NCBI GenBank assembly: GCA_947629865.1
Contig: CANRFJ010000002.1
Location: 149,071 to 213,070 of the forward strand
Origin: an uncultured Lachnospiraceae bacterium
Lineage (GTDB): Bacteria; Bacillota; Clostridia; Lachnospirales; Lachnospiraceae
DNA length: 64,000 bases
Reading direction: 5' to 3'
Under the pieces are notes generated by a model. That model was not told where the DNA came from. It saw nothing but the letters and a program-made list of their open reading frames with translations, and ran no database searches. Shown in pieces: positions 1 to 64,000 of the stretch (positions within the stretch are counted from its first letter, which is position 1; each line of letters begins with the position of its first letter). Made by a program: the position numbers and the translations under genes.

Positions 1-2
1 AG

Positions 3-209
3 AATGGAAAGAGCATGAAAGGGCACAAGCTCTCTGAGAAAAATTCCAATGCCGGTTTTGCGGTGAAGACATTGCTGTTCAATAAAAATCTGACAGCGGC
101 GCTGCGCGGCCAGAGCGCTTTTGATTTTGTGGTGGGCGGCAGTTACGGCCCGGCCAACGAGGAGTACCTGGCCTGGTATCTTGATGATGTGCAGTTGATT
201 TACAAATAG
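3..209 (+). CDS. C-terminal fragment of a hypothetical protein that starts upstream of the window
   Basis: Frame is open to the left window edge and stops at 209. Confidence 0.5.
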   Translation, partial: NGKSMKGHKLSEKNSNAGFAVKTLLFNKNLTAALRGQSAFDFVVGGSYGPANEEYLAWYLDDVQLIYK

Positions 210-223
210 CATCAGGAAATTTC

Positions 224-613
224 TTATGCGTCGGCTTTTTTTGAGGCCTTTTGCATGAAGGAGTCTTCGTTGATAATAAAGCGTTCGTGGCGGCCGCCGC
301 CAATCAGACCGGTCTCATCGCTTGCCGTGATCCGGAATACCAGACGGCGGCCGTCAATTTCAATCAGCTCGCTCTCGCAGGTGACTGTGAGGCCGCAGGG
401 GGTAGGGGCGTCGTGCGTGATGTCCAGACGGGTGCCCACGCTGCCCTGTCCCTCCTCCAGAAAAGGGGCAATACTTGTCCAGGCCGTCCTTTCCATCAAG
501 GCGGCCATCGCCGGAGTGCCGAACACGTCCAGTGTGCCGCTTCCCATCGCGCGCGCAGTGCAGGCGTCGTCCACGACGATATGTTGTTTTCCTCGGATTC
601 CGGTTTTCAGCAT
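224..613 (-). CDS. Thioesterase, FlK-like (hotdog fold)
   Basis: Protein MLKTGIRGKQHIVVDDACTARAMGSG..FGTPAMAALMERTAW resembles fluoroacetyl-CoA thioesterase-like family. Confidence 0.75.
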   Translation of the reverse strand: MLKTGIRGKQHIVVDDACTARAMGSGTLDVFGTPAMAALMERTAWTSIAPFLEEGQGSVGTRLDITHDAPTPCGLTVTCESELIEIDGRRLVFRITASDETGLIGGGRHERFIINEDSFMQKASKKADA

Positions 614-955
614 AATTTCACAACTCCTCTATTTCTATTTCAGAATAATCTGTGTTTTTCCAAACTATATCACAAAAAACGATGTCCGGCAACCCCCGGC
701 GCAGAGGGCGTGGAGTCCTGTGCGCAGACGGGAGCGCCAAAGGGAAAGAGCGGCTGGTAATCCAGCCGCCCTTTGAAAGAGGAGTTTTATGAAAAAATAT
801 CAAATATTAGAAATTGGCATTTCTTTACTGTAAGTATCTTAACTTACGACCTTAGTATACGGCCTAATTGTGACGCAAATGTGTTCAAAACAATAAAAAG
901 TGTGAAAAAAATGTGAATTTTTACCAATATTTAGAAATAAATTGCGGGCCGCGTC

Positions 956-2470
956 CTATGTCAGGGCCCGGTGAATTCGTTCCTGTAACTCCTTTTTCCG
1001 CTCATCCAACAAAAGCTCCCGGTTATACTCGTAAAATTTATCACAGCCGTGTTCGGCGACAAACCATGTTCCATTGCCGTTCAGCGTCAGTTCTGTGACA
1101 AACAGAACCATCTCCTGGCGTCCGGCGAAGGCTTTCTCCAGAAAGAGAAACGCATTGGTGAGGGCGCTGCGGGTACTGTCCGCCATCGACTCATAAGCAG
1201 CCGTCTCCTGTTCAAAGCGCTCTTTTACCTGGACGAAGGCGGTTTCGCTCTCCGCCGCCAGATCCTCCAGACTCTCTCCCAGAAATTTCTCGGCGCCCAG
1301 AAACTGCTCCTCCCGGTCTTTGGAGAGCTGTCCGGCCGTCCGCATGGCGCGGCGCTGTGCCGCGATGCGATCCCGTTCCTCCCGCAGCAGTTCAGCCGCC
1401 GTCCGGCCGGAGGAGGCGAGCTGCCCGCGCCAGTGCTGCAACGCCTCAAACAGGACGGTCAGCATACCGTCCGTCTGGCGTGTCTGCGCAAACATTCCGC
1501 CCAGTTGTCCCAAAAAGAGCCGGAGGACGCTCAGCGTCTCGTCAAAGGGAGCGGCCGCCAGGCGCGGCAGCATATCCTCCGGTTCGCGCCCCTCAAGAAC
1601 CGCCGCGACATCATAAGTCCGCCGGTATTTTCGGAACAGTTCATAGTAGTTGGCAAAATCTCCGGCGATTTCCCCGTGCTGGAGATATTGATGAATCGTG
1701 GCGGTGGTGACAGGCAGTTCCTCCGACTCGCAGGCCAGGATAAAGCGTGACAGATCCTCCCAGCCCCTTGCGGTGACAAAGTCCTCGCCGTCCATGACAG
1801 CCTCGACATTGTAAAAGTTTTCCTTTTTGATATCCAGATAGGAGAGGACGGCCGGATGGACGCCGTGTTCGCTGGCATATTCCTTCCAGGCGTGAAAATC
1901 CTCTGCGACGTCGATGCGTTTCAGGCGATCGAGCGTCACGATGTCAAAATTCCGAACTGACTTATTGTACTCCGGCGGATTTCCGGCGGCCACAATTATC
2001 CAGCCGTCGGGGATCCGGTGGGAACCAAAGGTCTTATACTGTAAAAACTGGAGCATGGTGGGCGCCAGCGTCTCGGAGACGCAGTTGATCTCGTCCAGAA
2101 AGAGAATCCCCTCCGAGAGGCCCGTCTCCTCCATTTTCTCATAGATGGAGGCGATGATTTCGCTCATTGTATACTCGGTGACAGAAAAAGTCTTTCCCCC
2201 GTATGTCCGCTCCCGTATAACCGGAAGGCCCACGGCGCTCTGACGGGTGTGGTGGGTGATGGTATAGGAGACAAGCGCCACGTTTTCCTCCGCGGCAATC
2301 TGCTCCATAATAGCGGTTTTCCCGATGCCGGGCGGCCCCATCAGAAGCACCGGACGCTGTTTCTCCACGGGGATTTCATATTGGGAGAGGCGGTTCTTCT
2401 TCAGATAGATGCGGAGTGTGTCGGCCACTTCCTTTTTGGCCTCTCGGATAGTCATTTTATAGGGGTTCAT
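956..2470 (-). CDS. MoxR-like AAA ATPase
   Basis: Walker A GPPGIGKTA, Walker B ILFLDEINCV; ends in an overlap with the VWA gene. Confidence 0.8.
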   Translation of the reverse strand: MNPYKMTIREAKKEVADTLRIYLKKNRLSQYEIPVEKQRPVLLMGPPGIGKTAIMEQIAAEENVALVSYTITHHTRQSAVGLPVIRERTYGGKTFSVTEYTMSEIIASIYEKMEETGLSEGILFLDEINCVSETLAPTMLQFLQYKTFGSHRIPDGWIIVAAGNPPEYNKSVRNFDIVTLDRLKRIDVAEDFHAWKEYASEHGVHPAVLSYLDIKKENFYNVEAVMDGEDFVTARGWEDLSRFILACESEELPVTTATIHQYLQHGEIAGDFANYYELFRKYRRTYDVAAVLEGREPEDMLPRLAAAPFDETLSVLRLFLGQLGGMFAQTRQTDGMLTVLFEALQHWRGQLASSGRTAAELLREERDRIAAQRRAMRTAGQLSKDREEQFLGAEKFLGESLEDLAAESETAFVQVKERFEQETAAYESMADSTRSALTNAFLFLEKAFAGRQEMVLFVTELTLNGNGTWFVAEHGCDKFYEYNRELLLDERKKELQERIHRALT

Positions 2471-3809
2471 GTTCAATCCTCCATTCATTTTCCGTTAAGC
2501 GGATTTTTATGGCCCAGGGCGGTACCCGTTCCCAGGCGGGTTCACCGGCGCGGTATCCGTCGCTGCGGAGAAAATCTGCCAGCAGAAAGGCGGTGGGATA
2601 TCCAGCCGGCCGGTCGGGATAGACGCCATAGCCGTCAGTCAGGATCATCAGTCCCTGCAGGCGGCCCAGCTGCCCGCGGCTTTTCCTCTCATTTATATAT
2701 CGGAATACGCAGCGGTAGTCCGTGCCGCCGAAACCGCGAACCGTGACGGATTCCGATAGGGATTGCAGCTGTTCCATGGAGGTAATGCGGAGTTCCTCCT
2801 GGATTACTGTGTCAAATTGTAAAAGCCGGATTTCCATATGGCGGAAAAAATGTCCGGACTCCCTCAGGACGTCATATGTCTCGGACAGGAATCTGCGCAC
2901 CGGCGCGCCCTGCACAGAGCCGGAGGTGTCAATGGCGATGACCAGTTCGCGGATTTTCTTTTCCTCCTTGTACTCCAGAGGTTCGATCAACGGGATATTG
3001 CCGTATAAATCCATGCCCAGCGTGTAGAAGGCGGCGTCGAACTCCTCGTCATTTAAGCGGATAGATTCATGCCAGGAGGCAAAGCGCCGGAGAAAGGCGC
3101 CGTACCCGGGGGAGCGCTCGCGGGAGAGCTTCAATACCTGCAGCAGAGTTCCCGCCTCTGTTCCGGCCTGCCGCTCAAATGTCTCCATAGCGGTGCGTGT
3201 TTTCTCCCCGATCTCTCTCCATTTCTCCTCCCGTCGGCGGGTATCCTCGTCGGGGGAGTCCCCGTCCGGATTTTTCTTTTCGCGCGGCCACAGATCGTGG
3301 CTGTCGATGCAAAATTCCCGCTCGAGCAGCGGCATATTCTGGTGGTAAAAAATGCTGCCCTCCAGTATGCGGTACAGTCTGCCCGGCGTGTAGAGGGAAC
3401 AGGAGCCATCCAGATATTGATAGGTCTTTTCGCGAAACGGTGAGGGAAGCTTCTGCACACAGGAAATCGGCAGGGAATCCATTATGGATTCCACACAGAT
3501 GTCGCAGCAGAGGTTCCACAGCGCGTCATTCTCCATGGGAGGCAGATATAGGTGGGAAAAGATGCAGTGGAGCAGATTGTGGAGAAAAGAGCGGTTGACT
3601 AAAACCGGATTTTCCTCATAGGCGCTCAGGAGATTTCGGGGCTGAAAATACAGAGTGTCGCCGTCGGTGGCCGTGGAGGAGATGGCGGGATTCATGGCAA
3701 AAGAAAGGCCGGACAGGGCCACGTCAAGAAAGCGCATGGCAAGATATAGCTCATTGCGCGCCGTGGACAGGATTTCTTTTCCCAGCTGTTCAAATGGCAG
3801 CTCTTTCAT
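2457..3809 (-). CDS. VWA-like / DUF2201-type putative metallopeptidase
   Basis: MIDAS-like IAIDTSGSV, HxxxH-like HNLLHCIFSH; paired with MoxR ATPase. Confidence 0.75.
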   Translation of the reverse strand: MKELPFEQLGKEILSTARNELYLAMRFLDVALSGLSFAMNPAISSTATDGDTLYFQPRNLLSAYEENPVLVNRSFLHNLLHCIFSHLYLPPMENDALWNLCCDICVESIMDSLPISCVQKLPSPFREKTYQYLDGSCSLYTPGRLYRILEGSIFYHQNMPLLEREFCIDSHDLWPREKKNPDGDSPDEDTRRREEKWREIGEKTRTAMETFERQAGTEAGTLLQVLKLSRERSPGYGAFLRRFASWHESIRLNDEEFDAAFYTLGMDLYGNIPLIEPLEYKEEKKIRELVIAIDTSGSVQGAPVRRFLSETYDVLRESGHFFRHMEIRLLQFDTVIQEELRITSMEQLQSLSESVTVRGFGGTDYRCVFRYINERKSRGQLGRLQGLMILTDGYGVYPDRPAGYPTAFLLADFLRSDGYRAGEPAWERVPPWAIKIRLTENEWRIEHEPL

Positions 3810-3836
3810 ACAGATCAACTCCTTTCCGGGGGCCGT

Positions 3837-4694
3837 CTAAAGCCGGAATTTTTTTGCTCCGCCGGTTCCCGCACCGCGCCGCCGCTCCCAGTCGAGCAGA
3901 TAGCTGATTATATCCGGACGTTTCAGATTTGCGGCTATATCCTTTGCCGCGGGCAGAAGCGGCGTCCCTTCCCGTTCGAGGAAAAAGCGGAGGCTGTCCA
4001 TATCCGATGATTTCATATAAAAAGTGAGGAGTTCTCTGGTATGGCTGCTCCAGTAGGCGAGATAGGCGGCCTGGGCCTCGTCGGACAGGGCGTAGGGAAA
4101 ACGCAGCCGGCAGGAGAGAAGTCTGCCCAGAACGGGCAGCTCCTCACTGACACAGGCCTGCTTCCAGAGGCCGTCATAGCGTGGGTAGTCGATTTGGGCG
4201 TTGTAAAAACACTGCTGATACAGATAACCGGCCCCATAGCCGACCTCGCTGAAGATACGGGCCGGTTCATTGGCGATGAATTCGTATTCGTAGTGGGGGA
4301 ACAAAAGCACGGCCTGTTCACCGTCCGCATAGTGGATGGTCACGGTGATTTCCTGATTCATATCGTATAAAATATCCTTCAGGCAGGTGCAGTCCTCCGC
4401 GTCCCGCCAGAGGACGATGCGGGAGACGCGGGGACAGTTTTTGAAAGCCCCGTCTTCAATCACGATTCCCCCGTGGGGCAGGGATATGGTTTCCAGGGCG
4501 CGGCAGTTATAGAAGGCATGGCGGCCAATGCAGCGCGTGCCCTCTGGTATGGCGGCCTCCGTCAGCTCGCGGTTCTGCGCATAGGCATAATCTGGAATTT
4601 TTCCCTGCATATCTGTCTGGATTTTCAAACTTTTACGCCCCTTCAAAAATAGTCTTATTATACAAAGAATAGCACCGTATGGACTTTTTGACAA
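3837..4694 (-). CDS. Leucine-rich repeat (BspA-like) protein with ankyrin-like C-terminus; start uncertain (possibly 4610)
   Basis: IPEGTRCIGRHAFYNCRALETISLPHGGIVIEDGAFKNC. Confidence 0.65.
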   Translation of the reverse strand: MSKSPYGAILCIIRLFLKGRKSLKIQTDMQGKIPDYAYAQNRELTEAAIPEGTRCIGRHAFYNCRALETISLPHGGIVIEDGAFKNCPRVSRIVLWRDAEDCTCLKDILYDMNQEITVTIHYADGEQAVLLFPHYEYEFIANEPARIFSEVGYGAGYLYQQCFYNAQIDYPRYDGLWKQACVSEELPVLGRLLSCRLRFPYALSDEAQAAYLAYWSSHTRELLTFYMKSSDMDSLRFFLEREGTPLLPAAKDIAANLKRPDIISYLLDWERRRGAGTGGAKKFRL

Positions 4695-4831
4695 GAAAAT
4701 GATATAATATTGAACAGATAAAAGCGGCGGCTGGAAACGGCGCCGCCCAAAAGAGAGTGAACGGAGGCATGGTATGGGAAATAAGCCGGATAGTTTATTT
4801 CCTGCGCAGACGTTTCGGAATGGAGGATTCT

Positions 4832-5332
4832 ATGTATTGTCAGCATTGTGGCAACGAGGTGGGAAGCGAGGATAGATTTTGCCGGTACTGCGGTACCCGG
4901 CTGGCGGAAGAACGGCCGGAGCCTGTGCAGCAGCCGGAACTGGAGTCCGTGCAGCAGCAGGAACCGGAAGCCGTGGAGCAGCCGAAGCTTGAGTTCGTGC
5001 AGCAGCCGGAGCCGGACTTTGGAGAATCGGAAAAGAAAAAAAGAGATACAAAAATTCTTGTGGGAGCAGTCATCGGCGCCGGTGTGATACTTCTGATCGT
5101 GCTTGTTGTTCTGCTGGCTGTCTTTCAGAAAAAGGCCAGCCGGACGTTTTCGCGGTGGAGTACGGAGCACGGGGCATATTCCGAAGATTTTGACGATATA
5201 TTTGACGATACCCATGACTACGATTCGGATGAGTACGGTTTTGGCGATTACGACAAATATGAGTATGGGAATGAAGAAGACGGGGATGAAGACGATTCTG
5301 ACGACGGGGACTTCCTGCCGGACAATCTGTGA
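4832..5332 (+). CDS. Zinc-ribbon domain membrane protein with acidic C-terminal tail
   Basis: MYCQHCGNEVGSEDRFCRYCGTRL, TM segment ILVGAVIGAGVILLIVLVVLLAV; GGAGG before 4832. Confidence 0.75.
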   Translation: MYCQHCGNEVGSEDRFCRYCGTRLAEERPEPVQQPELESVQQQEPEAVEQPKLEFVQQPEPDFGESEKKKRDTKILVGAVIGAGVILLIVLVVLLAVFQKKASRTFSRWSTEHGAYSEDFDDIFDDTHDYDSDEYGFGDYDKYEYGNEEDGDEDDSDDGDFLPDNL

Positions 5333-5359
5333 CTGAGGGTGAGAAGGGAAAACTATATA

Positions 5360-7150
5360 ATGAAGTATAAAGTAGAAGAAATTCAGGAAAAAATCCACAT
5401 TGGACAGCTGGAGGGCATCGGGGAGCGGCTGGAGGAGGACATCGCAGGGATATTAAATCGTGCGGGAATTTATTTCCGCATTTTTTCCCGTGCCAAAACG
5501 CCCTTTTCCATTGCCGGAAAACTGGAAAAGGACGGCTATGGCTTTGGGGAGGGCGACAAAAAAATTCAGGATCTGATTGGGCTGCGGGTGGTGGCGTATT
5601 ACCAGGACGATACAAATATTATCCGCACGGCTCTGGATAAGACGTTCCGCCGGGTGGGAGAGTGGTCGGAGACGGACAACTCCGAGGCGGAGTTTAAGGC
5701 GTCTAAGTTAAACGGCGTATTCTGTCTGCCCGATGAATACCAGCGGATTTACAATGGAGATATAAGCCGGATTCCGGCAGAACTGACCTTTGAGGTGCAG
5801 TTGAGGACGATTTCCTTTGAGGGCTGGCATGAGATCGAACACGACATGCGCTATAAATCCCCCTATGGAGAGGAATTCTGGCGAAACAACGGAAATCTGT
5901 CCCGCACACTCAACTGCGTACTGGCTAATCTGGAGCTGTGCGACTGGTCTACAATCAGCGTCTTTGACCAGTTGTCCTATTACCACTATGAGGAGGGGAA
6001 CTGGGAAATGATGCTCAAGGGCAAGTTCCGGCTCCGCTTCGCCGCCCAGCCGCTGGCCTCTGAGCTGATTGAGTTTCTGGACGAAAATCCGGCGGTGGCA
6101 TACGGCATATACCGCTGTTCCAGAGAGCAGGTGGTATTCGCCCTTCTGCGGGAGGGAAACCACGGGCAGATTACCTATGATCTCCTGCTCAAGGTTGCCA
6201 ACGAAGTTGTGACTGGTTACGACGGGAAATTGAAAAAGCGGCTCGCCCGACTCTGCAACGAGGTCACAAAAGAAGAAAAGACCGTGAGGAGCGAGCGACT
6301 GGAGTTAAAGCCGCTCGATGTGACGCCCGCCTTTCAGTTAAACGTGCAGCTGTCCCATAATGAGAGCGTGGAGCTTCATCAGGAATTTATGTCGGCGGTG
6401 CAGATGATTGGGAACTGGGCCAGAAGCCGTTTCCGCAACATCGCCAATGACATACCGGTCACGCCGGTGGACTACGAGCTCCATGTGGCCGGATATAATC
6501 TCAAGATTCTCGGCAATGTGTCTCTGGGAATCTATAAACTGGAATTAGACTATGTGGACATCACGCGCAAGGGAGTGGTCTGGCGCACGAACGTAAGTCT
6601 GGAGCGGAGCAGCCGGATCCGCATGAAGGTAGCCTGCGACTACTGCCACCCGCCGGATCGGTTTGTGAGGGACAGCTTTGCCAAGCCGCGGTTTGTAGAT
6701 GAAATTTTCCGCAAAATCGGCTATGAGGACGTCCTGCCGATGTCCCTGAAGCCACGGCGGATTCGCAATATGGAGGACGTTGAAAACCTCAGCGCCTTTA
6801 TTGTCAATTCCGCCCGCAACCTGCCGGTGGTTCTCGCCGTGGAGGAGGAAGACGAGGAGAGGCAGATTAACATTTCCCGTCTGGCAGAGACAGTGGGAAC
6901 CTATGCCCATGTATATCTGGTGGACAAAAAAGCGGTGCCGGGACTCGTGGAGGCCTCCGACTACACGAAGGAGGAGCTGACGGGAGCCGTTTGGGTGACA
7001 TTCCGGGACGGCGAGGACAAATTCTTCACCAGAAAGATGATTGAGGAGAGCCGTTTTGACTTTAACCGGTATGCTTTTGACCAGGGTAACATCTATGAAA
7101 AGGCATTCCGCCACAAGCTGGTACGGCTGATAAAAGAAAAGAACTGCTGA
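5360..7150 (+). CDS. RelA/SpoT nucleotidyltransferase-domain protein
   Basis: KKIQDLIGLRVVAYYQDD, FEVQLRTISFEGWHEIEHDMRYKS. Confidence 0.75.
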   Translation: MKYKVEEIQEKIHIGQLEGIGERLEEDIAGILNRAGIYFRIFSRAKTPFSIAGKLEKDGYGFGEGDKKIQDLIGLRVVAYYQDDTNIIRTALDKTFRRVGEWSETDNSEAEFKASKLNGVFCLPDEYQRIYNGDISRIPAELTFEVQLRTISFEGWHEIEHDMRYKSPYGEEFWRNNGNLSRTLNCVLANLELCDWSTISVFDQLSYYHYEEGNWEMMLKGKFRLRFAAQPLASELIEFLDENPAVAYGIYRCSREQVVFALLREGNHGQITYDLLLKVANEVVTGYDGKLKKRLARLCNEVTKEEKTVRSERLELKPLDVTPAFQLNVQLSHNESVELHQEFMSAVQMIGNWARSRFRNIANDIPVTPVDYELHVAGYNLKILGNVSLGIYKLELDYVDITRKGVVWRTNVSLERSSRIRMKVACDYCHPPDRFVRDSFAKPRFVDEIFRKIGYEDVLPMSLKPRRIRNMEDVENLSAFIVNSARNLPVVLAVEEEDEERQINISRLAETVGTYAHVYLVDKKAVPGLVEASDYTKEELTGAVWVTFRDGEDKFFTRKMIEESRFDFNRYAFDQGNIYEKAFRHKLVRLIKEKNC

Positions 7151-7312
7151 ATTTTCGCCTGGAGGCGATTTCATACAATAGTAAGGTTTCCTGTCAGTAT
7201 TTTCCTTTTTCGATTTTTTATTGAAATGGATTGACAGTTTTTAAATAAAAGTTTATTATTTAAACGACACTTTTCTTAAAAATTTTATTTTAAAAGAAGG
7301 AGCATGAAAAAG

Positions 7313-8518
7313 ATGAAGAAAGCAGTAAGAGGGTTAATGATGGTATTTGCCGTTGCCTTTGGCCTGTTGATATTTACAGGAACCGGCAAAGCGGCGACTA
7401 CATGGAATGCGGGATTGAAGCAGACAAACTACGCAGGGACCAGTGTAAATGTGTCCTGGAATCCCCTTTTGATGACAGGTGTGTATTATACTACCGTCAT
7501 CGGTTTCAGTCCGACAAGCCTCACCAAAGAGGAATCGGCTTATGGGACGTCGGAGTATATTGGCGGTTTGTCAGAGGGCGGCGTGTACTATGTGCAGGTG
7601 AGGGCTTATTCTGATTCCGCCAGATACAAGAAGCCGGAGACTTTGGTTGCCTATTCTGAGGTGATTCAGGTGGCTACCAGTCCGTCGGCGCCGACAGGCC
7701 TGATGCAGACAGGCGCCACTACGAATTCTATTACCATGAAGTGGAATCCGGTACCGGGAGCCACCGGTTATACGATATGCCGCTACAACAATACCGGTTA
7801 CACGCCAATCGCGACGACGGCGGCCACTTCCTGTACGGTCAAAGGTCTGGGCGCTTCCCAGAAAATAGATTATGTTGTCCGCGCCAATGTGACGACATCA
7901 TCCGGCTTTACCAGCCAGAGTTCTAACAGTAATTATGTCTATATGTGTACGGTTCCCAGCAAGGTTGCCTATATCTCCATGACGAATTACGATGATTTAC
8001 TCCAGGAGGCAACATATCAGTGGAACAGCGTAAACAACGCCAGCGGATACCAGTTCCAGCTTCAGACCTACAAGGGAAAGAACCTTCTGACTAAGGATAC
8101 GGGCAGTGGCTACGCCAACTACATCTATGTGAAGCCGTTCAAAAAGGGAGTCTTTACCAAGGCCCGTGCGAGAGCTTATATCATCATCAATAACAAGAAG
8201 ATATACGGCGCGTGGTCCGATCTGAACTACAATGCTTCGGCCAAGAAGGTAACTCTCAGGCGCAGAGGCAATAAGATTAAGGTGACATGGAAGAAAATCT
8301 CCGGGGCAGCTGGATATACGGTTATGATCTCCACGAAGGCTAAATCCGGATTTAAGAAGGTAAAGACCTTAGGGAAGAAGTCGACTTCTATCACAATCAA
8401 AAAGTGCGGTAAGAAGAAACTGAAAAAACACAAGAGATACTATATCCGCGTGAAATATCTCACCAAGGTAGGCAAGAAAAAGGTAGCCAGCGGCGTGATG
8501 GGCACGGGAAACATCTGA
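7313..8518 (+). CDS. Secreted fibronectin type III domain protein
   Basis: Signal peptide, repeated FN3 units (ITMKWNPVPGATGYTICRY), Lys-rich C-terminus. Confidence 0.75.
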   Translation: MKKAVRGLMMVFAVAFGLLIFTGTGKAATTWNAGLKQTNYAGTSVNVSWNPLLMTGVYYTTVIGFSPTSLTKEESAYGTSEYIGGLSEGGVYYVQVRAYSDSARYKKPETLVAYSEVIQVATSPSAPTGLMQTGATTNSITMKWNPVPGATGYTICRYNNTGYTPIATTAATSCTVKGLGASQKIDYVVRANVTTSSGFTSQSSNSNYVYMCTVPSKVAYISMTNYDDLLQEATYQWNSVNNASGYQFQLQTYKGKNLLTKDTGSGYANYIYVKPFKKGVFTKARARAYIIINNKKIYGAWSDLNYNASAKKVTLRRRGNKIKVTWKKISGAAGYTVMISTKAKSGFKKVKTLGKKSTSITIKKCGKKKLKKHKRYYIRVKYLTKVGKKKVASGVMGTGNI

Positions 8519-8569
8519 TAGAAGCCCTGCTTTATATGCCGCTCCGGAATGGGGATTAAAATGTGAAAA

Positions 8570-8626
8570 TGTGCCAGCCGGTTCATGACAGCGTTCAGCG
8601 CAGCGAACCGGCCGGCATTTTTTGTT
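8570..8626 (+). terminator. Intrinsic terminator
   Basis: GCCGGTTC...GAACCGGCCGGC followed by ATTTTTTG. Confidence 0.7.
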
Positions 8627-8751
8627 GTGCAAAAAACATCATAAATTCCACTTTATCTATTGATATATTTTAAGGAAAGAAGTAAGATAGAAAACAGCAG
8701 GAGTTATCTGAAAGAGCAATCATATTATGTCAGGAAAAGGAAGTGTTTGTA

Positions 8752-9303
8752 ATGAAGACAGAACTTTTTTACCACAAGCGGACGGGCAATCCTGTCCAGA
8801 TCATTGCACGCGCACAGACAAAGCCGACCTTTCAGGAGGTTGTATGCTATCAGGAACTGACAGCGCCCTACGGGCATTTTGTCATGGAGAAAAGGCAGTT
8901 TTTTGCAGAGTATGTAAAAAGATTTGCAGAACTTCCCAAAAAGGAACAGAGACAGATCGCCCAGAGGGGTGAGCTGCCGGATAAGCAGCCGAGGATTTCC
9001 AAAGGAGAGGTGGCAGACGGGACGGAACCGGAGGGGGAGGAGAGAACAGAGCCGCAGCCGGATCCGGCGGAGACTTCTGACGCGAGGATACAGAAGCTCA
9101 TGGCCTTTTTTGATGCCGATACCTATCAGGAAAAGAAAAAACTGTTTGAGGATATGAGGGAAAGTCTGGACGAGCATATGCTGAATAATATTGCCGTGAG
9201 TCTGGATTTGTCCATTGACGACATTTCCGGCGGATACGCACTGATCTTATCCGAACTGGAGATACGAAGCCGGTACGAAGACGACAGGAGAGAGAAAAAT
9301 TGA
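8752..9303 (+). CDS. Hypothetical protein
   Basis: ORF with codon bias, immediately upstream of truA with overlap. Confidence 0.6.
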   Translation: MKTELFYHKRTGNPVQIIARAQTKPTFQEVVCYQELTAPYGHFVMEKRQFFAEYVKRFAELPKKEQRQIAQRGELPDKQPRISKGEVADGTEPEGEERTEPQPDPAETSDARIQKLMAFFDADTYQEKKKLFEDMRESLDEHMLNNIAVSLDLSIDDISGGYALILSELEIRSRYEDDRREKN

Positions 9304-10043
9304 CGAATTACCGTTTATGCGTCCAATATGACGGCGCCCGTTACCGGGGCTGGCAGAGACAGGGGAAGACGTCGGCGGATACGATACAGAGCCGTCTGGA
9401 GGCCGTGATTTCCAGGCTGACCGGAGAGGACGCAGAGGTTCACGGGGCCGGACGCACCGACGCCGGCGTCCACGCCAGAGGGCAGGTGGCCCATGTGCGG
9501 CTGGAGTGCGGCTGGGAGCCGGAAGTCCTCGCCGCCAAGATGAATGAATATCTGCCGGAGGATATACGGATACTGGAAGTGCAGCGGGCGGGCGAGCGGT
9601 TTCACAGCCGCCTCAACGCCACGGGCAAGGTATATGAATACCACCTTCTCAAGAAGGGCTGCTATGATGTGTTTGTCCGCAAATACAGCTGGCAGATGGA
9701 GAGAGACCTGGATACGGCTCTCATGCGGAAGGGGGCGGAGCTGCTCACAGGGAGCCATGATTTCCGCGGCTTCTGCACGAAGGCCTCCAGGAAAAAATCC
9801 ACAGTCCGCCGTCTGGACGCCATTGATATCCGCGAGACGGAGAGGGACATTTTTCTCAGATTTGAGGGAAACGGTTTTCTCTATAACATGGTGCGGATTC
9901 TTGTCGGGACGCTGGTTGAGATTGGCGACGGCAGGAGGGCTCCGGACAGCATACGGGAAATATTTGCCGCCGGTGACAGAAGACTGGCGGGCGGGACAGC
10001 GCCGGCGCAGGGCCTCACCCTGCTCTCGGTTCGGTACGATTAG
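9300..10043 (+). CDS. truA: tRNA pseudouridine synthase A
   Basis: YDGARYRGWQRQ, GAGRTDAGVHARGQVAH. Confidence 0.93.
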   Translation: MTNYRLCVQYDGARYRGWQRQGKTSADTIQSRLEAVISRLTGEDAEVHGAGRTDAGVHARGQVAHVRLECGWEPEVLAAKMNEYLPEDIRILEVQRAGERFHSRLNATGKVYEYHLLKKGCYDVFVRKYSWQMERDLDTALMRKGAELLTGSHDFRGFCTKASRKKSTVRRLDAIDIRETERDIFLRFEGNGFLYNMVRILVGTLVEIGDGRRAPDSIREIFAAGDRRLAGGTAPAQGLTLLSVRYD

Positions 10044-10060
10044 TGAGCGGAGGGACAGGT

Positions 10061-10333
10061 ATGAGAAGAATGGAATTTAAGATGGAGAGGGAGAATCTGG
10101 TGCAGGAGGGGGACGAAGTCACCGTGACAGAGGGGATTTTGCCCAGCGCCTTTTATTATGTGATTAATCCGGCGGTAGCGATGTCCGGCAACTATACGTT
10201 TCGGGAGAGGCTGCGCTCCGACCGCGGAATCGTCCGCGAGATAAAGGAGAATGAAAAGGGTTTCTATGTAGTGGTTGAATTTGACGAGGACGAGCCGGAG
10301 ACAGCGGACGCACAGTCCGCAGACAATAAATAG
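10061..10333 (+). CDS. Hypothetical small protein
   Basis: MRRMEFKMERENLVQEGDEV; between truA and M18 peptidase. Confidence 0.55.
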   Translation: MRRMEFKMERENLVQEGDEVTVTEGILPSAFYYVINPAVAMSGNYTFRERLRSDRGIVREIKENEKGFYVVVEFDEDEPETADAQSADNK

Positions 10334-10350
10334 AAAGGACGGATTGAACA

Positions 10351-11736
10351 ATGGAACGGAAAAATGTGTGGAATGAATACACCAAAAAGGAATTAAAGGA
10401 ATTGGAAAAACTGAGCAGGGAGTATCGGGAATTTCTGGATGCCGGCAAGACGGAGAGGGAATGTACCGTGCTGGCGGTGCAGATGGCCGAAAAAGCCGGG
10501 TATCGCAATCTGAGCGACATAGTGGAGGCGGGAGAACCTCTCCGCCCGGGCGACAAGGTGTACTCTGTCAATATGAAAAAATCCATTTCCCTGTTTCAGC
10601 TGGGACGTCAGCCGATGGAAAAGGGAATGGCAATCCTCGGAGCCCATATCGATTCGCCCCGCATGGACGTCAAGCAGAATCCCCTGTATGAGGATACGGA
10701 GCTGGCCTATCTGGACACGCACTATTACGGGGGAATCAAGAAATACCAGTGGGTTACGCTTCCCCTTGCGATTCACGGCGTCATTGTAAAAAAGGACGGC
10801 GCGGTCGTCGATGTGTGCATTGGCGAGAAGGAGAGCGAGCCGGTATTCTGCGTCACGGATCTGCTGGTTCATCTGGCGCATGAGCGAATGGAGAAGAAGG
10901 CGGACAAGGTCATTGAGGGGGAGGCGTTAGATATCCTCTTTGCCAGCCGTCCGCTGAAGGGAGAGGAAAAGGATGCGGTATATCACAATGTCCTGTCCAT
11001 TCTGAAGGAGAAGTATGATATAGAGGAGGAGGATTTCCTCTCCGCCGAGCTGGAGATAGTACCGGCGGGGCGCTCCAGGGACTCAGGCATTGACAACAGT
11101 ATGATTATGGCCTATGGACAGGACGACAGAGTGTGCGCATTCACTTCGTTGTTAGCCATGCTGGAGGTAGAGGACACGGAATATACGACCTGTTGCCTGT
11201 TGGTGGACAAGGAGGAGATTGGGAGCGTGGGCGCTACCGGAATGCGCTCCCATGTGTTTGCCAATACCGTGGCGGAGGTGATGAACTGCCTGGGACAGTA
11301 CTCGGAGCTGGCGCTCCGCCGCTGCCTGGCAAATTCCAAGATGCTCTCATCGGATGTGAGCGCCGCCTTTGATCCCACCTACGCATCGGCATACGAAAAG
11401 AAAAATGCCGCCTATTTTGGCCGCGGCATGGTATTTAATAAATTTACGGGTTCCAGGGGAAAATCGGGGAGCAATGATGCAAATGCCGAATTTATGGCAC
11501 AGATCCGCGGTATTCTGAAGGAGTCCAAGGTGGCGTACCAGACGGCGGAACTTGGCAAGGTAGACGTCGGCGGGGGCGGGACAATCGCCTATATCATGGC
11601 ATTGTACGGCATGGACGTCATCGATTGCGGCGTGGCTGTCCTGAATATGCACGCGCCATGGGAGATCACAAGCAAAGCCGATATATACGAGACAAAGAAG
11701 GGATATGTGGTCTTTTTGAAGAAAATTTTCGGATAA
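10351..11736 (+). CDS. Aminopeptidase, M18 family
   Basis: GAHIDSPRMDVKQNPLYED, DKEEIGSVGATGM, NMHAPWEITSKAD. Confidence 0.88.
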   Translation: MERKNVWNEYTKKELKELEKLSREYREFLDAGKTERECTVLAVQMAEKAGYRNLSDIVEAGEPLRPGDKVYSVNMKKSISLFQLGRQPMEKGMAILGAHIDSPRMDVKQNPLYEDTELAYLDTHYYGGIKKYQWVTLPLAIHGVIVKKDGAVVDVCIGEKESEPVFCVTDLLVHLAHERMEKKADKVIEGEALDILFASRPLKGEEKDAVYHNVLSILKEKYDIEEEDFLSAELEIVPAGRSRDSGIDNSMIMAYGQDDRVCAFTSLLAMLEVEDTEYTTCCLLVDKEEIGSVGATGMRSHVFANTVAEVMNCLGQYSELALRRCLANSKMLSSDVSAAFDPTYASAYEKKNAAYFGRGMVFNKFTGSRGKSGSNDANAEFMAQIRGILKESKVAYQTAELGKVDVGGGGTIAYIMALYGMDVIDCGVAVLNMHAPWEITSKADIYETKKGYVVFLKKIFG

Positions 11737-11763
11737 AATCCAGGATAAAGGACGGATAAGGCG

Positions 11764-13350
11764 ATGCACAAAAGCGGGAAAACATTGGGGGTAAAACGAA
11801 TAATTCTGCTGGCAGCAGGGTGTCTGCTCATACCGGTTTTTTCCCATGTCTGTAACGCCGCGGCGGCAACCGCGGACGATGAGGAATATTTTGATCAGCT
11901 GGAGAAGGCGGCGGTATCGGATTCTACGAAGAAGATCCAGTATCGGCGCGGCAGATATTATACGAAGAAAAACAGTCTGTGGAAGCGGGCCGTCGTGGTC
12001 TCTCTCACCGGCGCAAAGGTGACATTTGCCAAAAAGGGATGGTATACCGTCCGGATTACGATGAAATCCGGACGGAAGAAACTCCTTCACCTGAAACTGA
12101 AGAAAAAGACATATGTGATCGCGGCGAATCAGTCGGTCTCTCAGAAAGAGGGCTTCTATGAACTGATTCCCAAGACCAATACGGCGCAGGCGGCGGGGGC
12201 GAAGGAATTTTCCCTCCATGCGGGGAGCCGTGTGACCGTGGCCACCCGAAGCGGGGCGGCAGGGCAGGTCTGGGAACTGGAGGCGGCGGGGAAAAAGCGC
12301 TTCCGTCTGAAAAACGTCAACAGCGGTCTATATATGGCGCTGAAGGACATATCCAAAAAGAACACTCGCGTTGTCCAGAAGAAGTATCAGCCGGAGGACA
12401 GGGGGCAGCTCTTTCAGGCGGCCAGAACCGGCGGCTCTTACTTCATAAAATCCGTGGGCAGCGGACGCTATCTTCACACGGACGGAACCGATATCACGAC
12501 CGGCAAGAGGAAGAATAAAAAGGCGTGGAAATATAAGCTGTCAAAAACTGTCCGGCCGGAATCCGGAATGACGGTGGAGGGCGCGACCTGTCCCACCTCG
12601 CTTCTGGCGGGTTCTCCCTTCGTGTTGAAGGGAACCGTGTCCTCCCATTATACGATCGAGACGCTGACCGCTTCCGTCCTGGACGGAGACGGCCGGAGCG
12701 TCCTGACAAAAACCGTGTCGCCGGACGCCTGCACCTACAGCCTGTCCGGTGTGGACGCCGCAATCACGTTTGGCCGCCTGGAGCCGGGGGCTTATACCTA
12801 CCGCGTCACGGCGACCGATAAGGAGGGCGGAAGCTTTACCGTCATCAACAGAGCCTTCAGCGTATATACCCAGATTGCGGGGAGCGCCAAAACGCTGTTT
12901 TACAACGCCGCTCTCATCAGCCGGATCGGGCACCAGTCCACGGGAACTGCGCTGGAGAAAAAGGCATGTGCCTCCTATGCGCTGGCCTATTGCAATGCCA
13001 TTTTGTACGGCACGGCGCCCAGCCCCCACACCTACTGGATGGGAGAGGAGACGGTGGACTGCGTGTGGAGCCGGGGCGGATATACCACTTACGCCCATGC
13101 CTCGGAGCTGGCGGTGCTTCAGGCGGCCTACGGCCAGATCTCAGAGGGGAAGCCCTGTATCCTCCATGTGACGGGAAAAACCAGCCAGCACTGGGTTACT
13201 GTCGTCGGATTCAAAAACGTGGACTCCGCCAATGCACTGAGCGCTGCCAATTTCCTGGCGATCGATCCATGGGACGGCGCGCTGATAACCGTGTCGGACA
13301 GGTATCAGGTAAAGTCCACATATCGCCTGGCCTATAAGAGCCAGCCGTGA
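11764..13350 (+). CDS. Secreted C39-like cysteine peptidase-fold protein with ricin-type lectin-like middle region
   Basis: ACASYALAYC / QHWVTVVGF / AIDPWDG triad-like motifs; ricin-like FRLKNVNSGLYMAL, SYFIKSVGSGRYLH. Confidence 0.65.
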   Translation: MHKSGKTLGVKRIILLAAGCLLIPVFSHVCNAAAATADDEEYFDQLEKAAVSDSTKKIQYRRGRYYTKKNSLWKRAVVVSLTGAKVTFAKKGWYTVRITMKSGRKKLLHLKLKKKTYVIAANQSVSQKEGFYELIPKTNTAQAAGAKEFSLHAGSRVTVATRSGAAGQVWELEAAGKKRFRLKNVNSGLYMALKDISKKNTRVVQKKYQPEDRGQLFQAARTGGSYFIKSVGSGRYLHTDGTDITTGKRKNKKAWKYKLSKTVRPESGMTVEGATCPTSLLAGSPFVLKGTVSSHYTIETLTASVLDGDGRSVLTKTVSPDACTYSLSGVDAAITFGRLEPGAYTYRVTATDKEGGSFTVINRAFSVYTQIAGSAKTLFYNAALISRIGHQSTGTALEKKACASYALAYCNAILYGTAPSPHTYWMGEETVDCVWSRGGYTTYAHASELAVLQAAYGQISEGKPCILHVTGKTSQHWVTVVGFKNVDSANALSAANFLAIDPWDGALITVSDRYQVKSTYRLAYKSQP

Positions 13351-13529
13351 ATCGCTCCGGAGAAATTCGTCTGAATGGCAATGGACAGGAAGCGAGTCCT
13401 GCTCTATAATATAACCGATAGAAATATTTTTCGGAAAGTTATTGACAAAGATTTCAGGATAGTATAGTATAGGTATATACAGAACATTCGTTCGGATATG
13501 TTCGGATGAAAGATCAGGAGGATAGTTCG

Positions 13530-14567
13530 ATGGAAAAGGATCAGAATAAGATAAAAGCGCTGGAGGCAGCGATTGCACAGATTGAGCGGGCATACGGCCA
13601 GGGAGCTGTGATGAAACTGGGCGACACGGCCCATATGCAGGTGGAGACGGTGCCGACCGGCTCTTTGAGCCTGGACATGGCGCTGGGCGTAGGAGGGATT
13701 CCCAGGGGACGCATTGTGGAGATATATGGCCCCGAGTCCAGCGGTAAGACGACGGTTGCCCTCCACATGGTGGCCGAGGTACAGAAGCAGGGGGGGATTG
13801 CCGGATTTATAGACGCCGAGCACGCACTGGATCCGGTATATGCAAAGAATATCGGCGTCAATATTGACGAACTCTATATTTCACAGCCGGACAGCGGCGA
13901 ACAGGCGATGGAGATCACCGAGACGATGGTGCGCTCCGGCGCTGTGGACATAGTCATTGTGGACTCTGTGGCGGCTCTTGTGCCGAAGGCTGAGATAGAC
14001 GGCGAGATGGGAGACTCGCATGTGGGACTCCAGGCGAGGCTCATGAGCCAGGCTCTCCGCAAGCTCACCAGTGTCATCAACAAGTCCAACTGCACGGTGA
14101 TATTTATTAACCAGCTCCGCGAGAAGATCGGCGTGATGTTTGGCAATCCGGAGACCACGACGGGAGGGCGCGCGCTCAAATTCTATGCCTCCGTCCGTCT
14201 GGACGTGCGGAGGATTGAGACTCTCCAGCAGGCGGGCGAGAAGATTGGGAACAGGGTGAGAGTCAAGGTGGTAAAGAATAAGGTTGCCCCGCCATTCCAG
14301 GAGGCGGAGTTTGACATTATGTTCGGCAAGGGCATATCCAGAGAGGGAGACGTCCTGGATCTGGCCGCCAAATATGATATTATCGTAAAGAGCGGCGCGT
14401 GGTATTCCTACAAGGGCGAGCGCATCGGCCAGGGGCGCGAGAATGCCAAGAAGTATCTGGCCGAGCACCCGGAGATCTTTGAGGAGGCGGAACAGGCAGT
14501 GCGCGCAAAGTGCATGACGCCTCCGGCGGGGGAAGAAACGGCAGAGACATCTGAAAAAGAGGAATAA
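13530..14567 (+). CDS. recA: Recombinase A
   Basis: [13 protein letters not shown], classic RecA sequence; AGGAGG RBS. Confidence 0.98.
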
Positions 14568-14575
14568 GAGAAATT

Positions 14576-15103
14576 ATGTGTGAAGCGGAGCGGAAAGAAT
14601 CGTCGGCGCTGTCTTGTGCCGGCGAGGAGGAAAAGAAGGCGGCGGCCAAGGCCATGAATCTTTTGCTGCAGCAGGATCGGACGGAGCGGGAATTGCAGGA
14701 TCGTCTCTACCGGGCGGGATTTTCAGAAAAGGCGGCCCGCTTTGCCATGGATTACGTCAAGAGTTTCGGCTATATTGATGATTTGCGCTATGCCACAACT
14801 TATCTGTCCTGTCAGAAGGGAAGCCGGAGCCGGAAGGAACTTCGCTGCAAGCTGATAAACAGAGGTGTTTCCCCTGAGATAGTAGAGGAGGCTTTTCTGC
14901 GGGAATACGGGGAGGACGACGAACAGGAGGCTCTCCGCCGCATACTGAAGAAGCGTCTGCGGGGAGCCAGACTGTCAGACATGGACTTTGCCGACCGGAA
15001 TAAGGTTACGGCTTATCTGGCCCGCAAAGGCTATGCGCTCCCCGCAATACGCTCTGCCATGCGGGAGCAGGGGGAGTTTGAGGAATCCGAGGAATCCGTA
15101 TAG
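14576..15103 (+). CDS. recX: Regulatory protein RecX
   Basis: Follows recA; RecX helical repeats (YVKSFGYIDDLRYA). Confidence 0.85.
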   Translation: MCEAERKESSALSCAGEEEKKAAAKAMNLLLQQDRTERELQDRLYRAGFSEKAARFAMDYVKSFGYIDDLRYATTYLSCQKGSRSRKELRCKLINRGVSPEIVEEAFLREYGEDDEQEALRRILKKRLRGARLSDMDFADRNKVTAYLARKGYALPAIRSAMREQGEFEESEESV

Positions 15104-15128
15104 CAATATCATCATAGGAGAAAACCAG

Positions 15129-15893
15129 ATGAAATTATTGCCCCAGTGTCCGGAGCATATCCGGGAGGGAGAATTGTATTACTGTCCGATTTTGCAGGCG
15201 CAAAGGAGGGGAGGGGAGGAGGAGATTTGCTCCCTCTGCCCTGCTTTTAATGAGGCCAGAATGGGCTGTTCTGAGTTGCAGAGGGCGTTTATGTTTGCTG
15301 CGGAGGCCCACAGGGGGCAGGTGCGCAAGGGGACGGATATCCCCTATTTGATTCATCTGATTCGCACATGGGATTACACCCGACAGATGAGTGACGACAG
15401 GGAAGAACAGATAGCGGCCCTCCTTCACGATATACTGGAGGATACCCCTGTGACAGAGGAGGAACTCCGCGTGCGGTTCGGGGACAGGGTTGCCCGTCTG
15501 GTGGCAGAGGAGAGCGAGCAGAAACGCTCAGAACTTCCGCCGGGAGAGACCTGGCAGCTCCGCAAGCGGGAGACCATTGACCGCCTGAGACGGAAGGCGG
15601 GAGAGCCGGATGAGGAGTCTGCGATTCGCATTGCCCTGGCGGACAAGCTGGCCAATCTCTACTCCATGGCGTATGAGTACCGGATTGTCGGCGACATTCT
15701 GTGGAAGAAGTTTAATCAGAAGGATAAGACCATGCACGCCTGGTATTACGGTGAGATGGGAAGAATATTCGCCGCGTGTTTTGAGGGCGGGGATTCGGAC
15801 GGGAGCGCAGGCAGGGAGGCCGACCTGGTGAGAGAATATCACACATATTACAAGGAGGTTTTTGGAGAAAATGAAATTTCAGTCGGTCAATGA
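15129..15893 (+). CDS. HD-domain phosphohydrolase (SpoT/MESH1-like)
   Basis: AHRGQVRKGTDIPYLIHL, ALLHDILEDTPVTEEEL. Confidence 0.8.
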   Translation: MKLLPQCPEHIREGELYYCPILQAQRRGGEEEICSLCPAFNEARMGCSELQRAFMFAAEAHRGQVRKGTDIPYLIHLIRTWDYTRQMSDDREEQIAALLHDILEDTPVTEEELRVRFGDRVARLVAEESEQKRSELPPGETWQLRKRETIDRLRRKAGEPDEESAIRIALADKLANLYSMAYEYRIVGDILWKKFNQKDKTMHAWYYGEMGRIFAACFEGGDSDGSAGREADLVREYHTYYKEVFGENEISVGQ

Positions 15894-16362
15894 GCTGGAG
15901 CATTTTTCCTTTGAGGACTCGGAGATACAGGAATTGCAGGCGGCTCCGGAACAGCTTACCTTCACTCTGAGCGGAGCGCTTGTAAAAGAGGAAAATTCCC
16001 AGAACAGCCGGTACCAGGACATGTACTGCGGCACACTGGTGCTGCAGCTTGAGCATGTGAAGATTGCCCGAATCGTCAAAGAGGGATTTAAGTACTATGA
16101 CGCAGACGGAAGGCTTTTGCGGGAAGTGCCGGACGAGGATGTGCCGGAACAGGAAGCGCCTCAGGTGCTTGACCGGTGCAAAAAGGGCAGGATATTTACC
16201 ACGGTGGAGGACACGGTGGAATCCGGTTATGCCTGGGAATTTGGCATTGATGTTCCCAGAGAGGAAGATGAGGAGGAAGTGGACACCTTCTGGCTGTGCC
16301 TCCTGTTTGAATCCGCCACTGCCATGTGGGAGCGCTATTGCTCTCCTGCGGAAAGCAGTTAA
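15871..16362 (+). CDS. Hypothetical protein
   Basis: ORF with AAGGAGG upstream; overlaps preceding CDS. Confidence 0.6.
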   Translation: MKFQSVNELEHFSFEDSEIQELQAAPEQLTFTLSGALVKEENSQNSRYQDMYCGTLVLQLEHVKIARIVKEGFKYYDADGRLLREVPDEDVPEQEAPQVLDRCKKGRIFTTVEDTVESGYAWEFGIDVPREEDEEEVDTFWLCLLFESATAMWERYCSPAESS

Positions 16363-16393
16363 AAATCAGATAAATATATGAGATAAAATATGG

Positions 16394-16438
16394 ACATACT
16401 TCTATTAAGTAAATGCAAAATAGAAGTATGTTTTTTTT
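16394..16438 (+). terminator. Intrinsic terminator
   Basis: ACATACTTCTATT / AATAGAAGTATGT then T-tract. Confidence 0.85.
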
Positions 16439-16498
16439 GCTTCCGCGGTATGGCTGGCGGGAAGCAGCGTCGGAGAGCATGGTGATACGGAGGTAAAA

Positions 16499-18757
16499 AT
16501 GTTAGATAAGATAACCGGACAATTATATAAAAAGACAGTGGCGCAGTGCAGTGAAAAGGAACTGTATGCCTCGCTCATTCATCTGGTGCGAGAGCGGGCG
16601 GGGCGGCGTGAGTCCGGCGGAGGAAAGCGCAAACTGTATTATATCTCAGCGGAGTTTCTCATCGGCAGACTCCTCTCCAACAACTTAATCAACCTGGGGA
16701 TTTATGAGGAAATAAAAAACGAGTTGGAGCAGGCGGGAAAATCTCTGGCCGACTTGGAGGAGATGGAGCCGGAGCCCTCTCTTGGCAACGGCGGACTGGG
16801 GCGGCTGGCGGCCTGTTTCCTGGATTCTGTCGCCACGCTTGGACTGAGAGGAGACGGCATCGGGCTGAACTACCATATGGGCCTGTTCCGTCAGGTGCTT
16901 GAAGACCATAAACAGAGAGAACTCCCCGACCGCTGGATCGGGGAAGACGGGTGGGAGATCCGCCGTGATAACAGTTATACGGTCAACTTTGGGGACTTCT
17001 CTGTGCGCTCCACCCTGTATGACATCGAGGTGCTCGGCTATGAAAACCGAACCAACCGCCTGCACCTGTTCGATCTGGACTCCGTGGACGACCGCCTGGT
17101 AAAGAGAGGCATTTCCTTTGATAAAAGGCGGATACAGGAAAATCTCACCCTGTTTCTGTATCCGGACGACAGCGACGAGGAGGGGCGGCTGCTGCGGCTG
17201 TATCAGCAGTACTTTATGGTGAGCAACGCGGCCCAGTTTATTCTGGAGGAGGCGGTGGAGGCAGGCTGCACTCTGAAGGATCTGCAGGAGTATGTGATGA
17301 TCCAGATTAACGACACGCACCCCTCCCTGATTATACCGGAGCTCATACGGCTTCTGACGGAGCGCGGAATGAAAATGAAGGAGGCTGTCGCAGTGGTGAC
17401 AAAATGCTGCGCCTATACCAATCACACCATTTTGTCGGAGGCGCTGGAAAAGTGGCCGCTGTCCTACATTAAGGAGGTGGCTCCGGCGCTGGCGCCGGTT
17501 CTGGAGGAGTTAGATGCCAGGGTAAAGAAAAAATATCCCGATAGCGGGACGGCCATTATCGACATGGACAACCGGGTGCACATGGCTCATCTGGCGATCC
17601 ACTATTGCCGGAAGGTAAACGGTGTCGCCCGCCTTCACACGGAGATACTAAAGGAGGAAGAACTGAAAGATTTTTATCGGATTTATCCGGAGAAATTCAC
17701 AAGCAAAACAAACGGAATCACTTTCCGGCGCTGGCTTCTGCACTGCAACCGTCCCCTGGCAGACTGGATCAGGGGAAAGATCGGGGACAGGTTTATCAAG
17801 GATGCGATGGAGCTGAATAATCTTTTGTCCCTCGCGGGGGATATACAGGCGGGAGAGGAAGTCCGCGCCATCAAGAGGAGGAACAAGGAAGCGCTCGCGG
17901 AGTATCTGAAAAGGACGCAGAAACTGGAACTGGATCCGGATTCGGTCTTTGACATACAGGCAAAGAGGCTCCATGAGTACAAGCGCCAGCAGCTGAACGC
18001 CCTCTTTGCAATCCACAAATACCTGGAGATACGGTCGGGGAAGCGTCCGGACATACCAATCACAATGATTTTCGCAGCCAAAGCGGCGCCGGCCTATACC
18101 GTTGCCAGGGACATCATTCACCTGATTTTGTGTCTCCAGACATTGATTGAGAGAGATGCGGACGTCAGTCCCTGGCTGCGGGTGGTGATGGTGGAGAATT
18201 ACAATGTCACTGTGGCGGAGAAACTGATACCGGCCTGCGACATCTCCGAGCAGATTTCGCTGGCGTCCAGGGAGGCCAGCGGCACGGGGAATATGAAATT
18301 TATGCTGAACGGAGCAATCACTCTGGGAACGAGAGACGGCGCCAATGTGGAGATTGAAGAACTGGTGGGAGCGGATAACATTTACATTTTTGGGGAGGAC
18401 AGCGACACTGTGCTGGAGCGCTACAGGGAGAGATCCTATAGTCCCCTTCCCTATTACAAAAAGAATCCGCAGCTTAAGGAGGCGGTGGATTTTATCATCT
18501 CGCCCCGACTGCGTCAGATCGGCGACGCAACGGCCCTGAACCGGCTTTATCGGGAGCTGGTGTTCAAAGACTGGTTTATGACCTTTCCGGACTTTTCGGA
18601 TTATTTACAGACGAAGGAACGGGCCCTGCGGGATTATCAGGACTCTGCGGGCTGGGCCGAGAAAATGATTATAAATACGGCGAAGGCGGGATATTTCTCC
18701 GCCGACCGCACAGTTGCGGAGTACAACAGGGACATCTGGCATTTACAGGGCGGCTGA
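16499..18757 (+). CDS. glgP: Glycogen/starch/alpha-glucan phosphorylase
   Basis: [46 protein letters not shown]. Confidence 0.95.
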
Positions 18758-18873
18758 AGGGAGCGTCCGGTTCTTTTGCGGGCGGATAATCCGGAATCCG
18801 CGTATAATATCCTTTTAATTTAAGAAAACTAACCACAGGAATCAAATATTTGAATAAAAATGGAGGCGAAAGT

Positions 18874-20163
18874 ATGAGAGGAAAGAGAATTTTATCCATG
18901 GCGCTCGCACTGCTCCTGCTGACGGGAACGCTGACAGGCTGCGGCGGCGGGCAGACCGCGGAGCAGGGTGGCGACAGCGGAGGAGACGGACAGAGCGTGA
19001 GGAAGGTGCGTCTGGTTGTCTGGGGCCCCCAGGAGGATCAGGTGAAAAGCGACGAGTACAGCGGGGGCATTTTGAAAGAAATGTGCGACAGGTTCAACGA
19101 GGCGCACCCGGAGTGGGATATCACATTTGAATACGGAGTCTGCTCCGAGGGAGACGCAAAAGACGTGGTGACAAAGGACGTCACGGCCGCGGCGGACGTC
19201 TATATGTATGCCAACGACCAGATTCCGATTCTTACAAAGGCCGGCGCGCTCGCCAGGCTGGGCGGCGCTGTGGCAGAGGCGGTTCAGGCGGATAACGACC
19301 AGACGATGGTTGACTCCGTGACTTATGAGGGAGGCATATACGGCGTCCCCTTCACGTCCAATACATGGTTTATGTATTATGACAAAAGCAAATTTGACGG
19401 GGAGGAGATTAAGAGCCTCAATGTGATGATGGATAAGGATCTGGGAAAAAATGTCGTAAATTTTGCTTTCCCGTTAGACAACAGCTGGTACATTCCGGCC
19501 TTTTACTATGCGGCGGGCGGCGAGCTGTTTGGGAAAGACGGGAGCGATGCGGAGGCGGGCTGTACCTTCGACAGCGACAGAGGAATCGCTATGACAAAAT
19601 TTCTGGCGGCTCTGGCGAAGAACAAGCGATTTTCAAATGAAAAGGAGGGCAGCAGCATCGCCCGCTTTAAGAGAGGGACGCTGGGGGCATACTGCAGCGG
19701 CTCCTGGGACGCGGCCGCCATCCGGGAAGCGCTTGGGGAAAATTTTGGCGTGGCAGTCCTGCCCAGGGTGACGGTGGACGGCAGCGAGGGACAGATGCGC
19801 TCTTTTGCTGGCAGCAAGGCGATCGGAGTCAATCCGATGTGCGAGAATCCGGACGTGGCGGTAGCGCTGGCAGCCTACCTGGGCAACAGGGATTGTCAGG
19901 AGATGCGCTTTAGCGTCCGCGATATAATCCCCACCAACAAAGAACTGCTGGCGGGCGACGAGGTAAAGAAAGACGAAGTAGCCATGGTACAGGCGGCAGA
20001 GATAAACAGCGCCAGTGTGGTGCAACCGGTAAATCCGGCCATGGACAATTACTGGACACCGGCGGAGACCATGGGGCGTGAACTGGTGCAGGGAGATGTG
20101 ACAGAGGCCAATGCCGGAGACAAGACAAAAGCGATGGTGAAGGGGATCACCACCCGGAAATGA
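18874..20163 (+). CDS. Maltose/maltodextrin-type ABC transporter substrate-binding lipoprotein
   Basis: Lipobox LTGCGGG; MalE-like; followed by two permeases. Confidence 0.85.
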   Translation: MRGKRILSMALALLLLTGTLTGCGGGQTAEQGGDSGGDGQSVRKVRLVVWGPQEDQVKSDEYSGGILKEMCDRFNEAHPEWDITFEYGVCSEGDAKDVVTKDVTAAADVYMYANDQIPILTKAGALARLGGAVAEAVQADNDQTMVDSVTYEGGIYGVPFTSNTWFMYYDKSKFDGEEIKSLNVMMDKDLGKNVVNFAFPLDNSWYIPAFYYAAGGELFGKDGSDAEAGCTFDSDRGIAMTKFLAALAKNKRFSNEKEGSSIARFKRGTLGAYCSGSWDAAAIREALGENFGVAVLPRVTVDGSEGQMRSFAGSKAIGVNPMCENPDVAVALAAYLGNRDCQEMRFSVRDIIPTNKELLAGDEVKKDEVAMVQAAEINSASVVQPVNPAMDNYWTPAETMGRELVQGDVTEANAGDKTKAMVKGITTRK

Positions 20164-20171
20164 GGTGAAGT

Positions 20172-21533
20172 ATGGACGATCAGAATGAAATTACCATACG
20201 GCGGGCTATCGGGCGCGGCGATGCGATGACGAAACTCTCCATGCTGGTATCCGGCGCCGGTAATATAGCGAAGGGCCAGGTGGTAAAGGGAATACTGTTT
20301 TTTGCGCTGGAGGTACTCTTTGTCCTGTATATGGCGCTGTATGGTATTCGCGCCCTGGCGGGCCTGGCGACTCTGGGAACCCGAACACAGCAGGAGATCT
20401 TCAATGAGACAACGCAGATATACGAGTACACCGCCGGAGACAACTCCATGCTGTTTCTGCTCTACGGCATCATTGCCGTGTTTGCCATTGTCGCCTTTGT
20501 GTTCGTGTGGAGAGCGGCGGTGAAGTCCGCCTATCTGGCACAGGTGCGACTGGAGAAGCGGCAGCATCTGAATACGTTCAGGGAAGATGTGGCGGAGCTG
20601 TTTGACGGGAAAATCCACCAGATGCTTTTGTTCATTCCCGGCCTCTGCGTCATAGCCTTTACGATACTCCCCCTTGTATTCATGATTAGTATGGCGTTTA
20701 CCAACTACGACAGAAACCATCAGCCGCCGGGGCAGCTGTTTCAGTGGGTGGGACTTCGGAACTTCTTTCAGCTGTTCAGTTCGGAGAGCGGACTGGGAAC
20801 GGCCTTCTGGCATGTGTTGGGCTGGACTCTCACATGGGCTGTCTTCGCCACATTCCTCAATTATCTGTTTGGCATGATACTGGCAATGGTGATTAACAGG
20901 AAGGAGACAAGGGGAAAAGCCTTCTGGCGCTTTATCTTTATCCTCTCCATCGCCGTGCCGCAGTTTGTGGCGCTGTTGGTAATGCGGACGATGCTCCAGC
21001 CGGACGGGCCGGTCAATATGCTGTTGAAAAACTGGGGGCTTACCTCTGCCTCGCTCCCCTTCTGGACAAATACAGCCTGGGCCAGAGTGAGTATTATTGT
21101 GATTAACCTGTGGATTGGTATTCCCTTTACAATGCTACAGACCACCGGCGTGTTACAGAATATACCGGCAGAGCTGTACGAGTCTGCCAGGATAGACGGT
21201 GCCAACGCCGTAAAAATCTTTTTCCGGATTACCCTGCCCTATATGCTGTTTGTGACTGCTCCCTATCTGATTACACAGTTTATCGGCAACATAAATAACT
21301 TTAACATCATCTATCTGCTGACGGAGGGCGCTCCGGCGGCGATGAGCTACCACAACGGGACAGCGGGCCGGACGGATCTTCTGGTGACATGGCTCTATAA
21401 GCTCACCATTGATTACAAGGATTTCAATTACGGAGCGGTCATTGGCATTGTCGTATTTATCCTGTCTGCGGTCTTTGCGCTCACCGCATACCGCAGAACC
21501 GGAGCCTATAACAATGAGGAGGGATTTCAGTAA
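20172..21533 (+). CDS. Sugar ABC transporter permease (MalF-like)
   Basis: EAA loop YESARIDGANAVKIFFRITLP. Confidence 0.88.
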   Translation: MDDQNEITIRRAIGRGDAMTKLSMLVSGAGNIAKGQVVKGILFFALEVLFVLYMALYGIRALAGLATLGTRTQQEIFNETTQIYEYTAGDNSMLFLLYGIIAVFAIVAFVFVWRAAVKSAYLAQVRLEKRQHLNTFREDVAELFDGKIHQMLLFIPGLCVIAFTILPLVFMISMAFTNYDRNHQPPGQLFQWVGLRNFFQLFSSESGLGTAFWHVLGWTLTWAVFATFLNYLFGMILAMVINRKETRGKAFWRFIFILSIAVPQFVALLVMRTMLQPDGPVNMLLKNWGLTSASLPFWTNTAWARVSIIVINLWIGIPFTMLQTTGVLQNIPAELYESARIDGANAVKIFFRITLPYMLFVTAPYLITQFIGNINNFNIIYLLTEGAPAAMSYHNGTAGRTDLLVTWLYKLTIDYKDFNYGAVIGIVVFILSAVFALTAYRRTGAYNNEEGFQ

Positions 21534-22381
21534 TGAGGGCAAAAAAAGTAAAAAATACGCTGATACACATTTTTCTCGCCGTGCTGGCGCTGGTCTGGAT
21601 TTTTCCCATCGTCTGGATCATTCTGACGTCCTTCCGCGCCGCGTCAGGCGCTTATTCGGACACATTCATTCCGGAGGAGTTTACGATACGGAATTTTGTC
21701 CGCCTCTTTACAGAGACCGGAGTGTTTAATTTTGGGCGGTGGTTCGTGAACACTTTTGTGATTGCAGTATTTACCTGCATATTGGCTACATTTTATCTGG
21801 TCTCCATTGCCTATGTCATGTCGCGGCTGCGCTTCCGGAGCCGGAAGCCCCTTCTGAACATGGCGCTCATTCTGGGAATGTTTCCCAGCTTCATGTCCAT
21901 GATTGCCGTCTACTATATACTAAAGGGCGTGGGCCTCACGGAGGGAGCCTGGAAGATGGTGGCGCTGATCCTTGTGTACTCCGGCGGATCCGGAATATTG
22001 CAGTTTTATGTGGCAAAGGGATTTTTTGACACCATTCCCAGGGCGCTGGACGAGGCGGCCATGGTGGACGGCGCCACCCGTTGGCGCGTGTTTTCACGGA
22101 TTATCATGCCGCTGTCCCGCCCCATTGTGGTATATACGATTCTGACGTCCTTTATCGCGCCGTGGATCGACTTTATCCTGGCGAGGGTAATTATCGGGAC
22201 GGACGCCAAATATTACACCGTGGCGCTTGGCCTGTGGAATATGCTGGAGAAGGAGAATATCAATCAGTGGTATACCCGATTTGCGGCCGGAGCCGTCTGC
22301 GTATCCATTCCCATCGCCATTCTGTTTCTCATTATGCAGAGATATTATTCCGACGGATTGTCCGGAGCGGTCAAAGGTTAG
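21533..22381 (+). CDS. Sugar ABC transporter permease (MalG-like)
   Basis: EAA loop LDEAAMVDGATRWRVFSRIIMPLSRP. Confidence 0.88.
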   Translation: MRAKKVKNTLIHIFLAVLALVWIFPIVWIILTSFRAASGAYSDTFIPEEFTIRNFVRLFTETGVFNFGRWFVNTFVIAVFTCILATFYLVSIAYVMSRLRFRSRKPLLNMALILGMFPSFMSMIAVYYILKGVGLTEGAWKMVALILVYSGGSGILQFYVAKGFFDTIPRALDEAAMVDGATRWRVFSRIIMPLSRPIVVYTILTSFIAPWIDFILARVIIGTDAKYYTVALGLWNMLEKENINQWYTRFAAGAVCVSIPIAILFLIMQRYYSDGLSGAVKG

Positions 22382-22557
22382 AGGGAGCGGCGGGCGCACG
22401 GGCGCGGAGGCGCTCCCGCCGGAAAATCATTGCAGATGCCCCATTTGTGACAAGAAATTTTCATTTTTCCGACAAAAGTAACTGCTACAGTAATAAAAGA
22501 ATCTCGAAAAAAAGAGATGCGGATAAGTGAAAAGGTAGTAGAAAGTGAGGTATTGCG

Positions 22558-23970
22558 ATGAGAAAACAGAGAAAAGAACATGGAAAAAGAGGAATAGCGC
22601 TGTGTCTGGCGTTTGCCTTGTCCGCAGCCGTCCTGGCAGAGGGAGCCGGCAATGGGGCTGCGGCCGCGACGGAGACTGCCACAGGAGGAGCCGTCACAGG
22701 GGGCGCTGTGAGCGGCGGAGCAGTGGAGACGGCAACGCCCACGCCGACGATCGACGTGTCGGCTTATAAACCGGCGACGCCCGCGGCCAGCGTGCGGGGA
22801 GGCTCCAAGCGCGTGCGCGTTACATGGGGCAAGATAAGCGGCGCCGACGGATACTATATTTATTCCAGGGAATCCTCCGCGGCGGCTTATACAAAGGTTG
22901 CCACAATTACCAGCGGAAGCACTACAGAGTATGTGAAAAAATCGCTGGCTCAGAACACGACCTATTATTTCCGCCTGTCGGCGTACAAAAAAGTGGGCGA
23001 CCAGACGGTGGAGAGCGATCTGTCAACGGCGGTGTCCGCCAAGACGGCCGCCGTGGATAAGACTTCCAAGGTGGCAAAGAAATATAAGGGTAAATCCCTG
23101 TTCGTCAAATCACCGGCTTATAAGACTTATAAGAAGATGAAAAGCAAGATGAATTACAGCAAGAGTTTTCCGATTCCGGGCTTGAAGAACACGAATGTGG
23201 CCGGATTTGGCTGTACGTCGATGATACCTCAGGCAATCTGCCATGCGGGAAGCTATCTGTTAATCTCCGCCTATGACAACAAGGGCGTGGACTACTCGGT
23301 GGTATATGTGGTGAGCAAATCCTCAAAATCCTATATCACGACCATCGTTCTGCCGAGTAAGGCGAAGGTGGGCGGAATGGCCTACGACGGAAGCAATATC
23401 TGGATTTCCAAGGGAAGCTCCGTGGCATGTTTCCCGTACTCGGTTGTCACTGATGCGGTCAATGCAGGAACTGCCTACAAGGAGCTGGCGGCGTATACGA
23501 GTGTGTGCAAGGTAAATACCACCGCAGCATATATGGGATATTACAACGATACCCTCTGGGTAGGCGCTTTCAGCCAGAGCAAGTCGGATATGTATGGATA
23601 TCACATTGCCAATAAGGAGACGGCGCCGACGCTCAGTCAGGCCTATACAATGCAGACGCCTTCCAAAACACAGGGGATCACCTTTGGCACGGACGGCACA
23701 CTGATTTTGACGAGGAGTTACCGCACGAAGAAGGCAAAGAGCGGATATATTTCGCAGATTCGCACCTATAAGCCGGGCTATGCCAATGCGTCCACGGGCG
23801 GCAAGGTGCTGAAGAACAGCGCGCTGGCAGTGACAAAGATGCCGCCGAAAGTGGAGGGGGTTGCCGTCTACGGAACGTATACCTACGCCCTGTTTTCCTC
23901 CAGCTGCTACAGCAGCTGCAAGTATCCGGTGGATCGCGTCATAGCGTTAAAGACGAACAAGCTGATCTAG
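22558..23970 (+). CDS. Secreted FN3-domain protein with GGAV[ST] linker
   Basis: Signal peptide, TGGAVTGGAVSGGAVETATPTPT, FN3 domain. Confidence 0.7.
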   Translation: MRKQRKEHGKRGIALCLAFALSAAVLAEGAGNGAAAATETATGGAVTGGAVSGGAVETATPTPTIDVSAYKPATPAASVRGGSKRVRVTWGKISGADGYYIYSRESSAAAYTKVATITSGSTTEYVKKSLAQNTTYYFRLSAYKKVGDQTVESDLSTAVSAKTAAVDKTSKVAKKYKGKSLFVKSPAYKTYKKMKSKMNYSKSFPIPGLKNTNVAGFGCTSMIPQAICHAGSYLLISAYDNKGVDYSVVYVVSKSSKSYITTIVLPSKAKVGGMAYDGSNIWISKGSSVACFPYSVVTDAVNAGTAYKELAAYTSVCKVNTTAAYMGYYNDTLWVGAFSQSKSDMYGYHIANKETAPTLSQAYTMQTPSKTQGITFGTDGTLILTRSYRTKKAKSGYISQIRTYKPGYANASTGGKVLKNSALAVTKMPPKVEGVAVYGTYTYALFSSSCYSSCKYPVDRVIALKTNKLI

Positions 23971-24968
23971 GTCAGGGGAACAATAAGGAAAGAGACAGCC
24001 AGGGAAAGAACAATATAAACGCCCGCCAGGATCAGAACCGGAACTGCCTTGCGCGCGGTGCTCAGGGAAACGCCATGTTCTTTCAAAAAGGCATGGCGCC
24101 TGGCGGCGAAACACACACAGTGAATGAAAAAAATAACGGCGAACAGACACGCGGTTGACAGGTTGTTTTTGGCAGAGAAGAAAGAGAGCAGTATCCATTC
24201 AAACGCCATGATTGTGCCCTGGAATGGTATCGTCAGGGAATAGGGTATTCCGGCGGCCTCAAGTGAGACATTCGCCTGGCTGATGGTTTTGGCATGTTCT
24301 ACGTCTTCCTGCAGCTCCTGCATCGAATTATATTGTTTTTCCGGGTTTTTCTCCATGCACCTGCTGATGATGGTCTCGAACCGTCCGCGGTAGGTGCATT
24401 TTCTGTTCTTCGGCGGTTTGCCGGTAAGCATCTCGTGAAAAATCCGTCCGAGGAGATCCAGCATATGATGGAGGGGACGCTGTCTTTTCAGTGTGCCCGG
24501 CACAAAGTCCAGCAGCCTGACGGCGCCGGATTTCGTGATAAAAATATTGCTTGGCTTCAGATTGTAGTGAATGATGGGGGGCTGTACCTGCAGCAGAATG
24601 TCGATGGCTTCGCATAGTTTTTCCATAATGCGGCAGGCCTCGTCCTCGGTAAAGGCGACGCCCCGAATCCGGTTCTGTTCCATTCGCTCGGCCAGCGTCT
24701 GGCCCTCCAGAAATTCCTCCACCACCAGAGTGCTCTCGTCAAAGTATTTGACGTTGTATATGTGGGGCCACTCGCTGTAATCCAGCTGCTGGAGCCTGCT
24801 GTAGAGCGCCTTTATATTCTGTCTGCGGTACATCTTCAGGATACCGTCGGGAGTTCCTTTTTCGGCCATGCACCTGACCTTGTAAACAATACAGTGTTCG
24901 TTGCTTGAAATGGGCTGTCCCACAGGGACATACTGCTTTGTCACAAACAATTCTTTCTCAGAAGCCAT
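23967..24968 (-). CDS. Membrane protein kinase-like protein with degenerate catalytic loop
   Basis: Kinase-fold IIHYNLKPSNIF and LLDFVPG; C-terminal TM segments. Confidence 0.75.
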   Translation of the reverse strand: MASEKELFVTKQYVPVGQPISSNEHCIVYKVRCMAEKGTPDGILKMYRRQNIKALYSRLQQLDYSEWPHIYNVKYFDESTLVVEEFLEGQTLAERMEQNRIRGVAFTEDEACRIMEKLCEAIDILLQVQPPIIHYNLKPSNIFITKSGAVRLLDFVPGTLKRQRPLHHMLDLLGRIFHEMLTGKPPKNRKCTYRGRFETIISRCMEKNPEKQYNSMQELQEDVEHAKTISQANVSLEAAGIPYSLTIPFQGTIMAFEWILLSFFSAKNNLSTACLFAVIFFIHCVCFAARRHAFLKEHGVSLSTARKAVPVLILAGVYIVLSLAVSFLIVPLT

Positions 24969-25104
24969 AGGCCGCCGCCCTCCTCTCTGTAGATGATTCC
25001 ATTATACAACGGCGCGGGACGCTTTTCAACCACGCCTTTTTCTGCTATACTAAAGAGCCTTTTTCTGTTATACTAAAAGGAGTGGGAGAGGATTGGAGGA
25101 GCCT

Positions 25105-26295
25105 ATGATTTTACGCTATCCGGCATATTATGAAAAATTTCACTGCATCGCAGGGGAGTGCGAGGACACCTGCTGTGCGGGTTGGGAAATTGATATTGAT
25201 GACGAGAGTTACCGCTTCTACCAGAGCGTTCAGGGGGATTTTGGAAGGCGTCTGCGGGAGAGCATACGGGAATACGAATCGGGTGAGGAGGGGGCCTACG
25301 AGAGCCACGGCTTTATCCTGGGAGAGGACAGAAGATGTCCTTTTCTGAACGGGGAGAACCTGTGCGATCTGTATCGGGAGCTGGGAGAGGAGTCGCTGTG
25401 CAATGTCTGTACGGACACGCCCCGAAACTACTTTGAATACGGCGGGGCCAGGGAGATTGCCGTGAGCGCCAGCTGTCCGGAGGCAGGGAGGCTGATTTAC
25501 CGGAGCAGAGACAAAATCGTATTCGTAGAAAAAGAGATAGAGGGAGAACTGGACTTTGAGGAGAGCAGGGGTGAGATACTTCTCGCCCAGTCAGTCTGCC
25601 GGGCGAGAAACGAGGCCGTCCGGATTCTGCAGGAGCGGCGTATGCCGCTCTGTGACCGGATTTCCGCTTTTTTGCACTACGCGGAGTCAGTGCAGTCCTG
25701 TCTGAATAGAAATGAGCCGGAGGCGATTGACGGGATCGTCTTGCCCGACTGCGGGTGCGACCAGATGGGTGCGCCGGACAGAGAGGGGGAACCGGCGGAT
25801 CACGGGCTCCTTCTCGGCCGCCTGATGACATTTACCTCCATGGAGAGCATACGGGGGGACTGGGAGGAGATGCTGGAACTTATGGAAAAGTATTTTGTGA
25901 GTCCGGAGAACGGGGGCGAAAGGTACCGGGAGGCGCAGAGGAGATGGCTGGCCTTTCTGAAGGAGGAGGACAGGGAGTACGAGTATGAGCATCTGCTCGT
26001 GTACTATGCCTTTATGTGCCTGCCCCGCTGTGTGGACGACTATGATTTTCTCCGCCAGGCGAAATTTGTTGTGGTGAGTTTCCTGATGATCCGCGATATG
26101 GACTCGGTCTGGTTCGCCGAAAAGGGCCGTTATGAGGTGGAGGATCGGGAGCGCATGGCCCGGATATATGCCAGAGAGGTGGAACATTCCCAGGACAATC
26201 TGAATATTCTGACGGAGGACATATTGTTTGAGGAGGCCTACACCGTGGAGAATCTGTGCCGGAGCGCAGGGGCGGCGAAGCGGGGCTCCGAGTGA
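25105..26295 (+). CDS. fliB: Flagellin lysine-N-methylase
   Basis: CIAGECEDTCCAGWEIDID, CPFLNGENLCDLY. Confidence 0.8.
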   Translation: MILRYPAYYEKFHCIAGECEDTCCAGWEIDIDDESYRFYQSVQGDFGRRLRESIREYESGEEGAYESHGFILGEDRRCPFLNGENLCDLYRELGEESLCNVCTDTPRNYFEYGGAREIAVSASCPEAGRLIYRSRDKIVFVEKEIEGELDFEESRGEILLAQSVCRARNEAVRILQERRMPLCDRISAFLHYAESVQSCLNRNEPEAIDGIVLPDCGCDQMGAPDREGEPADHGLLLGRLMTFTSMESIRGDWEEMLELMEKYFVSPENGGERYREAQRRWLAFLKEEDREYEYEHLLVYYAFMCLPRCVDDYDFLRQAKFVVVSFLMIRDMDSVWFAEKGRYEVEDRERMARIYAREVEHSQDNLNILTEDILFEEAYTVENLCRSAGAAKRGSE

Positions 26296-26316
26296 CGGGG
26301 TGCGGCAGAGGAGAGA

Positions 26317-26352
26317 AAAAACGGGCGTCACGTTAAACGTGACGCCCGTTTG
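26317..26352. terminator. Bidirectional intrinsic terminator between fliB and rny
   Basis: AAACGGGCGTCACG / CGTGACGCCCGTTT near-perfect palindrome flanked by A/T tracts. Confidence 0.8.
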
Positions 26353-26382
26353 AATACTCATGACAAATATATGTTTCCTACG

Positions 26383-27957
26383 CTACTTGGCGTAATCCAC
26401 TACTCTGGATTCGCGAATTACATTCACCTTGATCTGTCCCGGATACTGTAATTCTGCCTCGATTTGCTTAGACAAATCACGGGCCAGCAGTACCATCTCA
26501 TCATCATTGATCTGATCCGGTATTACCATCACTCGAACCTCTCTACCTGCCTGAATAGCAAAAGACTTATCAACACCCTTGAAGCTGTTAGAAATATCCT
26601 CTAATTGTTTTAACCTGTTCGTGTAAGTTTCCAGTGTCTCTCTGCGGGCGCCCGGACGCGCGGCAGAGATCGCATCGGCTGCCTGTACCAGACAGGCAAT
26701 CATGCTCTCGGCCTCTACGTCGCCGTGATGAGCCTCCACAGCATTGATAACCAGCGCGGATTCCTTGAACTTACGACACAATTCGGCGCCCAGCTGAATG
26801 TGGGAGCCCTCCATATCGTGGTCAACGGATTTGCCGATGTCATGTAACAGACCGGCCCGCTTGGCCATGCGCACGTCCACGCCAACTTCGCCGGCTAACA
26901 GGCCGGACAGATGGGCAACCTCAATGGAGTGCTTTAACGCATTTTGCCCATAACTGGTGCGGAACTTCATTTTACCCAAAAGGCGAACCAGCTCCGGATG
27001 GATACCGTGTACGCCGACCTCAAGGGTGGCGGCTTCGCCTTCTTCACGAATCATTGTCTCTACTTCTTTTTTGGCCTTATCAACCATTTCCTCGATTCTG
27101 GCCGGATGGATTCGGCCGTCCACGATGAGTTTTTCCAAAGCAATTCGGGCGATTTCCCTGCGAATCGGATCAAATCCGGATAAAATTACGGCCTCCGGCG
27201 TATCGTCGATAATCAGATCGATACCGGTTAAATTCTCAAGGGTGCGGATATTCCGCCCCTCCCGACCAATAATTCTTCCCTTCATCTCGTCGTTTGGCAG
27301 CGGTACAACAGAAATCGTTGTCTCGGACACGTGGTCGGCGGCACATTTCTGTATCGCAGTAACCACAAAATCCTTGGCTTTTTTATCCGCCTCGTCCTTA
27401 GCCTGACGCTCCAATTCTTTCACCAAAACTGCAGTTTCGTGTTTGACATCTTCTTCTACAGTCTTCAATAAGTATTCTTTTGCCTGTTCGGAGGTGAGAC
27501 CGGAAATTTTTTCAAGCTCGCGCATATGGCTCTGACGGAGTTCTTCCACCCGTTCCTTTTCCTTTTCAAAGCTCGCTTCACGCGCGTTCATCTTTGCTTC
27601 CCGTTTCTCGAGTGCGTCCAGTTTTTTGTCCAAAGTTTCTTCTTTACCTAATACACGCTTCTCATAGCGCTGAACTTCGGCCCTGCGTTCCTTGACCTCC
27701 TTGTCGAGGTCGTTTTTGGCTTTCAGGTTTTCTTCCTTGGCCTCCAGCAGAGCTTCCCGTTTCTTCGTCTCGGCCGTCTTTAAAGCGTCGTCAATGATCT
27801 CTCTTGCCTTTTCCTCTGCGCTTCCCACCTTGGCTTCTCCGACCTTGATGTGGTAGGAGATGGCGCTTTTCCAAGTCACCAAAGCAGTAATCGCCAGAAG
27901 GATGATTACGACTATGACAGCCACGATTGTAAACATCAACCCTGGCACCAGGAGCAC
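26383..27957 (-). CDS. rny: Ribonuclease Y
   Basis: N-terminal TM and coiled coil, [31 protein letters not shown]. Confidence 0.96.
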
Positions 27958-28256
27958 CTCCTTTATTTATTTGTTGCACGCAAATACAACAATACTATTC
28001 TACACTTTTTCCGCCTATCTGTCAAGTTGCAATGGAGCTCCGAAATCATTGCGGAAATCATTGACAAAAGCCGTCACATGCCGTATTCTTAAATTAACTA
28101 CAGCAGTAGTGCGTGATGTGATAATGTCTGTGGAGGCGGGTGGCCCGGAGAGGGAATCGTCCTATAAATTTTTAAAAAATAAATTTCAGATTAAAATTGT
28201 ATTATATCAGGAAAAAGCAGGGCGCAGACGGCTGGAATTATCCAAAACCGCATAGA

Positions 28257-28274
28257 TTATGCGCGTTCGCATAA
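28257..28274. promoter_or_regulatory. Palindromic operator-like site upstream of XRE regulator
   Basis: TTATGCG-CGTT-CGCATAA. Confidence 0.4.
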
Positions 28275-28338
28275 AATATCCATACTAACAGCGAAAATTT
28301 GTTGCTATGATTAAGAAAACGGATAAGGAGCGACTGGT

Positions 28339-28698
28339 ATGGGTAGGACAAGCAATGATAAAAAGAATCCCATAAATGTATTTGTGGGCAGAAATCTCCG
28401 CTATTTTATGGATTCCAACGACATATCTGAGCAGGAACTTGCTGACGGCTTTGGTATAGAAAAAGAGTCGCTGCAACGTATTTTGAATGGAACGAATGGC
28501 ATATCCAGCGTGTATTGCAATATTTTAGCCATGCGTTACAACTGTGACATGAATCTGATTTTCCGCGGAATCACAGAGGACGATATGATCCGGCCCGATG
28601 AGTCGGAGACAGAGGATTATGATGCGAAACAGGCACTGAAGGAAAGTATGATCCGGCAATTGCACTATCTGGCAGACATTCTTGATATATTGCAGTAG
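28339..28698 (+). CDS. XRE-like helix-turn-helix regulator (copy 1)
   Basis: SEQELADGFGIEKESLQRILNGTNGISSVYCNILAMRYNCDMNLIF. Confidence 0.7.
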   Translation: MGRTSNDKKNPINVFVGRNLRYFMDSNDISEQELADGFGIEKESLQRILNGTNGISSVYCNILAMRYNCDMNLIFRGITEDDMIRPDESETEDYDAKQALKESMIRQLHYLADILDILQ

Positions 28699-28734
28699 TC
28701 CACGGAGGTTAAGGGAAAGGGATGGACGGATATT

Positions 28735-29997
28735 ATGTTGCTGCACGCGGTTGAATTGCTGGAAGTTCTTGGAATATTGTTATGCGTGAATTATCTGTAT
28801 GGAAAGAAATATCGGTTTCGGTTTCATGATGTCATTTTTGTGCTGTCTGGCGTAATGATTCTCACAATAGTCAATGCCGGTAAAGAGAGCGGGGAGTTGG
28901 CGTTTCTTTACTATATTGTCATGTTTATTTATATGCTGCTCAAATTTGAGGGACATATAAAAACGGCTTTTATCAACGAAATTTTGTGCATTATTCTGAT
29001 GTCCCTGTTTCAGCTTATCGGCGCCCTTCCTGTCTTTGCCCCTGATTTGCCCGTTTCCGCAGACGTAAAGGCGGGAATGGTCAATCTGCTGGTGCTGGGA
29101 TTTGTCCTGCTCCCTGGAAAGGCGGGGTATCTGCACCGGCTGTCTCTCTTTGCGAGGAGGAGCAGCTGGCTTTTTCGCGGGATTCTCATCTGCTGCTGCG
29201 CCGGAATGATATACCTGGTGGTGATGTACCGGCTGACGCATTATCTGCGGGCGACAGACTATCTGATCTTTGGGCTGTGGACGCTGCTAATCTGTGTGCT
29301 GGCGATAAAATGGCAGAAGGCGAAAAGCGAGAACATCATGAGCAGACATGAGATGGAGATGCGCAGAACCTATGACAAAGTCTACGGTGAACTGCTGGAA
29401 TCCATTCGCAGAAAACAGCATGATTTCAACAATCACATCAATGCCATATACAGCCAGCATCTGGTGGCGCAGGATATGGAAGACCTTGTGAGGCGGCAGC
29501 GGGAGTATTGCCAGCTTGTGGTAAAGGACAGCCAGTACAGCAGACTGCTTGTGAAGGGCGCTCCCTTTGTTGTCGGGTTTCTCTATTTCAAATTTACCAC
29601 AGCGGAGCAGAGGGGCTGCGAGATTACATATCGGGTTGAAAATTCAGAACTGAAATGCCGGATTCCGGCTTACAAGGTAGTGGAGATGCTTGGCATATTA
29701 CTGGATAACGCCGTGGAGGCGGTACAGAATATGGAGAAAAAGGAAATTGAATTTGAAATGCTGGAAAATGAAAAGCAGATACATATTCTGGTCAGTAACA
29801 TTTCCGTCCACATACCGCAGTCACAGATTTACCGGCTCACGGAGGCCGGATACAGCACAAAGGGCGAGGGGCGCGGCATCGGGCTGGCCAACCTGATTGA
29901 TACGCTGCGCTCATACGACTGTGATCTACTGGTGTTTAACCGTCAGACAAAAAGCGGAAATCATCTGGCCTTTGAGATGAATATTCCCAAGACATAA
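28735..29997 (+). CDS. AgrC-like GHKL sensor histidine kinase
   Basis: N-terminal TM segments; QHDFNNHINAIYSQH; GRGIGLANL. Confidence 0.82.
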   Translation: MLLHAVELLEVLGILLCVNYLYGKKYRFRFHDVIFVLSGVMILTIVNAGKESGELAFLYYIVMFIYMLLKFEGHIKTAFINEILCIILMSLFQLIGALPVFAPDLPVSADVKAGMVNLLVLGFVLLPGKAGYLHRLSLFARRSSWLFRGILICCCAGMIYLVVMYRLTHYLRATDYLIFGLWTLLICVLAIKWQKAKSENIMSRHEMEMRRTYDKVYGELLESIRRKQHDFNNHINAIYSQHLVAQDMEDLVRRQREYCQLVVKDSQYSRLLVKGAPFVVGFLYFKFTTAEQRGCEITYRVENSELKCRIPAYKVVEMLGILLDNAVEAVQNMEKKEIEFEMLENEKQIHILVSNISVHIPQSQIYRLTEAGYSTKGEGRGIGLANLIDTLRSYDCDLLVFNRQTKSGNHLAFEMNIPKT

Positions 29998-30031
29998 CGG
30001 GCCGCAATACCATGCGGGTATGCGGCCGCGG

Positions 30032-30060
30032 AAAAATAAGCGGTGCAGCCGCTTATTCGG
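30032..30060 (-). terminator. Intrinsic terminator after agrD-like gene
   Basis: On - strand: AATAAGCGG-CTGCA-CCGCTTATTTTT. Confidence 0.7.
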
Positions 30061-30178
30061 TCGGATATTTCTGCTCGCCGAACAGGAAGAAACTGACCTT
30101 ATCCCAAAAAGCAAATCCGGCAAATGCGATGCAGAGATTGCAGGCTTTGAATATCCAGGATTTAGTAAAGCGTTTCAT
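30053..30178 (-). CDS. AgrD-like cyclic autoinducer precursor, 41 aa (not in ORF track)
   Basis: MKRFTKSWIFKACNLCIAFAGFAFWDKVSFFLFGEQKYPTE; ATGA overlap with agrB stop; terminator follows. Confidence 0.72.
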   Translation of the reverse strand: MKRFTKSWIFKACNLCIAFAGFAFWDKVSFFLFGEQKYPTE

Positions 30179-30741
30179 TTATTTCCCCTCCTTTTCCATA
30201 TTTTTGCTGCCGCCAGTTGGGCGGTGTGCAGCAGAATAGTCCAAAAACCAGTGGCTGTGTACTGGCTGAATGGCAGAATTAACAACAGGATTGCACAGAA
30301 AATGATGATTCCGGCAGACTGCCGACGGGATCTGCGCACCAGAGCTTCATCGGGCTCAGGCCGGTAGGAGGAAACCACGGGCGCGAGACGGTAATTGCAC
30401 ACGGCGCAGGCGACGGATAGCAGCGCCATCAGGTGCCGGCTCGGATACAGGCCGTATGGTATCCAGACGGGGATGAATACACAGGCGGACAAGATGAAAA
30501 AGGAGACAAGGAAACAAGAGATGTAGCGCTTAAAATGCAAACCACCGGTGCAGGTTCGCAGCAGGCACATGAGAAGGGCCGCTGCCAAAAAGAAGCGGAA
30601 CCTGCCTGTCACAAGGAAAAAAATTCCCATCAGAATCAGTTTGCTGGTCTCAGAGAGGACGCTCATAACCGTATAGCGAATTTGCCCAATCTGAAAATCA
30701 GTGTACCCGAAGGTGGTTTTCAGATAACCAGATACATTCAT
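30175..30741 (-). CDS. AgrB-like accessory gene regulator (autoinducer processing protease)
   Basis: Multi-TM; LLRTCTGGLHFKRYISCFLVS with the His/Cys signature of AgrB. Confidence 0.85.
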   Translation of the reverse strand: MNVSGYLKTTFGYTDFQIGQIRYTVMSVLSETSKLILMGIFFLVTGRFRFFLAAALLMCLLRTCTGGLHFKRYISCFLVSFFILSACVFIPVWIPYGLYPSRHLMALLSVACAVCNYRLAPVVSSYRPEPDEALVRRSRRQSAGIIIFCAILLLILPFSQYTATGFWTILLHTAQLAAAKIWKRRGNK

Positions 30742-30800
30742 AACCGTGCCTCCTCAATACAAAAATTGTAACAGGCGGCGCGCGCAGAACCCTATATTTT

Positions 30801-30845
30801 TACTGAACAGTGCAAAAATGAAACGGAATGAAATAACTGTTTCAG
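30801..30845. promoter_or_regulatory. Candidate LytTR-type inverted repeat between divergent agrBD and agrA
   Basis: ACTGAACAGT ... AACTGTTTCAG. Confidence 0.35.
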
Positions 30846-30858
30846 AATGGAGGAAAAG

Positions 30859-31587
30859 ATGAAAAAGGTAATGATTCTGGAAGACCAGAGGGATTCCAGG
30901 GACGCGCTGGCGCAGATTGTAAAGAGCGTGGACGCAAATGCCAGAATCTATGCTGTGGGGCGGGCGAGCAACGCCTACGCCATCGCCATGGAACACTCGA
31001 TTGATTTGTTCCTGATTGATATTATCCTGCGCCCCGACAAGCGGGGCGGCGACCAGTCCGGAGCCGAGTTTGCCCAGAATATCCGCATGGTGGAGCGGTA
31101 CAAATTCACGCCCCTCATTTTTGTGACGTCCCTGTACGACACGAAAATGCACATGTACTCCTCCGTGCACTGTTACAAATTTATCGAAAAGCCCTTTGAC
31201 TGGGACGCTGTGCGGGAGGTGATTCGGGAGGCGATGTCCTATCAGACGAGAAATCCGGAGGGGCGGGTTGTGTTTTATCGAACCGGAGGACTGTTGGAGG
31301 CCATTACAATTACCGATATTATTTATGCGGAGAATCGTCAGCACCGGCTGAAGGTGGTGACGGAGAATGGGGAAGTTCGGATTCCCTACCGGCCGTGCAA
31401 GGAGTTTCTCAGGGAACTGGATTCAGAGGACTTTTTGCAGTGTAACCGGAGCACTATCGTAAATCGCAACTTTATAGAGAGGATCGATCCGGCAAACCGG
31501 TATGTATATGTGAAGGGGAGAGCGGAGGCGCTGGAGATCGGCTCCGTCATGAAGCGTGAATTTCTCAGAAATATCCGCACAATATAA
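30859..31587 (+). CDS. AgrA-like LytTR-family response regulator
   Basis: Receiver MKKVMILEDQRDSRDAL, LytTR FLQCNRSTIVNRNFIERID; GGAGG RBS. Confidence 0.85.
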   Translation: MKKVMILEDQRDSRDALAQIVKSVDANARIYAVGRASNAYAIAMEHSIDLFLIDIILRPDKRGGDQSGAEFAQNIRMVERYKFTPLIFVTSLYDTKMHMYSSVHCYKFIEKPFDWDAVREVIREAMSYQTRNPEGRVVFYRTGGLLEAITITDIIYAENRQHRLKVVTENGEVRIPYRPCKEFLRELDSEDFLQCNRSTIVNRNFIERIDPANRYVYVKGRAEALEIGSVMKREFLRNIRTI

Positions 31588-31737
31588 AAGGACACAGGTT
31601 ATGGTTCCGTACATTTTTTGCAGCGTCTGGTGAAAAAATAGCCGTCAGGAGTTATCAGGCTGTATTCTTCATTATTAAATAAGAGTATTGAGTTTATTAC
31701 AGAAAATAATGAAGAAGTACAGGAGAAAGTGACGAAG

Positions 31738-32088
31738 ATGAAAACTGGCTATGAATTTACGGTGGAAAATGCAGGAAAGGAAAGCGTAGACGAACTGGTA
31801 GGACAGAAGCTGAAAAGATTTCGTGAAATATACAGCATAGGACGGAAGGAAATGGCAGACCGGTTCCACATCACGGAGGATGCCCTGTACCGGATTGAAA
31901 AGGGAAAGGTAGGGCTTTCCAGTGAATATTGCTACATACTTGCCAATGAGTTAAATTGCGATATGAATTACCTGTTTGGCAACAGTCCGGTTCCGCAGCG
32001 AATGGAGTCCTTTCGGAAAAAAGATATAACGGGGAGAGAGATAGGGCGGATTCTGCGGTATTTCGCACACATTCTGGAGACGGAATAG
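31738..32088 (+). CDS. XRE-like helix-turn-helix regulator (copy 2)
   Basis: RKEMADRFHITEDALYRIEKGKVGLSSEYCYILANELNCDMNYLF. Confidence 0.75.
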   Translation: MKTGYEFTVENAGKESVDELVGQKLKRFREIYSIGRKEMADRFHITEDALYRIEKGKVGLSSEYCYILANELNCDMNYLFGNSPVPQRMESFRKKDITGREIGRILRYFAHILETE

Positions 32089-32122
32089 ACGGGGAACCGA
32101 CGTATTGTTTGGAGGGGCGGCC

Positions 32123-32689
32123 ATGTTAATTTTCCTGGCAATGCTGGATGATCCAGATGATAAAGATAGATTTGCCAGATTGTATAACGAATATAAGGGA
32201 CTTGCTTTCTGGATAGCGAATCAGATATTGAAGGACGAATATCTGGCGGAGGACGCTGTGCAGGAGGCGTTTGTTCGTATTGCGAAAAATTTTTCAAACA
32301 TATCGCTAGACGAAGCGGCTGCGCCCCGGCAGACAAAAAGCTTTGTGACCGTCGTGGTAGAGCGGGCGGCCATTGATATCTACCGGGCGAGAAAGAAGCA
32401 GATGAACTGCGAAGTCCTCAGCGAGAAAATAGACGATACCATGTTTGCCCTGGACGAGTACGGGGAAGAATCCCTGCTCGGCGAGAGCGTTCTCTTTCAG
32501 GCCGTGCGCCAGCTGCCAAAACAGTACGGGGAGATTATGCTGCTGCACTACGTCCATGATCTGAGCAATCAGGAGATTGCCCGACTGTTGGATATGAAAG
32601 AGGCCACGGTTCGGAGCAATCTGAGCCGCGGAGTATCAAAACTTCGGGCGCTGCTCTTGGAGGACGAGAGCGGGCAGTGGCAGTTCTAA
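32123..32689 (+). CDS. Sigma-70 family (ECF-like) RNA polymerase sigma factor
   Basis: Region 2 ILKDEYLAEDAVQEAFVRIAKN, region 4 YVHDLSNQEIARLLDMKEATVRSNLSRG. Confidence 0.85.
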   Translation: MLIFLAMLDDPDDKDRFARLYNEYKGLAFWIANQILKDEYLAEDAVQEAFVRIAKNFSNISLDEAAAPRQTKSFVTVVVERAAIDIYRARKKQMNCEVLSEKIDDTMFALDEYGEESLLGESVLFQAVRQLPKQYGEIMLLHYVHDLSNQEIARLLDMKEATVRSNLSRGVSKLRALLLEDESGQWQF

Positions 32690-32778
32690 AAGACATATCT
32701 ATAGGATTCCAAGTGAAATTCAGGGTTTCCAAAGCCATCGAAAATATGCTATAATACAGCAGGGAGGCGGAGGAAATC

Positions 32779-33447
32779 ATGACGAAAATATTTCTGGTAG
32801 AAGATGATAAAAGTATTGTGGAGAACCTGACGGAATTTCTCCGCACGGAAAACTTTTCTGTAGAGACTGTTTCCGGACAGACGGAGGCGCTCAGGCGTCT
32901 GGAGACAGAGCGGTACGATCTGATACTTCTGGACATTTCCCTGAAGGAGGGAAACGGTTTTGCCGTGTGCTCCTATGTAAAGCAAAATACGGATATGCCG
33001 GTTATCTTTCTCACGGCTTCCGGCGATGAGTACAGCGTGGTCTCAGGGCTGGATATGGGGGCGGACGATTACATCAGCAAGCCATTCCGTCCAAGGGAAC
33101 TGGTATCGAGAATCCACAGCGTCCTGCGCCGCTGCGGTAAGGTGCAGTCCATGTATGAATCGGGGGGCGTCTCCATTGACACGACAAAGGCGTCTGTCAA
33201 AAAGAACGGGGAGGAGATTTACCTGTCGGCGCTGGAATACCGGATCTTACTGACGCTTTTCCACAACAAGGGGACTCTGCTGACGCGGGAGATGCTCCTG
33301 AACGAGATCTGGGACGTGGCGGGCGAATTTGTCAATGACAACACGCTCACGGTATACATCCGCAGAATCCGCAGCAAGATTGAGGATGATCCGGCAAAGC
33401 CGCGGATTATCCAGACTGTTCGGGGAATGGGATATAAGGTGGAATAA
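32779..33447 (+). CDS. OmpR-family response regulator
   Basis: Receiver plus winged helix (TVYIRRIRSKIEDDPAKPRIIQTVRGMGYK). Confidence 0.92.
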   Translation: MTKIFLVEDDKSIVENLTEFLRTENFSVETVSGQTEALRRLETERYDLILLDISLKEGNGFAVCSYVKQNTDMPVIFLTASGDEYSVVSGLDMGADDYISKPFRPRELVSRIHSVLRRCGKVQSMYESGGVSIDTTKASVKKNGEEIYLSALEYRILLTLFHNKGTLLTREMLLNEIWDVAGEFVNDNTLTVYIRRIRSKIEDDPAKPRIIQTVRGMGYKVE

Positions 33448-33479
33448 AAATAAGCGCCGGAATATGGAGGGAGGCAGAG

Positions 33480-34490
33480 ATGGCCTATCTGCGGAACAGG
33501 GAGATAAAATGGGAAATTCTTATATTTGCCGCGCTCTGGTGCGGAGGCTGCGTCCTGGGAGCAGTGACGGCAGGGCTCTTGGGGGCGGCGTCGGCGGCTC
33601 TCACAGGATTTCTTTTTTTGTTCTGCCATTTTTTCCTCTCTTACCGCCGTTACCGCAGGATTGCGGAGCTCTCGGAGCGGATCAGCCGGTGTATGCGCGG
33701 GCAGGAGGAACTTTTTATAGCGGAGCAGAGGGAGGGCGAACTCTCGGTGCTGGAGACAGAGGTGCAGAAGATGGTTCTCCGGCTGAAAAATCAGGCTGAC
33801 CTGTTGAAAAATGACAAGATCTATCTCTCCGATTCCATCGCCGATATATCCCACCAGATACGGACTCCGCTGACTACGGTAAACCTCATTGTGTCCCGCC
33901 TGTCCGTGCCGGAGCTGTCTGCCGGTAAGCGCAGGGAGCTGCTGAAGGAACTGGAGGAGATGCTGATACACATCGACTGGCTGATCCAGTCCCTTTTGAA
34001 AATTTCCAGGCTGGACGCAGGAACCATTGTCATGCAGCGGGAGAAGGTGTCTGTGCGTGAACTGATCCGCCTTTCCACAGAGGCGTTGGAAATTCCCATG
34101 GAATTAAAGGGGCAGACGCTGAGGATATCCTGCGGGAGTGACGTGTGCTTTGACGGCGATATAAAATGGGCGAAGGAGGCTCTCCTGAATATTGTCAAGA
34201 ACTGTATGGAACACACGCCGGAGGGAGGCTTTATAAAAATCGAGGCGGAAGAAAATCCCATATATACGGAAATCGTTGTACAGGATAACGGGCCGGGAAT
34301 CTCTCCGGAAGAACTCCCCAGTCTTTTTGAGCGCTTCTTTAAGGGCCGGAATTCAGCGGAGAAAAGCGTGGGCATAGGGCTGGCGCTGGCCAAAATGATT
34401 ATCGAGGAGCAAAAGGGGAGAGTGTCGGTGGAAAATGTACCGGAGGGTGGGGCGAAATTTGTAATTCGTTTTTATAAGGCGGTGGTGTAG
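33480..34490 (+). CDS. Sensor histidine kinase
   Basis: DISHQIRTPLTTVNL, QDNGPGISPEELPSLFERFF, GIGLALAKMI. Confidence 0.92.
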   Translation: MAYLRNREIKWEILIFAALWCGGCVLGAVTAGLLGAASAALTGFLFLFCHFFLSYRRYRRIAELSERISRCMRGQEELFIAEQREGELSVLETEVQKMVLRLKNQADLLKNDKIYLSDSIADISHQIRTPLTTVNLIVSRLSVPELSAGKRRELLKELEEMLIHIDWLIQSLLKISRLDAGTIVMQREKVSVRELIRLSTEALEIPMELKGQTLRISCGSDVCFDGDIKWAKEALLNIVKNCMEHTPEGGFIKIEAEENPIYTEIVVQDNGPGISPEELPSLFERFFKGRNSAEKSVGIGLALAKMIIEEQKGRVSVENVPEGGAKFVIRFYKAVV

Positions 34491-34514
34491 GGGCGGACTA
34501 TAGGACGCCCCGCA

Positions 34515-34578
34515 AGATACGAACCCCATCAGATACGAACCCCATCAGATACGAACCCCATCAGATACGGAACCCGTC
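34515..34578. repeat. Four tandem 16-bp repeats at the mntP 3' end
   Basis: AGATACGAACCCCATC x3 plus AGATACGGAACCCGTC. Confidence 0.9.
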
Positions 34579-35161
34579 AGAATATGCCCCCGATAAATAT
34601 TTCGATTCCAATTGCAATCAGGATAATGCCGCCGATGATCTGCGCGCTGTTGGACAGCCTCGTGCCAAATCTCTTGCCGATGGCAAGCCCTGCCATACAG
34701 AGGGCGAAGGTGACGGCTGCGATGATGGCACAGGCTGCCAGCGCCATGCCCCATCCGTATCCGGCGATGGTAAAACCGACGGACAATGCGTCGATCGAAG
34801 TTGCGATACCCTGGATGAGCAGAGCTCCGGCGCCAAGGCTCGTTTCTTTCTCCTCTGCGGGCGCGGTGCGGCTGCCCTCGCTCAGCATTTTCCCGCCGAT
34901 AAGGGCGAGAAGGAGAAGGGCGATCCATGGGACGGCTCTCTCAAACGCCTTGAAGTACCGGCTGATTGTGTGGACGCAGATCCAGCCAATCAGCGGCATG
35001 GCAAACTGAAATCCGGCGAACACACCGGCAATTTCGCTCATTCGGTTTTTTTTCATCTTCGTGTCATTCAGGCCGTTTGCCAGGGATACGGAAAAGGCGT
35101 CCATGGCAAGTCCCACGCCGAGCAGAACGCTGTTAATGACAAATGCAAAATCTAATTTCAT
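34577..35161 (-). CDS. mntP: Manganese efflux pump MntP
   Basis: GVGLAMDAFSVSLANGL, GIATSIDALSVGFTIAGYGW. Confidence 0.88.
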   Translation of the reverse strand: MKLDFAFVINSVLLGVGLAMDAFSVSLANGLNDTKMKKNRMSEIAGVFAGFQFAMPLIGWICVHTISRYFKAFERAVPWIALLLLALIGGKMLSEGSRTAPAEEKETSLGAGALLIQGIATSIDALSVGFTIAGYGWGMALAACAIIAAVTFALCMAGLAIGKRFGTRLSNSAQIIGGIILIAIGIEIFIGGIF

Positions 35162-35321
35162 CTTTTGACTCGCTTTTATTATAGATATATGCTTGTTGCT
35201 TCCCTGTGGGAAAATTATCACATTCAATCTACCACAGGGCAGCAGGAATGTCAATGTAACTGGTTGACAGTGTAAACAAAATATGCAATAATAAACACAA
35301 ATACTGGTTTTCAAGGGAGGA

Positions 35322-36713
35322 ATGAATATGAGAAAAAGATGGATTTCGGGAGTTGTGCTGCTTGGAGTGGTATTATCCATGACAGGCTGCGGACTGGCTA
35401 ATACGGCCGGAGACGCAGTCAGCGGAGGGGCAGTCAGCGGAGAAGCGGTCAGCGAAGGAGCAGCCAGTGGAGAGGCAGTCGGCGAAGCAGAGGGAGACAG
35501 CGCCGCCAGGGCCGCCATTATTTCAGACATATATCCGCTTTGCAGCAGCCATAACCTCTATAAGATGGAGGACAATACAGTGATTCAGTGCAGCCTGGAT
35601 GGAAAAGAACAGAAAGTGATACAGATGCCGGGGGCAGAGCGGAAAAAGAACGAGGTTGAAGTAAAATATGTCAGTGATACAGAAATTTTATATACAGTAT
35701 ACCGGGATTATGACGGAAAAGAAAGCGAGTATGAATTCTGTGATGAGCTATGGAGTGTGCCGGTTCGGCAGACAGGCGGGGAAAATCGTCCCGGCAGTCA
35801 GACAGACGGGGAAAACCGTCCCGACTGTCAGGACGAACTGCTTTTAGATAAGGCGGAAAAGATTTTGGAGAAAGCGGACGGAATGGGGGGCCTTCTGTAT
35901 GTAGATGAAAATTTTATTGCCTGGTTGGACGCTACGTCAGCTGTTTATAACGAATACGACCGCAGGGAAAAGAAATTTATTTCTGTGTGCAGCGGGGATA
36001 AGAAGAATACATATTATGCTTTTCCGACGGGAAAGTATGGCACGGCAAACGGATATGAAAGATTTTCCTCCAATTCAGTGCTGCTGGAAACGGAGGATAA
36101 CACGAGCATTTATGCACACAAGGTGGGAAGCGGCAAGATAGAGCGGGTTGCAACCCATTACAGTGACCGCTATAGCGACGGGGTGAATCTTGCCTGTGGC
36201 GGGAACAGGATTTACTATACGACGCTCCACAACACATATTCCGATCCGTATAAAGAGATCGAAGATGAATACAGCTATGATATATGGTGTTATGATGGCG
36301 ATACTGGTGAGAACAAAATCTTAGTCAGGGAGGAGCAGCTCCGGCAGATATATCCGAAATTTTGGTTGGTTGACTCCCTTTTTACAGATGGCAGTGAATC
36401 GTTATATGCGATTATCTATACAAGGGACGGAGAGACATTGGATCTTAAGGTTGTAAAGATTTCTCTCTCCGGAAAACAGGAAATTGTGCCCGTTGAGCCG
36501 CTGAACAAAGCGTTAGATAGCGATAGCGACTTTTTAGCGTATATTTACGGATTTGCGGCAGATAGATGTTTTTACGGAAAATATGAAACAGGGGAAAAGA
36601 GTGAGGAAGAATATTATACCTGCAATCTCTCTACGGGAGAGATAAAAAAAGTTACAAAGGGTGATCCGGAGTACTATTTCTGGGTACTAGATGACTGGTC
36701 TTGGGGTGAATAA
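35322..36713 (+). CDS. Lipoprotein with pentapeptide repeat linker
   Basis: Lipobox SMTGCGLA; GGAVSGEAVSEGAASGEAVGEA. Confidence 0.7.
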   Translation: MNMRKRWISGVVLLGVVLSMTGCGLANTAGDAVSGGAVSGEAVSEGAASGEAVGEAEGDSAARAAIISDIYPLCSSHNLYKMEDNTVIQCSLDGKEQKVIQMPGAERKKNEVEVKYVSDTEILYTVYRDYDGKESEYEFCDELWSVPVRQTGGENRPGSQTDGENRPDCQDELLLDKAEKILEKADGMGGLLYVDENFIAWLDATSAVYNEYDRREKKFISVCSGDKKNTYYAFPTGKYGTANGYERFSSNSVLLETEDNTSIYAHKVGSGKIERVATHYSDRYSDGVNLACGGNRIYYTTLHNTYSDPYKEIEDEYSYDIWCYDGDTGENKILVREEQLRQIYPKFWLVDSLFTDGSESLYAIIYTRDGETLDLKVVKISLSGKQEIVPVEPLNKALDSDSDFLAYIYGFAADRCFYGKYETGEKSEEEYYTCNLSTGEIKKVTKGDPEYYFWVLDDWSWGE

Positions 36714-36809
36714 GGCACAGAGGGGCGCTTCGGACTATTATGGCGGATTTTGCATTTTATCCGACAGTGTGGTATGATAGGGGAAGAAAACCAATGGGGA
36801 GGTGTACCT

Positions 36810-37064
36810 ATGGCGCGAAAGAGCAGTGTAGAAAGGGCAAACCGGCAGATTGGCGGATTTGCCAGTGCAAAGAAAAATATTGTGATACAGTATCAGGGAC
36901 GGGAGCGCTCGGAAAAGCATCTGTTGGATTTGATCTATCAGGATGTAATAGAGCGCGGAGTTCCGGAGGACGACATCGAGACAGTGGACGTGTATATCAA
37001 GCTGGAGGAGCAGGCCGTATATTATGTGGTAAACAAAAACATCAAGGGACAGATTGCATTTTAG
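36810..37064 (+). CDS. DUF6465-like small protein
   Basis: ARKSSVERANRQIGGFASAKKNIVIQYQG..; directly upstream of parA. Confidence 0.55.
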   Translation: MARKSSVERANRQIGGFASAKKNIVIQYQGRERSEKHLLDLIYQDVIERGVPEDDIETVDVYIKLEEQAVYYVVNKNIKGQIAF

Positions 37065-37100
37065 GTTACAGATGAAATACATGCAGAACGGAGGATAACG

Positions 37101-37856
37101 ATGGCGGTTACTTATGTGATAGCGAATCAGAAGGGTGGAATCGGAAAGACGACGACGGCGACGACGCTGGCCGGTGTGCTGGCCACAAAGGGAAAGACTT
37201 TGCTCATTGATGCCGATCCGCAGGGCAACAGCACGAGCACCTATCAGGCCCAAATTGAGGATCAGGCGACGTTGTATGACGTTATGGTGGACGCGGAGGC
37301 GCTGCCGATTGAGGACGCTGTTCAGAAGATGGAAAACGGGGATATTGTGGCGTCCGATCCACTTCTTGCCAATGCGGGAAAGCTGCTGGACGGCAATGTG
37401 GAGGGCATGTACCGGCTCCAGGACGCTATGGATATGCTGGAGGGCTATGATTATATCGTGATCGACACGGCGCCGTCTCTGGACGTGGTACTTTATAACT
37501 GTCTGATTGCAGCGGACAAGGTTATTATACCGGTGACTGCGGACGCATATGCAATGCAGGGCTTATCCAAACTGACCGATACCATTAAGGCGGTTCAGAA
37601 ACGGCAGAATCCGAGGCTCTCTATCGCCGGATTGCTGCTTGTGAAATATTCGGGGCGCTCCAACCTTGAGAAGAATCTCCGGCAGAAGATACAGGAAGTG
37701 GCGGAGCAGATTGGCACGCAGCTGTTTGCCACTGTGATCCGTGAGTGCGTAAAGACAAAAGAGGCTCAGATGAATAAAAAACTGTTGATTGACTATGCGC
37801 CGAACTGCACGACGATGCAGGACTATAGGGACTTTGTTGAGGAACTGCTGGCATAG
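37101..37856 (+). CDS. ParA/Soj-family ATPase
   Basis: Deviant Walker A QKGGIGKTTTATTLAG, DADPQGNS. Confidence 0.9.
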   Translation: MAVTYVIANQKGGIGKTTTATTLAGVLATKGKTLLIDADPQGNSTSTYQAQIEDQATLYDVMVDAEALPIEDAVQKMENGDIVASDPLLANAGKLLDGNVEGMYRLQDAMDMLEGYDYIVIDTAPSLDVVLYNCLIAADKVIIPVTADAYAMQGLSKLTDTIKAVQKRQNPRLSIAGLLLVKYSGRSNLEKNLRQKIQEVAEQIGTQLFATVIRECVKTKEAQMNKKLLIDYAPNCTTMQDYRDFVEELLA

Positions 37857-38177
37857 AGCGAAATCTTGCGTCCGGCGCCGCTTTTGCGCCGGTCTGCAGT
37901 GTGGGGGAATATAAGTTTCTGACTTTGTGGGAATTATCAGAGCCAGGGAATTATCAGAGCCGTCCTGCGATGGGAGTTGCGGGGCGGTTTTAGTGCGGCG
38001 TAAAAAGGCTGTTTTAGGCACCTGCGTACGTTACCCAGAAAGAAATTCCGATATTTACAAAATAATATTAAAACACAATAATCGAATATTAAATGAATAA
38101 AATTGTGAAAAAATCACAAAAATATTGACATAACATCAAAAAAAGACTATATTTATGTAGTAAAGGAGGGATTTGAT

Positions 38178-39371
38178 ATGCTAGTACAATTTATGGTAAA
38201 GAATGTTTTGTCTTTTAAGAAAGAGACTGTTTTGGACATGACAGCAATTAACGCATATAAAGAGCATGAATGTAATTTGATTGAGTACGGGACAAAAGAG
38301 AGGATTCTCAGGGTGGCAGCCATTTATGGGGCAAATGCAAGTGGGAAGTCAAATCTGTATCTGGCAATGAAATATTTTCAGCAAATTATTTTGGCGTCAT
38401 TTAATAATGTGGAAGATGGTGAGAGGACGGCAATTGACAAGTTTTACCGGCCGTTTCTATTCGAAAAAGGGAAGGAAAATTCAGAATTTCAGATAATTGA
38501 AATATTAAATGGCTATGAGTACAAGTATGGATTTGAATATAATGCGGATTGTATTGTGACGGAATGGTTGTACAGGAAAAGTCTGGAAACAAACAGAAGA
38601 ACAACTATTTTTGAAAGAAGCACTGATACCGTTGAATTTGGGGCTTTGGTGAGAAAGGAGTGCGACGTATATAAGGAACAGCTTCCGGCTGAAACCTTAG
38701 TACTTTCTTTTTTTAATAAGTTAAAACTAAAAACGGATATTTTCAAAAGCGTTTATTCCGGAATAATGAGCACACTGGTAGTTCCGACCGATTTTTTTGA
38801 GGACAAATCTATTTTGCAAACGTATTTGCCAAATGTCATTGACAATGACAAAGAGAAGTTAGTAGAATTTTTATCGGCGATTGATACAGGTATTAAAGAT
38901 ATTATTTATGATGACAGCGAAAATGAACTGAGTTTTTTTACGTTTCATAGCGGAAAAGAGGGAGAGGATTATCCGTTAAGTTTATTTTATGAATCGGAGG
39001 GCACGATTAAAAGTATTATGCTGTTTATTTATGCCAGAATAGCAATTTTGAATGACGCTTCTATTTTTGTGGACGAGTTGAATATTAAACTGCACCCTCT
39101 GCTGTTAAAATTTATTATTGACTTGTTTTATGATGAAAACTCTATGGCGCAGTTGGTTTACACAACGCACGATACTACTTTGATGGACAAAAAGTTTTTC
39201 AGGAGAGATCAGATTTGGTTTGTTCAAAAGGATGAGTTCGGTTATTCAGAGTTATCCGCTTTGTCTGATTTTAAAGTCAGATCGGATGCATCATTTGAAA
39301 AGGATTATCTGGCGGGAGTGTACGGTGGGATTCCTCTTATCAAGGAGTTTATGATGAAAGAGGGTGAATAA
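38178..39371 (+). CDS. AAA ATPase (RloA/AbiLi-like)
   Basis: Walker A YGANASGKSNLYLAM, IFVDELNIKLHPLLL, YTTHDTTLMD. Confidence 0.82.
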   Translation: MLVQFMVKNVLSFKKETVLDMTAINAYKEHECNLIEYGTKERILRVAAIYGANASGKSNLYLAMKYFQQIILASFNNVEDGERTAIDKFYRPFLFEKGKENSEFQIIEILNGYEYKYGFEYNADCIVTEWLYRKSLETNRRTTIFERSTDTVEFGALVRKECDVYKEQLPAETLVLSFFNKLKLKTDIFKSVYSGIMSTLVVPTDFFEDKSILQTYLPNVIDNDKEKLVEFLSAIDTGIKDIIYDDSENELSFFTFHSGKEGEDYPLSLFYESEGTIKSIMLFIYARIAILNDASIFVDELNIKLHPLLLKFIIDLFYDENSMAQLVYTTHDTTLMDKKFFRRDQIWFVQKDEFGYSELSALSDFKVRSDASFEKDYLAGVYGGIPLIKEFMMKEGE

Positions 39372-40058
39372 ATGGGATCAGATGATATATTCAAAAAGCG
39401 GAGGGAAGAACGAAGACAGAGGCGGCATGAGTACAGGACACCCAAAGCGAATTCTTTTCTGATTGTGACAGAAGGTGAAAAGACAGAACCATTGTATTTT
39501 AAAGGGCTTCAAAAACTCATCAAAGAAAAAGTGGGCGGAATGGTCGATGTTATTGAAACCCCTGTGATAAAAATTTGCGGAGAGGGCTGTGCGACAGAAA
39601 AATTGATCGAGATTACAGAAAAAATTGTAAAAGACGCAAAGATAATATACCAAAATGTCTGGGTGGTTTTTGACAAGGATGATTTTGAAGATTTTGATCA
39701 GGCGATACAGGACGCTGCAAATAAGGGATATAAGATAGCATGGAGTAATCCGTCGTTTGAATATTGGTTGTATTTACATTTCTGTTATAGCGATGCGGCG
39801 CTTCATAGAGACGAATGGAAGAAAAAATTAGATGCCCTGTTCAAACAATACCAATTAGGAGACGGCATTTATAAAAAGAATTATGAAAATATATATGATT
39901 TAGTTGATTCTTTTGATGGTGTGGATACCGCAATAAAAAATGCAAAAGGAAGGATGGCCTCTTTCAGAAAAGGTATTGATAAATGCTCTGCATTTGATCC
40001 AGGAACGATGGTGTATCAACTGGTGCAGGAATTGAAACAGTATCTGAACGAAGTGTAA
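39372..40058 (+). CDS. RloB-family protein (AbiLii-like, Toprim-like nuclease candidate)
   Basis: SFLIVTEGEKTEPLYFKGL, WVVFDKDDFEDF, NPSFEYWLYLHF. Confidence 0.82.
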   Translation: MGSDDIFKKRREERRQRRHEYRTPKANSFLIVTEGEKTEPLYFKGLQKLIKEKVGGMVDVIETPVIKICGEGCATEKLIEITEKIVKDAKIIYQNVWVVFDKDDFEDFDQAIQDAANKGYKIAWSNPSFEYWLYLHFCYSDAALHRDEWKKKLDALFKQYQLGDGIYKKNYENIYDLVDSFDGVDTAIKNAKGRMASFRKGIDKCSAFDPGTMVYQLVQELKQYLNEV

Positions 40059-40170
40059 AAAGCATTGCAGGGGACAGAAGCTTCCAAGTCCTTTTTATAG
40101 GATTTGCGGTGTGATATAATGACGAAAAATTATTCCGGAACCGGAAACAAAACAGAATGGAGGTTACATT

Positions 40171-40743
40171 ATGAGACAAATTTCAAAAAACAGAAGCGGC
40201 AGGGTGGCGGTAAAAGGTTTTGCGGTTGTTTTCTTACTGGTGGCTGCCCTGGTGGCAGGAAGCAGCAGTTTGGGGGGTTTTTCGTCCGATTCAGTGGTGT
40301 ATGCGAAGGGTGTGACTCTCGGCCAGCGCAATGCGCTGAGGACGGCCAGGAATTATCTCCGCACGATGCCGTTTTCACAGAAGGGACTGGTAAAGCAGTT
40401 GAAATATGAGGGCTATTCCTCCAAGGAGGCCCGATATGGCGCCGGACACTGCAAGGCCAACTGGAAAAAACAGGCGTTGAAATCAGCTAAAAATTATCTG
40501 GGTACGATGGCTTTTTCCCGCAAGGGACTGATTAAGCAGCTGAAATACGAAGGATTTACGGCGAGTCAGGCCAATTATGGGGTGGCGCATTGCGGAGCAA
40601 ATTGGAAAAAACAAGCTGCGAAGTCGGCGAAAAATTATTTGAAAACAATGTCTTTTTCAAAAAGCGGTCTGATTAACCAATTGATGTATGAAGGGTTCAC
40701 AAGGGCGCAGGCAAATTATGGAGTCAAAAAGGCCGGATATTAA
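40171..40743 (+). CDS. Exported protein with three Ltp-family repeats
   Basis: Signal peptide plus AL(K/R)xAxNYLxTMxFSxxGLxxQLxYEGFxxxxAxYGVxxxGxNW x3. Confidence 0.75.
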   Translation: MRQISKNRSGRVAVKGFAVVFLLVAALVAGSSSLGGFSSDSVVYAKGVTLGQRNALRTARNYLRTMPFSQKGLVKQLKYEGYSSKEARYGAGHCKANWKKQALKSAKNYLGTMAFSRKGLIKQLKYEGFTASQANYGVAHCGANWKKQAAKSAKNYLKTMSFSKSGLINQLMYEGFTRAQANYGVKKAGY

Positions 40744-40791
40744 AGGAAACGGCGTTTCATTTGGCCTATGGCATTACGAAAGGATAAAGAG

Positions 40792-41784
40792 ATGGCAAGA
40801 GGGGTAAATCAGAAACTGAAAATACTGTATCTCATGAAGATTTTTCTGGAGAGGACGGACGAGACGCACAGCCTCACCATGCCGCAGATCCTTGCGGCGC
40901 TTGAATCATACGGTATTCGGGCCGAGAGAAAAAGCATCTACAGCGATTTGGAAAGTCTGCGGGTGTTCGGCCTGGATATCATCGGCGAGCAGCAGGACAG
41001 AACCTATCGCTATCATGTGGGGAGCCGGAGGTTTGAACTCGCAGAACTGAAACTGCTGGTGGATTCAGTACAGTCCGCCAAGTTTATCACGGCGAAGAAG
41101 ACAAAAGAACTGATTAAGAAAATCGGGGAACTGGCCAGCCGGCATGAGGCCGCCCAGTTGCAGCGGCAGGTATATGTGGCAGAGCGGGTTAAGACTATAA
41201 ACGAGAGTATTTACTACAATGTGGACAAACTCCATGCGGCAATCAACTCCAATGTGCGGATTACATTTCAGTATTTTCAGTGGAATGTCCGCAAAGAAAT
41301 GGTGTTCCGCCGGAACGGCGAGCTGTATGAGGCGAGCCCTTGGGCGCTGTCCTGGGACGATGAAAATTATTATCTCATTGCCTTTGAACACAGGGAGCGG
41401 ACAATCAAACATTTTCGGGTGGACAAGATGTTGCATATAGAACTAACCGGTGACAGGCGCGAGGGGAGTGAGCAGTTCCGCAGGTTTGACATGGCCGTAT
41501 ACGCCAGAAAGACATTTGGAATGTATCGTGGCGAGGAAAATATTGTGAGTCTGGAATGTGACAACAGCCTTGTGGGTGTGGTGATTGACCGCTTCGGCAA
41601 AGATGTCCCGATTTCACCGGTGAATGACAACTGCTTTCTCACTCATGTAAAAGTGGCAGTCAGCCGCCAGTTCCTCGGCTGGATAATTGCGCTTGGAGAA
41701 GGAGTCCGCATTACCGGGCCGGACACGGTGGTGCGCCAGATGCGGGAGGAAATAGAACGGCTGAGGAGGCAATATGGAGAATAG
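40792..41784 (+). CDS. WYL-domain transcriptional regulator
   Basis: HTH N-terminus with AERKSIYSDLESLRVFGLDI, WYL-like ASPWALSWDDENYYLIAFE. Confidence 0.85.
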   Translation: MARGVNQKLKILYLMKIFLERTDETHSLTMPQILAALESYGIRAERKSIYSDLESLRVFGLDIIGEQQDRTYRYHVGSRRFELAELKLLVDSVQSAKFITAKKTKELIKKIGELASRHEAAQLQRQVYVAERVKTINESIYYNVDKLHAAINSNVRITFQYFQWNVRKEMVFRRNGELYEASPWALSWDDENYYLIAFEHRERTIKHFRVDKMLHIELTGDRREGSEQFRRFDMAVYARKTFGMYRGEENIVSLECDNSLVGVVIDRFGKDVPISPVNDNCFLTHVKVAVSRQFLGWIIALGEGVRITGPDTVVRQMREEIERLRRQYGE

Positions 41785-41838
41785 GCGCCCATGCGAGACG
41801 GACATGTTTCTCTATCATAAAGATATTTCTGGAACAAC

Positions 41839-43704
<1,866 letters not shown>

Positions 43705-43856
43705 CTATATGGTTATATTCTAACACAGATATGCCGATTATGATACACTGTTTTGATTTTTTGGCAAGAAAAAAGACAGAGCGTGCGGCTCTGCCTGAAA
43801 GATATTTCTTGTCTCTCATTAATAGGAGATTTTTGGTGGGATAATCGGAACTGTTT

Positions 43857-44879
43857 TTAAATTTCTGTTGATAAATTTTCAATCATTCTGTCAAAATCTG
43901 ATTCAATGGGCTGAAGTTTATTATAGATGTCGTATTCCCCATATGCCTTTTCTAATGCCTGCTGGTGGGAAACCTTTCCATTATCCTTTAAAATATCATA
44001 CTTTCTAAATTCGAGAAATGCATTGATACTGTCAGAGAACTCCTGCATGGTAAAAGCGTTTTCACGTCCAACCAAATCCTCTATGTAATCAAAATAGCCG
44101 GATACAGCTCGCTCAAGCTGTCGGATTTGTTTTTCATCCAGATAATTCTTTGCAATGGGAGTATCCGATTTTAGAATACGACCATCCGGTGCGTATTTCC
44201 AAGTGGTTAATCCCATATGTTCTTTGGTATGGTCGGCAGATTCATACACAATTTCTGCCGCAGTTTTCCCGGTAATGGCATAGTGGAACTTGTTCTGCAC
44301 AGTGGCATAAAAACGGTGGGTAACTTCAGAATCTTTGTTGTAATCAATGCTGCACTCCGCAAAAATATCTGTAATCTGTTGCCAGATTCTGCGTTCACTG
44401 GCACGGATGGAACGGATTCGCTCCAGCAGTTCCCTAAAATAATCCTTGCCAAAAGCAGTTTTTGCGAGTTTCAGACGTTCATCATCCATTGCAAATCCCT
44501 TTATCATGTATTCTTTCAGGATGTTTGTTGCCCAGATGCGGAATTGTGTTGCTTTTATGGAATTTACCCGATAGCCGACAGAAATAATGGCATCCAGATT
44601 ATAATAATTCGTATCTTTGGTTTGTGTTTTGCCCTCTACAGCACCATGCTGAGTGGTTGTTGCAATTTTTGCAACAACCACTTCTTCCTTTAATTCGTCT
44701 GTTTCAAAAATTTTAGTGAGATGTCTGCTGATGCCGGATTTATCAATACCAAATAGTTCTGCCATTGCTTTCTGCGTAATCCAGATGCTTTCATCTTTAA
44801 TCAACGCACTTACTGTTACAGAATCATCTTCCGTGCGGTAAAGTACCATTTCCATTTGTTTTGTGATATCCATATTCAT
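43857..44879 (-). CDS. RhuM-family protein
   Basis: WITQKAMAELFGIDKSGISRHLTKIFETDEL, NYYNLDAIISVGYRVNS. Confidence 0.85.
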   Translation of the reverse strand: MNMDITKQMEMVLYRTEDDSVTVSALIKDESIWITQKAMAELFGIDKSGISRHLTKIFETDELKEEVVVAKIATTTQHGAVEGKTQTKDTNYYNLDAIISVGYRVNSIKATQFRIWATNILKEYMIKGFAMDDERLKLAKTAFGKDYFRELLERIRSIRASERRIWQQITDIFAECSIDYNKDSEVTHRFYATVQNKFHYAITGKTAAEIVYESADHTKEHMGLTTWKYAPDGRILKSDTPIAKNYLDEKQIRQLERAVSGYFDYIEDLVGRENAFTMQEFSDSINAFLEFRKYDILKDNGKVSHQQALEKAYGEYDIYNKLQPIESDFDRMIENLSTEI

Positions 44880-45076
44880 GCAATATGTTCCTTTCTGTCT
44901 TTTATATTAACCGTTTTTTGTCTACGAAAAGCTTTTAATGTGGGGTACAAATTGTACCCCACTTGATCGAATGTGCTTTGCAGATAACACTCTTTCATAG
45001 TTTGTCGGACTTCCTCTAATTGAACTTGTAAGAATTTCTTACATGTTTGATAGGCAACGATATTTTTTCGGTTCTA

Positions 45077-45994
45077 TCATTCTCCATCCGGCAAATTCTC
45101 CTTCCTGCTCTTTTCTCTGCTCTTATACATATTATACTGGTTTTTACACTGCCCGCTGCAAAATATTGTGTTCGGTCTAGAAGCAAGAAACACTTTGCCG
45201 CAATGCTTACAGACTTTCAAAGAAGATTTTTCATCCGTCAGCATGAAACTGAACATCATCTGTATTGCCAGTAACAACGAATGGAAATCCCATACGATGG
45301 TAGGTTTTTCCAGCAATTCAATATGATACGTTGGTGCAATCCCACCAAACGTTGCCATGCCCTGACGGTATAAATCTTTCTGCATATCGTCAAGTTTATC
45401 AAAATCCTGATAATACAGGAAACCGGACAAAAAGGTAAATGCCCAGTCGGTAAATTCTTTCAACAGCCATTCATATGGTTCGGCATATTCCCGCAGCAAA
45501 CTCATAGTAACCGCCTGCGGTCTGTCACTCATGGTCATTACCAGTGCTGCCATTGTCGGCTCACTGACGCTCCAAGTGGATTCCACGCCCCGCTTTACAA
45601 AATCAAGTTTGTTAAAGGGGAAAAAGTAAGACAGATATTGCTCCGTTGTCATGCTTTCCTCTTTGATAAAACGATTTTTGGGGAGGTATACAGCCTCATA
45701 AGTGATAAATTCCGGTGTAGTGGACAGTGCTGTCATAAAGCCGAGCAATCCATAAGAAGATACAAAATCCATGACCGCATTTTTCTTTATCTGCTCATCA
45801 GCATCCTGATTCATGCAGGTAACTCCTGTGTTGATTGCATGGAGTACCATTTCATCAGAAGCTGTCAGGGGATTATACAGATTTGGTTTTGCATTTTCGG
45901 CAGGTGTAATATACAGCACGCCCTTATCATTTTCTTTCCATTCATATTTATCATACCGTACCCAGTGGGAACTGGTTTTCTTGAAAAGGTTCAT
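45077..45994 (-). CDS. DUF6076-like protein with C-terminal zinc finger
   Basis: CKHCGKVFLASRPNTIFCSGQCKNQYNMYKSR. Confidence 0.6.
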   Translation of the reverse strand: MNLFKKTSSHWVRYDKYEWKENDKGVLYITPAENAKPNLYNPLTASDEMVLHAINTGVTCMNQDADEQIKKNAVMDFVSSYGLLGFMTALSTTPEFITYEAVYLPKNRFIKEESMTTEQYLSYFFPFNKLDFVKRGVESTWSVSEPTMAALVMTMSDRPQAVTMSLLREYAEPYEWLLKEFTDWAFTFLSGFLYYQDFDKLDDMQKDLYRQGMATFGGIAPTYHIELLEKPTIVWDFHSLLLAIQMMFSFMLTDEKSSLKVCKHCGKVFLASRPNTIFCSGQCKNQYNMYKSREKSRKENLPDGE

Positions 45995-46068
45995 ATCAAT
46001 ACCTCACATAGTTGTAATTGCAAATTTCAATAAATATATTACTATCCTAACAGACAAGCCGGATAACG

Positions 46069-46857
46069 TCAATCGTTACTCTCGATAGTTTCTTTATCTT
46101 TATCAGCATCGGAAAACTTTGCGTTGTTCCTGTCAGCAAAAACAGGCGTATATTCCTCTAAAAACTCTTTTTCTCTCCTGCATAGCGGTAAGTTCATATG
46201 CTGGCGTTTGCATAATGAAATATACAGCTTCTTCCGCAGTTTTTTCAGAATGGTGTTTTTCACTTTGAGGATGTTGCGGTCAGTCTGGTTGCGGATGCGG
46301 GCAATCCGTTGATTGGAATATTGTCTGATAGCACTATAATACAATACTTCCTTATGAACATCTTTTAACTCATGGATGGTTTTTGCAATATCAATATCCT
46401 CAACCAGTTCTTGCATTTCAAAAGGGCAGTCAAAGATAACATCCAGAAATTCGCCTTTTGTTATCTGTTTCCAGAATACGGACTGAATCGGTTCGGGGAG
46501 AATGACTTCCTCTGGTGCTGCGCCCCATTCTAAAGGAATATCGGAACGACCAATGACATGATAACGGTACCGCCTGTCTGCATTTGCTTCCAGCCTGTCC
46601 CACCAAGACTGTACGTTGCGGAAATCTTCTTCCGTCCGTGCAGAATCTTCCAGTCTGGCAAGTGCTTCTTTCTGGGTATCCCTCCACAGCTTTTTCTTTG
46701 ATGTAGAAACGGCAACCGTTTCTTCCCTGAAAGAGTTTTCTTCTTTTTCCTGTTCTATTTCTTCAATTGCGGAGCGTTCCTGTGCCGGTGCATCCAAAAG
46801 ACCATTTTCAAAACCGTCATCTTCCATTTCTGAAAATGCTTCTGTTCCTTTCTGCAT
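46069..46857 (-). CDS. Sigma-factor-like regulatory protein
   Basis: Region-4-like LKDVHKEVLYYSAIRQYSNQRIARIRNQTDRNILKVKNTILKKL. Confidence 0.5.
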   Translation of the reverse strand: MQKGTEAFSEMEDDGFENGLLDAPAQERSAIEEIEQEKEENSFREETVAVSTSKKKLWRDTQKEALARLEDSARTEEDFRNVQSWWDRLEANADRRYRYHVIGRSDIPLEWGAAPEEVILPEPIQSVFWKQITKGEFLDVIFDCPFEMQELVEDIDIAKTIHELKDVHKEVLYYSAIRQYSNQRIARIRNQTDRNILKVKNTILKKLRKKLYISLCKRQHMNLPLCRREKEFLEEYTPVFADRNNAKFSDADKDKETIESND

Positions 46858-46886
46858 TGTGGATTCACCGCCTTTTTATTCGTAAA

Positions 46887-46931
46887 TTAAAATTTCTTCA
46901 AATATTTTTCAAAACAGTTCCGATTTGCCAT
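46887..46931 (-). CDS. 14-codon leader ORF upstream of the sigma-like gene
   Basis: AGGAG-N8-ATG; MANRNCFEKYLKKF*. Confidence 0.4.
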   Translation of the reverse strand: MANRNCFEKYLKKF

Positions 46932-47012
46932 GTATATTTCTCCTATTAGTGACAGGGAGTAATTTCTTTTTGGATAAAAGAATTACCAAAGGTCAGAAAG
47001 GAGAACCGGGGT

Positions 47013-47099
47013 ATGGCAAATTTGAAACTTAAAATGGGTAATCGTTGTTTTTATTGCAGACCGCCACCATATAAATATTATACAAAACAAATGTTCTGA
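47013..47099 (+). CDS. 28-aa Cys-containing small ORF
   Basis: AGGAGAACCGGGGTATG; MANLKLKMGNRCFYCRPPPYKYYTKQMF*. Confidence 0.4.
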   Translation: MANLKLKMGNRCFYCRPPPYKYYTKQMF

Positions 47100-47171
47100 T
47101 AGCAATAAAAAGTGAAAAGAAATTTTTAAATTATGTGTTTGTGCAAACCCACGCACAATATGGGAGGTTTT

Positions 47172-47351
47172 ATGGGGGATAGCAAAGAAGAAACAGAAAA
47201 TAGCAGTTTTACAAAACGAATTGGAGCAACTACCTATGTGGTTAATGTGTATTTTGCAGAAACAGATTCTGTCACAGCGGAGGATAGATTATTACACCTT
47301 ATCAGAAATGACATTCGTGTAAACGGTCTGCCTGTAGTGGCAGAAGAATGA
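47172..47351 (+). CDS. TnpW-like transposon-encoded protein
   Basis: TKRIGATTYVVNVYFAETDSVTAEDRLLHLIRND. Confidence 0.65.
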   Translation: MGDSKEETENSSFTKRIGATTYVVNVYFAETDSVTAEDRLLHLIRNDIRVNGLPVVAEE

Positions 47352-47414
47352 ATTTTTAATTTGCGCAAAGGTAAAGTTTTTATTTCCGTAGGTGTCGGAG
47401 AAAGGAAGGTATTG

Positions 47415-47765
47415 ATGGCAAAACAAAGAAGAACACTGGACGAGCGAATACAAAGTTGCACTACCAAAGAGGAAGAAATGTTAGAGAAATTAAAACAGTA
47501 TCAGGCACAGCGTAAGCAGTTGGAAAAGAGAAAAAAAGAAGAAGAACGGAAAATCCGCACCCATCGGCTGATCCAGATTGGCGGTGCGGTGGAATCCGTG
47601 TTAGGCAGACCAGTTACGGAAGAAGATGTTCCCAAGCTGATTGCTTTTCTGAAAAAACAGGAAAGCAATGGAAAATATTTTTCCAGAGCTATGCAGACAG
47701 AGCGTAGTTCAGATACAGCAAAAGATACAAACAGGGGAGACGATACTTTGTCATTCCCTTCGTAG
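47415..47765 (+). CDS. DUF3847-like mobilization-associated protein
   Basis: EEEMLEKLKQYQAQRKQLEKRKKEEERKIRTHRLIQIGGAVESVLG upstream of relaxase. Confidence 0.7.
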   Translation: MAKQRRTLDERIQSCTTKEEEMLEKLKQYQAQRKQLEKRKKEEERKIRTHRLIQIGGAVESVLGRPVTEEDVPKLIAFLKKQESNGKYFSRAMQTERSSDTAKDTNRGDDTLSFPS

Positions 47766-47776
47766 GGAAACGGAGA

Positions 47777-47807
47777 AGGGCGCACTTATAGACAGTCAGA
47801 GACTGTC
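47777..47807 (-). other. Putative oriT: hairpin plus IncQ/MobA-type nic core
   Basis: On - strand: GACAGTC-TCT-GACTGTC-TA-TAAGTGCGCCCT. Confidence 0.7.
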
Positions 47808-48051
47808 CATCCCACTTCGTGGGCGTGCGCTCTGGCGAGGCGAGTGTGTAAAGAAATTCTAAGACAGCAAAAACCGCTGACTAAGAATTTCTAAATTACA
47901 CACTGGAAGAACACAAAAAGCGTGTTCTTCCCTTTAGCAGTCTTTCTATGGCAAATATTAATTCAGCCTTTGTCAGAATGTCGGTTTGATGTCCTGGCAG
48001 AGGCATTTTGTTTATTTGCAGCGATAACTTACGGAAAGGATGGTGGTGCTT

Positions 48052-49605
48052 ATGGCGATTTATCATTGTTCGATTAAGATAATCGGACGGAGCAAAGGCA
48101 AGTCTGTGATTGCGGCTGCGGCATATCGTGCCGGGGAGAAACTTTATGACAGGGAAACCGGGCTTATCCATGATTTTACCCGCAAAAGCGGTGTGGTGCA
48201 TCGGGAGATTCTTTTGCCGGATCATGCACCAAAGGAATACTTGGATAGGCAGACGCTTTGGGAATCGGTTACAAAAGTTGAGAAAAAGTCCAATGCACAG
48301 TTTGCCCGAGAGGTGGAGGTGGCATTGCCGGTGGAGTTTTCCAGAGAATTGCAGCTTGCAGTTATCAGGGAGTATGTACGAATCAATTTTGTATCAAAAG
48401 GTATGTGTGCTGATGTTGCCATTCACGATAGGGGAAATGGCAACCCCCATGCACACATTCTCCTTACTACCCGACCAATCAAGGTAGATGGTACTTGGGG
48501 AGCAAAGGAGAAAAAGGATTATGCCAGAGATGAAACCGGAAACCGTATACCTCTCATTGACAAAAAGACGGGAAAGCAGAAATTGGGCAAGCGGAACGAG
48601 AAACTTTGGAAGCGGATAACAGTGCAGGCAAATGACTGGAATGACCGTGGCAATGTGGAAAAATGGCGGAAATCGTGGGCAGAGATTTGTAACCGCTATC
48701 TGTCTATGGAACAGCAGATTGACCACCGCAGCTACAAAAGGCAGGGACTTCCCTTTGAGCCAACCGTACACGAGGGATTCCGTGCAAGGCAGATGGAACA
48801 AAGGGGCGAGGTGTCTGACCGATGCGAGTATAACCGTATTGTAAAACAATTAAACAGTGTAACAAAAGAATGGTTTCAAACCATAAAAATGTTGCATCAG
48901 ATGATTGTTGAGAAAGCGAGGAATTTCATTGGACGAATATATCAAAGAGTTGCAGGAGGTACTGGCTATTCTGGAAAAACAAGGCGAGATTCTGGAACTG
49001 GTGGAAAATCAGCAGACGGAAATCGAGCGATTGCAATTGGAGAACAGGGAGCTCCCCATACTCCGTCAGCAGAATCAGGAACTGACCGGATTAGCGGAGA
49101 GATTGAACAGCGAAAACGCCATGCTCTCCGGACAGAATCAGAAATTGCAGAAACAGATAGCCGAATTGCAAAACTTAAAGAGCAAATTTTAGGAAAAGTG
49201 AGGGAAAGAGATGAACGAATTAGACAGTTACAACAGCGGAGAGCAGATCGACAGTCTGCTGAATCAGATGGAGGATATGGAACAGGAACTGAGCGACAAA
49301 AATACGGAATTGGAAATGCTGCGGAATCAGTTGCAGGAGAAGAATCAAGAAATACAGAATCTTTCTTCCGGCAATCAGAAACTGAAATCGCAGATACAAT
49401 CCGTGAACTCCGTACTCTCCGAGCAAGGGGAGTTGCTGCGACAGCAGACAGAGAAATTAGAGAAATACAGCGGCAGCGATATCATCTTTCAAGAGAACGA
49501 GAGATTGAAAATCAGGATAGCGGAAACCGAAAAACGGGAGAAAGAAATGCGGGACAGAGCCGAAGTCATTCTTTCCGAAGCCAAGAAAAAGGAAAGGAAC
49601 GCTGA
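48052..49605 (+). CDS. MobA/MobL-family relaxase
   Basis: IYHCSIKIIGRSKGKSVIAAAAYRAGEKLYD, GNGNPHAHILLTTRPI. Confidence 0.92.
   Translation: MAIYHCSIKIIGRSKGKSVIAAAAYRAGEKLYDRETGLIHDFTRKSGVVHREILLPDHAPKEYLDRQTLWESVTKVEKKSNAQFAREVEVALPVEFSRELQLAVIREYVRINFVSKGMCADVAIHDRGNGNPHAHILLTTRPIKVDGTWGAKEKKDYARDETGNRIPLIDKKTGKQKLGKRNEKLWKRITVQANDWNDRGNVEKWRKSWAEICNRYLSMEQQIDHRSYKRQGLPFEPTVHEGFRARQMEQRGEVSDRCEYNRIVKQLNSVTKEWFQTIKMLHQMIVEKARNFIGRIYQRVAGGTGYSGKTRRDSGTGGKSADGNRAIAIGEQGAPHTPSAESGTDRISGEIEQRKRHALRTESEIAETDSRIAKLKEQILGKVRERDERIRQLQQRRADRQSAESDGGYGTGTERQKYGIGNAAESVAGEESRNTESFFRQSETEIADTIRELRTLRARGVAATADREIREIQRQRYHLSREREIENQDSGNRKTGERNAGQSRSHSFRSQEKGKER
48929..49192 (+). CDS. Coiled-coil protein overlapping the relaxase in another frame (TTG start)
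   Basis: DEYIKELQEVLAILEKQGEILELVENQQTEIERLQ..; GCGAGG upstream. Confidence 0.55.
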   Translation: MDEYIKELQEVLAILEKQGEILELVENQQTEIERLQLENRELPILRQQNQELTGLAERLNSENAMLSGQNQKLQKQIAELQNLKSKF

Positions 49606-50248
49606 CAGAAAACTTGCCACAGCAAATCGGCTGATGGCAGAGTATGGGCAAACACTGGTGGGAGAAGTGGCACAGCTTAAAAGGCAGATACAAAAAGAGT
49701 TGAAAGAGAAATCAGATAGAAATTTCCGCAGGCAGTCCAGACAACTATCTGGCATAACAGTTGTGCTATTGGCTACTTATCTAATACAACTGGTGGCACT
49801 TCTTTTTCTTGAGAAGAATATTGTATCAACTATTCCGTTATGGTTTCGGAACAGATACAGAAATATTCAATGGCTGTCACAGCATATCAGCGATTTTTAT
49901 CAATGTCTTTATCTGAAAATGACAATGGAAATGTCGACTTATGTGGCTATCGGTCTTTTGTTTTTTATATCTGTTGTCATTGCGGTTATTTGCTTTTTTC
50001 TTATCCGTATGGGATTGCGCTATCTATTGCAAAAATGGAAAAAGCGGTGGGAATTTTACGATTATAAGGATTTGGAAGTGATAAAGAAATGTGCATTGAT
50101 AGGAATTGCTTTAATAGGAATGTCAATTTCAATGATAGTGGTAAATCTGCCATTTATTCCATTCAGACTGAATGTGGTAAGTTGGTGGATTCTGATTAGC
50201 GGAATAATGGAATTTTTATATTTTTATTATGATAGAACTAAATTTTAA
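49211..50248 (+). CDS. Coiled-coil membrane protein of the mob region
   Basis: Long coiled coil then several TM segments; ATG with GGGAAAGAG upstream. Confidence 0.75.
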   Translation: MNELDSYNSGEQIDSLLNQMEDMEQELSDKNTELEMLRNQLQEKNQEIQNLSSGNQKLKSQIQSVNSVLSEQGELLRQQTEKLEKYSGSDIIFQENERLKIRIAETEKREKEMRDRAEVILSEAKKKERNADRKLATANRLMAEYGQTLVGEVAQLKRQIQKELKEKSDRNFRRQSRQLSGITVVLLATYLIQLVALLFLEKNIVSTIPLWFRNRYRNIQWLSQHISDFYQCLYLKMTMEMSTYVAIGLLFFISVVIAVICFFLIRMGLRYLLQKWKKRWEFYDYKDLEVIKKCALIGIALIGMSISMIVVNLPFIPFRLNVVSWWILISGIMEFLYFYYDRTKF

Positions 50249-50386
50249 CTACTGTTAAAGCGTTTATTAAAATATTTCCAAAACAGCTGTTTTGATGATA
50301 GAAAGTATACTTTTCTGTCCTTCCACAAAATTTAATTTTTAACTCACTGGAACTACCAATATTATTATGATAAACAAATCCGAGTT

Positions 50387-50423
50387 TTCAACTATCTAAA
50401 TCTTTCTGGTTTAGATAGTTGAA
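50387..50423. repeat. Perfect 14-bp inverted repeat with 9-nt loop
   Basis: TTCAACTATCTAAA-TCTTTCTGG-TTTAGATAGTTGAA. Confidence 0.85.
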
Positions 50424-50589
50424 TTAACGAATATATGCTACAATTAAAAAAATATATAAATATTTGAGGGATTTTCAATTAAAAGTTGTCTTTATTAGTA
50501 GGGAGAGAAAATAAAAAGTGAATCCTGAAATGGATTTTTAGGCAGACTTCCTCCCCGTACATTAATTGCTCATAAAGGAGGCTTGCTGG

Positions 50590-51168
50590 ATGAGTAAAAA
50601 TATACAAGATGATACGATGATTGTCGATTTGTTTTGGGATAGAAATGACAATGCGCTAAAATTATTATCAGATAGGTATGGAAAGGATTTTATGCGTATA
50701 TCATTTCGTATATTAAATAACAGGGAGGATTCCGAGGAATGTGTGAATGATGCATATCTTAACACTTGGAATTCCATACCAGATGCCAGACCAACTTCTT
50801 TATTTGCTTATGTTGGGAAAATAATTAGAAGTCTATCAATTAATCGAGTAAAGAAAAATATGGCACAAAAAAGGGGTGGTGATAATGAAACTGCAATACT
50901 TTTGTCAGAACTCCAAGATTGCGTATCAGCAAAGGAAAATGTTGAAAGCATTGTAGAATACAACGAATTATCAAAAGATATATCAAATTTTTTATTATCT
51001 ATCAAAAAAGAGAAAAGAATGATATTTATTGAAAGGTATTGGTATGCAAAACCTATCAAAGAAATTGCCCAAAAATATAAAATGTCATATAAAAAAGTGG
51101 AATCTGGTTTGTGTTGGTGCAGAAAAAAATTACATGAATATTTAAAAGAAAGGGGATATGTTATATGA
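50590..51168 (+). CDS. Sigma-70 family sigma factor
   Basis: DSEECVNDAYLNTWNSIPDARP, ERYWYAKPIKEIAQKYKMSYKKVESGLCWCRKKL. Confidence 0.85.
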   Translation: MSKNIQDDTMIVDLFWDRNDNALKLLSDRYGKDFMRISFRILNNREDSEECVNDAYLNTWNSIPDARPTSLFAYVGKIIRSLSINRVKKNMAQKRGGDNETAILLSELQDCVSAKENVESIVEYNELSKDISNFLLSIKKEKRMIFIERYWYAKPIKEIAQKYKMSYKKVESGLCWCRKKLHEYLKERGYVI

Positions 51169-51911
51169 ATATAGATGTTTATCAGCTATGGGATGCCATT
51201 GGAGGTGTGGATGAGAAACTGATATATGAGATACAGGAATATCATGAAATACAACAGAGAAAATTAAGAAATTTAATTCTGGGATTGAGTGTAGCTGCCT
51301 GTGTTATGCTATGTGTATTAAGTTTCAACATTATAAACCACATGGAGTGGGCGCATTTAAAAGAAAACCATCAAGCTCAAATTGATAAGGGCAACTCCAA
51401 TATTTCTTCCCGAGATGGGAAATCTAATACAAATAAGGATATTTCCTCCGTTTCAGAGCCATCTATACAACCTTTGGAGGACGAAAAAGTTGAAGTAAAC
51501 AGAGGATGCAATTATTTTAATGCTAAATATGGCGGAACCATAAAAAAAGTAACGAAAAAAGTATGGTCAGAAAAATTTGATAATAATATTTTTAAATGCG
51601 ATTCTAACACTAAATACTTTTTAAGTTATTCTAAGAAAAATGAAGTGTTATATGGAAAACTTGAAATAGAAGTCAAAAATAATGAAATTGTCACTGTTTT
51701 AGTTGGTAAAAATTCCATGATAGATAGTGGATATAACCAATTAAGTAAAACAAATATAAATGGGGTTAATATGGCAATATGTGCTATAGAAGGCAGTCAA
51801 AATTACGGTGCTATATATAGCAAATCAAATGTTGCATATACCATTGAATGGAGTGAAGGAGGTGTGTCAGAATTTATAACAACATTAAAGGAGGTGGTTA
51901 AAATTCAATAA
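51165..51911 (+). CDS. Membrane-anchored putative anti-sigma/regulatory protein
   Basis: ATGA overlap with sigma gene; single TM LGLSVAACVMLCVLSF; extracytoplasmic C-terminus. Confidence 0.6.
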   Translation: MNIDVYQLWDAIGGVDEKLIYEIQEYHEIQQRKLRNLILGLSVAACVMLCVLSFNIINHMEWAHLKENHQAQIDKGNSNISSRDGKSNTNKDISSVSEPSIQPLEDEKVEVNRGCNYFNAKYGGTIKKVTKKVWSEKFDNNIFKCDSNTKYFLSYSKKNEVLYGKLEIEVKNNEIVTVLVGKNSMIDSGYNQLSKTNINGVNMAICAIEGSQNYGAIYSKSNVAYTIEWSEGGVSEFITTLKEVVKIQ

Positions 51912-51987
51912 ATTTAACTAATGATATTAAGTCATTTTATTTATGGCTTATATAACAAAAAAACAAGACAAGAAAGGAGCAAACACA

Positions 51988-52686
51988 ATGAAGAAAAAAT
52001 ATGTTGTATCGTTATTATTAACTGTTTTGACATTATCCTGTAGTACCGTAGCAAACGCAGCTGACAATGGAGAGGGTGCTTGTGGTAAAAAAGCTGAGGT
52101 TGGTCACGTTGCCGAGGTTGATGTATTGGAGGACTATATTCCAGAAGGCATCAATGATTTATGCAATGTTAAGGTTACAAGAAGTGCAAGCATTTCTGTT
52201 CCAGTAACATCTCCGTGTGATCAAAGCTGGAGAAAAAAATACCCTGATAACTGGATGTGGCAAGCTAACAGGGCGATTACAAGAGCTGACGATGAATTGA
52301 CTGACAGATATGGAATATATTATTATTCTGTATCCCAGAAAGCGTGGACTTCTGATCACACAACAACCACTGCACTTGTCAAAGAGGCAAAAAGCGAATG
52401 GGGATTGAAAGACGGTGCTAAATTAATGATTGCATTTACTGGACGGAAAATGTCAGATGGAACAATGGGAGAAGTATTAAAAATAGGAAGTCCGTATGCG
52501 GTAATTGTCAATTCTGGCTATGCTGACAATTCCGAGACTGTTCAGCACGAGACAGGTCATTGTTATGGTCTTGAACACAGAAAAAATGATAATAATTGTG
52601 TCATGACTGCCGTTGGTATGGGACATATAGGTAAAATATGTTCAACGCATAATACACAGTGGAAGTCGAACAAAAATAAATACTAA
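51988..52686 (+). CDS. Secreted metzincin-type zinc metalloprotease
   Basis: Signal peptide; HETGHCYGLEH (HExxHxxGxxH) and Met-turn-like NCVMT. Confidence 0.75.
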   Translation: MKKKYVVSLLLTVLTLSCSTVANAADNGEGACGKKAEVGHVAEVDVLEDYIPEGINDLCNVKVTRSASISVPVTSPCDQSWRKKYPDNWMWQANRAITRADDELTDRYGIYYYSVSQKAWTSDHTTTTALVKEAKSEWGLKDGAKLMIAFTGRKMSDGTMGEVLKIGSPYAVIVNSGYADNSETVQHETGHCYGLEHRKNDNNCVMTAVGMGHIGKICSTHNTQWKSNKNKY

Positions 52687-52702
52687 AAACATAGGGGCTT
52701 AT

Positions 52703-53332
52703 ATGAATTCAAAAAAAATCAAACTGTTAAGCAGTGAGATAGCGCTTGCAATAGTTATTATTGTAAGTGTTTTTCTCATTGCCAGGATGAAAAAAGAAAA
52801 TCACTATAAAATGCCTAAACAAAAAGACTGCTTAGTGTCTGTAAATGGTGAAGAAATATTAAAAAAAGAAATTGATTTAGTATACAAACAATTTGCAGAT
52901 TCTGGAGTTCAATATGATGAAATATTGAGTAATTCAATTGATGAAATATTGGTAATACAATATGCTAAAGAATTTGGTATTCCAGAAATCACTGAGCCCG
53001 AGGTGCAGAAACAACTACAAGATTATAAAAGCCAATATCCTGATTTGTATAATGAGGCAGTAAACGTATATGGCGTGGATGAACTATACAAAGGTCAAGA
53101 AAATAGAATGATGTATGATAGAGTAAAAAAATATGTGATGTCAAATGTTTTACAAGATAAGTTCACTGATCAAACTGCTAAAAAATTTATTGCTAAATAC
53201 AAATTATCAGGACAGTTAGAAGGATATTCGATGGAACAGATAAAAAAATCATTGAAAAAAGAAATTGAAGAATTTCTTTTCAATGAATGGGTAGATGATA
53301 TAAAGAAAGATGCAAATATTATTTACTATTAA
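52703..53332 (+). CDS. Membrane-anchored SurA/PrsA N-terminal-like foldase lacking a parvulin domain
   Basis: CLVSVNGEEILKKEIDLVYKQF, IDEILVIQYAKEFGIPEITEPEVQKQLQDYK. Confidence 0.6.
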   Translation: MNSKKIKLLSSEIALAIVIIVSVFLIARMKKENHYKMPKQKDCLVSVNGEEILKKEIDLVYKQFADSGVQYDEILSNSIDEILVIQYAKEFGIPEITEPEVQKQLQDYKSQYPDLYNEAVNVYGVDELYKGQENRMMYDRVKKYVMSNVLQDKFTDQTAKKFIAKYKLSGQLEGYSMEQIKKSLKKEIEEFLFNEWVDDIKKDANIIYY

Positions 53333-53427
53333 AACATAAAGTTTCATAAAATATATCTTATGGCATTAGGTTTTGTAGTTATGTATAAGATAATAAACAA
53401 TTGTAAAAAGAAAGTGAGGATTATCTA

Positions 53428-54258
53428 ATGAAATCGAAGAATTTAGTAATTATATGTTTAAGTTTGCTTTTGGCGTTTGGAAATTGCATACCAACAATGG
53501 CAAAAGAATCGAATGGGTATAATTCGAATAAAGTTCCAGAGTGTATGCAACCAGGTACAATTATTTTATTTGATAGCAACACGCACTTTATGATTTTAGA
53601 AGGAGGTTTTCCGAGCACAGAAAATAAACAGAAAATTCTATTAGAAGAAAAATCTTCAGATGAAAGGGAGCTGGAAGACGAAGCTAAACGCAATGGAACA
53701 TACTATTCAGCTCCTCATGAAAATAACATAGTACCTGCTAAAGGAATGAAAGTTATCTACGGAACAGATGGCTTATTGAATAGTGTCGAAGGAAAAGAGA
53801 ATGATACGGAAAGAATTACCCCGACAGCAAATACAGCTTTTAATAGCATATCTGTTTCCAATTCCAACAATATAATGAAAGCTGCCGCTAATAAGAAATT
53901 AATAGCTCAATGGGGACCTAATAATTATAATAAACTTTACAAAAGCGGAAAAGAGTATATAGGTTATGGACGGGCTACAACTTTTAATGATACAAAAGGT
54001 CAGAGGGATCATACTTTGAAAAAGGGTGATGTGGCAACGAGTTTGACATATGATAACTGCCAATATGGCACGAAGGTGCAGGTAAATGCACGAAAAAAGG
54101 GAAGTACAAAGAAAGCAACTCATGTTATGTATAAAAGAGATGCAGGAGGGATGGATAATGCAATTGTGGATATATGGAAAAAAGGGGTTGAATATTGGGG
54201 ATATAAGTATTCAAAGAATCTATCTTTGCCGGGCAAAACAAAGATTGTCCATAATTAA
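53428..54258 (+). CDS. Secreted protein, possible RlpA-like double-psi beta-barrel C-terminus
   Basis: Signal peptide; IGYGRATTFNDTKGQRDHTLKKGDVATSLTYDNCQYGTKVQVN..KRDAGGMDNAIVDI. Confidence 0.5.
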   Translation: MKSKNLVIICLSLLLAFGNCIPTMAKESNGYNSNKVPECMQPGTIILFDSNTHFMILEGGFPSTENKQKILLEEKSSDERELEDEAKRNGTYYSAPHENNIVPAKGMKVIYGTDGLLNSVEGKENDTERITPTANTAFNSISVSNSNNIMKAAANKKLIAQWGPNNYNKLYKSGKEYIGYGRATTFNDTKGQRDHTLKKGDVATSLTYDNCQYGTKVQVNARKKGSTKKATHVMYKRDAGGMDNAIVDIWKKGVEYWGYKYSKNLSLPGKTKIVHN

Positions 54259-55306
54259 GCACATTAATATATGTATTTCTTTTATATTGATTATAATGAC
54301 CTTAGTAGGATGTCAGGCTACCGAAAAAACACTCCAAAAGGATTCGGACAATCTGGCGAAAACAAAAATCACAGAAGACAAATACATAACACTTACAAAT
54401 ACATATGTGTCAGGTCAGGTGGGGACAAATAATGAAACGATGGTTATGGATGTTATAAAGTATGGTTTATCAAATGGAACAATATCCAAAATAGCTTCCC
54501 TGCCCTATACTTCGCAATACCCATTGACTATGTATGATGCCGAAGAAGAAAAAGTATATTATACAGCAAATGCTGATGATGGCAAGGGAGATGAATTATT
54601 TGTTATGGATTGCAATACTGAAAATACAGCGCAGTTAACAAAATATTTCTTTGCAATTAATAATATATATCCTATAAAAAATGGCATCTTTGTTGCAGGG
54701 GTAAAAAGACATGAGGAACTAGTAAGACCATATCTTTATGACAAAAAAACGAAGAAAGTAAATGCAATCTTGCTGCCTGAGGATGTTAATATAACTTGTA
54801 CTCATTATAATCCAATTAATCAGGAACTATACGTAGTTGGATATCGGGAACAAGATGACAGGAAAGCATTAGAAGAACAAGGTAACAGCGGTGATGTGGA
54901 GGGTATTACACATACTATATATAAGCTTGAAAGTAATAAATTTAAGCAGATATATACCAAAAAGAACTGCTATATCAAGAGCATTGCTGCTTGTGATGAT
55001 AGCTTATTTATTAAATGGGGGGCAAGCTATTTTAGCGAGCATATTAAACTGTCAACAATATATTTAGGGGAAAAAACGGAGGAATCTTTCCAATTTCCGA
55101 AAAGTGAAATGGAAAATCTGGTTGATAATGCTTTAGTGTATGTGGATGAAAACAAGATTTTCTATTTAAGGAATTTTGAAAAAAGCAAGGGAGAGAGCGT
55201 AGATCAATTGTGTTGTTATAGCAGACGTGATAATAACATCAAAGTATTATTTGATACACAAACGGAGTCAGCAATTAATAATGCGCAGTTTGTTGTTAAA
55301 AGATAA
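54245..55306 (+). CDS. Lipoprotein (start uncertain)
   Basis: Lipobox IIMTLVGCQ; TTG at 54245 overlaps preceding stop. Confidence 0.6.
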   Translation: MSIIKHINICISFILIIMTLVGCQATEKTLQKDSDNLAKTKITEDKYITLTNTYVSGQVGTNNETMVMDVIKYGLSNGTISKIASLPYTSQYPLTMYDAEEEKVYYTANADDGKGDELFVMDCNTENTAQLTKYFFAINNIYPIKNGIFVAGVKRHEELVRPYLYDKKTKKVNAILLPEDVNITCTHYNPINQELYVVGYREQDDRKALEEQGNSGDVEGITHTIYKLESNKFKQIYTKKNCYIKSIAACDDSLFIKWGASYFSEHIKLSTIYLGEKTEESFQFPKSEMENLVDNALVYVDENKIFYLRNFEKSKGESVDQLCCYSRRDNNIKVLFDTQTESAINNAQFVVKR

Positions 55307-55366
55307 TTTTTTTCTTTCCAAGACTGTGTGTTGCTAACCTTGTAAAGAGATTCGAGTGTGATATAT

Positions 55367-55420
55367 AAAAAGAGAATGCTTCGAGGAAAATAATTATTTC
55401 CAGAGAAACATTCTCTTTTT
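55367..55420. terminator. Bidirectional terminator
   Basis: AAAAAGAGAATG ... CATTCTCTTTTT between convergent genes. Confidence 0.65.
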
Positions 55421-55509
55421 ATGTTTATATTTATAGATGTGCCGATTTTAAATTGTTTTTTTCTTGCCCTATAAATACCCTTTAGAAAAAGAAACTCATG
55501 GGACGCCGC

Positions 55510-56052
55510 TCATATATTTGTGTTTATTACTTTTACTATTTCAATAATCTCTATATCTCCGTCCACGAGAATCTCGACGATAGGCTCATGCCCATCTTCG
55601 TTTTTTCCATTTGCCCAATACAACTCGGCCTTTCGCAAATTTTCCTTTTCCGATATTGTCCCGTCAAAGCACTTGTAAGCGTCTCCAACAAAGCAGTTCC
55701 CGTCAGCTCTGATTTTGGCGATCCCATAGGTCGGGCGCCCAAGGCGGACAAAGTATTCGCCCCAGCGCTTGGCCTCGCTATATGTTTTTGAGACATATAG
55801 TGAGGCGAGGCGGGAGGGATATTGCGGATATTTTTCCCTTCTGATTTTTTCCAGCGCCAATTCTCTGAGAGCGACATCTGTCTCGTGGCTCAATTCCATT
55901 CCCCTGTATCTTTGCGGATTCTGGTAAATATCTTTCACCACATCGAGCTGTGAATATACTCTTTTGTGCACTCCGTTGGGGTGCCTTTCGTCTAAAAGGA
56001 TATGCTCGCCCTGATATTTGGGAACATCAGAGATTACATGATAATAATACAA
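55510..56052 (-). CDS. DUF2441-like protein
   Basis: YYYHVISDVPKYQGEHILLDERHPNGVHKRVYSQLDVV. Confidence 0.65.
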   Translation of the reverse strand: MYYYHVISDVPKYQGEHILLDERHPNGVHKRVYSQLDVVKDIYQNPQRYRGMELSHETDVALRELALEKIRREKYPQYPSRLASLYVSKTYSEAKRWGEYFVRLGRPTYGIAKIRADGNCFVGDAYKCFDGTISEKENLRKAELYWANGKNEDGHEPIVEILVDGDIEIIEIVKVINTNI

Positions 56053-56059
56053 CTCTCAA

Positions 56060-56344
56060 TCAACCTCCCGTCCTCTCGTCAGTGTGCGCCGTATCGCGCA
56101 GTATTCTCTGGATATGCTTCTCAGAAAGCGAATACTCATCTGCAAGGGATTTAACGCTAATGCCGACTATATGCTGCCGGTAAATCTTCGCATTTCTGTT
56201 TTGATAATACTGCCTTGTTTTGGTCTGGCTTCCCCAGTTCTTTTTCTCTTTACACGGAATGTATATGCTTTTTCCGCTCACATACTGCTGGATCGCCTTT
56301 ATTAATTCCGGTGGCAGAATCTCCTCTGCCCTTATATAGCTCAT
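56060..56344 (-). CDS. CD3324-like small HTH protein
   Basis: MSYIRAEEILPPELIKAIQQYVSGKSIYIP; HTH VKSLADEYSLSEKHIQRILRD; AGGAGG RBS. Confidence 0.7.
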   Translation of the reverse strand: MSYIRAEEILPPELIKAIQQYVSGKSIYIPCKEKKNWGSQTKTRQYYQNRNAKIYRQHIVGISVKSLADEYSLSEKHIQRILRDTAHTDERTGG

Positions 56345-56723
56345 ATGAACCTCCTCTCTCGGCGGGGGCATCTGAGCTTATTTCGATTTTATTTTAAGCT
56401 CAGATTACTGAACTATAACATATTTTTTGCCCATAAATAGTCCACTCCTTTCGGTAATTATGCTGTTATTCTATATTCTTCCGGCGGGAATTGCAACCTT
56501 GTATTCGTTTATAAATGAAATTGCGTCAAAAAAACGGGAATCGCTGAAAAAACGGGACGCTTGGGGCCTTACATTTTTTTGCCTTGATTAAACGCAGGGT
56601 GTGTGTTAAAGTGCATTTATGGGACAATGTGGGGGAAAGGTATTTGGTAGAACGATAGTTCGAAATACAAGACCGTTTTATGGTACAGGGGAAGGGGTAA
56701 AATGGACGGAAGGGGTGGGGGAG

Positions 56724-56869
56724 GAAAAATAAAAAGACTTATCAGAAAAATAAGTCTTTTCATAATTACATTTGTAAATCCACTCTTGTGGAGGCTCCGG
56801 AGAGCGATTAGAATAAATTTTGATTTGAACTTGTAGTGTGAACTCATATGGTGGTAAACCGTTTGAGTT
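56724..56869 (-). ncRNA. tracrRNA
   Basis: Anti-repeat GUUUACCACCAUAUGAGUUCACACUAC complementary to CRISPR repeat; terminator AAAAGACTTA-TTTTTCTGA-TAAGTCTTTT; promoter TTGACA-N17-TATTAT. Confidence 0.9.
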
Positions 56870-56875
56870 ATTAAC

Positions 56876-56904
56876 ATAATACAAGAACGAGGCATATTTG
56901 TCAA
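56876..56904 (-). promoter_or_regulatory. Sigma-A promoter of tracrRNA
   Basis: TTGACA (56899-56904), 17-nt spacer, TATTAT (56876-56881) on - strand. Confidence 0.8.
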
Positions 56905-57006
56905 TAGCAAAATGGAAAAAGATAAAAAGATTTTTTGCCAAAGTTTTTCTCATTTTTGCTATTCGCAATTAAAAATAAAATGACAAATACGAGGAGGAAG
57001 AAACAA

Positions 57007-60000
57007 ATGAAAGAACGGAGTGATTATTATCTGGGATTTGATATTGGAACAAATTCCGTAGGCTGGGCGGTGACAGATGAAAATTACCGTATTCAGAAAT
57101 TTAATGGAAAACTGATGTGGGGAAGCCGCCTTTTTGACGAAGCAAACACAGCCCAGGAACGGCGTATGCACAGAACGCTTCGCAGGCGCTTACAAAGAAG
57201 GCGTTGGCGCATCAATTTATTACAGGAGCTTTTTGCCGAAGAAATCAGCAAAGTGGACATGGGATTTTATCAGCGGTTAAAAGATGGCGCACTGTTGCCG
57301 GAGGATAAGAGTGAGAATCAGATTTATACTCTGTTTCATGATGCGGATTTTAACGATACACAGTTCTATGAAAAATATCCAACAATTTACCATTTGAGAA
57401 AGGCGCTTATTACAGAGACGGATAAAAAGGATATCCGGCTTATCTACCTGGCGTTGCACCATATTATGAAGCACAGGGGGCATTTTCTGTTTTCTGGGAC
57501 AGTGGAGAATGCAACTTCTTTCCAGTGTGCATATGACAATATGGTGCGTTGCCTGGAAGATGAGTTTGACATGATGCTGAGTTGTGATGACAGAGATGAA
57601 TTGAGCAAGATTATTCGTGACAAGAGGATAACCAAGAGGGATAAAGCATCGCGAATTCTATCTTTATGGCATTGTGAAGATGAGGACAGGCAAAAGCAGT
57701 GGAAAGCGATGATTGGAATGATTTGCGGTTCAAAAGTCAAATTGGCCGAAGTTTTTGCTGATGATACATTAAAGGAAGCAGACAGACCTTCCATTTCATT
57801 TGCGGATACGTCTTATGATGAAATATATCCGGAATTAGAGGAAATTCTTCAAGAGCGGTGTGGTATTCTGGATATAATAAAAGGCGTGTATGACTGGGGG
57901 ATTCTGGCAGATATATTGAAAGGCGGGGAGTATGATGGAAACAGCTATCTTTCCATTGCAAAGGTCGGGATTTATGAAAAACACAAAAAGGATTTGCGGT
58001 GCTTAAAATCGGTGCTTCGTGATTTTGCTAATGATACATACCGCGATTTCTTTCAGAGACCGGGCAAAGATAATTATTGCGCCTATATTGGGACAACGCT
58101 GCGAAACGGCAAGAAAAGTTCTTCAAAGCGTTGTTCCTATGATGATTTTAAAAAGGCTACAAAGAAGATTTTGGAGGGAATACAGGCTGAAGACGGCGAT
58201 GAGAGGATTGATTATATTCTGGAGGAGTTGGAGCAGGGAACATTTCTGCCATTACAGGTCTCGAAGGAGAACAGCGTTATTCCGCATCAGGTTCATGCAA
58301 TGGAGTGTAGGGCGATTTTGCAAAATGCAGAAAAGCACTATGATTTTTTGCGCGAGAAAGATGAAAAGGGAAGGACTGTCAGCGAAAGAATCGTACAGCT
58401 ATTTGAGTTTCGTATTCCCTATTATGTTGGCCCTCTAAATACATCAAATAAGGGAAACAGCTGGATGATACGAAAAGAAGGGGCAGAAGGGCGAATTGAT
58501 CCGTGGAATTTTGAGGAGATGGTGGATACCAATGCCTCTGCAGAGCAGTTTATTCGGCGAATGACAAATAAATGCACTTATCTGAGAGGAGAAGATGTAG
58601 TTCCCAAATATTCGCTGTTATATTCAGAGTTTATGGTCTGGAATGAATTGAATAATGTAAAAATCAGAAGTGAAAAACTGCCCACTGAAATGAAAACAAG
58701 GATTTTTGATGAGGTATTCCAAAAAAACAAAAAGATAACGGGAAAAACTTTATTAACGTATCTTCAATGTGAAGGGATTGAAGTAGAGGCAAGCGACCTG
58801 TCTGGGTTTGACCAGACGTTTAAGAGTTCTCTGACCTCCTATCTTGACATGAAAAAGATTTTTGGTGAAGAAATTCAAAAATTTTCATGTAGAGAAATGG
58901 TGGAGGATCTTATTTTATGGATTACATTATATGGAGATGCGCCGAAGATGTTAAGACAGGTGATTCGGAATCATTATGGAGAGGACAGGCTGTCGGAGGA
59001 ACAGTTGAAAAAGGTCTGCCGTTTAAAATACCAGGGATGGGGAAGACTGTCAAAGAAATTTCTGAATGGTATAGAAGGCGTTTCGGTAGAGACGGGTGAA
59101 ACCTTTACGATACTCAGAGCGCTGCGTGAAACAAATGATAATCTCATGCAGATTCTGAGTTCCAACTATACGTTCTCCAAAGAGATAGAGGCCATAAATA
59201 AAGAAAAATTCCAAAATATTGTCAGCTTCAATTATGACAATATCATGAAAGACACGGTTGCGTCACCTGCAATAAAACGAGCGGCTTGGCAGGTGTTGTT
59301 AATCGCAGAGGAAGTACGCAAGATTATGGGAAAGGAACCGCTGAAGATTTTTGTGGAGATGGCCAGAGGGCCGGAGGAGAAGAAGGCAACGACTTCCAGA
59401 CAGCAAAGATTGCTGCAATTGTATGCCAAAATTAAAGATGAGAGCAGAGAATGGAAGGCGGAGTTAGAGAACAGAAAGGAAAGTGATTTCAGAAGTATAA
59501 AATTGTATCTGTATTATACGCAGATGGGCAAATGTATGTACTCAGGGAAAAGTCTTGATCTGTCACAATTGGCCAATCTGGAAGTGTGCGACAGAGACCA
59601 CATTTACCCGCAGTCCAAGACAAAAGATGACAGTCTGGACAATCTCGTGCTTGTATGTAGTGAATATAACCGTGCAAAAGGAGATGGAATGATTAAACCG
59701 GAGTGGCAAAAAAAGATGACTCCGTTTTGGCAAATGCTGAAAAACAAGGGACTGATTTCAGAGAATAAATTCCGTCGTCTGACAAGGAAGACACCTTTAA
59801 CCGATGAGGAATTGGCTGGATTTATCAACAGGCAGCTGGTAGAGACACGGCAATCTTCCAAGGTAGTAACGGAACTGTTCCAGCGTTTGTATGAAAACTC
59901 ACAGGTTGTCTATGTGAAAGCAAAGGCGGTTTCGGATTTTCGTCATCAAACGCTGGAGATGGTAAAATGCCGTTCCATCAATGATTACCACCATGCTCAC

Positions 60001-61068
60001 GACGCCTATCTCAATATTGTGGTGGGGAACGTATACCATGAGAAATTTACTAGTAATCCGCTTCGCTGGCTACGCGAGAAAAAAGATTATAATTATAGTT
60101 TGAACCGTATGTTTGACTGGAATCTGGAAAGAAGGGGGCGCATTATCTGGGAAAAGGGGAAGAAAGGGACGATTCAGACCGTTCGCCATTATATGAAGCA
60201 GAAAGATATACGTTACACACGCTATGCGACAGAAAACAAGAGTGGACAAAGTGGTGGGCTTTTTGACTCACAAATTGTAGGGAAAAATGAGAACGCCTCC
60301 ATACCGATAAAGAAGGGAATGGATGTAAAAAAATATGGGGGATATAAAACAAAGACATCGGCTTACTTTGCACTGGTACAGTCTGTGGACAAAAAGGGAA
60401 AACTTCAGAAAAGCGTTGAGGCCGTGCCGCTCTATCTAAAGCGGGAAGTGGAGAATAATCCGGAACGGTATCTGGAATACTGCCGTCAGGAGTATGGTTT
60501 GAAGGAACCTAAAATTCTTATACCCCGCATAAAAAAGGATTCCCTGTTCCGGATTAACGGATTTCTGATGCACCTGAGAGGAAAGACAGGAAAACAATTG
60601 CTTTTGCAGGGAGCCGTGCAGTTAATTTTGGATAAAGACTATGAAGTTTACTATAAGAAAATCGAAAAATATTTACAAAGAGACCAGCAAAATGCAAGAG
60701 AGAGACTCTCAATAACGGAGAGAGATGAAATTACTTCTGAAAGAAATTTGTGGCTCTATGATGAACTCTATCGTAAACAAAGTGAGACGATTTATCGGTA
60801 TCGGCCCAACAGTCAGTGTAGAATCTTGGCAGATGGGAGAGAACGATTTTTAGAACTTTCTTGTGAGGAGCAGTGTGTCGTCTTAAATGAGATTATGCAC
60901 TTGTTACAGTGTAAATCAATAATGGCAAATCTTAAAATGGTTGGCGGTAGTGGCCTTGCGGGTAAAATTCTTGTTAATAAGGTAATTACAAAATGCAATG
61001 AAGCGAAGTTGATCCATCAATCGGTTACTGGCCTGTTTGAACAGGAAATAGATCTCCTCGCACTATGA
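57007..61068 (+). CDS. cas9: CRISPR-associated endonuclease Cas9, type II-A (1353 aa)
   Basis: RuvC-I YLGFDIGTNSVGWAVTD, Arg-rich helix, IFVEMARGPEEKK, HNH CDRDHIYPQSKTKDDSLDNLVLVCSEYNRAKGD, HHAHDAYLNIVVGN; GAGGAGG RBS. Confidence 0.97.
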   Translation: MKERSDYYLGFDIGTNSVGWAVTDENYRIQKFNGKLMWGSRLFDEANTAQERRMHRTLRRRLQRRRWRINLLQELFAEEISKVDMGFYQRLKDGALLPEDKSENQIYTLFHDADFNDTQFYEKYPTIYHLRKALITETDKKDIRLIYLALHHIMKHRGHFLFSGTVENATSFQCAYDNMVRCLEDEFDMMLSCDDRDELSKIIRDKRITKRDKASRILSLWHCEDEDRQKQWKAMIGMICGSKVKLAEVFADDTLKEADRPSISFADTSYDEIYPELEEILQERCGILDIIKGVYDWGILADILKGGEYDGNSYLSIAKVGIYEKHKKDLRCLKSVLRDFANDTYRDFFQRPGKDNYCAYIGTTLRNGKKSSSKRCSYDDFKKATKKILEGIQAEDGDERIDYILEELEQGTFLPLQVSKENSVIPHQVHAMECRAILQNAEKHYDFLREKDEKGRTVSERIVQLFEFRIPYYVGPLNTSNKGNSWMIRKEGAEGRIDPWNFEEMVDTNASAEQFIRRMTNKCTYLRGEDVVPKYSLLYSEFMVWNELNNVKIRSEKLPTEMKTRIFDEVFQKNKKITGKTLLTYLQCEGIEVEASDLSGFDQTFKSSLTSYLDMKKIFGEEIQKFSCREMVEDLILWITLYGDAPKMLRQVIRNHYGEDRLSEEQLKKVCRLKYQGWGRLSKKFLNGIEGVSVETGETFTILRALRETNDNLMQILSSNYTFSKEIEAINKEKFQNIVSFNYDNIMKDTVASPAIKRAAWQVLLIAEEVRKIMGKEPLKIFVEMARGPEEKKATTSRQQRLLQLYAKIKDESREWKAELENRKESDFRSIKLYLYYTQMGKCMYSGKSLDLSQLANLEVCDRDHIYPQSKTKDDSLDNLVLVCSEYNRAKGDGMIKPEWQKKMTPFWQMLKNKGLISENKFRRLTRKTPLTDEELAGFINRQLVETRQSSKVVTELFQRLYENSQVVYVKAKAVSDFRHQTLEMVKCRSINDYHHAHDAYLNIVVGNVYHEKFTSNPLRWLREKKDYNYSLNRMFDWNLERRGRIIWEKGKKGTIQTVRHYMKQKDIRYTRYATENKSGQSGGLFDSQIVGKNENASIPIKKGMDVKKYGGYKTKTSAYFALVQSVDKKGKLQKSVEAVPLYLKREVENNPERYLEYCRQEYGLKEPKILIPRIKKDSLFRINGFLMHLRGKTGKQLLLQGAVQLILDKDYEVYYKKIEKYLQRDQQNARERLSITERDEITSERNLWLYDELYRKQSETIYRYRPNSQCRILADGRERFLELSCEEQCVVLNEIMHLLQCKSIMANLKMVGGSGLAGKILVNKVITKCNEAKLIHQSVTGLFEQEIDLLAL

Positions 61069-61940
61069 GTTGGCGGATTGTAGTGATTTCAAACAGCGCA
61101 AAGCTGGATTATAAAATGGGACATATGATTGTGCGGCAGGAAAATATCACGAAGATTCATCTGAGTGAGATACTGCTGTTACTCATTGAGTCAACAGCAG
61201 TATCTCTGACGGCCAGCCTGCTCAGTGAACTGACAAAAAAGAAGATTAAAGTTGTGTTCTGTGATGAGAAGCGAAACCCATCTTCAGAACTGATAGGATA
61301 TTATGGCAGCCACGATAGCAGCGCCAAGATTCGCAAACAGGTTCAGTGGAGTGAGGAGTCAAAGAGATTGGTTTGGACAGAGATTGTCTCAGAAAAGATC
61401 CGGAATCAAAGGCTGTTTCTGGAAGAAGTGGGCAAGGAAAGAGAAGCGGAATTACTGGGACAATATCTGGCAGAAATACAACCAGGAGATGAGACCAATC
61501 GCGAGGGACATGCTGCCAAGGTTTATTTTAATGCGCTGTTTGGAATGGAGTTCTCCCGTACACTGGATCACCCTGTTAATGCTGCATTGAACTATGGTTA
61601 TAGTCTGATTTTGTCAGCAGTGAATCGAGAAATTGTTTCGTGCGGTTATCTGACTCAACTTGGGCTGTTCCATGACAATATGTTTAATCCTTTTAATCTG
61701 GGATCCGATTTGATGGAACCATATCGGATTTTGATAGACCGTCGGGTTTATGAAATGAGTCCGGAAAAATTGGAACATGAGGAAAAGATGGAATTGATAG
61801 ATGTGTTGAATCAGACCGTTATGCTGGATGGAAAAATACAGTATGTGTCAAATGCGATTAAATTGTACTGCCGGAGTGTGTTTGATGCTATAGATGACAA
61901 TGATATATCACTGATTTTATTTTATAGAAAAGAAGGATAG
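61065..61940 (+). CDS. cas1: CRISPR-associated Cas1 (type II)
   Basis: SWRIVVISNSAKLDYKMGHMIVRQ; ATGA overlap with cas9. Confidence 0.95.
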   Translation: MSWRIVVISNSAKLDYKMGHMIVRQENITKIHLSEILLLLIESTAVSLTASLLSELTKKKIKVVFCDEKRNPSSELIGYYGSHDSSAKIRKQVQWSEESKRLVWTEIVSEKIRNQRLFLEEVGKEREAELLGQYLAEIQPGDETNREGHAAKVYFNALFGMEFSRTLDHPVNAALNYGYSLILSAVNREIVSCGYLTQLGLFHDNMFNPFNLGSDLMEPYRILIDRRVYEMSPEKLEHEEKMELIDVLNQTVMLDGKIQYVSNAIKLYCRSVFDAIDDNDISLILFYRKEG

Positions 61941-61941
61941 G

Positions 61942-62262
61942 ATGAGTTACCGTTATATGAGAGTTATAGTCATGTTCGATTTGCCGGTGAAAAGCTCGGC
62001 AGACATTAGAGAATATAATCATTTCCGCAAATATTTGATTAAATCCGGCTTTATAATGATGCAGGAATCGGTGTATTGTAAACTGGCATTAAATGCCACA
62101 GTTGCAGAGGCAGTAATATCCAGTGTGAGGAAAAATCGGCCAGAGCGAGGACTGGTTCAGGCATTTAGCATGACCGAAAAACAATTTTCCAGAATAGAAT
62201 TTATTACTGGGACTTCTTCCTGGGAAATTCTGGATACAGATAAAAGGTTGGTGATTTTATGA
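61942..62262 (+). CDS. cas2: CRISPR-associated Cas2
   Basis: MRVIVMFDLPVKSSADIREYNHFRKYLIKSGFIMMQESVYCK. Confidence 0.95.
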   Translation: MSYRYMRVIVMFDLPVKSSADIREYNHFRKYLIKSGFIMMQESVYCKLALNATVAEAVISSVRKNRPERGLVQAFSMTEKQFSRIEFITGTSSWEILDTDKRLVIL

Positions 62263-62948
62263 AACTGGTTCACCCTGATTTTTTCTTTCCAATAGAACTT
62301 TCTGAGATAGAAATACCAGTCCTGATTTTGGAGAATCCGAGTTGCTTTCGTAAGTTTGTATGGGAGATACGGAAGCAGGTGGCTGGCGGGGAAGGACAAT
62401 GGGTGTTTTCAGAGAATAATAAACCGCTTAAGATGGCGAGGACATGCGAACTTATTTTGGATCCCTTTGCGCTGGATGTGAATCAGAGGAAGATACTGAC
62501 TTCCCTATATGACAGAGTTGAAAAAAATGTTTCGTGTTCCGAATTGTTGTTATCCTGGAACAAGGCAGAATCCTATTTTCAGAATATGACAGAAGAATTG
62601 TTGTCAACAGTAGATGAATTTCCCTTGATTTATCGGAATGATATTTCTATCAAGGAGTTCCTGAAGTTTATAGATGTGCGTTTTGAGGAAAGCACAAAGG
62701 ATATATTAGAATATATGATTGACTATATGAGAATGTCATCAGAAGTGGCGGGAACTCGCTTATTTGTGTTATGCAATCTGAAACCATTTTTTGACAGTCG
62801 GGAACTGGGATATTTATATGAGCAAGCATTGTACCATAAATTTTGTTTGCTGCTTGTAGAGGGGTATGTTCCTGACCGTAAGGAGGAAAGGGAAAAATGG
62901 TGGATTGTCGATAAAGACAATTGCGTAATTATGCCAACTGATGTATAA
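62259..62948 (+). CDS. csn2: Type II-A adaptation protein Csn2
   Basis: Position after cas2 with ATGA overlap; Csn2-like MKLVHPDFFFPIELSEIEIPVLILENPSCFRKFVWEI. Confidence 0.88.
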   Translation: MKLVHPDFFFPIELSEIEIPVLILENPSCFRKFVWEIRKQVAGGEGQWVFSENNKPLKMARTCELILDPFALDVNQRKILTSLYDRVEKNVSCSELLLSWNKAESYFQNMTEELLSTVDEFPLIYRNDISIKEFLKFIDVRFEESTKDILEYMIDYMRMSSEVAGTRLFVLCNLKPFFDSRELGYLYEQALYHKFCLLLVEGYVPDRKEEREKWWIVDKDNCVIMPTDV

Positions 62949-63042
62949 TTATAGAAGGTAACTATATGAATCCACCCATATTGTAGTGGTATGTTTACTC
63001 AGTGAGAACCCTGGATGGATTATTCAAAATTTGAAGTTTGAG

Positions 63043-63929
63043 GTTTGAGAGTAGTGTGAATTCATATGGTGGTAAAACGTCTTGCTAAATTTTGGGAAAG
63101 GAAGTTGTGTTTGAGAGTAGTGTGAATTCATATGGTGGTAAAACGATAACGCTAGGTATAACCGAAGTGGATTAGTTTGAGAGTAGTGTGAATTCATATG
63201 GTGGTAAAACTCGTTGGCGTGAAAGGGGTGGAACTTCAAGTTTGAGAGTAGTGTGAATTCATATGGTGGTAAAACTATGGAGCGGGAACGCCGCCGAACA
63301 CATCGTTTGAGAGTAGTGTGAATTCATATGGTGGTAAAACTTCGGAAAAGTTGGTGGTCTCTATGTCAAAGTTTGAGAGTAGTGTGAATTCATATGGTGG
63401 TAAAACTATATCGGGGGCTACGGATATTGAAATAGAGTTTGAGAGTAGTGTGAATTCATATGGTGGTAAAACTCCTGCACTTAACGAAAATATGTATCTT
63501 GTGTTTGAGAGTAGTGTGAATTCATATGGTGGTAAAACAAAACTTTATTCCATGGAAAGAGTTTGGCCGTTTGAGAGTAGTGTGAATTCATATGGTGGTA
63601 AAACGGACTTGAGCAACCTTGTAGACGTGGGGAAGTTTGAGAGTAGTGTGAATTCATATGGTGGTAAAACGTTTTCCGTGGTTAGTAAAGGTTTTGTTGA
63701 GTTTGAGAGTAGTGTGAATTCATATGGTGGTAAAACAACTCATCGGGTAAATAGTGTCCCCTTGTTGTTTGAGAGTAGTGTGAATTCATATGGTGGTAAA
63801 ACCATTTCTTTCAGCTGGATTTGGGTACAGTGTTTGAGAGTAGTGTGAATTCATATGGTGGTAAAACTTCACCACCAAATTCACTAACGAAATGAAAGGT
63901 TTGAGAGTAGTGTGAATTCATATGGTGGT
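63043..63929 (+). CRISPR. CRISPR array: 14 repeats (last truncated), 13 spacers of 29-31 nt
   Basis: 36-bp repeat GTTTGAGAGTAGTGTGAATTCATATGGTGGTAAAAC; starts 63043, 63109, 63175, 63240, 63305, 63371, 63437, 63503, 63569, 63635, 63701, 63767, 63832, 63899. Confidence 0.98.
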
Positions 63930-64000
63930 CTTATGTCAAGATTTAGTACAAAATAAAATGAGAGGTTCTGCCAGCTAGGCCGCCGGCAGATTCTCAACCT

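Follow-up and report, generated by a model that had tools for sequence, protein, structure and literature searches.

Among the described systems closest to the present locus is agr of S. aureus, in which AgrB acts through Cys84 and His77 and depends on Arg70, and in which Cys28 and Met32 of AgrD are used and Asp33 and Glu34 are needed, Asp33 being reported as essential for cleavage by AgrB (PMC10196373). Two further systems make lactones: in the S. intermedius group agr produces serine lactones, and the Fsr system of E. faecalis has a lactone pheromone, GBAP, made by the AgrB-like FsrB (PMC3673130). In Clostridia, AgrD peptides are described by the model TIGR04223; these are likewise small precursors and occur in the bacterial family considered here.

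The DNA analysed, which we call the window, is a stretch of 64,000 nucleotides from an uncultured Lachnospiraceae bacterium. Positions 28735-31587 hold a complete agr-like locus in the order agrC (+), agrD (-), agrB (-), agrA (+). It comprises an AgrB with the catalytic His and Cys, a polytopic GHKL-type AgrC, an AgrA of the LytTR type and a small AgrD adjoining agrB, with a leader, a Cys/Ser position plus four residues and an acidic, Pro-containing tail; the residue at the predicted ring-closing position is serine. The likeness to S. aureus agrBDCA lies in the R/H/C spacing of AgrB and in the GHKL and LytTR types of AgrC and AgrA, and the peptide shares with S. aureus AgrD a nucleophile, three residues and a hydrophobic residue, with Glu two residues on. 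The window differs in having Ser for Cys and Gly for the essential Asp33, in placing agrBD on the strand opposite agrC and agrA, and in the XRE regulators alongside. As in the S. intermedius group, an agr-made lactone would be closed by serine, whereas the ring of GBAP is four residues larger than the one predicted here, and fsrD lies within the fsrB sequence. We read the locus as a self-contained agr-type quorum-sensing circuit that would make a Ser29-Phe33 lactone, and put the probability of this reading at about 0.78.

Organisation of the locus

The agrC gene (28735-29997, + strand) encodes a polytopic sensor histidine kinase of 420 residues with 6-7 hydrophobic segments, the H-box RKQHDFNNH and a GHKL domain (HATPase_c_5, 2.5e-11), and matches the structure of the S. 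aureus AgrC kinase module (6e52) at 1.9e-10. On the opposite strand, agrB (30175-30741) encodes a membrane cysteine endopeptidase of 188 residues that matches PF04647 at 2.6e-25. The response regulator gene agrA (30859-31587, +) has a LytTR DNA-binding domain (2.2e-13) and a Response_reg domain (3.3e-9). All open reading frames of the complete locus claimed in the original prediction are in place, and the domain matches fit agrC, agrB and agrA. The start of agrA is probably 30859 (MKKVMIL..., 242 residues) and not 30847, because the ATG at 30847 overlaps the ribosome-binding site and is missing in L033, a Lachnospiraceae MAG and the closest relative identified. Directly before agrC, a gene for an XRE/Cro-C1-type helix-turn-helix regulator of 119 residues (HTH1, 28339-28698, +) shows sub-threshold HTH_3 and HTH_26 matches and is probably co-transcribed with agrC. 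A second XRE-type regulator (HTH2, 31729-32088, +; HTH_3, 3.3e-6) is related to HTH1, the two cross-matching in the comparison with L033.

The usual, though not defining, arrangement of agr is a co-directional B-D-C-A operon, and the original prediction set against it the position of agrBD on the minus strand between plus-strand agrC and agrA. That description stands, but the layout is not unique in the clade: agrA-agrC runs tail to tail against agrD-agrB in about 15 relatives, and tail-to-tail agrBD/agrC is the common layout of the window's clade. Only the position of agrA is peculiar to the subclade of the window, L033, L034 and L035, in which agrA lies beyond agrB and divergent from it, and an HTH gene directly precedes agrC. 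An alternative within the same family, L117 (4885-7449), has agrA, agrB, agrD and agrC all co-directional. From these differing layouts it follows that agrBD and the kinase-regulator genes were rearranged several times, yet stayed together.

It could be argued from L047 and L122, where agrB has no recognised agrC or agrA neighbour, and from the very hydrophobic rings across the whole subfamily, that the cyclic peptide of AgrBD is mainly an antimicrobial or interference signal and that the neighbouring agrC-agrA serve another input. We hold this to be very unlikely. In nearly all relatives agrC and agrA remain beside agrBD through the layout changes, and the sensor half of AgrC varies faster than the kinase half (67 versus 77% identity to L033, 37 versus 51% to L034, and roughly 20 versus 35% further out), the usual pattern for a receptor that would track, and co-evolve with, its ligand.

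The wider neighbourhood is conserved to different depths. In the window, HTH2 is followed by a sigma-70-family factor, an OmpR-type response regulator and a HisKA kinase (32105-34490), and L033 has HTH-agrC, agrDB, agrA, HTH, sigma factor and two-component pair arranged in the same way. L034 and L035, with about 52% AgrB identity, share the agr layout with the window, but the sigma factor-OmpR-HisKA order was not found there and the neighbours are others (a release-factor gene, an esterase), so conservation of the agr unit does not depend on where in the chromosome it lies. In one genome of the same genus (G108) no agr locus is present at the window's site and the flank is rearranged, the RNase Y gene (26384-28010 in the window, 15207-16835 in L135 of that genome) standing in opposite relative orientation; the site beside the window's agr locus is a rearrangement breakpoint and a site of gain or loss. 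Further along the window, an AAA_21 ATPase gene is followed by one for an RloB-like protein (38178-40058), a pair that resembles candidate anti-phage modules.

The best candidate for a control region is a non-coding block of 66 bases 5' of HTH1-agrC (28273-28338, +), which is nearly identical in L033, whereas the sequence further upstream is not; it may serve as promoter or operator. The divergent agrB-agrA promoter region (30742-30858) keeps islands in L033 (ACTGAAC-GTG and TGTTTCAGAA-GGAGG) that may hold binding sites; a search of the intergenic regions with the S. aureus AgrA-type binding-site consensus gave no match. Between the convergent ends of agrC and agrD lies a candidate terminator region with two hairpins (29998-30060). 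The hairpin that the original prediction read as a terminator is found here, as AATAAGCGG-CTGCA-CCGCTTATT followed by TTT on the minus strand and overlapping the agrD stop, but a consensus terminator scan did not list the stretch. Its fold has an energy of -34.8 kcal/mol and a z-score of -2.9 against shuffles on the plus strand; on the minus strand the z-score is -2.1 and the minimum-energy fold pairs differently. XRE-type HTH genes adjoin many loci of the subfamily, with HTH1 and HTH2 in the window and one such gene in L034 and L035. In L036, L112 and L115 a protein of 229-245 residues with two HTH regions is encoded just before agrA, and it has a relative in L038.

The peptide gene downstream of agrB

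The 41-residue AgrD-type peptide of the original prediction is encoded at 30053-30178 (-) with the sequence quoted there, and its ATG overlaps the agrB stop (ATGA), as had been stated. Compared with L033, the open reading frame has 23 nucleotide differences, distributed as 2, 1 and 20 over the three codon positions; changes affect 17.5 of 22 synonymous and 5.5 of 101 nonsynonymous sites, which places agrD under purifying selection. The peptide is the better conserved of the two products, with 90% identity to L033 for AgrD and 75% for AgrB. Homologous small open reading frames lie 3' of agrB in about 25 genomes, nearly all of them Lachnospiraceae and nearly all directly after agrB. Among all small open reading frames listed 3' of agrB in relatives whose AgrB is about 30-40% identical, one stood out per intact clade locus; as a rule it overlaps the agrB stop or lies directly against it.

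The 41-residue open reading frame is a real gene and not a chance occurrence. The opposite reading, a spurious frame beside an AgrB that lacks an adjacent substrate, can point to the fact that no database family recognises the peptide, but it is already contradicted by the conservation, with its third-position bias and its homologues 3' of agrB, and by a profile of AgrD that matches new genomes at 1e-10 to 1e-14; its probability is close to nil. Searches of Pfam, NCBIfam and PHROGs with the window AgrD returned nothing meaningful. At its curated cut-off, the TIGR04223 quorum_AgrD model matched neither the window peptide nor the subfamily AgrD of two other genomes (G031 and G040), and 1 of 10 homologues gave a weak match. 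Applied to the window's own genome, the same model found two other AgrD peptides and missed that of the window. One of these (C19, about 15459-16878) belongs to the genome's second agrB and is a Cys peptide (SCCHWFYGQSEEP); the other (C31, 10995-11099) is apparently an orphan. Among the TIGR04223 members sampled, 8 of 9 have Cys, and the tail is mostly [Y/H]-[Q/E]-P, in contrast to the Ser and G-E of the window peptide.

The predicted ring and its closure

The predicted pentapeptide ring, Ser29-Phe-Phe-Leu-Phe33 (30080-30094, -), is followed by Gly34-Glu35. Conservation of this core was a point on which the original prediction could have failed. In an alignment of ten AgrD homologues Ser29, Gly34, Glu35 and Pro39 are invariant and Phe33 is kept in nine, which agrees with the proposed core and argues for serine as its nucleophile. 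The subfamily follows the pattern [S/C]-x3-[F/L/W]-G-E, then usually Pro. Of 27 peptides, 22 carry Ser and 5 carry Cys at the position five residues before Gly-Glu, with mostly hydrophobic residues in between; this tally was picked by motif and is partly circular, whereas no motif entered into the choice of the ten aligned homologues or into the listing of every open reading frame 3' of agrB. Serine, the exception among mostly Cys-bearing relatives in the S. intermedius group, is thus the rule in the present subfamily and extends over many genera. On the AgrB tree the Ser and Cys types are interspersed, with at least two changes forced by well-supported branches and six in the best tree, and one sister pair (support 100/96) joins a SLILF peptide (L041) to a CTFFF peptide (L043).

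About half of the peptides carry a Cys 13 residues before the ring serine, often as CxxC, and it has to be considered that the mature signal is linear, or is a longer peptide that uses the leader C13-x-x-C16, so that Ser29 would not be the ring nucleophile. This appears unlikely: ahead of the ring, Cys is missing from 10 of the 27 peptides (one of the 10 being partial), whereas the ring position never holds anything but Ser or Cys, an interchange expected of a nucleophile. Four complete Ser peptides (L041, L042, L117 and L134) contain no Cys anywhere, so a thiolactone is impossible for these four. In the window the leader cysteines Cys13 and Cys16 are encoded at 30131-30142; a lipobox-like leader (LTGC) occurs in L036 and L112 and not in the window. 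At two contig ends of one genome (L044, 5923-6507, and L121, 1-110), the agrB frame continues into an AgrD-like core (PSIIFFGEPEYP) as a single open reading frame, which is either a fusion or an assembly artefact.

The product with the best support is a serine lactone of SFFLF, released ahead of Gly34. Residues R62, H69 and C76 of AgrB are invariant in ten homologues, and their spacing is identical to that of R70, H77 and C84 in S. aureus; likewise, Ser29 to Glu35 of the window AgrD has the spacing of C28 to E34 in S. aureus AgrD. From these spacings we infer that AgrD is cut after Phe33 and that the hydroxyl of Ser29 closes the ring. The clear departure from S. aureus AgrD, Gly34 at the position of Asp33, counts against this. 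The lactone chemistry is plausible, given the agr-type lactones of the S. intermedius group and of E. faecalis (GBAP). Searches of the PDB with AgrB and AgrD profiles returned nothing, and an AlphaFold model of AgrB built from four sequences was too poor (pLDDT 47) and was discarded.

Cleavage, cyclisation, export, sensing and targets are predicted as follows. AgrB would cut the 41-residue AgrD between Phe33 and Gly34, and the Ser29 hydroxyl would attack the Cys76 acyl-enzyme, giving a lactone of five residues, Ser-Phe-Phe-Leu-Phe, whose N-terminal tail a second cut would trim. The membrane half of AgrC would sense the exported peptide, and AgrC would phosphorylate AgrA, which in turn would act through its LytTR domain on promoters that probably include the divergent agrB/agrA region. 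HTH1 and HTH2 may form a second layer of control.

Distribution and meaning of the subfamily

Of 250 genomes sampled from the family, 41 hold a relative of AgrB at E-values up to 1e-3, in most cases a distant one. With E below 1e-4, a search of 397 family genomes gave clear members of the AgrD subfamily in 13, including the genome of the window itself, and 391 genomes of the class held two weak members. A profile built from ten AgrD peptides returned further members in other genera (G264, G394, G273 and G391; E 1e-10 to 1e-14), as well as two weaker members outside the family. Weak profile matches (E above about 1e-3) fell mostly inside long frames and were taken as chance unless they had an agr-like setting.

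A search of plasmids for AgrB gave none, and the AgrD profile gave no confirmed match in viral contigs. One contig classed as viral (L134, 4998-5659; IMG/VR contig IMGVR_UViG_3300035422_000236) carries an agrBD of the subfamily with the core SMVLF. Since it sits at one end of the contig, with genes of bacterial appearance next to it (one HTH, one helicase-like), it was not counted as evidence for a phage-borne origin. We found no report of a serine-type AgrD in Lachnospiraceae in the literature searched, from which subscription journals were mostly absent.

Judged by its sequence, the locus is most likely a largely unannotated, serine-dominant variant of agr that would work like agr. Whether it represents a widespread agr branch of the Lachnospiraceae, with serine lactones as the standard signal, an XRE regulator of its own and a CxxC motif in the leader, we regard as an even bet. 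Thiolactone-based discovery chemistry is probably blind to serine-type peptides. If such a branch exists, its serine-lactone signals would escape both current AgrD annotation and thiolactone-trapping chemistry. Hardly any peptide signals have been characterised from commensal Lachnospiraceae, and the subfamily offers defined, testable pheromone sequences from about 20 genera, mostly unnamed by automatic annotation. The natural interchange of Ser and Cys inside one AgrB clade would also provide a direct route to what makes AgrB give a lactone or a thiolactone.
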